A stretch of 64,000 nucleotides of DNA from Paragyromitra xinjiangensis (taxonomy: Eukaryota > Ascomycota > Pezizomycetes > Pezizales > Discinaceae): assembly GCA_038503065.1 (NCBI GenBank), contig JBCAMK010000016.1, positions 744,001-808,000 of the forward strand, read 5' to 3'. The position numbers and the translations under genes are program-made. Shown here piece after piece: positions 1 through 64,000 of this stretch. The notes under the pieces are model-generated. The model did not search any database. It was not told the DNA's origin and saw nothing but the letters and a program-made list of their open reading frames with translations. Position 1 is the stretch's first letter. Each line of letters starts with the position of its first letter.

Positions 1-789
1 CAAATTATACTGGAAACTTCTGGCGACCTACCCCCAGCTCTTACCAACAATTCCCTCCTCGCCGCCATCAACAAAGAACTTGCCCCACGAAACACATCCA
101 TCCTCATCTGCACCAAAACTGCGAGACACAACTTCGTTCTCACCACCCGCCCTGATGAATCTGCCGAACAAATTTGTTCAGCATATAACAAGGAAATCGA
201 AACAGCTTGCACCCTACTCAACATCCCCCTCTCTGAAGCCCGACCCAACTCCAAATGGTCCAAATTCATCATCCATGGCATCCCTACTAAGAACACCATG
301 GCTGAAGTAGCGGAACAAATGTCCATTTCAGTTCCCACTTTCACCCTCGCCCAAGTCCCCAGATGGCTCACCACACCGGAAGCAAGGGCCAATAAAACCC
401 ACTCAGCCATCGTCATCGCTCTTCCACAAAAATTCACCATGGAAACCTTAGGCCTCCATCAAATCCCCCTCTTCAATTCGTTCTGCCGCATCCAGGAATA
501 CATTGCGGTTTCCCCCACTACCCAATGTCGAAAGTGTCAGGAATTTGGCCACCACCAACAAACCTGCAAAAAGGACTTCAAATGTGCAATTTGCGCAGAG
601 GCCCACGAAACCATTAAACACCCCTGCACCTCAGCAGGATGTCCGGCTGGAACCAAGTGCACCCACCCACCCATTCGCTGCGCTAACTGCAATCAAGGCC
701 ACAAAGCCTTTGAACGCAAGGTTTGCATCGCATACACCAAGCTCACTGAGAGCCTCAAATCCTCCCGAATTAACACTACCAATGCTTAA
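1..789 (+). CDS. LINE A0 ORF1 protein (gag-like), C-terminal part
   Basis: Partial ORF open from base 1, so its start lies left of the window. It is the C-terminal half of the family A ORF1 protein, a nucleic-acid-binding chaperone that would coat the LINE RNA. The visible part corresponds to the region after the basic stretch: a conserved QIILETSGDLPP segment, an RPNSKWSKF-IIHGIP block, then zinc knuckles. The first knuckle fits C-x2-C-x4-H-x4-C (CRKCQEFGHHQQTC, about 526-570), followed by two more Cys/His clusters ending near CANCNQGH. The stop codon overlaps the ORF2 start in the pentamer TAATG. No internal stop is present. Confidence 0.88.
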   Translation, partial: QIILETSGDLPPALTNNSLLAAINKELAPRNTSILICTKTARHNFVLTTRPDESAEQICSAYNKEIETACTLLNIPLSEARPNSKWSKFIIHGIPTKNTMAEVAEQMSISVPTFTLAQVPRWLTTPEARANKTHSAIVIALPQKFTMETLGLHQIPLFNSFCRIQEYIAVSPTTQCRKCQEFGHHQQTCKKDFKCAICAEAHETIKHPCTSAGCPAGTKCTHPPIRCANCNQGHKAFERKVCIAYTKLTESLKSSRINTTNA

Positions 790-3585
790 TGGAGATACAA
801 CCTCCTATAACAGGCATAGCCATGGCACAGCAGCTGAACTGCGCCAAAGGACAGGCCTCTACTCTTTCAGTCATTTCTTCTTTTGATCATTCTCAACATA
901 CTTTCATTCTCATGCTACAGGAACCATGGCTTGACCATAATTCACTTCCTCCAAATTCCAAAACTGGGGATGCATACTATCCTTCTTCTTCACCTAAAGT
1001 TATTATTTATATTAAGAAAAATTTAAAAAACACAAAAATAATCACCACACTTTCGCCCAACCCCAACATAATTTCAATTCTTATCAAAATTCCTCATCTT
1101 ACTTTTGAGATCTGCAACATTTACATCCAACCTCGTAGCAGCTTCAATGATCATCACCTTCCACTTCTTTCACATCATTTTCATCAGAACACAATCCTCG
1201 CAGGGGACTTCAACCTCCACCATCCTTGGTGGTATGGCCCCATCACCGAAAATTATCAACACCTCTTTTCGCACCGCATCGCGTTAACAGAACAAATCAC
1301 AAACTGGCTGGAAACTAACAACTTCCGCCTCCTCAACAAACCAGGCATCCTCACCCATTTTCCAAGAAACGGACAAAGACCCAGCATAGTCGATCTCACC
1401 ATGGTAAGAGGTCTCACCGACATCTGCGGACCCTGGTCAGCCCCCCCCAACTGCCCCCACAATTCTGATCATGTTTCATTAAAAACCACACTTTACATCC
1501 ATCCTCCGGAATATTCCAGCCGACGTTTATTTTCTAAAACAAATTGGCCTTTATTCCACAACATAATCCAAGAAGCAGCCATTCCCTTCAATTTCTCCAA
1601 TGAGGAGAAAGCTAATTCCACCCTCACCCACATCACGAACGTGATCAATTTAGCTATTGATTCAACAGTACCCCTTTCCAAACCTCGAACATATTCCAAA
1701 TCTTGGTGGACACCCAACCTCAAAGCCCTGAAAAGAAAACTTTCATGGGCAGAATCACGAGCACGGAAACCCAACGCCCCCCCTCACTGGCGACACCTCG
1801 CCAATTCTACAAGAAAGGAATACAAAACTGAAATAATGCTAGCCAAATGGGATCACTGGCACCGCACCCTCAAAGACATCACCCCCAGCTCTGCCTGGAA
1901 CCTTTTAAATAAAAGCACCGCACACAACAAGCCCAACATCCCCCCTATCGAGAAACAAGAAACCAACGAGGAAATTGGCAAAGCCTTTCGTCGCACTTTC
2001 TTTCCCCCACAGCTTACCCCACCCGATTTCCCCCCAAATTTCTTACCCCCCCCCTCCGCCAATACTGATCACATCCCCTTTCTGGTTACGGAAGAAGAAA
2101 TTGATTCCCTCCTCCAGAAATCGAACATGCGTACCGCAGTCGGCCCAGATGGGATCAATTACATCACACTCAGAGAAGTTCACCGTGCCCGCCCCTCTAT
2201 TCTTACTTCCCTTTTCAACAACCTCCTCCCCCTGGGTATCATGCCAACTTCCTGGAAGATAACCCCCTGCGTCCCCATTCCCAAATCAAACAAGGCGGAT
2301 TATTCATCCCCTAAAAGCTACCGCCCTGTTTCTCTCCTTTCTTGCTTTGGCAAATTACTGGAAAAAATAGTTGCCCGAAAACTTGAAACATGCGCAACAC
2401 TGCATGGCGCAATTCAATCACATCACACAGGAGCCAGAACAGGCATTTCTGCCACTGATTCACTTCACTTCATTCTCACCCCTGCGCAAAGACAACTGCT
2501 GATACCTGTCCCACACAATGACAAGAGGGCAATAAAACGTCCCTCCCGCCCATCCATTTTGGCAACGGACATTGACGGTGCATTCAATTGCGTATCTCAT
2601 CCCCATCTAATAAAAATTTTGGAACATTACACCTTCCCCTCATGGTGCATCAAATGGATGCAAAGCTTTACTTCCAACCGCACACTTGCCTTTCGAATCA
2701 ATAACGAACTGGAAACACCCCAACCACTCACGGTCGGACTCCCACAAGGCTCTCCACTTTCATCCATTGCCTTTGTCATTTATGCCACAGCACTTGATCC
2801 GCTCACTCCACATCCCTCCGAAACTTCTACCATCTATATAGACGATGACACTGCTCTACAAATGAGTAAGAAACCCGCCTTTGCCACCATACGCTTAGCG
2901 GAAAGATACAAGGCAAAGGAGAAACGGGCCTCCCACCTCAACATTAAATTTTCCGAATCCAAAACAGAGTTAATTCACCTTATCACCCCCTTCACCAGTC
3001 AACCACCAACCCAAACCATAACGCTAAACAATAAAATATTCCCCCCTTCGCCTCACATCAAAGTTCTAGGCATTGTACTGGATCAAAGACTCAACTTTCA
3101 TTCACATTGTCAACAAGCTGCTTCTCGGCTAAGAACTTCCTTATATCTGGTAAACAACCTAGTCAAAGACAAGGGACCCACTCCTAACCTTCTTCATCAA
3201 CTTACCCTTACCATCATTCTCCCGGCAGCCTTATATGGCTCCGAGGTATGGTGGACTGGATCACAAAGCATCTTGGACAGACTTTCACCAGCATATCATC
3301 GTGCCGCAAGGCTAATATCTGGCCTTTCCAAATTCACTCCTATACACAAGCTGTTACCCGAAGCCGGGTTAGCCCCGCTCAACCTCCTACTCGACATGCG
3401 CACCCAATATTACGGGCTACGCATCCTCCGCAATCCCAAACACCCCCTACACCCCACACTATTACAATATCTCCATCCCACCGAATTTAAAGGCACTGGT
3501 CTACAACGAGTCGGCTCCTTGCTTGCCAGGCATCTTCACGGGGAACAAACCGACAACAACAACGCCAAAGTGACTTTTTGGTCAC

Positions 3586-3955
3586 AACTCCACCAGTTTT
3601 ACTCCGATTGCTCTACTTTTTGATTATTCGGACTCGCCTCGCTGCCCTCGTTCGATCCTGCTATTGTACGTCTGGTTTGCTCCGGATTTGCAAAAGTTGT
3701 TGTCGAATTCGCCTATTTACCCCTCACTTCCAAAAACCTCACCCAATCTTGAGATTCTGCATTTTCTCATAACTCCACCAGTTTTCGTCCGATTAGCTCG
3801 ACCCCGGGCTTTTTGGAACCGCCTCAGCGCGCCCGTTCGATCGCCCTCTCGTTCGTCCGGATCCGACCAGAACTGCAGAAGTTCTGCTCGATTTCCCACC
3901 CCCCTCCGCCAGGGACCCCTTCCAGGGCCCAGCAGCACCCCCCCAACACACCCCA
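3586..3955 (+). repeat. Duplicated 5' UTR monomers in B0 (period about 185 bp)
   Basis: Two related segments begin with AACTCCACCAGTTTT at 3586 and 3771. They share in order a TCCGATT box, a TTTTTG box, a CGTTCGATC box and a GCAGAAGTT or CAAAAGTTG box. The same two-monomer arrangement recurs in B2 (from about 13863 and 14050) and B4. In mouse L1, tandem 5' monomers act as promoter units, so a promoter role is a reasonable inference. No function can be read directly from the sequence. Confidence 0.7.
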
Positions 3956-3985
3956 CCTCCTCCTGTCGGTTCAGGACCCTTCTCT

Positions 3986-5533
3986 ATGTCTTCCTCTTCG
4001 TCTAGAGGCAGAGGGAGAGGCAGAGGCTTCAGGTCTCCCTCTTCTGTGACCAGCTCACCCCAAAACTCGCTCCAAACGCCATTTGGCGCCCCTACAACAC
4101 CCCCAAACACCCGATTTTCGCCTCTGCTCCATGGGGACCCAGAGCAAACACCTACACAAGCCCTGCCACTTCGCCCAGCAGTCCCCCTACCTCACTATGC
4201 CTCCCTGCCCGCCACAGAGCCTACAGACAGTGGCTCTGTCCTCCTGGAAGAGTCTGACTCTGACATGACGGACACAGAGGGACCCCTCACCTTCTCCACC
4301 ACCCTACCTCCAGTCATCCAGATGGATGACAGCAACAGCAATCTAGATCGCCTTGGTGCCATTGGTACTGGGGAGAACTACAACCCCTCCCTCTTCGCAG
4401 TGATGGATGAGCAGAACAGGCTCATCAAAGCACTCACCAAACGCGTCAAACAGCTTGAAAAAGCTATCCTCACACCCCCACCAGCCCCTACCTTCCACAA
4501 TGACCCAGCTCTAGTGGAAAAGGTGGCCACCCTTACCTCCAAGGTTGCAGACTTGGAACAGAAACGGACACTCACAACGATTCTGACCTCTGCCAACCTC
4601 CCCCTACCTCCAGCACCTGCTCCTCCGCCAGCTACCACCTCCTGGGCTCAGGTTGCCTCTAAAAAGGCTTCCAGACCCACCAACAAGGCCCCAAAGCCTT
4701 CCAAACAACCTACAGCGCCTCCAAAACGCGACAGAACCCTCATCATCACCAGGAATGGTCTACCCATTCCTGATGACATCACCCCACTCCTCATTCGCAA
4801 TGCAGTCAATGCTGCCCTGGAAAGGCCATTGATTGCAGAAGTGCGATTCACCCCTGCCCACCATGTGCAGCTCATTGCTGTCACCTCCACCACCTCCGAC
4901 TCCCTCCTCAAGCAAAGACAGAAGCTTGAGGAAGTTGTTCGCAACACCATTCCCAATGCCACCAGCATGGAGAAGGAAGCAGTCCTGACCCAGGTTGTTG
5001 TGCACAACGTTCCCACCTCCATCCCCTCTGGCGAAGAGGGATTCCAGCAGATCAGGTCTGAGGTTGAGCAGTTCAACCCAGGCACCACCCTACTTCGCGA
5101 CCCCCGCTGGCTCACTAGACCTGAGCAGAGAGAGGGGAAACAGGCATCCTCCATGGTTCTTACCATTGTGGGGAAGCAGCCTGCCACCACTGCCCTTGAG
5201 AGAGGGCTCTCCATGTTTGGACTTCGTCACAAAGTCACCAAATACCTTCGCTTTGGGCCAGACACTCAATGCACCACCTGCCTGGCCTTTGGCCACCCAC
5301 AACAACGCTGTACCAGCAAAACCCCTTACTGCAACATTTGCGCTGGGCCACATACAGCATCCTCTCACTCCTGCGCAACCTCCTCTTGCACCATCAAGGG
5401 AGCTCCTTGCCTCCACACTATCATCCGTTGCAAGAACTGTAACGAATCGCATCGTGGTAACTTTTCTGGTTGCCTCACACTCACTCAAGCAAGACTTAGG
5501 GCCAGTGAACGTCAGGATCGCATGGTTGTTTAA
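3986..5533 (+). CDS. B0 ORF1 gag-like RNA-binding protein
   Basis: 515 codons, intact. It opens with a Ser run and an RGRGRGRG tract (RNA-binding type). A Pro/Thr/Ser-rich region follows, then an acidic stretch (EESDSDMTDTEG) and two heptad-like segments (NRLIKALTKRVKQLEKAI and PALVEKVATLTSKVADLEQK) likely to form a coiled coil. Next is a basic KRDRTLIITRNGLPIP block. Three Cys/His clusters close the protein, the first a standard CCHC knuckle (CTTCLAFGHPQQRC). The start is the ATG before SSSSSRGRG, the same in all three B copies. The protein is related to, but clearly distinct from, family A and D ORF1. No ORF2 follows: the downstream 300 bp is 3' UTR. It differs from the B4 copy at many third codon positions while the C-terminal half stays similar, which suggests past selection on the protein. 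Confidence 0.88.
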   Translation: MSSSSSRGRGRGRGFRSPSSVTSSPQNSLQTPFGAPTTPPNTRFSPLLHGDPEQTPTQALPLRPAVPLPHYASLPATEPTDSGSVLLEESDSDMTDTEGPLTFSTTLPPVIQMDDSNSNLDRLGAIGTGENYNPSLFAVMDEQNRLIKALTKRVKQLEKAILTPPPAPTFHNDPALVEKVATLTSKVADLEQKRTLTTILTSANLPLPPAPAPPPATTSWAQVASKKASRPTNKAPKPSKQPTAPPKRDRTLIITRNGLPIPDDITPLLIRNAVNAALERPLIAEVRFTPAHHVQLIAVTSTTSDSLLKQRQKLEEVVRNTIPNATSMEKEAVLTQVVVHNVPTSIPSGEEGFQQIRSEVEQFNPGTTLLRDPRWLTRPEQREGKQASSMVLTIVGKQPATTALERGLSMFGLRHKVTKYLRFGPDTQCTTCLAFGHPQQRCTSKTPYCNICAGPHTASSHSCATSSCTIKGAPCLHTIIRCKNCNESHRGNFSGCLTLTQARLRASERQDRMVV

Positions 5534-5843
5534 GTTTTTCCCTACCTGTTATGATTTAACCAGCCTTCAGGGGTCTTAGGATTCAGTGGAAGGAGGGCTA
5601 TAGGCCCAAAACATGCGATGGTGAAGGAAAAAGGAACAGGTTGAGATCTTCGGGTAGTCACTTGTCTTTCCTTATTATATCAACTGATGATGAGCCTGAG
5701 AGAGGCTGAGATGGAACTGGTGGAGGGTTTAGTTAGTTTGTTTTGTTTTTCTTTTCGTTCCTGTTGGGTTTTCTCTTATTGTACGCCATATCCGATTCGG
5801 ATGCATGCGAGTATGAACAATAAATGAATAAAGAAATAAATAA
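5534..5843 (+). other. B0 3' UTR and tail shared with family C
   Basis: About 310 bp of non-coding sequence. At 5595-5628 it carries GGGCTATAGGCCCAAA followed by CATGCGATGGTGAAGGA, almost identical to family C at 45666-45699. Near the end is the hairpin ATCCG-att-CGGAT (5790-5802), followed by an AATA-type tail (about 5818-5843). The same order occurs in B2, B4 and C. Confidence 0.8.
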
Positions 5844-6849
5844 CTTGCTTGCCAGGCTGTTAACCGGCGCCCCAATCGAAGATCTTTCCCTACCCATTCA
5901 CCCCTTTCTACACTCATCCCACAAACACATCCAAGGCACCAAACAATCCGCCTCCCTATCCCATATGGACTGGCTACATGGCCTGGTGAACGCCTGGATC
6001 CTATATTCTGATGGCTCCCGCGCTGAGAGTGGCATCACTGCCTCAGGCTGGAACATCCAACACATTCAATACGGAATCACCACCTCCTCTTACCAGGGCA
6101 ATTGCAACCTGGGACATCAATGCGAAAACGAGGACGCAGAAATACATGGCATTCAAGAAGCCCTATATTTCTTAATTCACAACTTGCCCGCGGATAATTC
6201 TACTGTTTATCTCTGTATTGACAATCAAAACGCCCTCTTATCCCTTTCCGGTAATAGCACTTCCAATTGCCAATACCTAAAGGACACACTGGCACACATA
6301 TCCACAATAAACAATCTCAATTCAGAAGTTTTTGGCCGATGGACCCCATCTCACACAAACATCCCCGGCAACGACATCGCTGATCAAATGGCCAAGCAAG
6401 GCCTCTCCCTCCCGCCATGTAAACATACATGCACCACACTGGGTTGGCTTCGTCTCCAACCCAAACTCAACCTCCTCAAGATGTGGCAACTCACAACCGA
6501 GACCCCAGTTGCCCTCCATCCTCCTTCAGTCGTGCGATTCCTCCGCCGAAATCAGGCAAAAGCAATATCCACCCTCCGCACTCAACAAACCAAGGCGGAT
6601 CCAAATCCTCTTAGTCCCCCCTCCATTTGTCAATGCGGAGCCATTAATTCTTCTCCACATCTAGCCCTCATCTGTCCACTTAATGGCACTACCCGACCAA
6701 ATTGGGGCCACAATTGGCATTCAGCCATACTCCTCAACAATAACCACATTGACCTCTTGCACTTTATCCACGAGAACAATCTGGCCATAATTTCAACCAA
6801 CAAGTATCTTTACGGCATATCCAATACAAACCTGCTAAATATAAATTGA

Positions 6850-7104
6850 TCATAAGGCAATCCGGGCGGGGGAAGTTTTTCTTTTGTATCCGGATGGTTT
6901 AAGTCTGATTATAAAATTTCTTTGATATAGTATGTTGTTTTAGTTTGATGTTTTACGTTTTGTATTTTCTTTATGTTATGTTTTGATTACGGGAATGTCG
7001 AGGTTGGCGGTGGATGAGACCATGTATTTGATATACGCGTGTCATTCAGTAGCTAGTTAGGTTAGCGACTGTCTAAAATTAAATGAAATTGGAAATTGGA
7101 AATT
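6850..7104 (+). other. Family A 3' UTR (A0) and heptamer tail
   Basis: Non-coding 3' end found in every A unit. It begins with TCATAAGGCAATCCGGGCGG and a GGAAGTTTTTCTTTTGTATCC block. It then has GGCGGTGGATGAGAC and a short GTAT...ATAC hairpin (near 7023-7036), and ends in GAAATTG repeats. The GGCGG(t/a)GGATGAG block also occurs in A' and D. Confidence 0.8.
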
Positions 7105-7112
7105 GGACCTCA
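7105..7112 (+). repeat. Array junction GGACCTCA (A0/A1)
   Basis: The same 8 bp joins every A unit to the next (7105-7112, 12855-12862, 21578-21585, 27314-27321). It also joins the last unit to the gypsy1 integrase (35298-35305), where it is native coding sequence (tgg acc tca). It therefore looks like a target duplication present once between units. Confidence 0.8.
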
Positions 7113-7423
7113 TCCTGCACGAGCAAAAAGATCCCTGCAAAACTCCAATTCTACGTTGCAACGGCGTTACACACTGCAAAAAGTCTTTAACTCTTCGGCT
7201 TCACTTCTCACCACTTCCCCGCACTCGCACCTTTCCATCGGGCGCTCTGCCCCAAATCATCCTGGATCCGCCCCAAACTCCTCCCAGGAGATCCCGCACA
7301 CCCTCCCCATCTCCCGTGAAGCTGGTGACCTTTGGCACCAACTTCACCCTCCCCCTCATCGGCAAGAAAAGAACCCTCTCCAACCCCTCACCAGCCCCCG
7401 CTCGCTCAGGATCACCCACCAAG

Positions 7424-8854
7424 ATGGCTCAACCTGGACCCTCCACCGCGCAATCCCTCTTTGAAACAGGCCCACAAAACCTCACCACTGATTCTCAGTA
7501 TCAAGACGAAGCTCTGATGCATGAACTCCCCGACGATTCCACCCCCAATTGGCTTCGCGACTTCTCTACCACGGAGGACTACATGCCTGAAATTCCGAAT
7601 GACGGCAACATCGAGCAATACACCGCCTGGCTCTTGAAATCCAGCTTTGCTCGCCTCAACACGCAAACCGAAGAAAACAACACCCACCTCCTCGCTAAAG
7701 TAGCCATGCAGGAGAATGACATCCTCAGGCTCACGGATCAGACCAAGATCCTACAAGAGATGGTTGGAAAGCTATCCACTACCCTTAACAACATGGCCAG
7801 GTCCCTTCAAATAATTGACAAGAACACCAGCCAACCCACCCGCACTCACGCCTCCGCTCCTGCTCCTGCCAACAATCAGCAACAAAAACCACCCCATACA
7901 GCCCAAAAACCTCAGGTCCCGCTGCTAAACAACGGCAAACCCATGACCTACGCTCAGGCAGCCAACGCCCCCGCTGACCCCTTCACCAAAGTTAACAAGG
8001 GCAACAAGAAAAAGAAGCCCCTCCCCCCCAAATTATTCCAACCACAATTCACAGCTATAAACCGCCAAATCATCCTGGAAACCTCCGGCGACCTCCCCCC
8101 AGCCCTCACCAACAATTCCTTACTCGCCGCCATAAATAAGGAACTTGCCCCACGCAACACATCAATTCTCATCTGCACCAAGACTGCAAGACACAACTTC
8201 GTGCTCACCACACGCCCCGACGAATCCGCTGAACAAATCTGTTCAGCCTACGCCAAAGAAATTGAAACAGCTTGCACCCTGCTAAACATCCCTCTCTCCG
8301 AAGCTCGACCCAATTCCAAATGGTCAAAATTCATAATCCACGGCATCCCCACGAAGGCAACCATGACAGAGGTAGCTGAACAGATGTCCATCTCAGTCCC
8401 CACCTTTACCCTTGCTCAAGTTCCCAGATGGCTCACAACACCGGAAGCCAGAACAAACAAGACTCACTCCGCCATCGTCATCGCCCTCCCTCAGAAATTT
8501 ACCATGGAAACCTTGGGCCTCCATCAAGTCCCCCTTTTTAATTCTTTCTGCCGTATTCAGGAATACATCGCAGTTTCCCCCACCACCCAATGCCGAAAGT
8601 GCCAGGAATTCGGTCACCACCAACAGACCTGTAAAAAAGACTTCAAGTGCGCAATTTGTGCGGAAGCCCATGAAACCATCAAACACCCCTGCACCACTGC
8701 AGGATGCCCGACCGGAATCAAATGCACCCATCCCCCCATCCGCTGCGCTAATTGCAACCAAGGCCATAAAGCCTTTGAACGCAAAGTTTGCATCGCATAC
8801 ACTAAGCTCACTGAGAGCCTTAAATCCTCCCGAATCACCAACACCAATGTTTAA
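7424..8854 (+). CDS. LINE A1 ORF1 protein (gag-like)
   Basis: About 476 codons from the first in-frame ATG (MAQPGPST). The frame is open upstream at least to 7103, without any ATG. Layout: an acidic N-terminal region (about 25-65), a coiled coil around residues 70-125 (heptads through NDILRLTDQTKILQEM), a Pro/Gln linker, a basic NKGNKKKK patch, a conserved central domain, and three CCHC-like clusters near the C-terminus. Known LINE ORF1 proteins of this type bind RNA and form the RNP. The stop overlaps the ORF2 start (TAATG, 8852-8856). The upstream in-frame extension (TPSPSPVKLV, PARSGSPTK) is conserved with A', so translation may begin upstream at a non-AUG codon. Confidence 0.88.
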   Translation: MAQPGPSTAQSLFETGPQNLTTDSQYQDEALMHELPDDSTPNWLRDFSTTEDYMPEIPNDGNIEQYTAWLLKSSFARLNTQTEENNTHLLAKVAMQENDILRLTDQTKILQEMVGKLSTTLNNMARSLQIIDKNTSQPTRTHASAPAPANNQQQKPPHTAQKPQVPLLNNGKPMTYAQAANAPADPFTKVNKGNKKKKPLPPKLFQPQFTAINRQIILETSGDLPPALTNNSLLAAINKELAPRNTSILICTKTARHNFVLTTRPDESAEQICSAYAKEIETACTLLNIPLSEARPNSKWSKFIIHGIPTKATMTEVAEQMSISVPTFTLAQVPRWLTTPEARTNKTHSAIVIALPQKFTMETLGLHQVPLFNSFCRIQEYIAVSPTTQCRKCQEFGHHQQTCKKDFKCAICAEAHETIKHPCTTAGCPTGIKCTHPPIRCANCNQGHKAFERKVCIAYTKLTESLKSSRITNTNV

Positions 8855-11800
8855 TGGAGATACAACCTCTCACAACAGGCATAGCCATGGTGCAGCAGCT
8901 GAACTGCGCCAAAGGACAGGCCTCTACCCTCTCAGCCATTTCACACTTCGATTATTCTCAACATATTTTCATCCTTATGCTGCAGGAACCATGGCTCGAC
9001 CACAACACACTTCCACCCAATTCCAGAACCACGGATGCATATTATCCTTCCCCGTCACCTAAAGTCATTATTTATATCAAGAAAAATTTAAAAAATACAA
9101 AAATAATCACCACACTTTCACCCAACCCCAACATAATTTCCATTCTTATCAAGATTCCTCATCTCACACTTGAGATCTGCAACATCTACATCCAACCTGG
9201 CAGCAGCGCCAATGATTTTCATCTTCCGCTTTTTTCTCATCATTTTCAGCAGAACACAATCCTAGCAGGGGATTTCAACCTACACCACCCTTGGTGGTAT
9301 GGACCCATCGCCGAAAATTATCAACATTTATTCTCGCACCGCATAGCACTAACCGAACGAATCACAAATTGGCTGGATTCTAACAACTTCCGCCTACTTA
9401 ATAAACCAGGCCTCCTCACCCATTTCCCTAGAAATGGGCAAAGACCTAGCATCGTCGACCTCACAATGGTAAGAGGCCTGACTGACATCTGTGGACCTTG
9501 GTCAGCCCCCCCTAATTGCCCACACAATTCCGATCACGTTTCCCTACACACTACGCTCTACATCCATCCTCCAGAATATTCCAGTCGACGGTTATATTCC
9601 AAAACAAACTGGCCTCTCTTTCATAGCATTATACAGGAAGCAGCCATTCCCTTCAATTACTCCGACGAAGAGAAAGCCAATTCCACCCTCACTCACATCA
9701 CAAATACTATCAACCTGGCCATAGAGTCGACGGTACCCCTGTCCAAACCTCGACCATATTCCAAATCCTGTTGGACACCCAACCTTAAATCCCTGAAAAG
9801 AAAGCTTTCATGGGCCGAAACACAAGCACGAAAACCCAACGCCCCTCCTCACTGGCGAACCCTCGCCAATTCTATAAGAGAAGAATACAAGACCGAAATC
9901 ATGCTAGCCAAATGGGACCATCGGCACCGCACCCTCAAGGATATAACTCCCAGTTCCGCCTGGAATCTCATGAACAGAAGCACTGCACGCAACAAGCCAA
10001 ACATCCATCCAATTGAGAATCAAGAAAGCAACGAAGAGATTGGCAAAGCCTTTCGTCGTACCTTCTTCCCCCCACAGCCCACTCCACCTGATTTCCCTAC
10101 AAATTTTTTACCTCCTTTCTCTAATAACACCGAATCCCTACCTTTTCTAGTTACAGAAAAGGAAATTGAATCCCTTCTACAAAAATCCAACATGCGTACC
10201 GCAGTCGGCCCGGATGGAATCAACTACATCACACTCAGGGAGATACACCGCGCCCATCCCTCCATCCTTACTTCTCTTTTCAACAATCTTCTTCGCTTAG
10301 GGATCATGCCAACATCCTGGAAAATAACCCATTGCGTTCCCATTCCCAAATCAAACAAAGCGGATTATTCATCTCCCAAAAGTTATCGCCCCGTTTCACT
10401 TCTCTCTTGCTTTGGCAAACTCCTGGAGAAAATTGTCGCCAAAAAACTTGAAATTTGTGCAACAATAAATGGCGCAATCCAACCACATCACACAGGAGCA
10501 AGAACTGGCGTTTCCGCCACTGATTCCCTCCACCTCATCCTCACACCATCACAAAGGCAATTACTGATACCTGTCCCACACAACGACAAAAGAGCAATAA
10601 AACGACCCTCCCGCCCCTCCATTCTAGCGACGGACATTGAGGGTGCATTCAATTGCGTCTCTCACCCCCACCTCATAACAATTTTGGAACATTACACCTT
10701 TCCCCAATGGTGCATCAAATGGATGCAAAGTTTCACTTCCAATCGCACACTCGCCTTCCGAATCAATAATGAACTGGAAGCACCTCAACCCTTGACAGTG
10801 GGCCTCCCTCAAGGCTCCCCCCTTTCATCTATCGCTTTCGTCATATATGCTGCAGCATTGGACCCCCCTAATCCACACCCCTCTGAAATTTCCACCATCT
10901 ATATAGATGACGACACTGCCCTACAAATGAGCAAGAAACCTGCCTTTGCCACCATACGTCTCGCAGAGAGACATAAGGCAAAGGAAAAACGAGCTTCTCA
11001 TCCAAACATTAGATTTTCCTAACCCAAAACGGAACTAATTCACCTCATCACTCCCTTCACCAGCAATCCATCAATTCAAACCATATCGCTGAATAATAAA
11101 GAAATTCCTCCCTCCCCTCATATCAAAATCTTAGGCATCTTACTCGACCAAAGACTTAATTTCCATTCGCACTGCCAACAAGCCGCTTCACGCTTACGAA
11201 CCTCCCTTTACCTGGTAAACAACCTAGTCAAAGATAAGGGACCCACACCCAACCTATTACATCAACTTACTCTTACCATCATCCTTCCAGCAGCCCTATA
11301 TGGTTCCGAGGTATGGTGGACTGGCTCACAAAGTATTTTGGACAGACTTTCACCATCATACCACTGCGCTGCAAGGCTAATATCTGGCCTACCAAAATTC
11401 ACCCCCATACATAAATTACTACCCGAAGCTGGACTAGCTCCACTCAATTTATTACTCGATATGCGCACCCAACTTTATGGATTACGTATTCTCCGGAATC
11501 CCAAACACTGCCTACATAAAGCATTGCTACAGCATCTCCATCCCACCGAATTCAAAGGAACAGGACTCCAACGAGTCGGCTCCCTAATCGCTAGATTGTT
11601 AACTGGCGCGCCACTCGAAGATCTGTCCTTACCCACCCACCCCTTTTTAGCTTCATCCCATATACACATCCAAGGCACCAAACAATCTGCTTCGTTGACT
11701 CATATGGACTGGCTACATGGTTTAGTCGACGCCTGGATCTTATATTCGGATGGCTCCCGTGCGGAAAGTGGTATCACTGCCTCCGGTTGGAATATACAAC

Positions 11801-12588
11801 ACATACAATATGGCATCACCACTTCTTCATACCAGGGCAATTGCAACCTGGGCCACCAGTGTGAGAACGAGGATGCAGAAATACATGGCATTCAAGAAGC
11901 CTTATATTTCTTAATCCACAACTTACCCGCTGACAATTCCACCTTTCACCTTTGCATTGATAACCAAAACGCCCTATTATCACTTGCTGGTAACAGCACC
12001 TCCAATCGCCAATACCTAAAAGACACTTTGGCCCACATTTCCACACTGAATAACCTCAATTCGAAGGTCTTCGGCCGCTGGACCCCATCGCACACAAACA
12101 TCCCCGGCAACGAAATCGCAGATCAAATGGCCAAACAAGGCCTACATCTCTCACCATGCAAACACACTTGCACCACATTGGGATGGCTTCGCCTCCAACC
12201 CAAACTTAACCTCCTTAAATTATGGCAACTTACAACTGAAACTCCTGTTGCCCTTCATCCTCCTTCAGTCGTACGCTTCCTTCGCCGAAATCAGGCAAAA
12301 GCAATCTCCACCCTTCGCACTCAACAAACCAAGGCGGATCCAAACCCCCTTACACCCCCCTTTTCATGCCAATGTGGGTCCATTAATTCTTCTCCACATC
12401 TTGCCCTTGCCTGTCCACTCAACAGCACCACTCGCCCAAATTGGGGAAACGATTGGTATTCAGCCATCATTCTCAACACGAATCACATTGATTTACTGCA
12501 CTTCATCCGCGAAAACAATCTGGCTGTTATTTCAACAAATAAATATCTTTATGGCGTATCAAATACGCATTTACTAGATATAAATTGA
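8854..12588 (+). pseudogene. LINE A1 ORF2 with one nonsense codon
   Basis: Endonuclease-RT-RNase H polyprotein of about 1245 codons, in one frame except for TAA at 11020-11022 (GAA in sister copies). The stop lies just after the RT palm, so a truncated 722 aa product would keep the endonuclease (QQLN, LQEPW, GDFNLHHPWW, NSDH) and the RT core (DIEGAFN, GLPQGSPLSS, YIDDD). It would lose the RT thumb, RNase H (YSDGS, EDAEIHG, IDNQNAL, GNEIADQMA) and the C-terminal CxC-H-C finger. The start is fixed by the TAATG overlap with ORF1. Confidence 0.9.
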
Positions 12589-14272
12589 TCATAAGGCAAT
12601 CCGGGTGGGGGAAGTTTTTCTTTTGTATCCGGTTGGTTTAAGTTTGGTTATAAAATTTCTTTACATAACGTTTTAGTTGGTTTGTTTTGGTTCGGTTATG
12701 TTTTATGTTTTGTATTTTCTTTAGGTTATATTGTTTTCATGGGGTAGTTGAGGTTGGCGGCGGATGAGACCATGTATCTTATATACGCGTGTCATTCAGA
12801 AGCTAGTTAGGTTAGCGACTGTCTAAAATTAAATGAAATTGGAAATTGGAAATTGGACCTCATCCTGCACGAGCAAAAAGAGCCCTGCAAAACTCCAATT
12901 CTACGTTGCAACGGCGTTACACACTGCAAAAAGTCTTTAACTCTTCGGCTTCATTTCTCACCACTTCCCCGCACTCGTACCTTTCCATCGGGCGCTCTGC
13001 CCCAACTTATCCTGTATCCGCCCCAAACTCCTCAGAGGAGATCCCGCACACCCTCCCCATCTCCCGTGAAGCTGGTGACCTTTGGCACCAACTTCACCCT
13101 CCCCCTCATCGGCAAGAAAAGAACCCTCTCCAACCCCTCACCAGCTCCCGCCCGCTCAGGATCACCCACTAAAATGGCTCAACCTGGACCCTCCACCGCA
13201 CAATCCCTCTTCGACACTGGCCCTCAGGGCCTTACCACAGACTCGCAATATCAGGATGAAGCCCTGATGCATGAACTCCCTGACGACTCCACCCCCAACT
13301 GGCTTCATGACTTCTCTGTTACAGAGGATTACATGCCCGAAATCCCTGATGACGGCAATACTGAGCAGTTCACAACCTGGCTCTTGAAGTCCAGCTTTGC
13401 TCGCCTCAACTCACAAACTGAGGAAAACAACACCCACCTCCTCGCCAAAATAACCATGCAGGAGAATGACATTCTCAGGCTAACAGATCAGACCAAGATC
13501 CTCCAAGAAATGGTTGGGAAACTATCCACCACCCTCAATAACATGGCCAGGTCCTTACAAACCATCGACAAGAACACCAGCCAACCCACCCGCCCCTCCG
13601 TACCTGCTAGCAACCAACAACAGAAGCCACCTCAAACAGCCCAGAAACCTCAGGTCCCACTGCTAAACAATGGCAAGCCTATGACCTACGCACAAGCAGA
13701 CAATGCCCCTGCGGACCCGTTCACCAAAGTCAACAAGGGCAACAAGAAGAAGAAGGCCCTTCCACCCAAACTCTTCCAACCCCAATTCACGGCAATCAAC
13801 CGTCAAATTATACTGGAAACCTCTAAACCGACAACAACAACACCAAAGTGACTTTTTGGTCACAACTCCACCAATACTACTCCGATTAACGAGATTTTTG
13901 ATTATTCGGAATCAGCTCGCTGCTCCCGTTCGATCCTGCTATTGTACGTCGAAATCGCTCTCGATTTGCAAAAGTTGTTGTCGAATTCGCCTATTTACCC
14001 CTCTTTCCCCCAAAACCACACCAAATCCCGAGATATTGCAAAACCTCATATCTCCACCAATACTACTCCGATTGACTCGACCCCGGGCTTTTTGGAGTCC
14101 CCTCACTGTGCCCGTTCGATCGCCCTCTCGTTCGTCCGGATCCGAGCAGTTTTGCAGAAGTTGTTGACACTTCCTGCTCCCACCCTCCCCCACCCGCCAG
14201 GGACCCCCCCAGGGCCCCACAGCAACCCCCCCATACACCCCACCTCCTCCTGTCGGTTCAGGACCATCCTCT

Positions 14273-16501
14273 ATGTCTTCCTCTTCGTCCAGAGGCAGAG
14301 GGAGAGGCAGAGGCTATCAGCCCTCCTCTTCTGGTGTCAATTCGCCCCAAAACACCCCTACAACACCCATTATCGCACCTACAACACCCCCATTTTCGCG
14401 TTTTTCGGCCTCCCACCATGGAGACCCAGAACAAACACCTACCCAGGCCCTACCACTGCGCCCTGCAGTTGCTCTGCAGGACTATGAATCCCTCCCACTT
14501 CCCCCAGACTCTCAGGACCATGAGATGAGTGAGTCTGAGAGTGAAACGGAAGACTACCACCCCCCCACCATGACCACCACCCTGGAGATGGCACAGACAG
14601 TCACTGAGCTGTGCAGGAATCTTCACAAATACCGCAGATGCATCAAGCAGATGATCAAGAAGATTGAAAGGCTTGAAACAGCAGCCAGGAAACCCACACC
14701 TCCTGCTACTTACCACAACGACCTGTAACGGACCCACAAGGCTGTTACATGCAAAAGGTAGAATAGACCCGGGCAGACGGAGAGGTACAAGGACCAGCAT
14801 GAGTGGAGTAGCTACCACATGCTAGGGAACACCAGTACCCCGCTGACCTGGTGGTTAGGAACATCCGGAGGTGCTAAGGCTGACGGGCCTGTAGCAGATC
14901 TCCGATGACATCAAGCACATAGAAATGCGGTTGAGTTCCTAATCCACCTGTGCATGCCCCACCAGCTATGGCTGATAGGCGGCGCAACTGGGAGAACTAT
15001 TCTAGCGGACACCTGACGCAACTATGGACTGATCAGCACCATGCAAGTAGTCCTGCAGGACTAGGCTGGCGGATCATAGAGTCCTGACTGGTAGAGCAGT
15101 GCATGAGGAGCGGTTGCACATGAGGTGCAGAACTCCAGCGGAATGTGAGAGAACACTTCCGAAGGGAACCGCCCATGATCACTGACAGGATTCAGGGTTA
15201 ACTGGATCCCCCAGCTGAGTAGAACTGAGTAGAGACGGCGAGCATGCAGTACTACAAGTACTGGCGAGCCCCGCCACCAGTTGCTCTTCTCCATCTTCAA
15301 CCAGAGACCGAGTGACGAGAATTACCGAGTTCCGCCCTTAAGATTATTGAGTATACTGCACGAAAATACTTTAAGATCTCAGCCTGACTTTAGTATAAGC
15401 AACGGCCGTTTTCCTACCTAGCCTGAGCAGTTGTCTAGAGGACCACCCCCATTACACGACCCTGCTCTTGTGGAAAAGATAGCAATCCTCACATCCAAGG
15501 TAGCAGACTTGGAGCAGAAACGCGCCCTGACTACCATCTTGGCCTCTGCCTCTGGCCCTGCCTCACTCCCTCTACCTCCAGCAGCTGCCCCACCACCTGC
15601 GCAACACTCCTGGGCTCAGGTTGCCTCCAAAAAGGCCTCCAGACCCGCCCCTAAGGCCTCCAAGGCCCCCAAAACATCCACAAGCCCCCCCAAACGCGAC
15701 CGCACACTCATTATCACCAGGAATGGTCTACCCATTCCTGAAGATGTCACCCCACTCACCATTCGCAATGCAATCAATGCAGCCTTAGAAAGCCCATTGA
15801 TTGCAGAAGTGCGATTCACACCTGCTCACCATGTGCAGCTCATTGCTGTCACCACCACCACCTCCGACACACTCCTCAAGCAGAGATCAAAGCTTGAGGA
15901 GATTGTGAGAACCACCATCCCCAATGCCAACAGCCTGGAGAAAGAAGTCACTCTCTTTCAGGTTGTTCTGCACAACGTACCCACCTCCATTCCTTCTGGC
16001 GAAGAAGGATTTCAACACATCAGGTCAGAGGTTGAACAGTTCAACCCTGGCACCACCCTCATGCGCGACCCTCGCTGGCTCACCAGACCAGAGCAGAGAG
16101 AGGGCAAGCAGGCTTCCTCCATGGTCCTTACCATTCAGGGGAAACAACCTGCCACCACTGCCCTTGAGAGAGGGCTCTCCCTTTTCGGACGCCGCCTCAA
16201 GGTTTCCAAATACCTTCGCTTTGGACAGGATACCCAATGCACCCACTGCCTGGCCTTTGGCCACCACCAACAGCGCTTTACCAGCAAGACCCCTATCTGT
16301 ACCATCTGTGCTGGGCCTCATACAGTGTCAACACACACCTGCGGCAAACCTTCCTGCCATGTCAAAGGATCTCCCTGCCTCCACACCATCCTCCGCTGCG
16401 CCAACTGTGGCGAACAACATCGTGGTAACTCCCCCGAGTGCCTCAAACTCACAGCAGCAAGACTAGCTGCAAGCGAAAGACAGAATCGCATGCAAATCTA
16501 A
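14273..16501 (+). pseudogene. B2 ORF1, interrupted by a solo LTR
   Basis: The ORF starts MSSSSSRGRGRG at 14273 and runs to the LTR inserted after 14723. It resumes at 15462 in the original frame (HNDPALVEK spans the site) and ends at 16501. The C-terminal half keeps the conserved RTLIITRNGLPIP, RDPRWLTRPEQREGK and zinc-cluster regions. In the first knuckle the last Cys is Phe (HHQQRF; TTT for TGT near 16276), so that CCHC is broken as well. Confidence 0.87.
14724..15456 (+). mobile_element. Solo LTR of a Ty3/gypsy element
   Basis: 733 bp beginning TGTAACGGACCC and ending CCCCCATTACA, flanked by the 5 bp duplication CGACC (14719-14723 and 15457-15461). It is nearly identical in sequence and equal in length to the gypsy1 3' LTR at 42286-43018. 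No internal sequence remains, so it probably arose by LTR-LTR recombination after insertion into B2. Confidence 0.93.
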
Positions 16502-16815
16502 GTCTCCCCCCCACCCTTACGACTTCATCTCCCTTGACAGTGCTCGGATTGTTGGAGGGACGTGCTATAGGCACAAAGCATGTGCTGGTGAAAGAAGAAT
16601 GCCCAGGGTAGTCTTGTCCTGTGAGAGAGGGCACTAGATCGGGGTATTAACACATATACTGAAGAATAGCTGTAGAGGGCTGAGTTGGACCCAGTGGGAG
16701 GAATCGGGTAGTTAGTTGCGTTTGATTTTGTTTTCTGTTTGGTTTTCTCTATATGTATGCCATATTCGTTTCGGATTTATGCAGTATGAAATATAAATAA
16801 ATAAATAAATAAATA
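16502..16815 (+). other. B2 3' UTR, hairpin and tail
   Basis: Non-coding. It contains a diverged version of the family C block (GTGCTATAGGCACAAAGCATG, about 16562-16582). The terminal hairpin ATTCG-ttt-CGGAT is at 16764-16776 and is followed by an AAAT-repeat tail to 16815. Confidence 0.75.
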
Positions 16816-17597
16816 ATACTGGAAACCTCTGGCGACCTACCCCCAGCTCTTACCAACAATTCCCTCCTCGCCGCCATCAACAAAGAACTCGCCCCACGAA
16901 ACACATCTATCCTTATCTGCACCAAAACGGCGAGACACAACTTCGTTCTCACCACCCGCCCTGACGAATCTGCCGAACAAATTTGTTCAGCATATAACAA
17001 GGAAATCGAAACAGCTTGCACCCTACTCAACATCCCCCTCTCTGAAGCCCGACCCAACTCCAAATGGTCCAAATTCATCATCCATGGAATCCCTACCAAG
17101 AACACCATGGCTGAAGTAGCGGAACAAATGTCCATTTCAGTTCCCACTTTCACCCTCGCCCAAGTCCCCAGATGGCTCACCACACCGGAAGCAAGGGCCA
17201 ACAAAACCCACTCAGCTATCGTCATTGCTCTTCCACAAAAATTCACCATGGAGACCTTAGGCCTCCATCAAATCCCCCTCTTCAACTCGTTCTGCCGCAT
17301 CCAGGAATACATTGCGGTTTCCCCCACTACCCAATGCTGAAAGTGCCAGGAATTTGGCCACCACCAACAAACCTGCAAAAAGGACTTCAAATGCGCAATT
17401 TGCGCAGAGGCCCACGAAACTATCAAACACCCCTGCACCTCAGCAGGATGTCTGGCTGGAACCAAATGCACCCACCCACCCATTCGCTGCGCTAACTGCA
17501 ATCAAGGCCACAAAGCCTTTGAACGCAAGGTTTGCATCGCATACACCAAGCTCACTGGGAGCCTCAAATCCTCCCGAATTAACACCACCAACGCTTA

Positions 17598-20500
17598 ATG
17601 GAGATACAACCTCCTATAACAGGCATAGCCATGGCACAGCAGCTGAACTGCGCCAAAGGACAGGCCTCTACTCTTTCAGTCATTTCTTCTTTCGATCATT
17701 CCCAACATACTCTCATTCTCATGCTACAGGAACCATGGCTTGACCATAATTCACTCCCTCCAAATTCCAGAACTGGGGACGCATATTACCCTTCTTCCTC
17801 ACCTAAAGTTATTATTTATATCAAGAAAAATTTAAAAAACACAAAAATAATCACCACACTTTCACCCAACCCCAACATAATTTCAATCCTCATCAAAATT
17901 CCTCATCTTACTTTCGAGATCTGCAACATTTACATCCAACCTTGTAGCAGCTCCAATGATCATCACCTTCCACTTCTTTCACATCATTTCCATCAGAACA
18001 CAATCCTTGCAGGGGACCTCAACCTCCACCATCCTTGGTGGTATGGCCCCATCACCGAAAATTATCAACACCTCTTTTCGCACCGCATTGCGCTAACAGA
18101 ACAAATCACAAACTGGCTGGAAACTAACAACTTCCGCCTCCTCAACAAACCTGGCATCCTCACCCACTTTCCAAGAAACGGACAAAGACCCAGCATAGTC
18201 GATCTCACCATGGTAAGAGGTCTCACCGACATCTGCGGACCCTGGTCAGCCCCCCCAACTGCCCACACAATTCCAATCATGTTTCATTAAATACCACACT
18301 CTACATTCATCCTCCGGAATATTCCAGCCGACGTTTATTTTCCAAAACAAATTGGCCCCTATTCCACAACATAATCCAAGAAGCAGCCATCCCCTTCAAT
18401 TTTTCCAATGAGGAGAAAGCCAATTCCACCCTCACCCACATCACGAACATGATCAACTTAGCTATTGATTCAACAGTACCCCTCTCCAAACCCCGAACAT
18501 ATTCCAAATCCTGGTGGACACCCAACCTCAAAGCCCTGAAAAGAAAACTTTCATGGGCAGAATCACGAGCATGGAAACCCAACGCCCCCCCTCACTGGCG
18601 ACACCTCGCCAATTCTACAAGAAAGGAATACAAAACTGAAATAATGCTAGCCAAATGGAATCACTCGCACCGCACCCTCAAAGACATCACCCCCAGCTCT
18701 GCCTGGAACCTTTTAAATAAAAGCACTGCACACAACAAGCCAAACATCCCCCCTATCGAGAAACAAGAAACCAACGAGGAAATTGGCAAAACCTTTCGTC
18801 GCACTTTCTTTCCCCCACAGCTCACCCCACCCGATTTCCCTCCAAATTTCCTACCCCCCCCTCCACCAATACTGATCACATCCCCTTTCTGGTTACGGAA
18901 GAAGAAATTGATTCCCTCCTCCAGAAATCGAACATGCGTACCGCAGTCGGCCCAGATGGGATCAACTACATCACACTCAGAGAAGTTCACCGTGCCCGCC
19001 CCTCTATTCTTACTTCTCTCTTCAACAACCTCCTCCGCCTGGGTATCATGCCAACTTCCTGGAAGATAACCCATTGCGTCCCCATTCCCAAATCAAACAA
19101 GGCGGATTATTCATCCCCTAAAAGCTACTGCCCTGTTTCTCTCCTTTCTTGCTTTGGCAAATCACTAGAAAAAATAGTTGCCCGAAAACTTGAAACATGT
19201 GCAACATTGAATGGCGCAATTCAATCACAACACACAGGAGCCAGAACAGGCATTTCTGCCACTGATTCACTTCATTTCATTCTCACCCCTGCACAAAGAC
19301 AACTGCTGATACCTGTCCCACACAATGACAAGAGGGCAATAAAACGTCCCTCCCGTCCATCCATCTTGGCAACGGACATTGACGGTGCATTCAATTGCGT
19401 ATCTCATCCCCACCTAATAAAAATTTTGGAACATTATACCTTCCCTCCATGGTGCATCAAATGGATGCAAAGCTTCACTTCCAACCGCACACTTGCCTTC
19501 CGAATCAATAACGAACTGGAAGCACCCCAACCACTTACGGTCGGACTCCCACAAGGCTCTCCACTTTCATTCATTGCCTTTGTTATTTATGCCGCAGCAC
19601 TTGATTCGCTCACTCCACATCCCTCCGAAACTTCTACCATCTATATAGACGATGACACTGCTCTACAAATGAGTAAGAAACCCGCCTTTGCCACCATACG
19701 CCTAGCGGAAAGACACAAGGCAAAGGAGAAACGGGCCTCCCACCTCAACATTAAATTTTCCGAATCCAAAACAGAGTTAATTCACCTCATCACCCCCTTC
19801 ACCAGTCAACCACCAATCCAAACCATAACGCTAAACAACAAAATATTCCCCCTTCGCCTCACATCAAAGTTCTAGGCATTGTACTGGATCAAAGACTCAA
19901 CTTCCATTCACATTGTCAACAAGCTGCTTCTCGGCTAAGAACTTCCCTATACCTGGTAAATAACCTAGTCAAAGACAAGGGAACCACCCCTAACCTCCTT
20001 CATCAACTCACCCTCACCATCATTCTCCCAGCAGCCTTATATGGCTCCGAGGTATGGTGGACTGGATCACAAAGCATCTTGGACAGACTTTCACCAGCAT
20101 ATCATCGTGCCGCAAGGCTAATATCTGGCCTTTCCAAATTCACTCCCATACACAAGCTGTTACCCGAAGCCGGGTTAGCCCCGCTCAACCTCCTACTCGA
20201 CATGCGCACCCAATATTACGGGCTACGCATCCTTCGCAATCCCAAACACCCCCTACACCACACATTATTACAATATCTTCATCCCACCGAATTTAAAGGC
20301 ACTGGTCTACAACGAGTCAGCTCCCTGCTTGCCAGGCTGCTAACCGGCGCCCCAATCGAAGATCTTTCCCTACCCTTTCACCCCTTCCTACACCCATCCC
20401 ATATACACATCCAAGGCACCAAACAATCCGCCTCCCTATCCCACATGGATTGGCTACATGGCCTGGTGAACGCCTGGATCCTATATTCTGATGGCTCCCG

Positions 20501-21329
20501 CGCTGAGAGTGGCATTACTGCCTCAGGCTGGAACATCCAACACATTCAATACGGAATCACCACCTCCTCTTACCAGGGCAATTGCAACCTGGGACATCAA
20601 TGCGAAAATGAAGACGCAGAGATACATGGCATTCAAGAAGCCCTATATTTCCTAATTCACAACTTGCCTGCGGATAATTCTATTATCTATCTCTGCATTG
20701 ACAATCAAAACGCCCTCTTATCCCTCTCCGGTAACAGTACTTCTAATCGCCAATACCTAAAAGACACACTGGCACACATATCCACAATAAACAATCTTAA
20801 TTCAGAAGATTTTGGCCGGTGGACCCCATCTCACACAAACATCCCCGGCAACGACATCGCTGATCAAATGGCCAAGCAAGGCCTCTCCCTTCCGCCATGC
20901 AAACACACATGCACCACACTGGGTTGGCTTCGTCTCCAACCCAAACTCAACCTCCTCAAGATGTGGCAACTCACAACTGAGACCCCAGTTGCCCTCCATC
21001 CTCCTTCAGTCGTGCGATTCCTCCGCCGAAATCAGGCAAAAGCAATATCCACCCTCCGCACTCAACAAACCAAGGCGGATCCAAATCCTCTTAGCCGCCC
21101 CTCCGCTTGTCAATGCGGAGCCATTAATTCTTCTCCACATCTAGCCCTCACCTGTCCACTTAATGGCACTACCCGACCAAATTGGGGCCACGATTGGCAT
21201 TCAGCCATACTCCTCAACAATAACCACATTGACCTCTTGCACTTTATCCGCGAGAACAATTTGGCCACAATTTCAACCAACAAGAATCTCTACGGCGTAT
21301 CTAATACAAATCTGCAAAATATAAATTGA
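17598..21329 (+). pseudogene. LINE A2 ORF2 with three single-base deletions in C runs
   Basis: It starts in TAATG at 17598. Against A0 it lacks one C in the run at about 18250-18256, one in the run near 18854-18861 and one in the run near 19848-19852. The three deletions together restore the original frame, which is open to 21329. The endonuclease reads GDLNLHH for GDFNLHH, and the SDH motif reads SNH. The RT YIDDD, RNase H and final CQCG finger are preserved. All three shifts lie in homopolymers, so consensus-sequence errors are a real alternative to mutation. Confidence 0.88.
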
Positions 21330-21896
21330 TCATAAGGCAATCCGGGCGGGGGAAGTTTTTCTTTTGTATCAGGATGGTTTAAGTTTGATTATAAAATTTC
21401 CTTGATATAGTATGTTGTTTTAGTTTGATGTTTTATGTTTTGTATTTTCTTTATGTTATGTTTTGTTTACGGGGATGTTGAGGTTGGCGGTGGTTGAGAC
21501 CATGTATTTCATATACGCGTGTCATTCAGTAGCTAGTTAGGTTAGCGACTGTCTAAAATTAAATGAAATTGGAAATTGGACCTCATCCTGCACGAGCAAA
21601 AAGATCCCTGCAAAACTCCAATTCTACGTTGCAACGGCGTTACACACTGCAAAAAGTCTTTAACTCTTCGGCTTCACTTCTCACCACTTCCCCGCACCCG
21701 CTACTTTCCATCGGGCGCTCTGCCCCAAATCATCCTGGATCCGCCCCAAACTCCTCCCAGGAGATCCCGCACACCCTCCCCATCTCCCGTGAAGCTGGTG
21801 ACCTTTGGTACCAACTTCACCCTCCCCCTCATCGGCAAGAAAAGAACCCTCTCCAACCCCTCACCAGCTCCCGCTCGCTCAGGATCAGCCACCAAG

Positions 21897-23315
21897 ATGG
21901 CTCAACCTGGACCCTCCACTGCGCAATCCCTCTTTGATACTGGCCCTCAGGGCCTCACCACCGACTCACAATATCAGGATGAAGCTTTGATGCATGAACT
22001 CCCTGACGATTCCACCCCCAACTGGCTTCGTGAGTTCTCTGTTACAGAGGACAACATGCCTGAAATCCCCGACGACGGCAATACTGAGCAGTTTACAACC
22101 TGGCTCTTAAAGTCCAGCTTTGCTCGCCTCAATTCACAGACTGAGGAAAACAACACCCACTTCCTCGCCAAAATAGCCATGCAGGAGAATGACATTCTCA
22201 GGCTAACGGATCAGACCAAGATCCTCCAAGAACTGGTTGGAAAACTATCCACCACCCTCAACAACAAGGCCAGGTCCTTACAAACCATCGACAAGAACAC
22301 CAGCCAACCCATCCGCCCCTCCGCACCTGCCAGCAACCAACAACAACAGCCACCCCAAACAGCCCAGAAACCTCAGGTCCCACTGCTAAACAATGGCAAG
22401 CCCATGACCTATGCACAAGCAGCTAATGCCCCCGCAGACCAGTTCACCAAAGTCAACAAGGGCAACAAGAAGAAGAAGGCCCTCCCCCCCAAATTATTTC
22501 AACCACAATTTACGGCCATAAACCGTCAAATCATCTTGGAAACCTCTGGCGACCTCCCCCCAGCCCTCACCAACAATTCTTTACTCGCCGCCATAAACAA
22601 GGAACTTGCCCCACGCAACACATCGGTCCTCATCTGCACCAAGACTGCAAGACAGAACTTCGTGCTTACCACACGCCCCGACGTGTCTGCTGAACAAATT
22701 TGCTCAGCCTACTCCAAGGAGATCGAAAGAGCTTGCACCCTGCTACAAATCCCTCTCTCCGAAGCTCGACCCAATTCCAAATGGTCCAAATTCATCATCC
22801 ATGGTATCCCTACCAAAGCAACTATGACTGAAGTAGCAGAACAGATGTCCATTTCGGTCCCCACTTTCACCCTCGCCCAAGTTCCCAGATGGCTCACCAC
22901 CCCAGAAGCAAGAGCCAACAAAACCCATTCAGCCGTAGTCATTGCCCTTCCCCAGAAATTCAACATGGAAACCCTTGGTCTCCACCAAATCCCCCTCTTC
23001 AACTCATTCTGCCGCATACAGGAATACATTGCTGTTTCCCCCACCACCAAATGCCGGAAATGCCAGGAATTTGGACACCACCAACAAACCTGCAGAAAGG
23101 ATTTCAAATGCGCAATTTGTGCAGAAGCCAATGAAACCATTAAGCACCCCTGCGCTACAGCAGGTTGCCCAACTGGAACAAAATGCACCCACCCACCCAT
23201 CCGCTGCGCTAACTGCAATCAAGGCCATAAAGCCTATGAATGCAAGGTCTGCATCGCATACACCAAGCTCACTGAGAGCTTTAAATCTTCCCGAACTAAC
23301 AACACCAACGCTTAA
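21897..23315 (+). CDS. LINE A3 ORF1 protein (gag-like)
   Basis: About 472 codons from ATG (MAQPGPST), intact. It has an acidic N-terminal region, a coiled coil (ILRLTDQTKILQELVGKL), a Gln/Pro linker, a basic NKGNKKKK patch, a conserved central domain and three Cys/His clusters (first CRKCQEFGHHQQTC). The second cluster reads CAICAEANETIKHPC, with Asn for the His of the other copies, which may weaken that finger. The stop overlaps the ORF2 ATG in TAATG. The upstream in-frame extension without ATG is present as in A1. Confidence 0.87.
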   Translation: MAQPGPSTAQSLFDTGPQGLTTDSQYQDEALMHELPDDSTPNWLREFSVTEDNMPEIPDDGNTEQFTTWLLKSSFARLNSQTEENNTHFLAKIAMQENDILRLTDQTKILQELVGKLSTTLNNKARSLQTIDKNTSQPIRPSAPASNQQQQPPQTAQKPQVPLLNNGKPMTYAQAANAPADQFTKVNKGNKKKKALPPKLFQPQFTAINRQIILETSGDLPPALTNNSLLAAINKELAPRNTSVLICTKTARQNFVLTTRPDVSAEQICSAYSKEIERACTLLQIPLSEARPNSKWSKFIIHGIPTKATMTEVAEQMSISVPTFTLAQVPRWLTTPEARANKTHSAVVIALPQKFNMETLGLHQIPLFNSFCRIQEYIAVSPTTKCRKCQEFGHHQQTCRKDFKCAICAEANETIKHPCATAGCPTGTKCTHPPIRCANCNQGHKAYECKVCIAYTKLTESFKSSRTNNTNA

Positions 23316-26300
23316 TGGAGACACAACCTCTCACAACAGGCATAGCCATGGTGCAGCAGCTGAACTGCACCAAAGGACAGGCCTCCACTCTCTCAGCCAT
23401 TTCACACTTCGACCATTCTCAACACATCTTCATCCTCATGTTACAGGAACCATGGCTCGACCACAACACACTTCCACCTAATTCCAGAACCGCGGACGCA
23501 TATTATCCTTCTCCGTCACCTAAAGTTATCATTTATATTAAGAAAAACCTAAAAAACACAAAAATAATTACCACACTCTCACCCAATCCCAACATAATTT
23601 CCATTCTCATTAAGATTCCTCATCTCACATTCGAGATCTGTAACATCTACATTCAACCTTGTAGCAGCGCCAATGATCATCATCTTCCGCTCTTCTCTCA
23701 TCACTTTCACCAAAACACAATCCTAGCAGGGGACTTCAACCTACACCACCCTTGGTGGTATGGCCCCATCGCCGAAAATTATCAACACCTATTTTCGTAC
23801 CGCATAGCATTAACAGAACAAATCACAAATTGGCTGGATTCTAACAACTTCCGCCTCCTCAACAAACCAGGCATCTTCACCCACTTTCCTAGAAATGGAC
23901 AAAGACCCAGCATCGTCGACCTCACCATGGTAAGAGGCTTGACTGACATCTGCGGACCTTGGTCAGCCACCCCCAATTGTCCACATAATTCTGATCATGT
24001 CTCCCTACACACCACGCTCTACATCCATCCTCCAGAATATTCCAGTCGACGGTTTACTCCAAAACAAACTGGCCTCTTTTCCACAGCATCATCCCGGAAG
24101 CAGCCATTCCCTTTAATTATTCCAACGAAGAGAAAGCCAATTCCACCCTCACTCATATCATGAATACCATCAACCTGGCCATAGAATCAACAGTACCCCT
24201 GTCCAAACCTCGACCATATTCCAAATCCTGGTGGACACCCAATCTTAAATCCCTGAAAAGAAAACTCTCATGGGCTGAAACACAAGCACGGAAACCCAAT
24301 GCCCATCCTCACTGGCGAACCCTCGCCAACTCCACAAGGAAAGAATACAAAACTGAAATCATGCTAGCAAAATGGGACCATTGGCACCGCACCCCCAAGG
24401 ACATAACTCCCAGCTCCGCCTGGAACCTTATGAAAAGGAGCACTGCACGCAATAAGCCCAACATCCCTCCAATCGAGAAGCAAGAAAGTAATGAAGAGAT
24501 TGGCAAAGCCTTTCGTCGCACTTTCTTTCCCCCACAGCCCATCCCACCTGATTTCCCTCCAAACTTCCTACCCCCTTCCTCCACCAACACCGAATCCCTC
24601 CCTTTTCTAGTCACAGGAAAGGAAATTGAATCGCGTCTCCAAAAATCCAACATGCGTACCGCAGTCGGTCCGGATGGGATCAACTACATCACACTAAGCG
24701 AGATAAACCGTGCCCGCCCCTCCATCCTTACTTCTCTTTTCAACAATCTTCTTCGTTTAGGGATCATGCCAACATCCTGGAAAATAACCCATTGCGTCCC
24801 CATCCCCAAATCAAACAAAGCGGATTACTCATCCCCCAAGAGTTACCGCCCCGTTTCACTTCTTTCTTGCTTTGGCAAACTCCTGGAGAAAATTGTCGCC
24901 AGAAAACTCGAAACTTACGCAACAATCAACGGCGCAATCCAACCACACCACACAGGAGGAAGAACCGGCGTTTCCGCCACTGATTCCCTCCATCTCATTC
25001 TTACACCGGCACAAAGGCAATTGCTGATACCTGTCCCACACAACGATAAAAGAGCAATAAAACGTCCCTCCCGCCCTTCCATTCTAGCGACGGACATTGA
25101 TGGTGCATTCAATTGTGTCTCCCATCCCCACCTCATAAAAATTCTGGAACACTACACTTTCCCTCAATGGTGCATCAAATGGATGCAAAGTTTCACCTCT
25201 AACCGCACACTCGCCTTCCGAATCAATAATGAACTGGAAGCACCTCAACTCTTAACAGTGGGCCTTCCTCAAGGTTCCCCCCTTTCATCTATCGCTTTTG
25301 TCATATATGCTGCAGCATTGGACCCCCCCAATCCACACCCCTCTGAAATTTCCACCATCTACATAAATGATGATACTGCCCTACAAATGAGTAAGAAACC
25401 TGCCTTTGCCACCATACGCCTCGCAGAGAGACACAAGGCGAAGGAAAAACGAGCTTCCCACTTGAACATTAAATTTTCCGAACCTAAAACGGAACTGATT
25501 CATCTCATCACTCCCTTCACCAGCAATCCACCAATCCAAACCATATCGCTATTCAATAAAGAAATTTCTCCCTCCCCTCACATCAAAGTCTTAGGCATAT
25601 TACTTGATCAAAGACTCAATTTCCATTCGCACTGCCAACAAGCCGCTTCACGCTTGCGAACTTCCCTCTACCTGGTGAATAACCTAGTCAAAGACAAGGG
25701 ACCCACGCCCAATCTACTGCACAAACTTACCCTCACCATTATTCTCCCAGCAGCCCTATATGGTTCCGAGGTATGGTGGACTGGTTCACAAAGTATTCTG
25801 GACAGACTTTCACCATCATATCACCGCGCCGCAAGGCTAATATCTGGCCTATCAAAATTCACCCCCATAAACAAATTATTACCCGAAGCTGGATTAGCTC
25901 CACTCAACTTACTACTCGACATGTGTACCCAGTTTTATGGACTACGCATTCTCCGTAATCCTAAACACTGCCTACACAAAACACTGTTACAGCATCTCCA
26001 TCCCACCGAATTCAAAGGAACAGGACTCCAACGAGTCGGCTCTTTAATTGCCAGATTGTTAACTGGCGCGCCACTCGAAGACCTGTCCTTACCCACCCAC
26101 CCCTTCTTAGCTTCATCCCATATACACATTCAAGGCACCAAACAATCTGCCTCTCTAACTCACATGGATTGGCTCCACAGTTTAGCCGACGCCTGGATCT
26201 TATATTCGGATAGTTCCCGCGCTGAAAACGGCATTACTGCCTCCGGTTGGAACATCCAACACATACAATATGGCATTACCACCTCCTCACACCAGGGCAA

Positions 26301-27048
26301 CTGCAACCTGGGCCACCAGTGCGAGAAGGAAGATGCAGAAATACATGGCATTCAAGAAGCCTTATATTTCTTAATTCACAACCTACCCGCTGATAATTCC
26401 ACCATCTATCTTTGTATTGACAATCAAAACGCCTTATTATCACTTGCGGGTCACAGCACCTCCAATCGCCAATACCTAAAAGACACCCTGGCGCACATTT
26501 CCACACTAAACAACCTCAATTCTGAGGTCTTTGGCCACTGGACCCCATCGCACACAAACATCCCCGGAAATGAAATAGCAGATCAAATGGCCAAACAAGG
26601 CCTTTATCTTTCACCATGCAAACATACTTGCACCACACTGGGATGGCTTCGCCTCCAGCCCAAACTCAACCTCCTCAAACTATGGCAACTTACAACTGAA
26701 ACTCCTGTTGCCCTCCATCCTCCTCAAGTCGTATGCTTCCTCCGCCGAAATCAGGCAAAAGCAATTTCCACCCTTCGCACTCAACAAACCAAGGCGGATC
26801 CAAACCCCCTCACACCCCCTTTTTCATGTCAATGTGGGGCCATTAGCTCCTCTCCACATCTCGCCCTTGCTTGTCCACTTAACGACACCACTCGCCCAGA
26901 TTGGGGCAACGATTGGCATTCAGCTATCATTCTCAACACGAACCATATTGATCTTCTGCATTTCATTTGCGAAAACAATATGGCTACTATTTCAACAAAC
27001 AAATATCTTTATGGCGTATCAAATACGAATTTGCTAGATATAAATTGA
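23315..27048 (+). pseudogene. LINE A3 ORF2, frameshifted and with a changed RT catalytic motif
   Basis: Open from 23315 to about 24055, where one base is missing relative to A1 (CGGTTTACTCC against CGGTTATATTCC). The following frame is open to 27048. The endonuclease motifs (QQLN, LQEPW, GDFNLHHPWW, NSDH) lie before the shift. The RT catalytic YIDDD reads YINDD: AAT at 25376-25378 replaces the first catalytic Asp codon, which should inactivate polymerisation. RNase H is present, with YSDSS in place of YSDGS. The unit is dead for at least two independent reasons. Confidence 0.9.
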
Positions 27049-27632
27049 TCATAAGGCAATCCGGGCAGGGGAAGTTTTTCTTTTGTATCCGGTTGGTTTA
27101 AGTTCGGTTATGAAATTTCTTTATATTATTTTTTTAGTTGGTTTGGTTGGTTAGGTTATGTTTATGTTTTGTATTTTCTTTATGTTATATTGTGTTTATG
27201 AGGTAGTTGAGGTTGGCGGTGGATGAGACCATGTATTTCATACACGCGCGTCATTCAGTAGCTAGTTAGGTTAACGACTGTCTAAAATTAAATGAAATTG
27301 GAAATTGGAAATTGGACCTCATCCTGCACGAGCAAAAAGATCCCTGCAAAACTCCAGTTCTACGTTGCAACGGCGTTACACACTGCAAAAAGTCTTTAAC
27401 TCTTCGGCTTCACTTCTCACCACTTCCCCGCACTCGCACCCTTCCATCGGGCGCTCTGCCCCAAATCATCTTGGATTCGCCCCAAACTCCTCCCAGGAGA
27501 TCCCGCACACCCTCCCCATCTCCTGTGAAGCTGGTGACCTTTGGCACCAACTTCACCCTCCCCCTCATCGGCAAGAAAAGAACTCTTTCCAACCCTTCAC
27601 CAGCTCCCGCCCGCTCGGGATCACCCACTAAA

Positions 27633-29048
27633 ATGGCTCAACCTGGACCTTCCACCGCACAATCCCTCTTCAACACTGGCCCCCAGGGCCTTACCACAGA
27701 CTCGCAATATCAGCACGAAGCCCTGATGCATGAACTCCCCGACGATTCCACCCCCAACTGGCTTCGCGATTTCTCTGTTACAGAAGATTACATGCCTGAA
27801 ATCCCCGACGACGGCAATACCGAGCAGTTTACAACCTGGCTCTTAAAGTCCAGCTTTGCTCGCCTCAACTCACAGACTGAGGAAAACAATACCCACCTCC
27901 TCGCCAAAATAGTCATGCAGGAGAATGATATTCTCAGGCTAACGGATCAGACCAAGATCCTCCAAGAAATGGTTGGAAAATTATCCACCACCCTCAACAA
28001 CATGGCCAGGTCCTTACAAACTATCGACAAGAACACCAGCCAACCCACCCACCCCGCCGCACCGGCCAGCAATCAACAACAAAAGCCACCCCTAGCACAA
28101 AAACCTCAGGTCCCACTGCTAAACAATGGCAAGCCCATGACTTATGCACAAGCAGCTGATGCCCCTGCAGACCCATTCACCAAAGTTACCAAGGGCAACA
28201 AGAAGAAGAAGGCCCTACCTCCCAAATTATTCCAACCACAATTCACGGCCATAAACCGTCAAATCATCTTGAAAACCTCAGGCGACCTCCCCCCAGCTCT
28301 TACCAACAATTCCTTACTCGCCGCAATAAACAAGGAACTTGCCCCACGTAACACATCGATTCTCATCTGCACTAAGACTGCAAGACACAACTTCGTGCTC
28401 ACCACACGCCCCGACGAGTCCGCTGAACAAATTTGCTCAGCCTACTCCAAGGAGATCAAAACAGCTTGCATCCTACTACAAATTCCTCTTTCCGAAGCTC
28501 GACCTAACTCCAAATGGTCCAAATTCATTATTCACGGCATCCCTACCAAAGCAACCATGGCTGAGGTAGCAGAACAGATGGCCATTTCGGTCCCCACTTT
28601 CACCCTCGCCCAAGTTCCCAGATGGCTCACCACCCCGGAAGCAAGAGCCAGCAAAACACATTCAGCCATTGTCATTGCCCTCCCCCAAAAATTCACCATG
28701 GAAACCCTTGGCCTCCACCAAATCCCACTCTTCAATTCGTTCTGCCGCATACAGGAGTACATTGCTTTCTCTCCCACCACCCAATGCCGAAAATGCCAGA
28801 AATTTGGACATCACCAACAAACCTGCAAAAATGATTTCAAATGCGCAATCTGCGCAAAAGCCCACGAAACCATTAAGCATCCTGGTGCCACAGCAGGCTG
28901 CCCTACTGGAACAAAATGCACCCACCCACCCATCCGCTGCGCCAACTGCAATCAAGGCCACAAAGCCTATGAACGCAAGGTCTGCATCGCATACACTAAG
29001 CTCACTGAGAGCCTCAAATCTTCCCGAACTAATAATACCAACGCTTAA
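27633..29048 (+). CDS. LINE A4 ORF1 protein (gag-like)
   Basis: About 471 codons from ATG (MAQPGPST), intact. It has the same domain order as A1: acidic N-terminus, coiled coil, Gln/Pro linker, basic KGNKKKK patch, central domain, zinc clusters. The first knuckle is complete (CRKCQKFGHHQQTC). The second cluster reads HPGATAGC where the other copies have HPC, so one Cys is replaced by Gly. The stop overlaps the ORF2 start (TAATG). Confidence 0.87.
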   Translation: MAQPGPSTAQSLFNTGPQGLTTDSQYQHEALMHELPDDSTPNWLRDFSVTEDYMPEIPDDGNTEQFTTWLLKSSFARLNSQTEENNTHLLAKIVMQENDILRLTDQTKILQEMVGKLSTTLNNMARSLQTIDKNTSQPTHPAAPASNQQQKPPLAQKPQVPLLNNGKPMTYAQAADAPADPFTKVTKGNKKKKALPPKLFQPQFTAINRQIILKTSGDLPPALTNNSLLAAINKELAPRNTSILICTKTARHNFVLTTRPDESAEQICSAYSKEIKTACILLQIPLSEARPNSKWSKFIIHGIPTKATMAEVAEQMAISVPTFTLAQVPRWLTTPEARASKTHSAIVIALPQKFTMETLGLHQIPLFNSFCRIQEYIAFSPTTQCRKCQKFGHHQQTCKNDFKCAICAKAHETIKHPGATAGCPTGTKCTHPPIRCANCNQGHKAYERKVCIAYTKLTESLKSSRTNNTNA

Positions 29049-32000
29049 TGGAGACACAACCTCTCACAACAGGCATAGCCATGGTGCAGCAGCTGAACTG
29101 TGCCAAAGGACAGGCCTCCACTCTCTCAGCCATTTCACACTTTGATCATTCTAAACATACCCTCATCCTCATGTTACAGGAACCATGGCTCGACCACAAC
29201 ACACTTCCACCTAATTCCAGAACCGCGGATGCATACTATCCTTTCACATCACCCAAAGTTATTATTTATATTAAGAAAAACCTAAAAAACACAAAAATAA
29301 TCACCACACTCTCACCCAATCCCAATATAATCTCCATTCTCATTAAGATTCCTCATCTCACATTCGAGATCTGCAACATTTACATCCAACCTCGCAGTAG
29401 CGCCAATGATTATCATCTTCCGCTTTTCTCTCATCACTTTCATCAAAACACAATCTTAGCAGGAGATTTCAACCTACACCACCCTTGGTCGTATGGTCCC
29501 ATCTCCGAAAATTATCAACATTTATTTTCACACCGCATAACATTAACAGAACAAATCACAAACTGGCTCGATTCCAACAACTTCCGCCTCCTCAACAAAC
29601 CAGGCATCTTCACCCACTTTCCTAGAAATGGACAAAGACCCAGCATCGTCGACCTCACCATGGTAAGAGGCTTGACTGACACTTGCGGACCTTGGTCAGC
29701 CCCCCCCAATTGTCCACACAACTCCGACCATGTCTCCCTACACACCACGCTCTACATCCATCCTCCGGAACATTCCAGTCGACGGCTATATTCCAAGACA
29801 AACTGGCCTCTCTTTCACAGCATTATCCAGGAAGCAGCCATTCCCTTCAACTACTCCAACGAAGAAAAAGCCAATTCCACCCTCACGCTCATCACAAATA
29901 CCATCAACCTAGCCATAGAGTCAACAGTACCCCTGTCCAAACCTCGACCATATTCCAAATCCTGGTGGACACCCAACCTTAAATCCCTGAAAAGAAAACT
30001 TTCATGGGCCGAAACACAAGCACGGAAACCCAATGCCCTTCCTCACTGGCGAACCCTCGCCAACTCCACAAGAAAAGAATACAAAACCGAAATCATGCTA
30101 GCCAAATGGGACCATTGGCACCGCACCCTCAGGGACATAACTCCCAGCTCCGCCTGGAATCTCATGAACAGGAGCACTGCACGCAATAAGCCCAACATCC
30201 CTCCAATCGAGAAGCAAGAAAGTAGCGAAGAGATTGGCAAAGCCTTTCGTCGCACTTTCTTTCCCCCACAGCCCATTCCACCTGATTTCCCTCTAAATTT
30301 CTTACCCCCTCCCTCCACCAATACCGAATCCCTCCCTTTCCTAGTTACAGAAAAGGAAATTGAACCCCTCCTCCAAAAATCCAACATACGCACCGCAGTC
30401 GGCCTGGATGGGATCAATTACATCACACTCAGGGAGATACATCGTGCCCGTCCCTCCATCCTCACTTCTCTCTTCAATAATCTTCTGCGCTTAGGGATCA
30501 TGCCAACATCCTGGAAAATAACCCATTGCGTTCCCATCCCCAAATCGAATAAAGCGGACTATTCATCTCCCAAGAGCTACCGCCCCATTTCACTTCTTTC
30601 TTGCTTTGGCAAACTCCTGGAGAAAATTGTCGCCAGAAAACTCGAAACTTGTGCAACATTAAACAGCGCAATTCAACCACACCACACAGGAGCAAGAACT
30701 GGCGTTTCCACCACTGATTCCCTCCATCTCATTCTCACACCGGCACAAAGGCAATTGCTGATACCTGTCCCACACAACGACAAAAGAGCCATAAAGCGTC
30801 CTTCCCGCCCTTCCATTTTAGCGACGGACATTGATGGTGCATTCAATTGCGTTTCCCATCCCCACCTCATAAAAATTTTGGAACACTATACTTTCCCCCA
30901 ATGGTGCATCAAATGGATGCACAGTTTCACTTCCAACCGTACACTCGCCTTCCGGATCAATAATGAACTGGAAGCACCTCAACCCCTAACAGTGGGCCTT
31001 CCCCAAGGTTCCCCCCTCTCCTCTATCGCTTTCATCATATATGCCGCGGCATTGGACCCCCTCAATCCACATCCTTCTGAAATTTCCACCATCTACATAG
31101 ATGACGACACTGCCCTATAAATGAGCAAGAAACCTGCCTTTGCCACCATACGCCTCGCAGAGAGACACAGGGCGAAGGAAAAACGAGCTTCCCATTTGAA
31201 CATTAAATTTTCCGAATCCAAAACGGAATTAATTCACCTCATCACTCCCTTCACCAGTAATCCACCAATCCAAACCATATCGTTATTTAATAAAGAAATC
31301 CCTCCCTCCCCTTACATCAAGGTCTTAGGCATATTACTTGATCAAAGACTTAACTTCCATTCGCACTGCCAACAAGCCGCTTCACGCTTACGCACCTCCC
31401 TCTACCTGGTGAACAACCTAGTCAAAGATAAGGGACCCACGCCCAATTTACTGCACCAACTCACCCTCACCATCATTCTTCCAGCAGCCCTATATGGTTC
31501 CGAGGTATGGTGGACTGGTTCACAAAGCATTCTGGATAGACTTTCACCATCATACCACCGTGCAGCAAGGCTAATATCTGGCCTATCAAAATTCACCCCC
31601 ATAAACAAATTATTACCCGAAGCTGGATTAGCTCCACTCAACCTACTACTCGACATGCGCACCCAGCTCTATGGACTACGCATTCTCCGCAACCCTAAAC
31701 ACTGCCTACATAAAGCACTGTTACAGCATCTACATCCCAACGAATTCAAAGGAACCGGACTCCAACGAGTTGGCTCTCTAATCGCCAGATTGTTAACTGG
31801 CGCGCCACTCGAAGATCTGTCCTTACCCACCCACCCCTTCTTAGCTTCATCCCATATACACATTCAAGGCACCAAATAATCCACCTCTCTAATTCATATG
31901 GATTGGCTCCATGGTTTAGCCGACGCCTGGATCTTATACTCGGATGGCTCCCGCGCTGAAAGCAGCATCACTGCATCCGGTTGGAACATCCAACACATAC

Positions 32001-33116
32001 AATATGGCATCACCACTTCCTCACACCAGGGCAACTGCAACCTGGGCCACCAGTGCGAAAAGGAAGATGCAGAAATACATGGCATTCAAGAAGCCTTACA
32101 TTTCTTCATTCACAACTTACCCGCCGATAATTCTACCATCCATCTTTGCATCGATAATCAAAACGCCTTATTATCACTTGCTGGTCACAGCACTTCCAAC
32201 CGCCAGTACCTAAAAGACACTCTGGCGCACATTTCCACATTAAATAACCTCAATTCCGAAGTCTTTGGCCGTTGGACCCCATTGCACACAAACATTCCCG
32301 GCAATGAAATCGCAGATCAAATGGCCAAACAAGGCCTTCATCTTTCACCATGCAAACATACTTGCACCACACTGGGATGGCTTCGCCTCCAACCCAAATT
32401 TAACCTCCTCAAATCATGGCAACTCACAACTGAAACTCCTGTTGCCCTCCATCCCCCTCCAGTCGTACGCTTCCTCCGCCGAAATCAGGCAAAAGCAATT
32501 TCCACCCTTCGCACTCAACAAACCAAAGCGGATCCAAATCCCCTTAAGCCCCCCTTCCCATGTCAATGTGGGGCCGTTAGCTCCTCTCCACATCTCGCCC
32601 TTGCTTGTCCACTTAATGACACCACTCGCCCAGATTGGGGCAACGATTGGCATTCAGCTATCATTCTCAATACGAACCACAACCGACAACAACAACGCCA
32701 AAGTGACTTTTTGGTCACAACTCCACCAATACTACTCCGATTAACGAGATTTTTGATTATTCGGAATCAGCTCGCTGCCCTCGTTCGATCCAGCTATTGT
32801 ACGTCGAGGTCGCTCTCGATTTGCAAAAGTTGTTGTCGAATTCGCTATTTTACCCCTCTTTTCCCCCCTACACCTCAAATTTTGAGATTTTGCAAAACCT
32901 CATATCTCCACCAATACTACTCCGATTGACTCGACCCCGGGCTTTTTGGAGTCCCCTCACTGTGCCCGTTCGATCGCCCTCTCGTTCGTTCGGATCGGAG
33001 CAGATTTGCAGAAGTTGTTGACACTTCCTGCTTCTCCACCCCTCCCCCTCCGCCAGGGACCCCCCCAGGGCCCTACTACTACACCCCACCTCCTCCTGTC
33101 GGTTCAGGACCCCTCC

Positions 33117-34601
33117 ATGTCTTCCTCTTCGTCCAGAGGCAGAGGGAGAGGCAGAGGCTTTCAGTCTCCCTCTCCTGGCGCAATTTCGCCATTCACCACC
33201 CCCACAACACCCACAGCACCCACTACACCCCCCAATTCGCGACTTTCTGCTCTCCACCATGGAGACCCAGAGCAGACCCCTACTCAGACCCTCCCACTGC
33301 GTCCTGCTGTTGCCCTTCAGGACTATGAGTCGCTCCCACTCCCTCCTGATTCTCAAGACCATGAGATGACAGAGTCTGAGTCTGAGCATGAGAGCATGGA
33401 GGATTTCGTGGCTCCCACCCTCAACACCACAGTCAAGATCGCAGATGCTGTGATCCAAATCGCCAGAGACCTCCACCAGTATCGCCTCTATGTGAAGCAA
33501 CTGGAGAGGGAAATCAGACGCCTCCAGAAGGCAGCCAGGAACCCCCCACCTCCCCCTACCATCCACAACGACCCAGCACTTGTGGAGAAGGTAGCAACTC
33601 TCACAACCAAGGTGGCAGACTTGGAGCAGAAACGCGCTTTAACTAGCATTCTGGCCACTGCCAACCTTCCCCCACCTCCAGCAGCTGCCCCAGCACCTGC
33701 ACCTCACTCATGGGCTCAGGTTGCCTCTAAAAAGGCCTCCAGACCCGCCCCCAAGGCCTCCAAGGCCCCCAAACCACCCACCAACCCTCCCAAGCGCGAC
33801 CGCACCCTCATCATAACCAGGAATGGTCTACCCATTCCTGATGATGTTACCCCACTTACCATTCGCAATGCAGTCAATGCAGCCTTAGAAAGCCCATTGA
33901 TTGCAGAGGTGCGATTTACACCTGCCCACCATGTGCAGCTCATTGCTGTCACCACCACCACCTCCGACACACTCCTCAAGCAGAGATCAAAGCTTGAGGA
34001 GATTGTGAGATCCACCATCCCCAATGCCAACAGCCTGGAGAAAGAAGTCACTCTCTTCCAGGTTGTTCTGCACAACGTACCCACCTCCATTCCTTCTGGC
34101 GAAGAAGGATTCCAACACATCAGGTCCGAGGTTGAACAGTTCAACCCTGGCACTACCCTCATGCGCGACCCTCGCTGGCTCACCAGACCAGAGCAGAGAG
34201 AGGGCAAGCAGGCTTCCTCCATGGTTTTGACCATCCAGGGGAAACAACCTGCCACCACTGCCCTTGAGAGAGGGCTCTCCCTTTTCGGACGCCGCCTCAA
34301 GGTTTCCAAATACCTTCGCTTTGGACAGGACACCCAATGCACCCACTGCCTGGCCTTTGGCCACCACCAACAACGCTGTACCAGCAAGACCCCTATCTGT
34401 ACCATCTGTGCTGGGCCTCATACAGTGTCAACACACACCTGCGGCAAACCTTCCTGCCATGTCAAAGGATCTCCCTGCCTCCACACCATCCTCTGCTGCG
34501 CCAACTGTGGCGAACAACATCGTGGTAACTCCCCTGAGTGCCTCAAACTCACAGCAGCAAGACTAGCTGCAAGCGAAAGACAGAATCGCATGCAAATCTA
34601 A
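33117..34601 (+). CDS. B4 ORF1 gag-like RNA-binding protein
   Basis: 494 codons, intact, starting at the conserved MSSSSSRGRGRGRG. The frame is open further upstream to an ATG at 32946, but that stretch corresponds to 5' UTR in B0 and B2. Layout: Arg/Gly-rich N-terminus, Pro-rich region, acidic patch, a coiled coil (YRLYVKQLEREIRRLQKA and PALVEKVATLTTKVADLEQK), a basic KRDRTLIITRNG block, a central conserved region, and three Cys/His clusters (first CTHCLAFGHHQQRC, complete). No ORF2 follows. The intact frame in an element without RT suggests the protein itself is useful to B, for example to coat its own RNA. Confidence 0.88.
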   Translation: MSSSSSRGRGRGRGFQSPSPGAISPFTTPTTPTAPTTPPNSRLSALHHGDPEQTPTQTLPLRPAVALQDYESLPLPPDSQDHEMTESESEHESMEDFVAPTLNTTVKIADAVIQIARDLHQYRLYVKQLEREIRRLQKAARNPPPPPTIHNDPALVEKVATLTTKVADLEQKRALTSILATANLPPPPAAAPAPAPHSWAQVASKKASRPAPKASKAPKPPTNPPKRDRTLIITRNGLPIPDDVTPLTIRNAVNAALESPLIAEVRFTPAHHVQLIAVTTTTSDTLLKQRSKLEEIVRSTIPNANSLEKEVTLFQVVLHNVPTSIPSGEEGFQHIRSEVEQFNPGTTLMRDPRWLTRPEQREGKQASSMVLTIQGKQPATTALERGLSLFGRRLKVSKYLRFGQDTQCTHCLAFGHHQQRCTSKTPICTICAGPHTVSTHTCGKPSCHVKGSPCLHTILCCANCGEQHRGNSPECLKLTAARLAASERQNRMQI

Positions 34602-34909
34602 GTCTCCCCCCCACCCTTACGACTTCACCTCCCTTGACAGTGCTCGGATTGTTGGAGGGACGTGCTATAGGCACAAAGCATGTGCTGGTGAAAGAAGAAT
34701 GCCCAGGGTAGTTTTGTCCTGTGAGAGAGGGCACTAGATCGGGGTATTAACACATAAATTGAAGATTAGCCGTAGAGGGCTGAGTTGGACTCAGTGGGAG
34801 GAATCGGGTAGTTAGTTGCGTTTTGTTTGGTTTTCTGTTTGGTTTTCTCTATATGTATGCCATATCCGTTTCGGATTTATGCAGTATGAAATATAAATAA
34901 ATAAATAAA
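34602..34909 (+). other. B4 3' UTR, hairpin and tail
   Basis: Non-coding. It carries GTGCTATAGGCACAAAGCATG at about 34662-34682. The hairpin ATCCG-ttt-CGGAT is at 34864-34876. An AAAT-repeat tail runs up to the target duplication. Confidence 0.75.
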
Positions 34910-36283
34910 TCAATACGAACCACATTGATCTTCTGCATTTTATCCGCGAAAACAATATGGCTGTTATTTCAACAAATAAATATCTTTATGGCGTATCAAA
35001 TACGAATTTGCTAGATATAAATTGATCATAAGGCAATCCGGGCGGGGGAAGTTTGTCTTTCGTATCCGGTTGGTTTTAAAGTTCGGTTATGAAATTTCCT
35101 TATATGATATTTTAGTTGTTTTGTTTTGTTTGGTTTGGTTATGTTAATGTTTTGTATTTTCTTTTATGTTATATTGTGTTTATGGGGAAGTTGAGGTTGG
35201 CGGCGGATGAGACCATGTATTTTATATACGCGTGTCATTCAGTAGCTAGTTAGGTTAGCGACTGTCTAAAATTAAATGAAATTGGAAATTGGAAATTGGA
35301 CCTCAATCTCTATGGACTTCATAGTGGGATTGCCTGAATCCGATGGGAATACCAAGATCTGGGTCATAGTTGACCGGTTTTCGAAGATGGCTCACTTCAT
35401 TCCGCTTCCTAGCGAGAATAAGACTGAGGACATGGCAAAACTCTTCCTGAAAGAAATCTGGAAGCTTCATGGTCTCCCTGATGACATAGTCTCGGATAGG
35501 GATAGCAAATTCATCTCCCACTTTTGGCAGTCACTGATGGATCTCCTCAATGTGAAGTTGAATTTGTCTACCGCATTTCATCCACAAACCAATGGTCAAA
35601 CTGAGAGGGTTAACCAGGTTCTGGAGCAGTATATGCGGAGCTATTGTTCCTTCCAACAGGATGATTGGTCAGATCTCCTCCCCCTCGCTGAGTATGCCTA
35701 CAACTCTGCTATCTCCGAGTCCACCAAGGTATCACCCTTTTGTGCAAACTATGGGTTTGAACCTCGGACCAATTGGCCAAATGCAAAGCCAAGAGCAGAT
35801 TGGGATAACCCGGCGAGTCAAGTTAAGGTATCTCAGTGGGAAGCCATTTGGCATGCCATGCAGGAGAACCTGGGGAAGGCTAGGGTCCGGATGGCCCGCT
35901 GGTATAATAAGCATCACCAGAAGGGACCGGAACTCAAGCCAGGTGATGAGGTTATGCTTGATCGGCGCAATGTACAGACAAAGCGGCCGATGAACAAGCT
36001 GGATCAGAAGAAGTTTGGGCCCTTTAAGGTCAAGAAGGCAGTGGGGAAGCGAGCCTTTGAGCTTGTCTTGCCTCCGGGTATGAAGATACACCCGGTATTC
36101 CACATCAGCCTCTTGGAACCTTATAGAGCGCCAGCAGACTCTCTGAGAAGAGAACCCCCACCGGAGATGGAGATGGTAGATGAGGAAGAGAACTGGGTGA
36201 TGAGGGAGATAGCGGACTCCAGGGTGAACCGCAAAAAGAAGAGAGTGGAATATCTCGTACTTTTTTTTTTTTTTTTTTTTTTT

Positions 36284-36504
36284 GAATCGATTTAGATTGA
36301 CTAACTACCTACTAGCTATTCAAAATGGCACGGTATACAAAAATACATGGCCTCATCCACCGCCAAACCTCAAATCATCCCCGTAAAAACACTAAGGAAA
36401 TACAAAACCAAAAACACTAACTAATCAAAACAAAAGAAAAGAAAAATTTTATAACTGAAACCCGCTGGATACAAAAGGAAAACTTCCTCCGCCCAGCTGA
36501 CCAG
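36284..36504 (-). other. A' 3' UTR
   Basis: Non-coding 3' end. On the minus strand it reads GGGCGGAGGAAGTTTTCC, then GGCGGTGGATGAGGCCATG, then GTAT-ttttg-TATAC, ending GAATTCAAT-like sequence before the poly(A). The blocks match the family A 3' UTR, but the heptamer tail is replaced by poly(A). Confidence 0.75.
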
Positions 36505-39500
36505 TTAAATATAATCAAGCAAATTTAAATCGGAAATACGATCATAATAATTTTTAGAGGAAAGAGTTGCCAAATTGTTATCTCGAATGAATGCTAGCAG
36601 GGCAGTGACATCGGAATTTTGTAGAATGGATTGGGTCCAACTTTGAGAAAAGTTGGGTCGAGTTGTGATATTGAGGGGACATTGCAAAATGAGATGTCGT
36701 GAGGATAAAAGTGCGCCACAGTTGCAATCTGTTGGTGGGCGTAATGGATTTGGGTCTGCATTGGTGAGTTCGCAACGCAGGAGCGAAATGGCTCTTGCTT
36801 GAGATCGTCTGAGGAATCGGGTGGTTTGTGGGGGAACCAGGGAAACTGGGAAGGGGCTTTGTAGTTGCCATTCTCTTATCAGAGAAAGTTTCGGTTGAAG
36901 TGTCAGCCATCCTAAAGTGGTGACTGTATGCGCGCAGAGGGGGGAATTCGCTCCTTTTTTTGCTTGTTTATCTGCCATTTCGTTGCCTGGAATGCCCATG
37001 TGAGATGGGGTCCAAATGGCGTTGACGTCGCATTGTAAATTGTGGAGAGTTTGAATATGGGCGAGGGCAGCGGAGAGAAATTGTCTATTAGAAGTGGGGT
37101 GACCTGCTAAGGCTAGGAGAGCATTCTGGTTGTCAACACAAAGGTACACCGGGAGGGGAGTAGTGATGAGGTGTCTGAGGAGGTGTGCGAGGGCTTCTTG
37201 TATGCCATGGATTTCAGCGTCCTCGTTTTCGCAATGGGGGCCAAGGCAGCATGAATTTGTATAGGAGGAGATAGGGATTCCGTTTTGATATCGGAGAATG
37301 TTCCATCCTGCAGAGGTGATGCCATTCTCATGTTTGGAACCATCAGAATAGAGTACCCATGCTTGATGTAGGGTTTGGAGCCAATCGAGGTGGGTGAGGG
37401 AGGCAGACTGCTTGCTGCCTGTGATGTGAATGTTCGTATTGGCGAGGTATGGAGCAATGGGGGGGGAGAGGATTTCCAATGGGGGGCCTGTGAGAAATTT
37501 GGAAATGAGAGAGCCAATACGTTGGATCCCTGTTCCTTGTGTGTTGGAAGGATGTAAGTGTGCTAGGAGAGGTTGATGTAAAGGGTTAAATGAATTTTTG
37601 AGAAGCCGAATGCCATAGCGTTGGGAATGCATATTGAGTAGGAGTGGCAGTGGAGGTAGACCTGCTTCAGGGAGTAATTTGTTGATTGGAGTCCAACGGG
37701 GAAGGCCTGTAATTAGGCGAGCTAATTTGTGGTATGCGGGATTAAGGCGATCCAGGATTGTTTGACTTCCTGTCCACCAAACTTCGGCTCCATATAAGGC
37801 GCCAGGGAGGGCGATGGAATTTGCGAGTTGATGTGAAAGATTAGGGGTTGGGCCTTTATTACGGGTTAATTTACGTATTAACTCGGTTGTAGAACGAAGG
37901 GAAGTGGCTGCTTTATTGGCGTGTTTGTGGAAGAGTAGGCGCTGATCAACGATGATGCCTAGGGTTTTGATGTGTGCCGAAGGGGATATGGTGTTTCCTA
38001 GGATGTTGATGGGCGTGTTCATGCCAGCCTGCTGAAGTTTGGCTTGGGTAGGAATGATGTGCATGAGTTCAGTTTTGGGAAGAGAAAAACTAATGTTGAG
38101 GTGAGCGGCCCTTCTGAGTTTGGAATCAAATCTTTCTTCCAATCTTTTCACAGCGAAGGGGCGGGTGCGCGCATTTTGGAGCATGGTGTCATCATCAATG
38201 TATATGGTGGAAAGTTCTGTATTTGTTTGTGGAAGGGATGGGGAGTCCAGTGCGCCTGCATATATCGTGAAGGCGATGGATGAAATGGGAGATCCCTGAG
38301 GGAGGCCTGTTGATAAATTATTATTGGGGCCAATTTCGCCATTGATGCGGAAGGCAATCATGCGAGTAGAGGTGAAGCTGGTGAGCCATTGGATGCACCA
38401 TTTGGGAAATGTGTAATGTGTAAGGATGTCTAGGAATCTGGGGTAAGAGACGCAGTTGAAAGCGCCTTCTATATCGGTTGCGAGTATTGTGGGACGTGGG
38501 GGTTGTCCATGTTTGACTTGAAATTGATGCGGAATTGCATTTTGTGTTCTCGCATTAGTGAGGAGTAAGAGGAGAGAATCAGAAGCAGAAATGCCCGATC
38601 TTGCACCTGTGTGATGTGGTTGGAGGGCGCCATTTTGGGTGGCTATGGCTTCAAGTCTTTTGGCCATGAGTTTTTCGAGAAGTTTCCCTAAGCATGAGAG
38701 GAGGGAGACTGGGCGGTAGCTTTTGGCTTGTGAGTAGTCGGATTTGTTGGCTTTGGGTATGGGCACGCAATGTGCCAATTTCCATTCATTTGGCATAATG
38801 CCATGAGTGAGGAGTGCTGTAAAAAGCAGTGTGAGGAGTTGTGGTCGGGCTCGGTGGAGCTCCCTGAGTGATAGGTAATTGATGCCATCCGGTCCCACCG
38901 CAGTGGAAAGGTTGGCCTTTTGTAGGAGCTTTTCTATTTCCAACGCAGAAATGTGGAGGGGGGTATCGGAAGTATCTCTTGTTGGCGGGGGGAGGAAATT
39001 TTGGGGAAAGGGGGGGGGGTCTTCTATATGGGGGGGAAAAAAAGCAGCATGAAAAGCTTGCGCAATGTCATGTGTGGATGTGTTGCCTTCGATGTTGTGT
39101 ATGGAGGGTTTATTGCGGGCTTGTGAGCCTTTAATAAGGTTGTGGGCGGATGATGCTGTGGCATTTCTGAGTGAAATGTGCCAATGGTTCCATTGTGCGA
39201 GTTTCACTTCTTGCTTCCAAATGGAGCGAAGGGCAATGGCTTTCTTCTTCCAGTGGGGAGGGGAATTGGGCTTCCGTGATTGCCTTAGGAGCCATGCGAG
39301 TTTTCGTTTGATGTTGGTGAGGGTGGGTGTCCACCAGTTTTTGGTATGAGTTGCTGGTTTAGACATTGGTACTGCGGTTTGGATTGCCTCATGGAGGCAA
39401 CGCATTATGGATTTGAGTGAAAGCAGTGTGTTGTCGGGTGTGGAAAAGGAGAGAAGAATATCGGCCTTTTGTATGGTTTCGTGGAAGAGGGGCCAGTCCG

Positions 39501-40248
39501 TTTTGGAAAAGAGGGGTCGTGATATGTATGTAGGTGGTTGAAGGTTGAGGATGGTTTGAGTTAGGAGGTGATCAGAATTGTGTTGGTTGTGTGTTATGGC
39601 TGCCCATGGGCCGAGTTGCGTATCTAGCCCTTTTGCAAAGGTGAGATCAATGGCTGTGGGGGAGGAGCCATTTCTGGGGAAGTGCGTTAGAGTGCCTGGT
39701 TTATTGAGGAGGGTGAAATGATTGTCTTCAAGAAAGTCAATGAGAGTTTGGGTGAGACTCCCATATTTGGAAAAGAGATGTTGGTGGGCTTCGGCGTTAG
39801 GTCCGTACCACCAGGGGTTGTGGAGATTGAAATCGCCTGTGAGGAGGGTGTTATGGTAAAAATTATGCGTGAAAATAGGGAGATGTAGATCTTTTGTTGG
39901 CTGTAAATATAGGTTACAGAGATCCAGTGTAGTAAGGCTGAGGGTGCAGCGAACTGTGATGAGATTGGGGTTCGGTTGCATAGTGACTAGGGTTTTGATG
40001 CCAAGGTATTTGCGGACGTAGGTTACTACCTTGGGGGGTAGATTCTGATGTGTTGGGAAGAAAACATCGAAATGATGGGCAAGCGGGGGAAGGTTGTTAT
40101 GGTCAAGCCAAGGTTCTTGAAGTAAAAGAAAAATAATAGAAGAATTCTTGTCCGCGTCAATGATTGCTGAAAGGGTGGAGGCCTGACCTTTGGCACAGTT
40201 CAACTGCTGTACCAGGGTGTTGCCGGTTGTGTTGTTTTGTGTATTCAT
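36505..40248 (-). CDS. LINE A' ORF2: endonuclease, RT, RNase H (intact)
   Basis: 1247 codons, start fixed by the TAATG overlap with ORF1. APE endonuclease at about residues 10-225: QQLNCAKG, catalytic Glu in LQEPW, GDFNLHNPWW, NSDH. RT at about 450-760: LATDIEGAFN, GLPQGSPISS, catalytic YIDDD. RNase H at about 960-1100: YSDGSKHENG, EDAEIHGIQEAL, CVDNQNAL, PGNEMADKQAK. A C-terminal CNCG...H...C finger closes the protein. All catalytic residues expected for the three activities are present. Length and domain order match other Tad/I-group ORF2 proteins. With the clean poly(A) tail this suggests a young insertion, possibly still competent. Confidence 0.93.
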   Translation of the reverse strand: MNTQNNTTGNTLVQQLNCAKGQASTLSAIIDADKNSSIIFLLLQEPWLDHNNLPPLAHHFDVFFPTHQNLPPKVVTYVRKYLGIKTLVTMQPNPNLITVRCTLSLTTLDLCNLYLQPTKDLHLPIFTHNFYHNTLLTGDFNLHNPWWYGPNAEAHQHLFSKYGSLTQTLIDFLEDNHFTLLNKPGTLTHFPRNGSSPTAIDLTFAKGLDTQLGPWAAITHNQHNSDHLLTQTILNLQPPTYISRPLFSKTDWPLFHETIQKADILLSFSTPDNTLLSLKSIMRCLHEAIQTAVPMSKPATHTKNWWTPTLTNIKRKLAWLLRQSRKPNSPPHWKKKAIALRSIWKQEVKLAQWNHWHISLRNATASSAHNLIKGSQARNKPSIHNIEGNTSTHDIAQAFHAAFFPPHIEDPPPFPQNFLPPPTRDTSDTPLHISALEIEKLLQKANLSTAVGPDGINYLSLRELHRARPQLLTLLFTALLTHGIMPNEWKLAHCVPIPKANKSDYSQAKSYRPVSLLSCLGKLLEKLMAKRLEAIATQNGALQPHHTGARSGISASDSLLLLLTNARTQNAIPHQFQVKHGQPPRPTILATDIEGAFNCVSYPRFLDILTHYTFPKWCIQWLTSFTSTRMIAFRINGEIGPNNNLSTGLPQGSPISSIAFTIYAGALDSPSLPQTNTELSTIYIDDDTMLQNARTRPFAVKRLEERFDSKLRRAAHLNISFSLPKTELMHIIPTQAKLQQAGMNTPINILGNTISPSAHIKTLGIIVDQRLLFHKHANKAATSLRSTTELIRKLTRNKGPTPNLSHQLANSIALPGALYGAEVWWTGSQTILDRLNPAYHKLARLITGLPRWTPINKLLPEAGLPPLPLLLNMHSQRYGIRLLKNSFNPLHQPLLAHLHPSNTQGTGIQRIGSLISKFLTGPPLEILSPPIAPYLANTNIHITGSKQSASLTHLDWLQTLHQAWVLYSDGSKHENGITSAGWNILRYQNGIPISSYTNSCCLGPHCENEDAEIHGIQEALAHLLRHLITTPLPVYLCVDNQNALLALAGHPTSNRQFLSAALAHIQTLHNLQCDVNAIWTPSHMGIPGNEMADKQAKKGANSPLCAHTVTTLGWLTLQPKLSLIREWQLQSPFPVSLVPPQTTRFLRRSQARAISLLRCELTNADPNPLRPPTDCNCGALLSSRHLILQCPLNITTRPNFSQSWTQSILQNSDVTALLAFIRDNNLATLSSKNYYDRISDLNLLDYI

Positions 40249-41657
40249 TAAATGGCGGGGGTGTCTTTATTGGTAGAGCGGAGGTTTGCAATGATTTTTG
40301 CGTAATGGGTGCATGAATTGCGTTCGAAAGCTTTGTGGGATTGATTGCAGTTAATGCAGCGGATTGGGGGGTGTGAGCACTTGGTGCCGGCGGGGCAGTT
40401 GGGAGTGTTGCAAGGGTGCTTGGAGGTTTCATGGGGCTCCGCGCAAATTGCGCAGACGTTATCCTTCTTGCAGGTCTGTTGATGATGCCCATAAGCTTGA
40501 CACTTGCGGCATTGGGTAGTTGGGGTGACGGAAAAGTATTCTTGGATGCGACACATGGAATTGAAGAGGGGGATTTGGGTGAAGCCAAGGGTTTCTGTTG
40601 TGAATTTTTGCGGAAGAGCAATGACAATTGCAGAGTGGGTTTTGTTTACCCTTGCTTCCGGAGTTGTGAGCCATCTGGGGGTTTGTGCAAGGATGATGGT
40701 GGGGACGGCCGTGGTGAGAGCGGTAACTATGTCTGGCATGCTGACGGTGGTGGGGACGTTGTGGATAATGAATTTGGACCAGCGTGAATTGGGGCGAGCT
40801 TCAGTGATGGGGACTTTGAGGAGTGAACAAGCTGCTTCAATTTCCTTGGAGTAAGCAGCACAGATTTGTTCTGCAGATTCATCTGGTCGGGTGGTTAAAA
40901 CAAGGTTTTGGCGGGCCGTTTTGGTGCAGATGAGGAGGGAGGTATTACGGGGGTTGAGTTCCTTGTTGATGGCGGTGAGAATGGCGCCATTGGTAAGAGT
41001 TTCGGGGATGTCACCAGAGGTTTCAATGATGATTTGCCTGTTGATTGTTGTGAACTGGGGTTGGAAGAGCTTGGGGACTGGTGTTTTCTTTTTGCGTCCG
41101 TTTCCTTTGGTTTGTGGGACTGCGGGTTTTTGGGCTGCCTGGGCGTAAGTGATGGGCTTCCCACTGTTGATGAGGGGGGTGACGCGCGGAGGAGGGGGGT
41201 TGGTGTTGGTGTTGGTGTTGGTTGGGAGGGTGGGAGAGGTGGAGAGTCTCTTGTCCATTTTATGAAGAAGGGAAGACATGTTGTTCATGGCGGTGGAAAG
41301 GGAGGCAACCATTTGTTGCAAATGTTGGGTTTCCTTTTTGAGGACATCAATGTTGTCCCTCTGTTCAGAGACTTTGTGGAGAAGGAGTTGGTTGTCTTCA
41401 ACCATTTTGGCGTCGATGCGTGCGAAGCTGCTTTTCATGAGCCAAGATTGGTATTGGCCACAGTCTTCACCAGAGGAGAGTTCGGGCATGTAGTCTTCGG
41501 CGGAGTCAAAGTCTTTGAGCCAGTTGGGGGTGGAGTCGCTTGGGACTTCTCCCATGTGCTCCTCATCAATGTATTGGGAGTCGGTGGTGAGGGCAGCTGG
41601 GCCTGCGGTGGCAGGGTCGGCGAACATGGAGAGGCCAGTGGATCCTGGAAGGGACAT
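40248..41657 (-). CDS. LINE A' ORF1 protein (gag-like, intact)
   Basis: 469 codons from the first ATG (MSLPGSTGLSMF). It has an acidic N-terminal region (about 30-70), a coiled coil (NIDVLKKETQHLQQMVASL), a Pro/Thr/Asn linker, a basic KGNGRKKK patch, a conserved central domain, and CCHC clusters (CRKCQAYGHHQQTC, CAICAEPHETSKHPC, CINCNQSHKAF). The stop and the ORF2 start overlap in TAATG. Upstream of the ATG the frame stays open for about 60 codons. Those residues match family A (RTPSPSPVKL, SNPSPAPARSGSPTK) with synonymous changes, so the real start may be a non-AUG codon upstream. Confidence 0.9.
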   Translation of the reverse strand: MSLPGSTGLSMFADPATAGPAALTTDSQYIDEEHMGEVPSDSTPNWLKDFDSAEDYMPELSSGEDCGQYQSWLMKSSFARIDAKMVEDNQLLLHKVSEQRDNIDVLKKETQHLQQMVASLSTAMNNMSSLLHKMDKRLSTSPTLPTNTNTNTNPPPPRVTPLINSGKPITYAQAAQKPAVPQTKGNGRKKKTPVPKLFQPQFTTINRQIIIETSGDIPETLTNGAILTAINKELNPRNTSLLICTKTARQNLVLTTRPDESAEQICAAYSKEIEAACSLLKVPITEARPNSRWSKFIIHNVPTTVSMPDIVTALTTAVPTIILAQTPRWLTTPEARVNKTHSAIVIALPQKFTTETLGFTQIPLFNSMCRIQEYFSVTPTTQCRKCQAYGHHQQTCKKDNVCAICAEPHETSKHPCNTPNCPAGTKCSHPPIRCINCNQSHKAFERNSCTHYAKIIANLRSTNKDTPAI

Positions 41658-42087
41658 CTTGGTGGGTGATCCGGAGCGAGCTGGGGCAGGTGAGGGGTTT
41701 GAGAGTTCTCTTTTGCGGCCGATGATGGGGAGGGTGAAGCTGGGGCCAAGGCCTACAAGCTTCACAGGAGATGGGGATGGGGTTCTGGAATGCCTCGGTG
41801 GAGTTTGAGGAGAATCCAGTGTGTTGTGGGGCAATGCGCCCGTGCTTTATGAAAGCGGGGTAAGGGTGGTGATAAATGAAGCGCGAGAGTTAAAGACTTT
41901 TGTGTGTGTGTAACGCCGTTGCAACGTAGATTTTGGAGTTTTGCAGGGATCTTTTTTAGTCGCGGGGACGGTGCTTTGGGAAGGTTATGACCAGGAAGAG
42001 GCTACATGGGAACCATGGGAACATCTTAGGAATAGTGACGAAGAGGCCCTTTCAGATTTCCACAAGAGGTACACTAAGAAGCCCTGA

Positions 42088-42285
42088 GACAGGAGGATTG
42101 CGGGGCCAGAGTAGCCCATTTCCTTATAGTCCTTGTTTTCCTTTGTCAAATCATTTCCGCTGTGCACACGAGAATTTCCTATCGCAGTACTAGAGTAGCA
42201 GACCTAGAAGTTTAGAAGAAAAGACTAGACTATAGAACTCAAGCAGTAAAAGATCCCGAAGACAGGATCTAGGAGAGGGAGGTAC
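42088..42285 (+). other. gypsy1 3' non-coding region and polypurine tract
   Basis: About 200 bp with no ORF between the pol stop and the 3' LTR. It ends in the purine-rich AGGAGAGGGAGGTAC (42271-42285), the expected plus-strand primer site directly before the LTR. Confidence 0.75.
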
Positions 42286-43018
42286 TGTAACGGACCCACA
42301 AGGCTGTTACATGCGAATGGTAGAATAGACCCGGGCAGATGGAGAGGTACAAGGACCAGCATGAGTGGAGTAGCTACCACATGCTAGGGAACACCAGTAC
42401 CCCGCTGACCTGGTGGTTAGGAACATCCGGAGGTGCTAAGGCTGACGGGCCTGTAGCAGATCTCCGATGACATCAAGCACATAGAAATGCGGTTGAGTTC
42501 CTAATCCACCTGTGCATGCCCCACCAGCTATGGCTGATAGGCGGCGCAACTGGGAGAACTATTCTAGCGGACACCTGACGCAACTATGGACTGATCAGCG
42601 CCATGCAAGTAGTCCTGTAGCACTAGGCTGGCGGATCATAGAGTCCTGACTGGTAGAGCAGTGCATGAGGAGCGGTTGCACATGAGGTGCAGAACTCCAG
42701 CGGAATGTAAAAGAACACTTCCGAAGAGACCCGCCCATGATCACTGACAGGATTCAGGGTTAACTGGATCCCCCAGCTGAGTAGAACTGAGTAGAGGCGG
42801 CGAGCATGCAGTACTACAAGTACTGGCAAGCCCCGCCACCAGTTGCTCTTCTCCATCTTCAACAAGAGACCTAGAGACGAGAATTACCGAGTTCCGCCCT
42901 TAAGATTATTGAGTATACTGCACGAAAATACTTTAAGATCTCAGCCTGACTTTAGTATAAGCAACGGCCGTTTTCCTACCTAGCCTTAGTAGTTGTCTAG
43001 AGGACCACCCCCGTTACA
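42286..43018 (+). repeat. gypsy1 3' LTR
   Basis: 733 bp, TGTAACGGACCC to CCCCGTTACA, with TG...CA ends inside an 8 bp inverted repeat (TGTAACGG and CCGTTACA). It is almost identical to the solo LTR at 14724-15456. A more diverged relative lies reversed at 47142-47816. Confidence 0.92.
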
Positions 43019-43020
43019 GG

Positions 43021-45657
43021 AAAGACCTCACCAACGATGAGATTCGGAAAGCAATCATGACCTCAGCACCAAAGAAAGCCCCTGGACCTGATGGAATTGG
43101 CTTCCTATGCATTCTAAAAGCATACCAAGTCGACCCAACGCAGTTCAATTCCTTCTACAAAGCCACCATGAAAGCAGGATACCACCCAACCATATGGCGT
43201 GAAGCTACAATTGCAATCATCAGAAAGGCCAATAAACCTGACTATACGATAGCAAAAGCCTACAGACCAGTATCACTCCTCAACTGCCTTGGCAAAGTCT
43301 CAGAAAAAATCATAGCAACCCGATAAGCATTTATGGCAGAAAGATACCACCTTCTCCATAGATGGCAAATTGGAGGTCGACCAAAAAGATCAGCTGTGGA
43401 TGCTTGCATGCTTATCAGCACGCTTGCTAATGCAGCCAAAAAGAAAGGCCTAACACTCTCTGCACTTTGCATGGACGTGAAAGGTGCATATGATTTTGTA
43501 TTCAAACGACGACTGATCAAGACCATGATAGAACTGGACCTCCCACTTCCCATCTGCCGATGGGTGGACTCCTTCCTCAGCAATCGAACAGCCTGCATTG
43601 CATTCGACGGTGAAATTGAATCCATGGCACCCATTCAAACTGGCATCCCACAAGGATCTCCAACCTCCCCTATCCTCTTCCTCCTCTACCTGGCTCCGTT
43701 GTTCAACGAGCTAGAAGAAAAAAATCCTGATTCCACCTGCCCCAGCTATGTTGATGATGTGGGCCTTCTGGTTACAGGAAAGTCTGAAGCAGAAAACACT
43801 CGAACACTGGAAGCAATGGCACTCACCTCCTCCGAATGGGGTGAGAAAAATGCCTTGTACTTTGACAATCCAAAGACAGAACTCACTCACTTCCACTCCA
43901 GACGAACAACTGACACCTCTGATGAAGCCAAAGTCACAATGCCTGATGGCAACGTGATTGAGGCTGCAGATGTCCAGCGATGGCTGGGTGTCTGGTTTGA
44001 CCGCAAACTCACATTCAAGCATCATGTGAAGACCAAAGCTGCCTCCGCACTTCAAGCCTTCATGGCTATCTCCCGTCTCGCGAGCACAGAAAGAGGACTG
44101 AGTTACAAAGCACTCCGCCAACTCTACCAAACCTGTGTAGCCACCATCAGTGACTTCGGAGCTGAAGTATGGTGGAACGGGCAGATTGGACTCAGCAACA
44201 CCATCCAGAAAGTCCAAAACCAAGCAATGCGCAAGATTGCTGGAGCCTTCAGAACCTCACCTGTCCATGCCCTGGAAGCAGAGACAGGACTCCTCCCTAC
44301 CCCAATCAGACTGGACGAGTTGCAAAGGAAATATGCACTCCAAGTCCTTTCCCTACCCAACACCCATCCCATCACCTCCCTCTGCCCTGACTCCTGGCCT
44401 TCAACCCAGGAAAACGACAACCCAGATAGCTCCAACAACACTCCATGGCACCAAACCACCATTTCCCCCAAATACGAAACAAGACTACATAGGATACTGG
44501 CATCTACCAACAAATGGGTCCAGCCACAATCAGAGATTGAATGCATAGGCAATCTGGCATGTCCACCATGGCACCAAAACACCATAGACATCTACATTGA
44601 CCCTGCAGACAAAGACGCAGCAGCAGAAAACCATCGGAACCACACAGCTGGAGACAGTACTAGGACTGATCGCCTAGTATTCTACACTGATGGCTCCCTC
44701 CTGGAAGGCAAAACAGGAGCTGGAGTTGCTGGTTTCCGCAGAGGTCACGCTGTGGTCAACAAATCCTACCACCTTGGCAAAGAAAATGAAGTCTTCGACG
44801 CAGAACTTTATGGTATTGCAAAAGCCACTAAGCATGCAATCCTACAAGTACAGCGATCACCTCACCTGACAAACAATGTCTACATCTACTGTGACAACCA
44901 AGCAGCAGTACAACGAATGACAACACCCCTCCCTATGCTAGGCTAACACCTGGTCATTGAAGCTTGCAACAACTTGCTTCAACTCGAAGACAGTGGCATC
45001 AAAACCCATGTTTATTGGGTACCAGGACATGTCAACGTTGCTGGCAACGAGCTAGCTGATAAGCTCGCCAAGATAGGAGCCCAAGGAACCAGGATAGAAT
45101 CAGATGTCCTCACCTCCATCACATACCTCAAGAGAAACATCAAGGAACACTCCCTGACGACATGGAAAGCCAAATGGAAGCAGGCAAAGAAAGGCCGCAG
45201 CTACTACGGACAACCAGCACTGAAACCAAGTGCCCCGCTGAGGGGAAACATCCCCAGAAGAACAGCCTCCACCATCACTCAAATGAGAACCGGACATGGA
45301 TACACCAAATCCTACCTCGCCAGAATCCCTACCAACAACATTGAAGACACTAAATGCAAATGTGGCTTCGATAACCAAACACCACAACACCTACTGCTAG
45401 AGTGTGGCCAGGAACCACTTCCTACCCATCGCAAAGCACTCAAAGCAGCCCTTAAACCAATGCCACTCACATGGAGAACTGCGATGCATACCAATGCTGG
45501 CCTGGCTGCCACCATTGAAACATTCCTCACACCAACCCAAATTGCTACCAGAAATTGGACCCTGGAACGACAAGAAGACAACAGGTACTCCCACCAAGGA
45601 ATATACCTCTACAACGACGAAGAGGAAGAGAGCGAAGGAGAAAGAGAGAACGGCTAG
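43021..45657 (+). pseudogene. LINE C ORF2 fragment (RT and RNase H) with two stops
   Basis: In frame from KDLTNDEIRKAIMTSAP at 43021. The RT motifs are APGPDGIGF, KAYRPVSLLNCLGK, MDVKGAYDFV, GIPQGSPTSP and catalytic YVDDVGLL (about 43748-43771). The RNase H motifs are YTDGSLLEGKTGAG, DAELYGIAKA, YCDNQAAVQ and VPGHVNVAGNELADKLA. A C-terminal CKCG...H...C finger follows. In-frame TAA codons at 43324-43326 and 44944-44946 break it. The second sits between RNase H motifs where a Gln codon is likely. The protein is clearly divergent from families A and D. Confidence 0.9.
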
Positions 45658-46086
45658 TAAAGAACGGGCTATAGGCCCAAAGCATGCGATGGTGAAGGAC
45701 GATAGAAAACTGATGAATACCCTGAAAGTGGGGTGAGATGGAATATGACCGTGTGGAGGATCTCTGATTATAAAAACTGTTTGAGTATTTCCCTATGATT
45801 TTACCCTGTCGATTGATATTCCGTTCGTTTCTACTGTTCGGTAGAACTTTGAGATAAAAATTGTTATTTCTTCTTTTGTTATTTTCCTTTTGTTATTTTG
45901 TTTTGATTTATGTTTCTTCTGTTTTTCGCAAAGGGATATCTGATGTGGATATCTACTAATTAGTTGGTTCATGTTCGCGGAGGATTTTCCTTTGTTAGTT
46001 ATTGTGTGGTCATGGGGTTTCCTTTCACTGTATGCCATATCCGTTACGGATTTATGCAATATGAGCAATAAATAAATAAATAAATA
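45658..46086 (+). other. LINE C 3' UTR, hairpin and AATA tail
   Basis: About 430 bp without a coding ORF. The block GGGCTATAGGCCCAAAGCATG with GCGATGGTGAAGGA (45666-45699) is nearly identical to B0. The hairpin ATCCG-tta-CGGAT (46039-46051) precedes the AATA-repeat tail. This shared 3' end is what links family B to family C. Confidence 0.82.
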
Positions 46087-47141
46087 ATGATCTCCTGGTC
46101 AATGCGTCCGGTTTTCCTCCTTGTTTTCCTGGGCGATAAGTAATAACAAAATTAAAACGTGAAAGGTACTTGGCCCATCTGGCTTGTCGACGGTTCAATT
46201 GCTTGGTGGTCATGAAATACTCCATGTTTTTATGGTCTGAAATAACAGAAATGGGGTTTGCCACTCCTTCCAGTTCCGGTCTCCATTCTTCAAAAGTGCG
46301 AATGATGGCAAGCAGTTCCTTGTCGTAGATTTCGTAATTGCACTCTGCCGGAGAGTGTTTTTTGGAAAAGAAGGCCGCTGGATGTAATACTCCGTTGTCA
46401 TCATACTGAGAGAGAACGCCAGCGGACACATAATCGGAAGCATCTGTTTCCACGAAGATTTTCTTATCCGGGTCAAAGTGCATCAGGATTGGAGCGGTGG
46501 TGAAAGCAAGTTTCAAGTCATCGAACGCCTGCTGTGCTTTTGGGGACCATTCAAAAGGTGTATCCTTTTTTGTTAGCGCTGTGAGGGGTGACGAAAGCCG
46601 TGAGAACCCAAATATGAACTGTCGGTAAAAGTTTGCAAACCCTAAGAAAGCTTGGACGTCTTTGACTGATTTTGGAATTCCCCATTCGCATACCGCTTTC
46701 AATTTCTCCTCATCCATGCTGATACCGTCCGGCGAGAGAATTAAACCCAAGTACTTTGTTGATTGGGTATGGAATTCGCATTTCTCAGGTTTAAGGAGGA
46801 TTCCTTGTTGTTTGAGGGCCTGGAGGACCTTACGAACATGTTCCTTGTGTTCTTCCAAGTCGTCGCTGTAAATCAAGATGTCATCGAGATAGGCGGTGCA
46901 AAAGATGTCCAGGTATTTGGTAAGGCAATCGTTAACAAAGCGTTGGAAGGTGCCAGGTGCGTTAGTGAGTCCAAAGGGCATGACCTTGTATTCATAGAGG
47001 CCGTAACGGGTGCGGAATGCTGTTTTCCATTCTTCTCCTTCTGCCATCCGTATTTGATTATACCCCATGCGGAGATCCAGCTTGGTGTACCATTTTGCCT
47101 TAGCCAAGCGGTCTAGGGTTTCTCGGATGAGGGGAGAAGTA
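46087..47141 (-). pseudogene. gypsy2 pol: RT and RNase H fragment
   Basis: Minus-strand Ty3/gypsy pol. It reads leftward from [22 protein letters not shown] (right end, about 47140), through the RT with catalytic YLDDILIYS (around 46880), [10 protein letters not shown] and RNase H ([25 protein letters not shown]), to the tether ([17 protein letters not shown]). There it is cut by LINE C. The right end is cut inside the RT by the LTR at 47142. The visible part has no internal stop. The rest of the element must lie left of LINE C and right of the D array, both outside the window. Confidence 0.9.
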
Positions 47142-47816
47142 TGTAACAGGGGTAGGCCTAGGTAGATGGGCTAGGAGTACGGCCGTTGCGAAATGGATAT
47201 AGATCAGGTTCAGAATCTGATTCTTTCGTGCAAACTACTCAAGAATCTTAAGGGCTCAATTCTCGCTTGAAGAATAGAGCAGCAGGGAGGAGCATTCGCG
47301 ATGTATTTAACACCTGCGTTCCGCAGTCCTCGCTCTGCTGTGCTCTAGTGGGGGACTGGGTTTGACCCGGAGTCCCATTGCCAAATGGACTGGTGTTCTA
47401 CTCCGGAAGACCTTCCGTACTTCCGGGGGCTATGCTCCAAGAGCTGCCGCACCTCCATTAGCAATCTGACCACTCTAGACTCTATGAACCACTGGCATAG
47501 TCCTGCACACTGCAGTCCTACATGCACGGTGCAGTTCAGTCTAATCCGCATGTGTATTACTTGTAGATAGCGCTGCCAGTGCGTTTGCCTATCAGCTTCC
47601 GCTGATGCATACAGCACAGGTTGATTCAGAACTCTACCACTTCCTCGGAGTGGTAGATGCAGCCGTCTATGTGCCATCAGCTCGTCAACTGATGCACATG
47701 CGGTTCCTCTGTATCAACCAGATCAGTGGGACGCGGTAGCTCTCTGCATGTGGGAGCAACCCCACCGATGCAGGCTCCTACTGTCCCATCAGTCCGGCCC
47801 TATTCTACTACACATG
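47142..47816 (-). mobile_element. Diverged gypsy LTR, reversed and cut by LINE D
   Basis: It begins TGTAACAGGGGTAGGCC, the reverse complement of an LTR 3' end. Blocks in the order expected for a reversed gypsy1-type LTR follow: ACGGCCGTTGC, TTTCGTGCA, AATCTTAAGGG, CCTATTCTAC, CACATG. It diverges strongly from the other two LTRs. The five bases to its left (AAGTA, 47137-47141) are the expected target duplication. It stops about 20-30 bp short of its 5' end, where family D begins. Whether it is a solo LTR or the 3' LTR of a longer element cannot be told from this side. Confidence 0.8.
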
Positions 47817-48173
47817 CTAGAGGCAGTATATAATAAGCGACCGCCCATCTCGCTTCCATTTCTCCCTTCATCATCTCCGACCGCAAACTCAACACCACAA
47901 ACCACCTCTCCCAGAATCTCACGAAACCAAAAAGTCTCTATCTCTTTGGCATCGTTCATCACCACACCCCATCCCGCATCTGGGAACTCATCACTCCCAC
48001 CGCTCCCCCATCAACCTGGCTCCCAATACTCCCCCCAGAGTATCGCCATCACCACCCGCAACTCCTGTCCGACTTGTTTGGGCCGCTACTTCGCCAACGC
48101 CAATTGTTTCGCCCGAATTTCTCTTTTGGCTCCTACTGTCCCATCAGTCCGTAGCCCTATTCTACTCCACATA
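47773..48173 (+). repeat. Duplicated LTR/D 5'-end junction with 44 bp filler
   Basis: The segment from GGCTCCTACTGTCCCATCAG (47773), across the LTR/D boundary and 267 bp of D 5' sequence (47817-48083), is repeated from 48128. Between the copies is a 44 bp stretch (48084-48127) found in neither the LTR nor D. The first D fragment keeps the 5' end and lacks the rest, the opposite of usual LINE 5' truncation, so a duplication or template switch is likelier than an independent insertion. Confidence 0.8.
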
Positions 48174-48519
48174 CTAGAGGCAGTATATAACAAGCGACCG
48201 CCCACCTCGCTTCCACATCTCCCTCCATCATCTCCGACCGCAAACTCAACACAACAAACCACCTCTCCCAGAATCTCACGAAACCAAAAAGTCTCTATCT
48301 CTTTGGCATCGTTCATCACCACACCCCATCCCGCATCTGGGAACTCATCACTCCCACCGCTCCCCCATCAACCTGGCTCCCAATACTCCCCCCAGAGTAT
48401 CGCCATCACCACCCGCAACTCCTGTCCGACTTGTTTGGGCACCCATCACACCCACACCCATTGCTGGGCGCAAACGCACATCCAGCCACCTCTCTCCCCA
48501 TCTCACCCGAACCTCCAAC
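48174..48519 (+). promoter_or_regulatory. D1 5' UTR with TATA-like start block
   Basis: Non-coding leader of 346 bp, repeated in D2 (55735-56080) and D3 (61407-61750). All begin with CTAGAGGCAGTATATAA followed by the conserved GCGACCGCCCA. The TATATAA lies within the first 20 bp of the element. An internal promoter is an inference; only the conservation is directly visible. Confidence 0.5.
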
Positions 48520-49956
48520 ATGTCTGCACCTGAAGACAGCACTGCCCTCTCTGCCTTTGACCCCGCAGATCTCCCAATGGAAGACAAACCCGCCTCAAAT
48601 CACAGCAGCTCTTCCAGTGAACATGACGACGATGAAAGCGTCGGAGGTCAAGAATATAACTCCAAACTCAACTTCACCCAAATCCCCGCCGAAGAAATGG
48701 CAAACATGACCAATGCCACTACCACCAACTATCTCGCTTGGTTCATCCAGAGCCAATTCAACTCGATGAAAGACGAATTTGAGAGACAAATGGACACCCT
48801 CCTTGCTCAAATCAAATTCAATAACATCCAAAACACCAATACCACCTCCAAACTCGCGGAAATTAAAGCGCAAAACATTTCGCTCCAAAACACCGTCCGC
48901 TCCTTAGACGCCAGACTCCTACACCTACAAACCAACCAAAGCGCCAAAGCCAACACCCCCGCCGCAAACAGCAAACCTCCCACCACAAACACCAGCAAAC
49001 CCTCCAACACCAACACCAACAAAGCACAAGAAACCTATGCCAGCAAAGCCACAACAGCACCTGGCGAAAACAACTTCACCACCGTCACCAACCGAAAAAC
49101 CCCAAAAATTCAACCACTCTACAAGCCCGACTTCACCACCGATAAAAGAGAAATCATTATCGAACTCACCGAACCCCTTCCCGCCTCAGCCACCCCAGAT
49201 TCCATACTCAATGCCATCAACAACCGCCTAGGAGCTGTCAACACATGCATCCTAGCCGTCCGGAAAACCAACAACGACAATCTCATCCTCACCACCAAAC
49301 CCAACGAAGCCGCTGACAAATTCATCGAACAATACGAACATGAAATCACCTCAGCATGCAACCTCCTCAAAATCCCAATCACCAACATTAGAATCAACAG
49401 CAGGTGGTCTAAATTCATCATCGACGCTGTCCCCCTAAACTTCAACCTCGAACCCGTCACACCCACCACTATCACCAATGCCCTTCAAGCCGCCCTACCT
49501 GACGTACAATTGGCCCAAGCCCCAAGATGGCTATCCACAGAAGAGAAACGCGTTGGCAAAAAAGCCTCTTCCATTGTCATCGCCCTACCTGCCAAACACA
49601 CCCTCAAAACCCTAGGCTTTACCTACCTCAACATTCTAAACGCCACCTGCAAAATCCGCGAATACCACCCCATCAACCCCACCACCCAATGCCGAAACTG
49701 TCAAAAACTTGGACACCACGACGCCACCTGCAAACAAGAAGTTGCCTGCGCCATCTGCGCACTTGCCCACCACACCAAAGACCACAAATGTGACCAAATC
49801 ACATGCAGAGGAGGTGCCAGATGCACACATATGCCACTTAGATGCGCCTGCTGCAACACCAACCAACACACCGCCATTGATTGCCCCGAAAAAATGAAGA
49901 CCAGAGCACTCTATCTTGCTCAACGCGCCCAGAAAACCAACAACCGTAATGATTAA
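48520..49956 (+). CDS. LINE D1 ORF1 protein (gag-like)
   Basis: 478 codons, intact, from ATG (MSAPEDSTAL). It has an acidic N-terminus (SSSSEHDDDESVGG), a long coiled coil at about residues 75-145 (MKDEFERQMDTLLAQIKF through ISLQNTVRSLDARLLHL), an Asn/Thr/Pro linker, and a central conserved domain (RINSRWSKFIIDAVPL, homologous to the family A block). Three Cys/His clusters follow, the first CRNCQKLGHHDATC, and the tail is basic. It is homologous to A ORF1 over its whole length but clearly diverged. Its stop overlaps the ORF2 start by 8 nt (ATGATTAA). Confidence 0.9.
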   Translation: MSAPEDSTALSAFDPADLPMEDKPASNHSSSSSEHDDDESVGGQEYNSKLNFTQIPAEEMANMTNATTTNYLAWFIQSQFNSMKDEFERQMDTLLAQIKFNNIQNTNTTSKLAEIKAQNISLQNTVRSLDARLLHLQTNQSAKANTPAANSKPPTTNTSKPSNTNTNKAQETYASKATTAPGENNFTTVTNRKTPKIQPLYKPDFTTDKREIIIELTEPLPASATPDSILNAINNRLGAVNTCILAVRKTNNDNLILTTKPNEAADKFIEQYEHEITSACNLLKIPITNIRINSRWSKFIIDAVPLNFNLEPVTPTTITNALQAALPDVQLAQAPRWLSTEEKRVGKKASSIVIALPAKHTLKTLGFTYLNILNATCKIREYHPINPTTQCRNCQKLGHHDATCKQEVACAICALAHHTKDHKCDQITCRGGARCTHMPLRCACCNTNQHTAIDCPEKMKTRALYLAQRAQKTNNRND

Positions 49957-52599
49957 ACAGACAACACAAATCACAGGCATAGCCCAAGTGCAACAACTGA
50001 ATTGCGCTAAAGGAAAGGCCTCCACTCTTTCAGTACTTCATCATGCAAACATCAATACCCAACTCGCCGTACTCGCACTACAAGACCCATGGTCAGAAAC
50101 CCAGGGCCTACCACCAAACATCACAAATTTTTACCGCTTCTCACCAACAAATCAAAATCCCAAATGCGTCACCTACATAAACGCAAACATGAACCTAAAC
50201 CCACGCATTTCAACCTCTTTCTTCAACAATGCCATATCAATCATCATCACCACAGCAATAGGTGACATTGAAATCTCCAACATCTACGCCAATCACACAC
50301 CAACGACACACACCTACCTCAACATGCATCGCTTCCTTCCCATGCACATAATACTAGCAGACACAAACCTACACCACACATGGTGGTATGGAATCGAAAC
50401 CGACACCCATCGCACCTCCATCAACAACACCAGAACAACAGCCAACCAACTCGTAGACTGGCTAGAAGACCACAACTACCAACTCATCAATCACCCAGGT
50501 ATCTTCACACATTTCCCTAGAAATGGCAACAGAAATTCCATCATAGATCTCACCTTATTTAAAAATATACAACAATACCTCATAACGTGGCAATCCGATC
50601 AAGGACTAAGAGACAACTCTGACCACACCCTAATCACAACTACTATATTTCTACCACCAAAGCCCACAGCCACACCTAAACGCAACCTCAACAAAGCAAA
50701 CTGGATTCAATTCCACAACATAATAAAACAATCAGCACTCAACAATTCTCAACCCACCAACGCCAGTGAAACCACCAAAGAATGCAAACAGCTCACCTCC
50801 CTAATACAATTCGCCACCATCACAGCCATACCCCTATCGAAACCTAGTCAACACTCCAAAGGCTGGTGGACCCACGAACTTTCCAAATTAAAAAGGAAAA
50901 TAAACACCATCAATCACCTAATCAAACGACCCAACCCACCACAGCATGCCAAAAACCTCCTTAAAAACCTCCGAACACAATGGAAAACCGAAATAAATGA
51001 AGCCAAAAAACACCACTGGCACCAACGGCTATCCACCAACGACCCCAAACAAATATGGCAAGCCATCAAACAAACAAATGGCCGCAGACCCCCCACCACA
51101 ATACAACCCCTACACAACGCACCAGATTTCGAAGCACAATGCAATGCCTTCAAATCCACCTTCTTCCCACCTATCCTCGCCTCTCCCCAGCCACTACCAC
51201 AAAACTGGCTTCCCCCACCCACATCAGATCAATCCTTCAACACACCTTATGTCACTCCAGAGTTAATTTTCAAACTACTCGCCAAAACTTCCCCTGCATC
51301 CGCTCCAGGACACGACGGAATCCTCTATCCTCACATACAACACGCTCATCAAGCCGCTCCACTACTTATCCCCAAAATTTTCACAGCTGCCCTTCGCTTC
51401 GGCGCCTTCCCCGACATATGGAAACAAGCAATCGTCACACCCATACCTAAGACAGGCAAAGACGATTACTCCAAACCCAATGCCTACCGCCCCATTTCAT
51501 TATTATCATGTCATGGCAAACTCCTAGAACGTATTATCACCAGACAATTGGAAATCGCTGCAATAAACTCAGGCGCAATCAACCACCAACACACAGGTGG
51601 ACGCACGGGAATCTCAGCAATAGACGCCCTACAACAAATCATCACACCATCCCAATCCTGGCTTGACACCCCCGCCACAACAGGACACCAAAAGCAACTA
51701 CGACCCTCCATCCTAACCACAGACATTGAAGGAGCCTTCAACTGCGTCATACATCAACAAATGACTGCAATTTTCCTCCACTTCAAATTCCCCACTTACC
51801 TAATACAATGGTACCAAAGCTTCACCACCAACCGAACAATAGCTTTCCGCTTTAACAGCACCACAAGCCCAACATCACCCTTTAACAGTGGACTCCCTCA
51901 AGGATCTGCAGTTTCATCCATTGCCTTCACCATATACAGTGCCGCGCTAGACACTGAACCATCACCTTCCAATCTCACTTACTCCAATACTTACATCGAC
52001 GACAATGCCATGTTACAAGCAAGTTTTTCACAAAAATTTGCCACCATGACACTACAACAACGCCTTAACCTCAAAATTGAAAGAGGCTCATACCTCAACA
52101 TTCTCTTTTCCCCACCAAAAACGGAACTCATGCACCTAAGACTCAGTTCCAGAGCCAAAGATCCCACCCCCACTCCCATCACACTGTACGACCAAAGCAT
52201 ATCACCCACTGAACAAAATCCATCAGCAAAAAGCCCGGTCTGCGTCCGGTCGCGCCTAGAGCAGTAGGCGCACTGGGCGCACTGGGCTCGGATTTTTTTT
52301 AGGCACTGCGTTAGGCGCATCGTCTAGTATGGCGTACGTCTGGGCGCGCTGGGCGTGCTGGACGTAGGACCTGCCTCGTCCACGCCCAGGCGCAGGCCTG
52401 GAAAATCCGAGCCTGACATACTGGACGTACAGCCTCCCATGGGCGCATTGGGCGCATTGGGCGTACGATGTCACGCTGCTTGTCACGCTGCTTTGTATGG
52501 CACTAAAAGTCTATTCTGCTCTATGTACATGTAGGACGCAATTCCACCCATTATCTTGCTTCCGCTCTGATCCAGCTGCCTCCAAATCGACTCCCAAGC

Positions 52600-53470
52600 A
52601 ACCTCCCAAGCAGCCTCCGAGTCAGCTGTCTGCCTGCCTCTGAATTGACTCACGAATTGACTCCTGAATTGACCCCGAATCGGCTGTTTCTGAGCCTCCA
52701 AATCCTGCTGAATCCACTGCCGAATTGACTCCTAAATAGACTCCGAATCGGCTGTTTCTAAGCCTCCGAATCGTGCTGAATTGACTGCCGAATAGACTCC
52801 CAAATAGACTCCGAATCCTGCTGAATTGACTGCCGAATTGACTGCCGAATAGACTCCCAAATAGACTCCGAATCCTGCTGAATTGACTGCCGAATTGACT
52901 GCCGAATAGACTCCCAAATAGACTCCGAATCGGCTGTTTCTAAGCCTCCGAATCCTGCTGAATCCACTGCTGAATTGACTCCTCAATCGAGTCCGAATCG
53001 GCTGTTTCTAAGCCTCCGAATCCTGCTGAATTGACTCCCGAATAGACTCCGAATCCCGTGCTTTCCTGCCTCCGAATAGGCTGTTTCCGAGCCTCCGAAT
53101 CCACTGCCAAATTGACTCCTGAATTGACTCCTGAATTGACCCGAATCGGCTATTTCTGAGCCTCCGAATCCTGCTGAATTGACTGCCGAATTGACTCCTG
53201 AATAGACTCCGAATTGGCTGTTTCCGAGTCTCCGAATCGACTCCTGAATTGACTGCTGAATAGGCTCCTGAATAGACTCCGAATCGACTCCCGAATAGGC
53301 TCCGAATTGACTGCGGAATAGGCTCCTGAATAGGCTCCTGAATAGACTCCGAATAGACTCCTGAATAGACTCCGAATTGGCTGCTCAATAGACTCCGAAT
53401 TGACTCCCGAATTGACTCCGAATCGGCTGTTTCTAAGCCTCCAAATTGACTCCTGAATTGACTCTATAGT
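52600..53470. repeat. GACTCC/GAAT minisatellite
   Basis: Short 10-12 bp units of the type GAATTGACTCC, GAATAGACTCC and GAATCGGCTG alternate for about 870 bp. A longer unit of about 65 bp (TGACTGCCGAATAGACTCCC with AATAGACTCCGAATCCTGC) recurs at about 52780-52930. Because units lack stops, repetitive frames such as ESIRQSIQQDS are open on the minus strand. I do not regard them as genes. Confidence 0.85.
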
Positions 53471-53709
53471 ACAGCATGTTAGCACAGTCGATTGACGGGT
53501 AAGAGGTGGGGATTGGAGAGGTGGGGCAAGCGGGAGGTGGAGAGGGGGGAGGTGGAGAGGTGGGAGGCGAGCAGGAGGTGGGAGGCGAGCAGGAGGTGGG
53601 GTGTGTGGTTGATATAAGGGAATTGCTGGCGGAAGGCGTGTGTGAGGTCATGATGAGCCTAGGAGGGTCGGGTAACCGAGGGTTAGGGTTTCGACTTGGC
53701 TGAATTTGC

Positions 53710-54080
53710 GGCCAGGAGACAGTATATGGGCGCATGGGCGTATGATAGAGCAATTGGGCTGCGCAAGGGCGTATGTGGGCGCATGGGCATATGATAGAGC
53801 GGTTGGGCGTATGATAGAGCGATTGTATGGGCGTACTAGGCGTCTATGCATGCTGAGGCGAGCAATAGAGCAAGCGTATGGGCGCATACGCGTATGTGGG
53901 CGTGTGGGCGTGTGGCCGTGGGCGTATGTGGGCGCATGGGCGTATGGACGTACTAGGGCGAGCTATAGAGCAAGCGTATGGCCGTACTAGGCGTACCAAC
54001 GTGCTGGGGCGAGCAATAGAACGAACGTATGGGCGTACTAGACTTATGGACGCAAGCAGGCGTACTGGGCGTTGGGGCCA
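53710..54080. repeat. GGGCGTATG / GATAGAGC repeat zone
   Basis: Irregular tandem repeats of GGGCGTATG, GGGCGCATG, CGTACTAGG and (G/C)(A/T)ATAGAGC, GC-rich compared with the surrounding LINE. A related zone (GGCGCACTGGGCGC, GGACGTA) lies at about 52265-52470 near the other end of the element. This gives a rough mirror arrangement around the minisatellite. Confidence 0.75.
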
Positions 54081-55554
54081 CACCCAGGTTCTTGCCCATC
54101 GCGCCCAGGCGGGCATCCCTTTTTGCTGATGTCGCATGCTAGGACTCATCATTGATCGAAGATTAACTTTTCACCAACACACACATCAAATCGTCGCTTC
54201 CCTACTTAAAACCAAAGGAGCCATTTACCCTCTTCTCAAATCCATACACCTCACCCCCGCCACAATACATCACATACTACACATAGTTCACATCCCCAAA
54301 ATGCTATGGGGCTCCCCCATATGGTGGACAGGTGCACCCACCATTATAGATAATATTCAACCAGCATACCACAGCCTTGCTCGTATCATCACGGGCCTCC
54401 CCAGAAACACCAAAATAACCCACCTACTACGCGAAGCTGCCCTACCACCGCTCAACCTTCTATTAGATTATCACTCACAAAAATATGGCATACGCATCCT
54501 GAAAAACAACGCGCACAACCCAGCCTTCCTTCCATTACTCAAGTTCCTCCCGCAAACAACAGAATACAAAGGATCAGGACTCAAAAGAATAGCCTCCTTG
54601 CTTCAACCCCTCATCCAAAATCAACCCCTTGAAAGACTCGAATTTTCCTTTCATTCCCCATTCCTCACACCAAATTCTCTACAAATTTCCCAGCTTTCCA
54701 AACAACAAACAGCCACACAACATATCAATTGGACAGGCACATTGGAAAACTCCTGGCTCCTTTATACAGACGGCTCCCTCAACGATAACGGACATTCTTC
54801 CTCCGGTGTATACATTGCTCACATACGCTACGGCATCACCACACAAACATACACACATTCCTGCGCCCTTGGACATCATGCCGAGAACGAAGACGCCGAA
54901 ATTCACGCCATACAAGAAGCTTTAGCTCTCTTACTCCAACATATCGTTTACCCCACTCCTGTATACATTTGCGTCGACAATCAAAACGCCCTAAAGTCAC
55001 TCGCAGGAGGACCCACACACAATAAGGAATACCTGTGGCACGCACTCAACGCATGCAATTCACTCCAAAATATAGGATGCTCCATCAGTGGTATATGGAC
55101 TCCCTCTCATACACAAATCTTCGGCAACGAGAAAGCTGATCAATTGGCTACACTCGCCCACAACAAACCCCTCTGCTCATGGCATCGTCTGACCCTTGGA
55201 CACCTTTCACTCCTGCCCAAGAAACATTTACTCAAATCATGGGCCTCTAACACCCCAGAGCCCGTTGCCCTTCATATTGCGCAACATCTCATACCATTAT
55301 CACGCAAACGATTTTCCAAACTCGCGAAAATACGCAATCAAGCGCATTTCATCGATCCCACCGGATTCACCGATCCTCTCACATGCACATGCGGCGAACA
55401 AGATGGCTCTTACCATCGTATCATGTCCTGCAAACTCAGAAACAAAGAACGACAAGATTTCTTTAAAAATTCAGAACCAGATTGGAATATTTTCTTTTCA
55501 CCTAAGTTAAATTTTTCCGAGTTCTTTTCTTATATTAACCTGTTAGGGTTATAA

Positions 55555-55734
55555 ATTTCCTTCGCGATTAAGTAGGGGATGATTGATTTGGTTTTCCTTT
55601 CGGTTATTTTTTCCTTGTAGTTTTGTTATTATTTATTGTTTTGGAAGCGGGGAGGATTTACTTGTAGCTGGTGGCGGATGAGGCGATATACTTTAGTATC
55701 AGGGCCGTAGAATTAAAACACTAAACACTAAACA
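55555..55734 (+). other. D1 3' UTR and AAACACT tail
   Basis: 180 bp. It carries GGTGGCGGATGAGGC and then the hairpin ATACT-tt-AGTAT (55688-55699). Next come CAGGGCCGTAGAATT and the tail AAAACACTAAACACTAAACACT. The tail joins D2 directly. The GGATGAG block is shared with families A and A'. Confidence 0.78.
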
Positions 55735-56080
55735 CTAGAGGCAGTATATAATAAGCGACCGCCCATCTAGCTTCCATTTCTCCCTTCATCATCTCCGACC
55801 GCAAACTCAACACCACAAACCACCTCTCCCAGAATCTCACGAAACCAAAAAGTCTCTATCTCTTTGGCCTCGTTTATCATCACACCCCATCTCGCTTCTG
55901 GGAACTCATCACTCCCATCGCTCCCCCATCAACCTGGCTCCCAATACTCCTCCCAGAGTATCGCCATCACCACCTGCAACTCCCGTCCGACTTGTTTGGG
56001 CACCCATCACACCCACACCCCTTGCTGGGCGCAAACGCACCTCCAGCCACTTCTCCCCCCACCTCACCCGAACTTCCAAC

Positions 56081-57508
56081 ATGTCTGCACCTGAAGGCAG
56101 TACTGCCCTCTCTGCTTTCGACCCCGCAGACCTTCCAATGGAAGACAAACCTACCTCCAATCACAGCAGCTCCTCCAGTGAACATGACGATGATGAAAGC
56201 GTCGGAGGCCAGGAATTTAATTCCAACCTCAACTTCACCCAAATCCCCGCCGAAGAAATGGCAAATATGACCAACTCCACCTCCACCAATTATCTTGCCT
56301 GGTTCATTCAAAGCCAATTTAACTCAATGAAAGACGAATTTGAAAGGCAAATGGACACTCTCCTAGCACAAATCAAGTTCAACAACATCCAGAACACCAA
56401 CACCACCTCCAAACTCGCCGAAATCAAAGCCCAAAACATCTCCCTCCAAAACACTGTACGCTCACTAGACGCCAGGCTTCTACATCTCCAAACCAACCAA
56501 AGTGCAAAAGCCAACACCCCTGCCGCGAACAAAACTCCCATCACAAACACCAGCAAACCCTCCAACTCCAACAATAAAGCACAAGAAACCTACGCCAGCA
56601 AAGCCACAACAGCACCTGGCGAAGCCAATTTCACCACCGTCACCAATCGCAAAACCCCAAAAATACAACTATACAAGCCCGATTTCACCACCGACAAAAG
56701 AGAAATCATAATCGAACTTACTGAACCCCTTCCCGCCTCAGCCACCCCAGACTCCATACTCAATGCCATCAACAATCGTCTAGGAACTGTCAACACATGC
56801 ATCCTGGCCGTCCGCAAAACCAACAATGACAACCTCATCCTCACCACCAAACCCAACGAAGCCGCTGATAAATTCATCGAACAATACAAACATGAAATCA
56901 CCTCAGCTTGCAACCTCCTCAAAATCCCAATCACCAACATCAGAATCAACAGCAGATGGTCCAAATTCATCATCGACGCTGTTCCCCTCAACTTTAATCT
57001 TGAACCTGTCACTCCCACTACCATCACCAATGCCCTTCAAGCTGCCCTACCTGATGTACAACTGGCCCAAGCCCCGAGATGGCTATCTACGGAGGAAAAA
57101 CGCGTTGGCAAAAAAGCCTCCTCCATCGTCATCGCTCTGCCAGCCAAACACACCCTCAAGACCTTAGGCTTCACCTACCTCAACATCCTCAACGCCACCT
57201 GCAAAATCCGCGAATATCATCCAATCAACCCCACCACCCAATGCCGCAACTGTCAAAAACTTGGACACCACGACGCCACCTGCAAGCAAGAAGTCGCCTG
57301 TGCCATCTGCGCACTTGCCCACCACACCAAAGACCATAAATGCGACCAAATCACATGCAAAGGAGGCGCCAGATGCACACACATGCCACTCAGATGCGCC
57401 TGCTGCAATACCAATCAACACACTGCCATTGACTGCCCAGAGAAAATGAAGACCAGAGCACTCTACCTTGCTCAACGCGCACAGAAATTGAACAACCGTA
57501 ATGATTAA
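56081..57508 (+). CDS. LINE D2 ORF1 protein (gag-like)
   Basis: 475 codons, intact, from MSAPEGSTAL. It shares the domain order of D1: acidic N-terminus, long coiled coil, Asn/Thr/Pro linker, central domain (REIIIELTEPLPASATP, RINSRWSKFIIDAVPL) and three Cys/His clusters (first CRNCQKLGHHDATC), ending in a basic LYLAQRAQKLNNRND. It differs from D1 mainly in the linker and at synonymous sites. The stop overlaps the ORF2 start in ATGATTAA (57501-57508). Confidence 0.9.
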   Translation: MSAPEGSTALSAFDPADLPMEDKPTSNHSSSSSEHDDDESVGGQEFNSNLNFTQIPAEEMANMTNSTSTNYLAWFIQSQFNSMKDEFERQMDTLLAQIKFNNIQNTNTTSKLAEIKAQNISLQNTVRSLDARLLHLQTNQSAKANTPAANKTPITNTSKPSNSNNKAQETYASKATTAPGEANFTTVTNRKTPKIQLYKPDFTTDKREIIIELTEPLPASATPDSILNAINNRLGTVNTCILAVRKTNNDNLILTTKPNEAADKFIEQYKHEITSACNLLKIPITNIRINSRWSKFIIDAVPLNFNLEPVTPTTITNALQAALPDVQLAQAPRWLSTEEKRVGKKASSIVIALPAKHTLKTLGFTYLNILNATCKIREYHPINPTTQCRNCQKLGHHDATCKQEVACAICALAHHTKDHKCDQITCKGGARCTHMPLRCACCNTNQHTAIDCPEKMKTRALYLAQRAQKLNNRND

Positions 57509-60500
57509 ACACACAACACAAATTACAGGCATAGCCCAAGTGCAACAACTGAATTGCGCTAAAGGAAAGGCCTCCACTCTTTCAGTACTCCACCACGCAA
57601 ACATTAACACTCAACTCGCCATACTCACATTACAAGACCCATGGTCAGAAGCCCAGGGCCTACCGCCAAACATCACAAACTTTCATCGTTTTTCACCAAC
57701 AAACCAGAATCCCAAATGCGTCACCTACATCAATGCAAACATGAACCTCAACCCACGCATCTCAACCTCCTTCTTCAACAACGCCATTTCCATCATCATC
57801 ACCACGGCAATAGGCGACATCGAAATCTCCAACATATACGCCAATCACACACCAACAACACACACTTATCTCAACATGCATCACTTCCTCCCCATGCACA
57901 TGATACTAGCAGACACCAATTTACATCACACATGGTGGTACGGATTTGAAACCGACACCCATCGCACCTCCATCAACAGAACCAGACTAATAGCCAACCA
58001 ACTCGTGGACTGGCTAGAAGATCACAACTACCAACTCATCAATCACCCAGGAACCCTCACACACTTCCCCAGAAATGGCAACCAAAATTCCATCATCGAT
58101 CTCACCCTATTCAAAAACATACAACACTATCTCATAACGTGGCAATCCGATCAAGGACTAAGGGATAACTCTGATCACACCCTAATCACAACCACCATAT
58201 TTCTCCCACCAAAACCCACAGCCACACCCTAACGCAACCTCAGCAAAGCAAACTGGAATCAATTCCACAACATCATAAGACAATCAGCACTCAATAATTC
58301 CCAGCCCATCAACGCCAGTGAAACCACTAAAGAATGCGAACAGCTCACCTCTCTCATACAATTTGCCACCATAACAGCCATACCTTTATCGAAACCCAGC
58401 CAACACTCCAAAGGCTGGTGGACCACCGAACTCTCCAAACTAAAAAGGAAAATAAACGCTGTCAACCACATAACCAAACAACCTAACCCACCACAACACG
58501 CCAAAAGCCTCCTCAAAAACCTTCGAGTGCAATGGAAAACCGAAATCAATGAAGCCAAAAAACACCACTGGCACCAACGGCTTTCCACCAACGATCCCAA
58601 ACAAATATGGCAAGCCATCAAACAAACCAATGGACGCAGACCCCCCACCACCATACAACCCCTACACAACGCACCTAACTTTGAAGCACAATGCAATGCT
58701 TTCAAATCCACCTTCTTCCCACCTATTCTCGCTTCTCCCCAGCCACTACCACAAAACTGGCTTCCCCCACCCGCATCAGATCAATCCTTCAATACACCTC
58801 ATGTCACCCCAGAGCTAATCGCTAAACTACTCGCCAAAACCTCCGCCGCATCCGCTCCAGGACATGACGGAATCCTTTATCCTCACATACAATATGTCCA
58901 TATAGCCGCCCCTCAACTCATTCCTAAAATCTTCACGGCTGCCCTTCGCTTTGGTGCCTTCCCTGATATATGGAAACAGGCAATCATCACACCCATACCT
59001 AAATCAGGCAAAGATGATTATTCCAAACCCAACGCTTACCGCCCCATTTCACTATTATCATGCCTTGGTAAACTCCTAGAACGCATCATCACCAGACAAC
59101 TAGAAATTGCAGCAATAAATTCAGGCGCAATTAACCACCAACACACAGGTGGACGCACAGGAATTTCGGCAATAGACGCCCTACAACAAATCATCACACC
59201 ATCCCAATCCTGGCTTGACACTCCTGCCACAACAGGACACCAAAAACAACTACGACCCTCCATTCTCACCACAGACATCGAAGGAGCCTTCAACTGCATC
59301 ATACATCAACAAATGACTGCGATCTTCCTTCATTTCAAATTTCCCACATACCTCATACAATGGTACCAAAGTTTCACCACCAATCGAACAATAGCCTTTC
59401 GCTTTAACAACACCACAAGCCCAACACTACCCTTCAACAGCGGACTCCCCCAAGGATCTGCCGTTTCATCCATCGCCTTCACCATATACAGTGCCGCGCT
59501 AGACACTGAACCATCACCATCTAATCTCACCTATTCCAACACTTACATCGATGACAACGCCATGCTACAAGCAAGCTTCTCACAAAAATTTGCCACCATG
59601 ACATTACAACAACGCCTCAACCTCAAAGTCGAAAGAGGCTCACACCTCAATATTCTCTTTTCCCCACCCAAAACGGAACTCATGCATTTAAGACTCAGTT
59701 CCAGGACCAAAGACCCCACCCCCACTTCCATTACGCTCTACGATCAAAGCATATCACCCACCGAACAAAACCGTATGCTAGGTCTTATAATTGATCGAAA
59801 ATTAACCTTCCACCAACACACTCATCACATCGTCGCCTCCCTACTCAAAACCAAAGGAGCCATTTACCCCCTGCTCAAATCCATACACCTCACCCCCGCC
59901 ACAATACATCACATATTACACATAGTCCACATACCCAAGATGCTATGGGGCTCCCCCATATGGTGGACAGGTGCACCCACCCTAATAGACAACATTCAAC
60001 CAGCATATCACAGCCTCGCCCGCCTCATCACGGGCCTTCCCAGATACACCAAAATAACTCATCTACTACGCGAAGCCGCCCTTCCACCGCTTAACCTACT
60101 GCTTAATTATCATTCACAAAAATATGGCATACGCATTCTAAAAAATAACGCGTACAACCCAGCCTTTCTCCCACTACTTAAGCTCCTCCCACAAACAACA
60201 GAATACAAAGGGACAGGACTCAAAAGAATAGCCTCCCTGCTTCAACCCCTCATCAATAATCAACCCCTCAAAAGACTTGAATTTCCCTTTCACTCTCCAT
60301 TTCTTACACAAAGCTCCCTACAAATTTCCCAGCTTTCCAAACAACAAACAGCCACGCAACACATCAACTGGACAGGCACATTAGAAGACTCTTGGCTCCT
60401 CTACACAGATGGCTCTCTCATTGACAACGGACATTCATCCTCCGGCGCATACATTGCTCACATACAATATGGCATCACCACACAAACATTTACACATTCC

Positions 60501-61193
60501 TGCGCCCTCGGACATCATGCCGAGAACGAAGACGCCGAAATTCACGCCATACAAGAAGCTCTAAATCTTTTGCTCCAACACATCGTCTACCCTGCTTCCA
60601 TATACATATGCGTTGACAACCAAAATGCTCTAAAGTCACTCGCAGGAGGACCCACACATAACAAGGAATACCTGTGGCACGCACTCAACGCGTGCAACTC
60701 ACTTCAAAACATAGGATGCTCCATCAATGGCATATGGACTCCCTCTCACACACAAATTTTTGGCAACGAGAAAGCCGATCAACTAGCCACACTCGCCCAC
60801 AACAAACCCCTTTGCCCATGGCACCGTCTCACCCTTGGACACCTTTCACTCCTACCCAAGAAACACTTACTCAAATCATGGGCCTCCAACACCCAAGAGC
60901 CCGTCGCGCTTCACATCGCGCAACATCTCACACCATTATCACGAAAACGATTTTCCAAACTTGCGAGGATACGCAATCAAGCGCACTTCATTGATTCCAA
61001 CGGATTTACCGATCCCTTCACATGCACATGCGGCGAACAGGATGGCTCCTACCATCGCATTATGTCCTGCAAACTCAGAAACAAAGAACGAAAAGATTTC
61101 TTTAAAAATTCAGAACCAGATTGGAGTGTTTTCTTTTCGCCTAAGTTAAATTTTTCCGAGTTCTTCTCCTATGTTAATCTTTTAGGGTTATAA
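57501..61193 (+). pseudogene. LINE D2 ORF2 with a single nonsense codon
   Basis: 1231 codons in one frame from ATG 57501 to the TAA ending at 61193. The only break is TAA at 58230-58232, where D1 and D3 have an AAA Lys codon. The stop lies just after the endonuclease domain, so the endonuclease would be made without RT. Motifs: QQLN, LQDPW, ADTNLHHTWW, NSDH; RT TTDIEGAFN, GLPQGSAVSS, YIDDN; RNase H YTDGSLIDNG, EDAEIHAIQEAL, CVDNQNALKS, FGNEKADQLA; C-terminal CTCG...H...C. All RT and RNase H catalytic residues are present. Confidence 0.92.
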
Positions 61194-61406
61194 AAATTAT
61201 GCGAATAAGTAGGGGGATGATTGATTTGGGCTTTTTTTCCTTCTTCTTCGATTATTTTTCCTCGTTAAAAATTTGTTATTATTTTTCCTTATTATGTTTA
61301 AAAATTGGTTCGAAAACGGGGAGCATTTATTTGTAGTTGGTGGTGGATGAGGCGATATACTTTAAGTATCAGGGCCGTAGAATTAAAACACTAAAACACT
61401 AAAACG
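61194..61406 (+). other. D2 3' UTR and AAAACACT tail
   Basis: 213 bp with GTGGTGGATGAGGC, the hairpin ATACT-tta-AGTAT (61357-61369), CAGGGCCGTAG and three imperfect 8 bp tail repeats before the D3 start. Confidence 0.78.
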
Positions 61407-61750
61407 CTAGAGGCAGTATATAACACGCGACCGCCCACCTCGCTTCCACTCTTCCTCCCTCATCTCCGACCGCAAACTCAACACCACAAACCACCTCTCT
61501 CAGAATCCCACGATACCAAAAGTCTTTATCTTTCTGGCATCGTCTATCATCACACCCCACTCCGCACCTGGGAACTCATCACTCCCATTGCTCCCCCATC
61601 AACCTGGCTCCCAATACTCCTCCCAGAGTATCGCCATCACCACCCGCAACTCCTGTCCGACTTGTTTGGGCACCCGTCACACCCACACCCCTCGCTGGGC
61701 GCAAACGCACCTCCAGTCACCTTTCCCCCCATCTCACCCGCACCTCCAAC

Positions 61751-63184
61751 ATGTCTGCACCTGAGGGCAGCACCGCCCTTTCAGCATTCGACCATACTGA
61801 CCTCCCAATGGAAGATAAACCCGCATCCAACCACAGCAGCCCCTCCAGTGAACACGACGACGATGAAAGCGTCGGAGGTCAAGAGTACAACTCCAACCTC
61901 AACTTCACCCAAATCCCTGCCGAAGATATGGCGAACATGACCAACGCCACCTCCACCAACTACCTCGCCTGGTTCATTCAGACCCAATTCAACAACATGA
62001 AAGACGAGTTTGAAAGACAAATGGACAGCCTTCAAGCCCAAATAAAATTCAACAACATCCAAAACACGAACACCACCTCCAAACTCGCTGAAATCAAAGC
62101 ACAAAACATTTCCCTCCAAAACACAGTCCGCTCCTTAGATGCCAGACTTCTCCACATCCAAACCAACCAAAACATTCAAACCACTCCCCCCACCACAAAC
62201 AGCAAACCTCCCACCACAAACAATACCAAACCATCCAACACTTCCAACAAAACGCAAGAATCCTACGCCAGCAAAATCACAACTGCACCCGGCGAAAACA
62301 ATTTCACCACCGTCACCAACAAAAAGACTCCGAAAATACAACCACTATACAAGCCTGAATTCACCACTGATAAAAGAGAAATCATAATTGAACTCACAGA
62401 ACCCCTCCCCACCTCAGCCACCCCAGATTCCATACTTAACGCCATCAACAAACGACTAGGGTCCGTCAACACGTGCATCCTAGCAGTCCGGAAAACCAAC
62501 AACGACAACCTCATCCTCACCACTAAACCTAACGAAGCCGCCGACAAATTCATTGAACAATACGAGCATGAAATCACCTCAGCGTGCAACCTCCTCAAAA
62601 TCCCAATCACCAACATCAGAGTCAACAGCAGATGGTCAAAGTTTATCATTGACGCTGTCCCCCTGAACTTTAATCTCGAACCCGTCACGCCTACCACCAT
62701 CACCAATGCCCTTCAAGCCGCCATCCCTGATGTACAGCTAGCCCAAGCCCCAAGATGGCTCTCCACAGAAGAAAAACGAGCTGGCAAGAGAGCTTCTTCC
62801 ATCGTCATCGCACTACCAGCCAAACACACTCTCAAATCCCTAGGCTTTACCTATCTCAACATCCTAAACGCCACATGCAAAATCCGTGAATATCATCCCA
62901 TCAATCCAACCACCCAATGCCGCAACTGTCAAAAACTAGGACATCATGACACCACGTGCAAACAAGAAGTCGCCTGCGCCATCTGCGCACTTGCCCACCA
63001 CACCAAAGACCACAAATGCGATCAAATCACTTGCAAAGGAGGCGCCAGATGCACACACATGCCCCTTAGATGCGCATGCTGCAACACCAATCAACACACC
63101 GCCATTGACTGCCCCGAAAAAATGAAGACCAGAGCACTCTATCTTGCTCAACGCGCACAAAAATTCAACAACCGTAATGATTAA
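61751..63184 (+). CDS. LINE D3 ORF1 protein (gag-like)
   Basis: 477 codons, intact, from MSAPEGSTAL. It has an acidic N-terminus, a coiled coil (MKDEFERQMDSLQAQIKF onward), an Asn/Thr/Pro linker that is the most divergent part against D1 and D2, the conserved central domain, and three Cys/His clusters (CRNCQKLGHHDTTC first). The 8 nt stop/start overlap ATGATTAA is at 63177-63184. Confidence 0.9.
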   Translation: MSAPEGSTALSAFDHTDLPMEDKPASNHSSPSSEHDDDESVGGQEYNSNLNFTQIPAEDMANMTNATSTNYLAWFIQTQFNNMKDEFERQMDSLQAQIKFNNIQNTNTTSKLAEIKAQNISLQNTVRSLDARLLHIQTNQNIQTTPPTTNSKPPTTNNTKPSNTSNKTQESYASKITTAPGENNFTTVTNKKTPKIQPLYKPEFTTDKREIIIELTEPLPTSATPDSILNAINKRLGSVNTCILAVRKTNNDNLILTTKPNEAADKFIEQYEHEITSACNLLKIPITNIRVNSRWSKFIIDAVPLNFNLEPVTPTTITNALQAAIPDVQLAQAPRWLSTEEKRAGKRASSIVIALPAKHTLKSLGFTYLNILNATCKIREYHPINPTTQCRNCQKLGHHDTTCKQEVACAICALAHHTKDHKCDQITCKGGARCTHMPLRCACCNTNQHTAIDCPEKMKTRALYLAQRAQKFNNRND

Positions 63185-64000
63185 ACACACAACACACATC
63201 ACAGGCATAGCCCAAGTGCAACAACTGAATTGCGCTAAAGGAAAGGCCTCCACTCTTTCAGTACTCCATCACGCAAACATGAACACACAACTCGCTATAC
63301 TCGCACTTCAGGACCCATGGTCAGAAACCCAGGGCCTACCACCCAACATTCCAAACTTCCATCGCTTTTCACCAACAAACCAAAACCCCAAATGTGTCAC
63401 ATACATAAACGCAAACATGAACCTAAACCCACGCATTTCAAATTCTTACTTCAACAATGTTATTTCAATTATCATAACTACAGCAATAGGCGAGATTGAA
63501 ATCTCCAACATCTACGCCAATCACACACCAACAACACACACATACCTTAACATGTACAACTTCCTCCCCATGCACATAATACTAGCAGACACCAATCTAC
63601 ATCACACATGGTGGTACGGCTCCGAAACCGATCACTACACCTCCTCCATCAACAAAACCAGACTTATAGCCAATCAGCTTGTCGACTGGCTCGAAGATCA
63701 CAACTACCAACTCATTAACCACCCAGGAACTTTCACACATTTCCCTAGGAATGGCAATAAAAAGTCCATCATCGATCTCACCCTATTTAGGAACACACAA
63801 CAATACCTCATAACATGGCAATCTGATCAAAATCTCAGGGACAACTCCGATCACACCCTAATCACAACCACCATATTCCTCCCACCAAAACCCACAGCCA
63901 CACCTAAACGCAACCTTAGCAAAGCAAATTGGACTTTATTCCATACCATAATACAACAATCAGCACTTAACAAATCCCAACCCACCAACGCCAGCGAAGC
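63177..64000 (+). CDS. LINE D3 ORF2, N-terminal part (endonuclease)
   Basis: Open from ATG 63177 (MIKHTTHITGIAQVQQLNC) to the end of the window, about 274 codons, with no stop. It covers the APE-type endonuclease: QQLN near residue 15, LQDPW (Asp in place of the usual catalytic Glu, as in D1 and D2), ADTNLHHTWWYG, SIIDLTL and DNSDHTLITT. At the codon that is a stop in D2, D3 reads Lys (CCT AAA). RT and RNase H lie beyond the window. Confidence 0.88.
   Translation, partial: MIKHTTHITGIAQVQQLNCAKGKASTLSVLHHANMNTQLAILALQDPWSETQGLPPNIPNFHRFSPTNQNPKCVTYINANMNLNPRISNSYFNNVISIIITTAIGEIEISNIYANHTPTTHTYLNMYNFLPMHIILADTNLHHTWWYGSETDHYTSSINKTRLIANQLVDWLEDHNYQLINHPGTFTHFPRNGNKKSIIDLTLFRNTQQYLITWQSDQNLRDNSDHTLITTTIFLPPKPTATPKRNLSKANWTLFHTIIQQSALNKSQPTNASE

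What the first reader, a model, noticed from the sequence alone, without database searches (positions are those of the whole stretch)
3532..5843. Family B: ORF1-only LINEs resembling mammalian HAL1
Three B copies (3532-5843, 13825-16815, 32682-34909) have complete matching 5' and 3' ends and perfect 14-15 bp target duplications. They encode only an ORF1-type RNA-binding protein and no RT. Two keep the ORF intact. Truncation is ruled out because all three share the same ends. Mammalian HAL1 is the established precedent for ORF1-only LINEs. I do not recall a well-described fungal case.
Basis: partly seen in the sequence, partly recalled or inferred. Interest (0 to 1): 0.88.

Follow-up and report, generated by a model that had tools for sequence, protein, structure and literature searches.

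The report
Fungal ORF1-only LINE hitchhiking on another
A retrotransposon in a fungus carries only the gene for its RNA-packaging protein, under strong selection, and seems to borrow the copying enzyme of a second, complete retrotransposon by ending in the same RNA signal.

Summary
Confirmed. B1 (3532-5843), B2 (13825-16815) and B3 (32682-34909) are full-length LINE-type insertions with 14-15-bp target duplications. B1 and B3 keep one ORF (515 and 494 aa); B2's is broken by a solo LTR. No RT is found. Of 100 listed B 5' ends (110 in the genome), 69 meet a B-type 3' end 2.1-2.3 kb downstream; no B copy with ORF2 was found. ORF1 is under purifying selection: dN/dS 0.06-0.17 among close copies, 0.26-0.30 between subfamilies; 87 of 99 full-coverage ORF1 matches have no stop. 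Family C (3' part at 43019-46087; complete copy 6.3 kb) has its own ORF1 and an endonuclease-RT-RNase H ORF2. It shares with B both ends of the 3'UTR, including two hairpins and the AATA tail; the window's other LINEs do not. B's ORF1 is only ~29% identical to C's and groups with proteins of a Pezizales fungus, so B is no recent deletion of C. Listed B and C ends lie in one short, centromere-like interval per contig. Works like HAL1 or HeT-A; RT borrowing is inferred, not shown.

The parts
3518..3531 (.). B1 left target-site duplication CTTGCTTGCCAGGC (right copy 5844-5857)
   Evidence: sequence
3532..5843 (+). B1: full-length ORF1-only LINE inserted in a family A LINE
3986..5533 (+). B1 ORF1, 515 aa: two long helices ~134-201 (coiled-coil-like), two RRM-like folds ~249-421, CCHC-like knuckles after ~428
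   Evidence: low-confidence model, mean pLDDT 54.7; knuckles read from the sequence
5534..5843 (+). B1 3'UTR; ends shared with family C (5595-5628 = first module; last ~107 bp = terminal hairpin and AATA tail)
13825..16815 (+). B2: full-length B copy, ORF1 broken by a solo LTR; one knuckle Cys reads Phe
   Evidence: Cys change read from sequence
14724..15456 (.). solo LTR (TGTAAC...ATTACA) with 5-bp TSD CGACC, 97% identical to the LTR at 42286-43018
32682..34909 (+). B3: full-length ORF1-only LINE
33117..34601 (+). B3 ORF1, 494 aa, 72% identical to B1 ORF1
43019..46087 (+). 3' part of family C, the probable RT donor: RT and RNase H coding region (broken by stops in this copy) and 3'UTR
45666..45699 (+). 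first shared 3'UTR module (hairpin GGGC-TATAG-GCCC and following conserved bases), 97% identical to B1
46016..46087 (+). second shared 3'UTR module: terminal hairpin ATCCGNNNCGGAT and AATA tail, 85% identical to B2/B3

Best explanation
B is a non-autonomous LINE lineage that encodes only its own ORF1-type RNA-binding protein. Its RNA is packaged, preferentially in cis, by that protein. It is then reverse-transcribed in trans by the ORF2 protein of family C, which is recruited by two structured modules at the two ends of the 3'UTR that B and C share. Shown: the anatomy, the absence of an ORF2 in the B copies examined, purifying selection on ORF1, and 3'-end sharing with C and not with the window's other LINE families. 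Inferred: trans use of C's ORF2 protein, cis preference of the B protein, and the function of the hairpins.
For: Lack of ORF2 is the family state: 69 of 100 listed B 5' ends have a B/C-type tail at 2.1-2.3 kb; ORF1-to-tail is 250-285 bp in 61 of 85 matches. ORF1 dN/dS is 0.06-0.17 for B1 against 26 copies and 0.26-0.30 for B3 against 27 copies (L003 dropped); for B1 versus L008 random placement of the same changes expects 33 nonsynonymous and 16 synonymous, observed 8 and 42 (four pairs simulated). 87 of 99 full-coverage ORF1 matches have no stop. 3' modules: the only non-B matches of B1-B3 in the window at E<=1e-5 are the two ends of C's 3'UTR (the LTR inside B2 aside); in the full C copy they are 94% over 34 bp and 77% over 110 columns. 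Families A, D and E end differently. In 17 chosen 3'UTRs hairpin 1 has one pair that is GC in 9 and UA in 8, and 99.1% of cells pair. C is complete: one copy has ORF1 of 534 aa and ORF2 of 1334 aa, another copy's ORF2 has endonuclease, RT and RNase H. The full C copy has a 16-bp TSD, B 13-15 bp. B and C share the same intervals.
Against: No expression or mobility data. Covariation rests on one toggling pair: the count of pairs changed on both sides (1) is reached in 500 of 500 shuffles, although the covariation score (0.084 against 0.028) is reached in none; two C sequences break the outer pair of hairpin 1; the +2 slide also gives 6 two-sided cells (36.7% paired); rows share ancestry. An autonomous LINE with a B-like ORF1 below ~70% identity could exist elsewhere: protein searches scored 84 of 582 and 87 of 581 candidates, and LINE RTs ~29-33% identical to C's exist, most of them outside the intervals. 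31 of 100 listed 5' ends have no tail at 2.1-2.3 kb, and not all were traced; 10 of 110 were not listed. Intactness counts favour well-preserved copies, because best matches are listed first. 5'UTR and 3'UTR divergences disagree between some copies, so mosaicism may blur dS. 6 of 25 copies have no TSD.
Confidence: 0.78

Rival explanations
1. B is mobilised by a different, unseen autonomous LINE that carries a B-like ORF1 plus ORF2; the 3' similarity to C is shared ancestry only.
For: B-type ORF1 is an old lineage: B and Maublancomyces gigas proteins P0001-P0003 form one clade (100/100) apart from C, and whether those M. gigas copies carry ORF2 is unknown. Genome protein searches were capped.
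Against: No such element appeared among 85 B1-ORF1 match rows, 119 B3-ORF1 match rows or the 5'/3' end pairing. C's two 3'UTR modules match B, and C has complete, near-identical copies.
Confidence: 0.13
2. B is a recent internal deletion of C (a true HAL1-style derivative) amplified from one master; ORF1 looks intact only because copies are young.
For: Same 3' ends as C, both extremes of the 3'UTR kept.
Against: B ORF1 is ~29% identical to C ORF1. B and C do not share a 5' end. B3 against B1-type copies has dS ~0.71-0.80 with dN/dS 0.26-0.30, so ORF1 was kept over long divergence. The tree puts B with M. gigas proteins.
Confidence: 0.04
3. B is mobilised by family A, D or E, in which it is often inserted.
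For: Of 25 B copies, 6 have family A on both sides and 2 have D; A, D and E have homologous ORF1s.
Against: A, D and E 3' ends differ: GAAATTG repeats, AAACACTA repeats, poly-A. B1-B3 show no DNA match to their 3' ends. Insertion into A may only reflect target abundance.
Confidence: 0.05

Closest known systems
HAL1 (half-L1) of mammals
   Same: Non-autonomous LINE derivative that encodes only ORF1p (PMC5753468, passages seen). That it uses L1 ORF2p in trans is recalled.
   Different: HAL1 is a derivative of L1 that arose several times (same passage). B's ORF1 (RRM-like folds plus CCHC) is only ~29% identical to that of the LINE whose 3' end it shares, and is an old separate lineage.
HeT-A of Drosophila telomeres
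   Same: Non-LTR element with Gag but without pol, thought to use the TART or TAHRE enzyme; found with its partners at one chromosomal landmark (PMC5537684, passages seen).
   Different: HeT-A sits on chromosome ends; B inserts internally with 13-15-bp TSDs in one centromere-like interval per contig. B and C share 3'UTR modules.
MoTeR2 of Magnaporthe oryzae
   Same: RT-less fungal element that, if mobile, probably uses the RT of a partner (MoTeR1) with which it shares terminal sequence (PMC7367193, passages seen).
   Different: MoTeR2 shares 860 bp at 5' and 77 bp at 3' with MoTeR1 and has an unrelated 786-bp stretch without obvious function. B has its own selected ORF1 and shares only 3' modules.
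SINE/LINE tail-sharing pairs (stringent 3'-end recognition)
   Same: A non-autonomous element shares a structured 3' tail with its LINE (PMC3747384, passages seen).
   Different: SINEs carry no protein gene (recalled); B carries a conserved ORF1.

Membership tests
ORF1-only LINE (HAL1-like in mode) | Full-length copies encode an ORF1-type RNA-binding protein | tested here: met
ORF1-only LINE (HAL1-like in mode) | Full-length copies lack ORF2 | tested here: met
   69 of 100 listed 5' ends have the tail at 2.1-2.3 kb; ORF1-tail 250-285 bp in 61 of 85 matches; exceptions not all traced
ORF1-only LINE (HAL1-like in mode) | ORF1 maintained by selection | tested here: met
HAL1 proper | Derived from an L1 element by loss of ORF2 | tested here: not met
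   The complete LINE that shares its 3' end, C, has an RNase H-bearing ORF2 and only ~29% ORF1 identity. That mammalian L1 lacks RNase H is recalled
HeT-A | Sits at chromosome ends, added without target-site duplication (the latter recalled) | tested here: not met
   TSDs of 13-15 bp in 19 of 25 copies; short internal intervals
HeT-A / HAL1 | Uses RT of another element in trans | not testable with these tools
   Inferred from absence of RT and shared 3' modules
MoTeR2-type | Shares both 5' and 3' ends with the autonomous partner | tested here: not met
   B1 and B3 match C21 with E below 0.01 only in the 3'UTR
SINE | Short, Pol III-transcribed, no protein gene (recalled) | tested here: not met
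   B has a conserved ORF1; Pol III promoter not tested

The most novel reading that the evidence does not exclude
B and C form a two-component retrotransposon system that colonises centromeres. B supplies a diverged ORF1 protein that packages and perhaps steers RNP to centromeric chromatin; C supplies ORF2. This would be a centromeric, fungal counterpart of HeT-A/TART, kept since before the split from Discinaceae.
Probability: 0.15. Interest if true: 0.82.

Novelty: new variant of a known kind. Interest (0 to 1): 0.6.

Why it matters
ORF1-only LINEs pose an open question: why would a parasite of another element's enzyme keep its own RNA-binding protein? Here the protein is under strong selection while the enzyme gene is absent, so ORF1 probably acts for the RNA that encodes it. 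The putative donor and the candidate RNA signals are identified, which makes the question testable. The case would extend ORF1-only LINEs to fungi; the open-access library searches made here listed no fungal family of this kind (one search listed 12 of 26 papers). The nearest found were MoTeR2, and powdery-mildew genes said to have evolved from truncated LINE ORF1s (PMC6022598, passages seen).

Tried and rejected
Rejected: truncation or chance ends (shared ends, TSDs); neutral ORF1; recent deletion of C; A, D or E as donor. Rfam has no match in window 3500-5900 at E<=1. PDB sequence search with the ORF1 profile gave five rows, best E 0.092. Target-site motifs of B and C were not compared: only two C copies had both ends, one with a TSD. 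P0009, found with C ORF1, groups with B ORF1 (99/99, long branch); a profile search that included it gave only P0001-P0004 again. Dropped before counts: L003 from dN/dS, because its C-terminal end is frame-shifted (it gave 0.45 against B1 and 0.33 against B3); L001 and L005, which repeat window B1 and L040. In one search, 63 of the 73 C-type rows were used, 40 of the 42 rows, and 100 of 110 5' ends. The 17 rows were chosen by me: 15 of the 48 or their equivalents, plus L026 and L028.
Full report
What was checked. The three B copies stand exactly at the coordinates given, each between identical 14-15-bp target duplications. B1 and B3 have intact ORFs of 515 and 494 aa. B2's ORF is cut by a solo LTR with its own 5-bp duplication. 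Pfam finds no RT or endonuclease in the B1 and B3 ORFs.

Genome-wide picture. The window lies in an unnamed 48.2-Mb genome of 22 contigs. Two protein searches with B ORF1 found relatives only in Maublancomyces gigas, a fungus of the Pezizales (about 8,000 candidates scored each), so the host is probably an ascomycete of that order (inference). The B 5' end pattern has 110 matches and the 3' tail pattern 181, with 0 in controls. Of the 100 listed 5' ends, 69 meet a tail at 2.1-2.3 kb. ORF1-to-tail distance is 250-285 bp in 61 of 85 B matches; C's RT-to-tail distance is 1081-1102 bp in 28 of the 63 C rows used. Tail lists were complete for contigs C1-C12 only.

Exceptions. In one search four of the 100 5' ends had a C RT between themselves and the next listed tail. 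C4:1808800 (tail at ~7.0 kb) is read as a B copy with a C inserted at about codon 10 of ORF1: B resumes beyond C's tail at C4:1801765. C4:1765474 is B interrupted by another B. C20:848341 has a B3-type tail at 2.1-2.3 kb once one search is added. C2:3081608 is followed, about 2.3 kb on, by a C match that starts at residue 87 of the query, as a neighbouring truncated C would; this was not verified. The remaining unpaired ends were not all traced.

Selection on ORF1. Among fetched loci, 28 of 31 ORF1s that are not cut by a locus end are intact; across there are 99 distinct full-coverage matches, 87 without a stop (recounted). Both counts favour well-preserved copies, because the best matches come first. 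B1 against 26 close copies gives dN/dS 0.06-0.17 (dS 0.09-0.23), and B3 against 27 copies 0.26-0.30 (dS 0.71-0.80) (Nei-Gojobori; frame-shifted L003 dropped). Random placement of the same substitutions predicts about two nonsynonymous changes for each synonymous one; for B1 versus L008 the data show 8 to 42. Caution: 5'UTR and 3'UTR divergences disagree between some copies, which suggests mosaic subfamilies.

The putative donor. Family C, of which the window holds a 3' part (43019-46087), has 73 match rows of 83% identity or more among 82; some copies are split over two or more rows. One complete copy (L013+L059) is 6.3 kb with a 16-bp TSD, an ORF1 of 534 aa and an ORF2 of 1334 aa; another copy's ORF2 has endonuclease, RT and RNase H domains above Pfam cut-offs. 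B and C are alike at both ends of the 3'UTR: a 34-bp module just after C's stop codon (94-97%) and the last ~70-110 bp (77-85%) with a terminal hairpin and AATA repeats. The three other LINE families in the window (here A, D, E) end in other sequences. In 17 chosen 3'UTRs, 99.1% of cells of two named hairpins form standard pairs; one pair of hairpin 1 is GC in 9 and UA in 8 sequences. Against this, that one pair is the only one changed on both sides, a count that all 500 shuffles reach, two C rows break the outer pair of hairpin 1, and 11 of 14 pairs never vary. B and C share no 5' end.

Location. The 280 listed rows of B and C ends (some ends listed twice) span 31-207 kb on each of the 22 contigs, together 5.5% of the genome. 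Not every end is listed: 10 of 110 5' ends and part of the 181 tails are not. The window's interval also holds nested LINEs and a chromodomain-bearing Gypsy end. This looks like regional centromeres; no CENP-A data were available.

Mechanism. Most likely the B transcript is bound by its own ORF1 protein, which explains selection on the gene, and the C ORF2 protein starts target-primed reverse transcription on B's C-like 3' end. The cis step and the trans step are inferred. Precedents: HAL1 (PMC5753468), HeT-A (PMC5537684), MoTeR2 (PMC7367193), and tail-sharing SINE/LINE pairs with stringent 3'-end recognition (PMC3747384); of each paper only passages found by term were read. The HAL1 origin paper is not held.

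Verdict. A real ORF1-only LINE family in a fungus with its probable donor: a new variant of a known kind. The open-access library searches made here (one search listed 12 of 26) listed no ORF1-only fungal LINE family; two of the listed papers were looked into by passages. Subscription papers and Repbase were not searched.

Noticed in passing
window 1-35305: Family A LINE copies (ORF1 583 aa, ORF2 endonuclease-RT) follow one another head to tail with a ~5.7-kb period, several of them serving as target for B.
   Followed up: partly
window 41968-42087 and 42286-43018: Chromodomain (Pfam Chromo, E 1.5e-8) at the end of a Gypsy-type coding region followed by an LTR of the same family as the solo LTR inside B2; a Gypsy-type RT/RNase H lies on the minus strand at 46055-47107.
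   Followed up: partly
window 52640-53464: Array of imperfect repeats with a 12-base core (TGCCGAATAGAC-like) and higher-order periods of ~57-70 bases, next to the family D LINE copies.
   Followed up: no
window 3582-3710 and 3767-3895: B's 5'UTR contains two ~125-bp copies of one sequence at ~69% identity; the same duplication is in B2 and B3, perhaps a doubled promoter.
   Followed up: no
L046, L049, L051 against window B1: 5'UTR and 3'UTR divergence differ strongly (e.g. L051: 5.6% against 25%), as if B subfamilies were mosaics made by template switching.
   Followed up: no
P0005: A protein from a JGI collection is 86% identical to C's ORF1 over 75% of it, so a close relative of the host or of C is present in a public data set.
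   Followed up: no
G000:C13:1547342, C20:1252235, C18:1214660, C15:115157 and others: LINE RTs ~32% identical to C's lie outside the B/C intervals; their ORF1s and 3' ends were not read.
   Followed up: no
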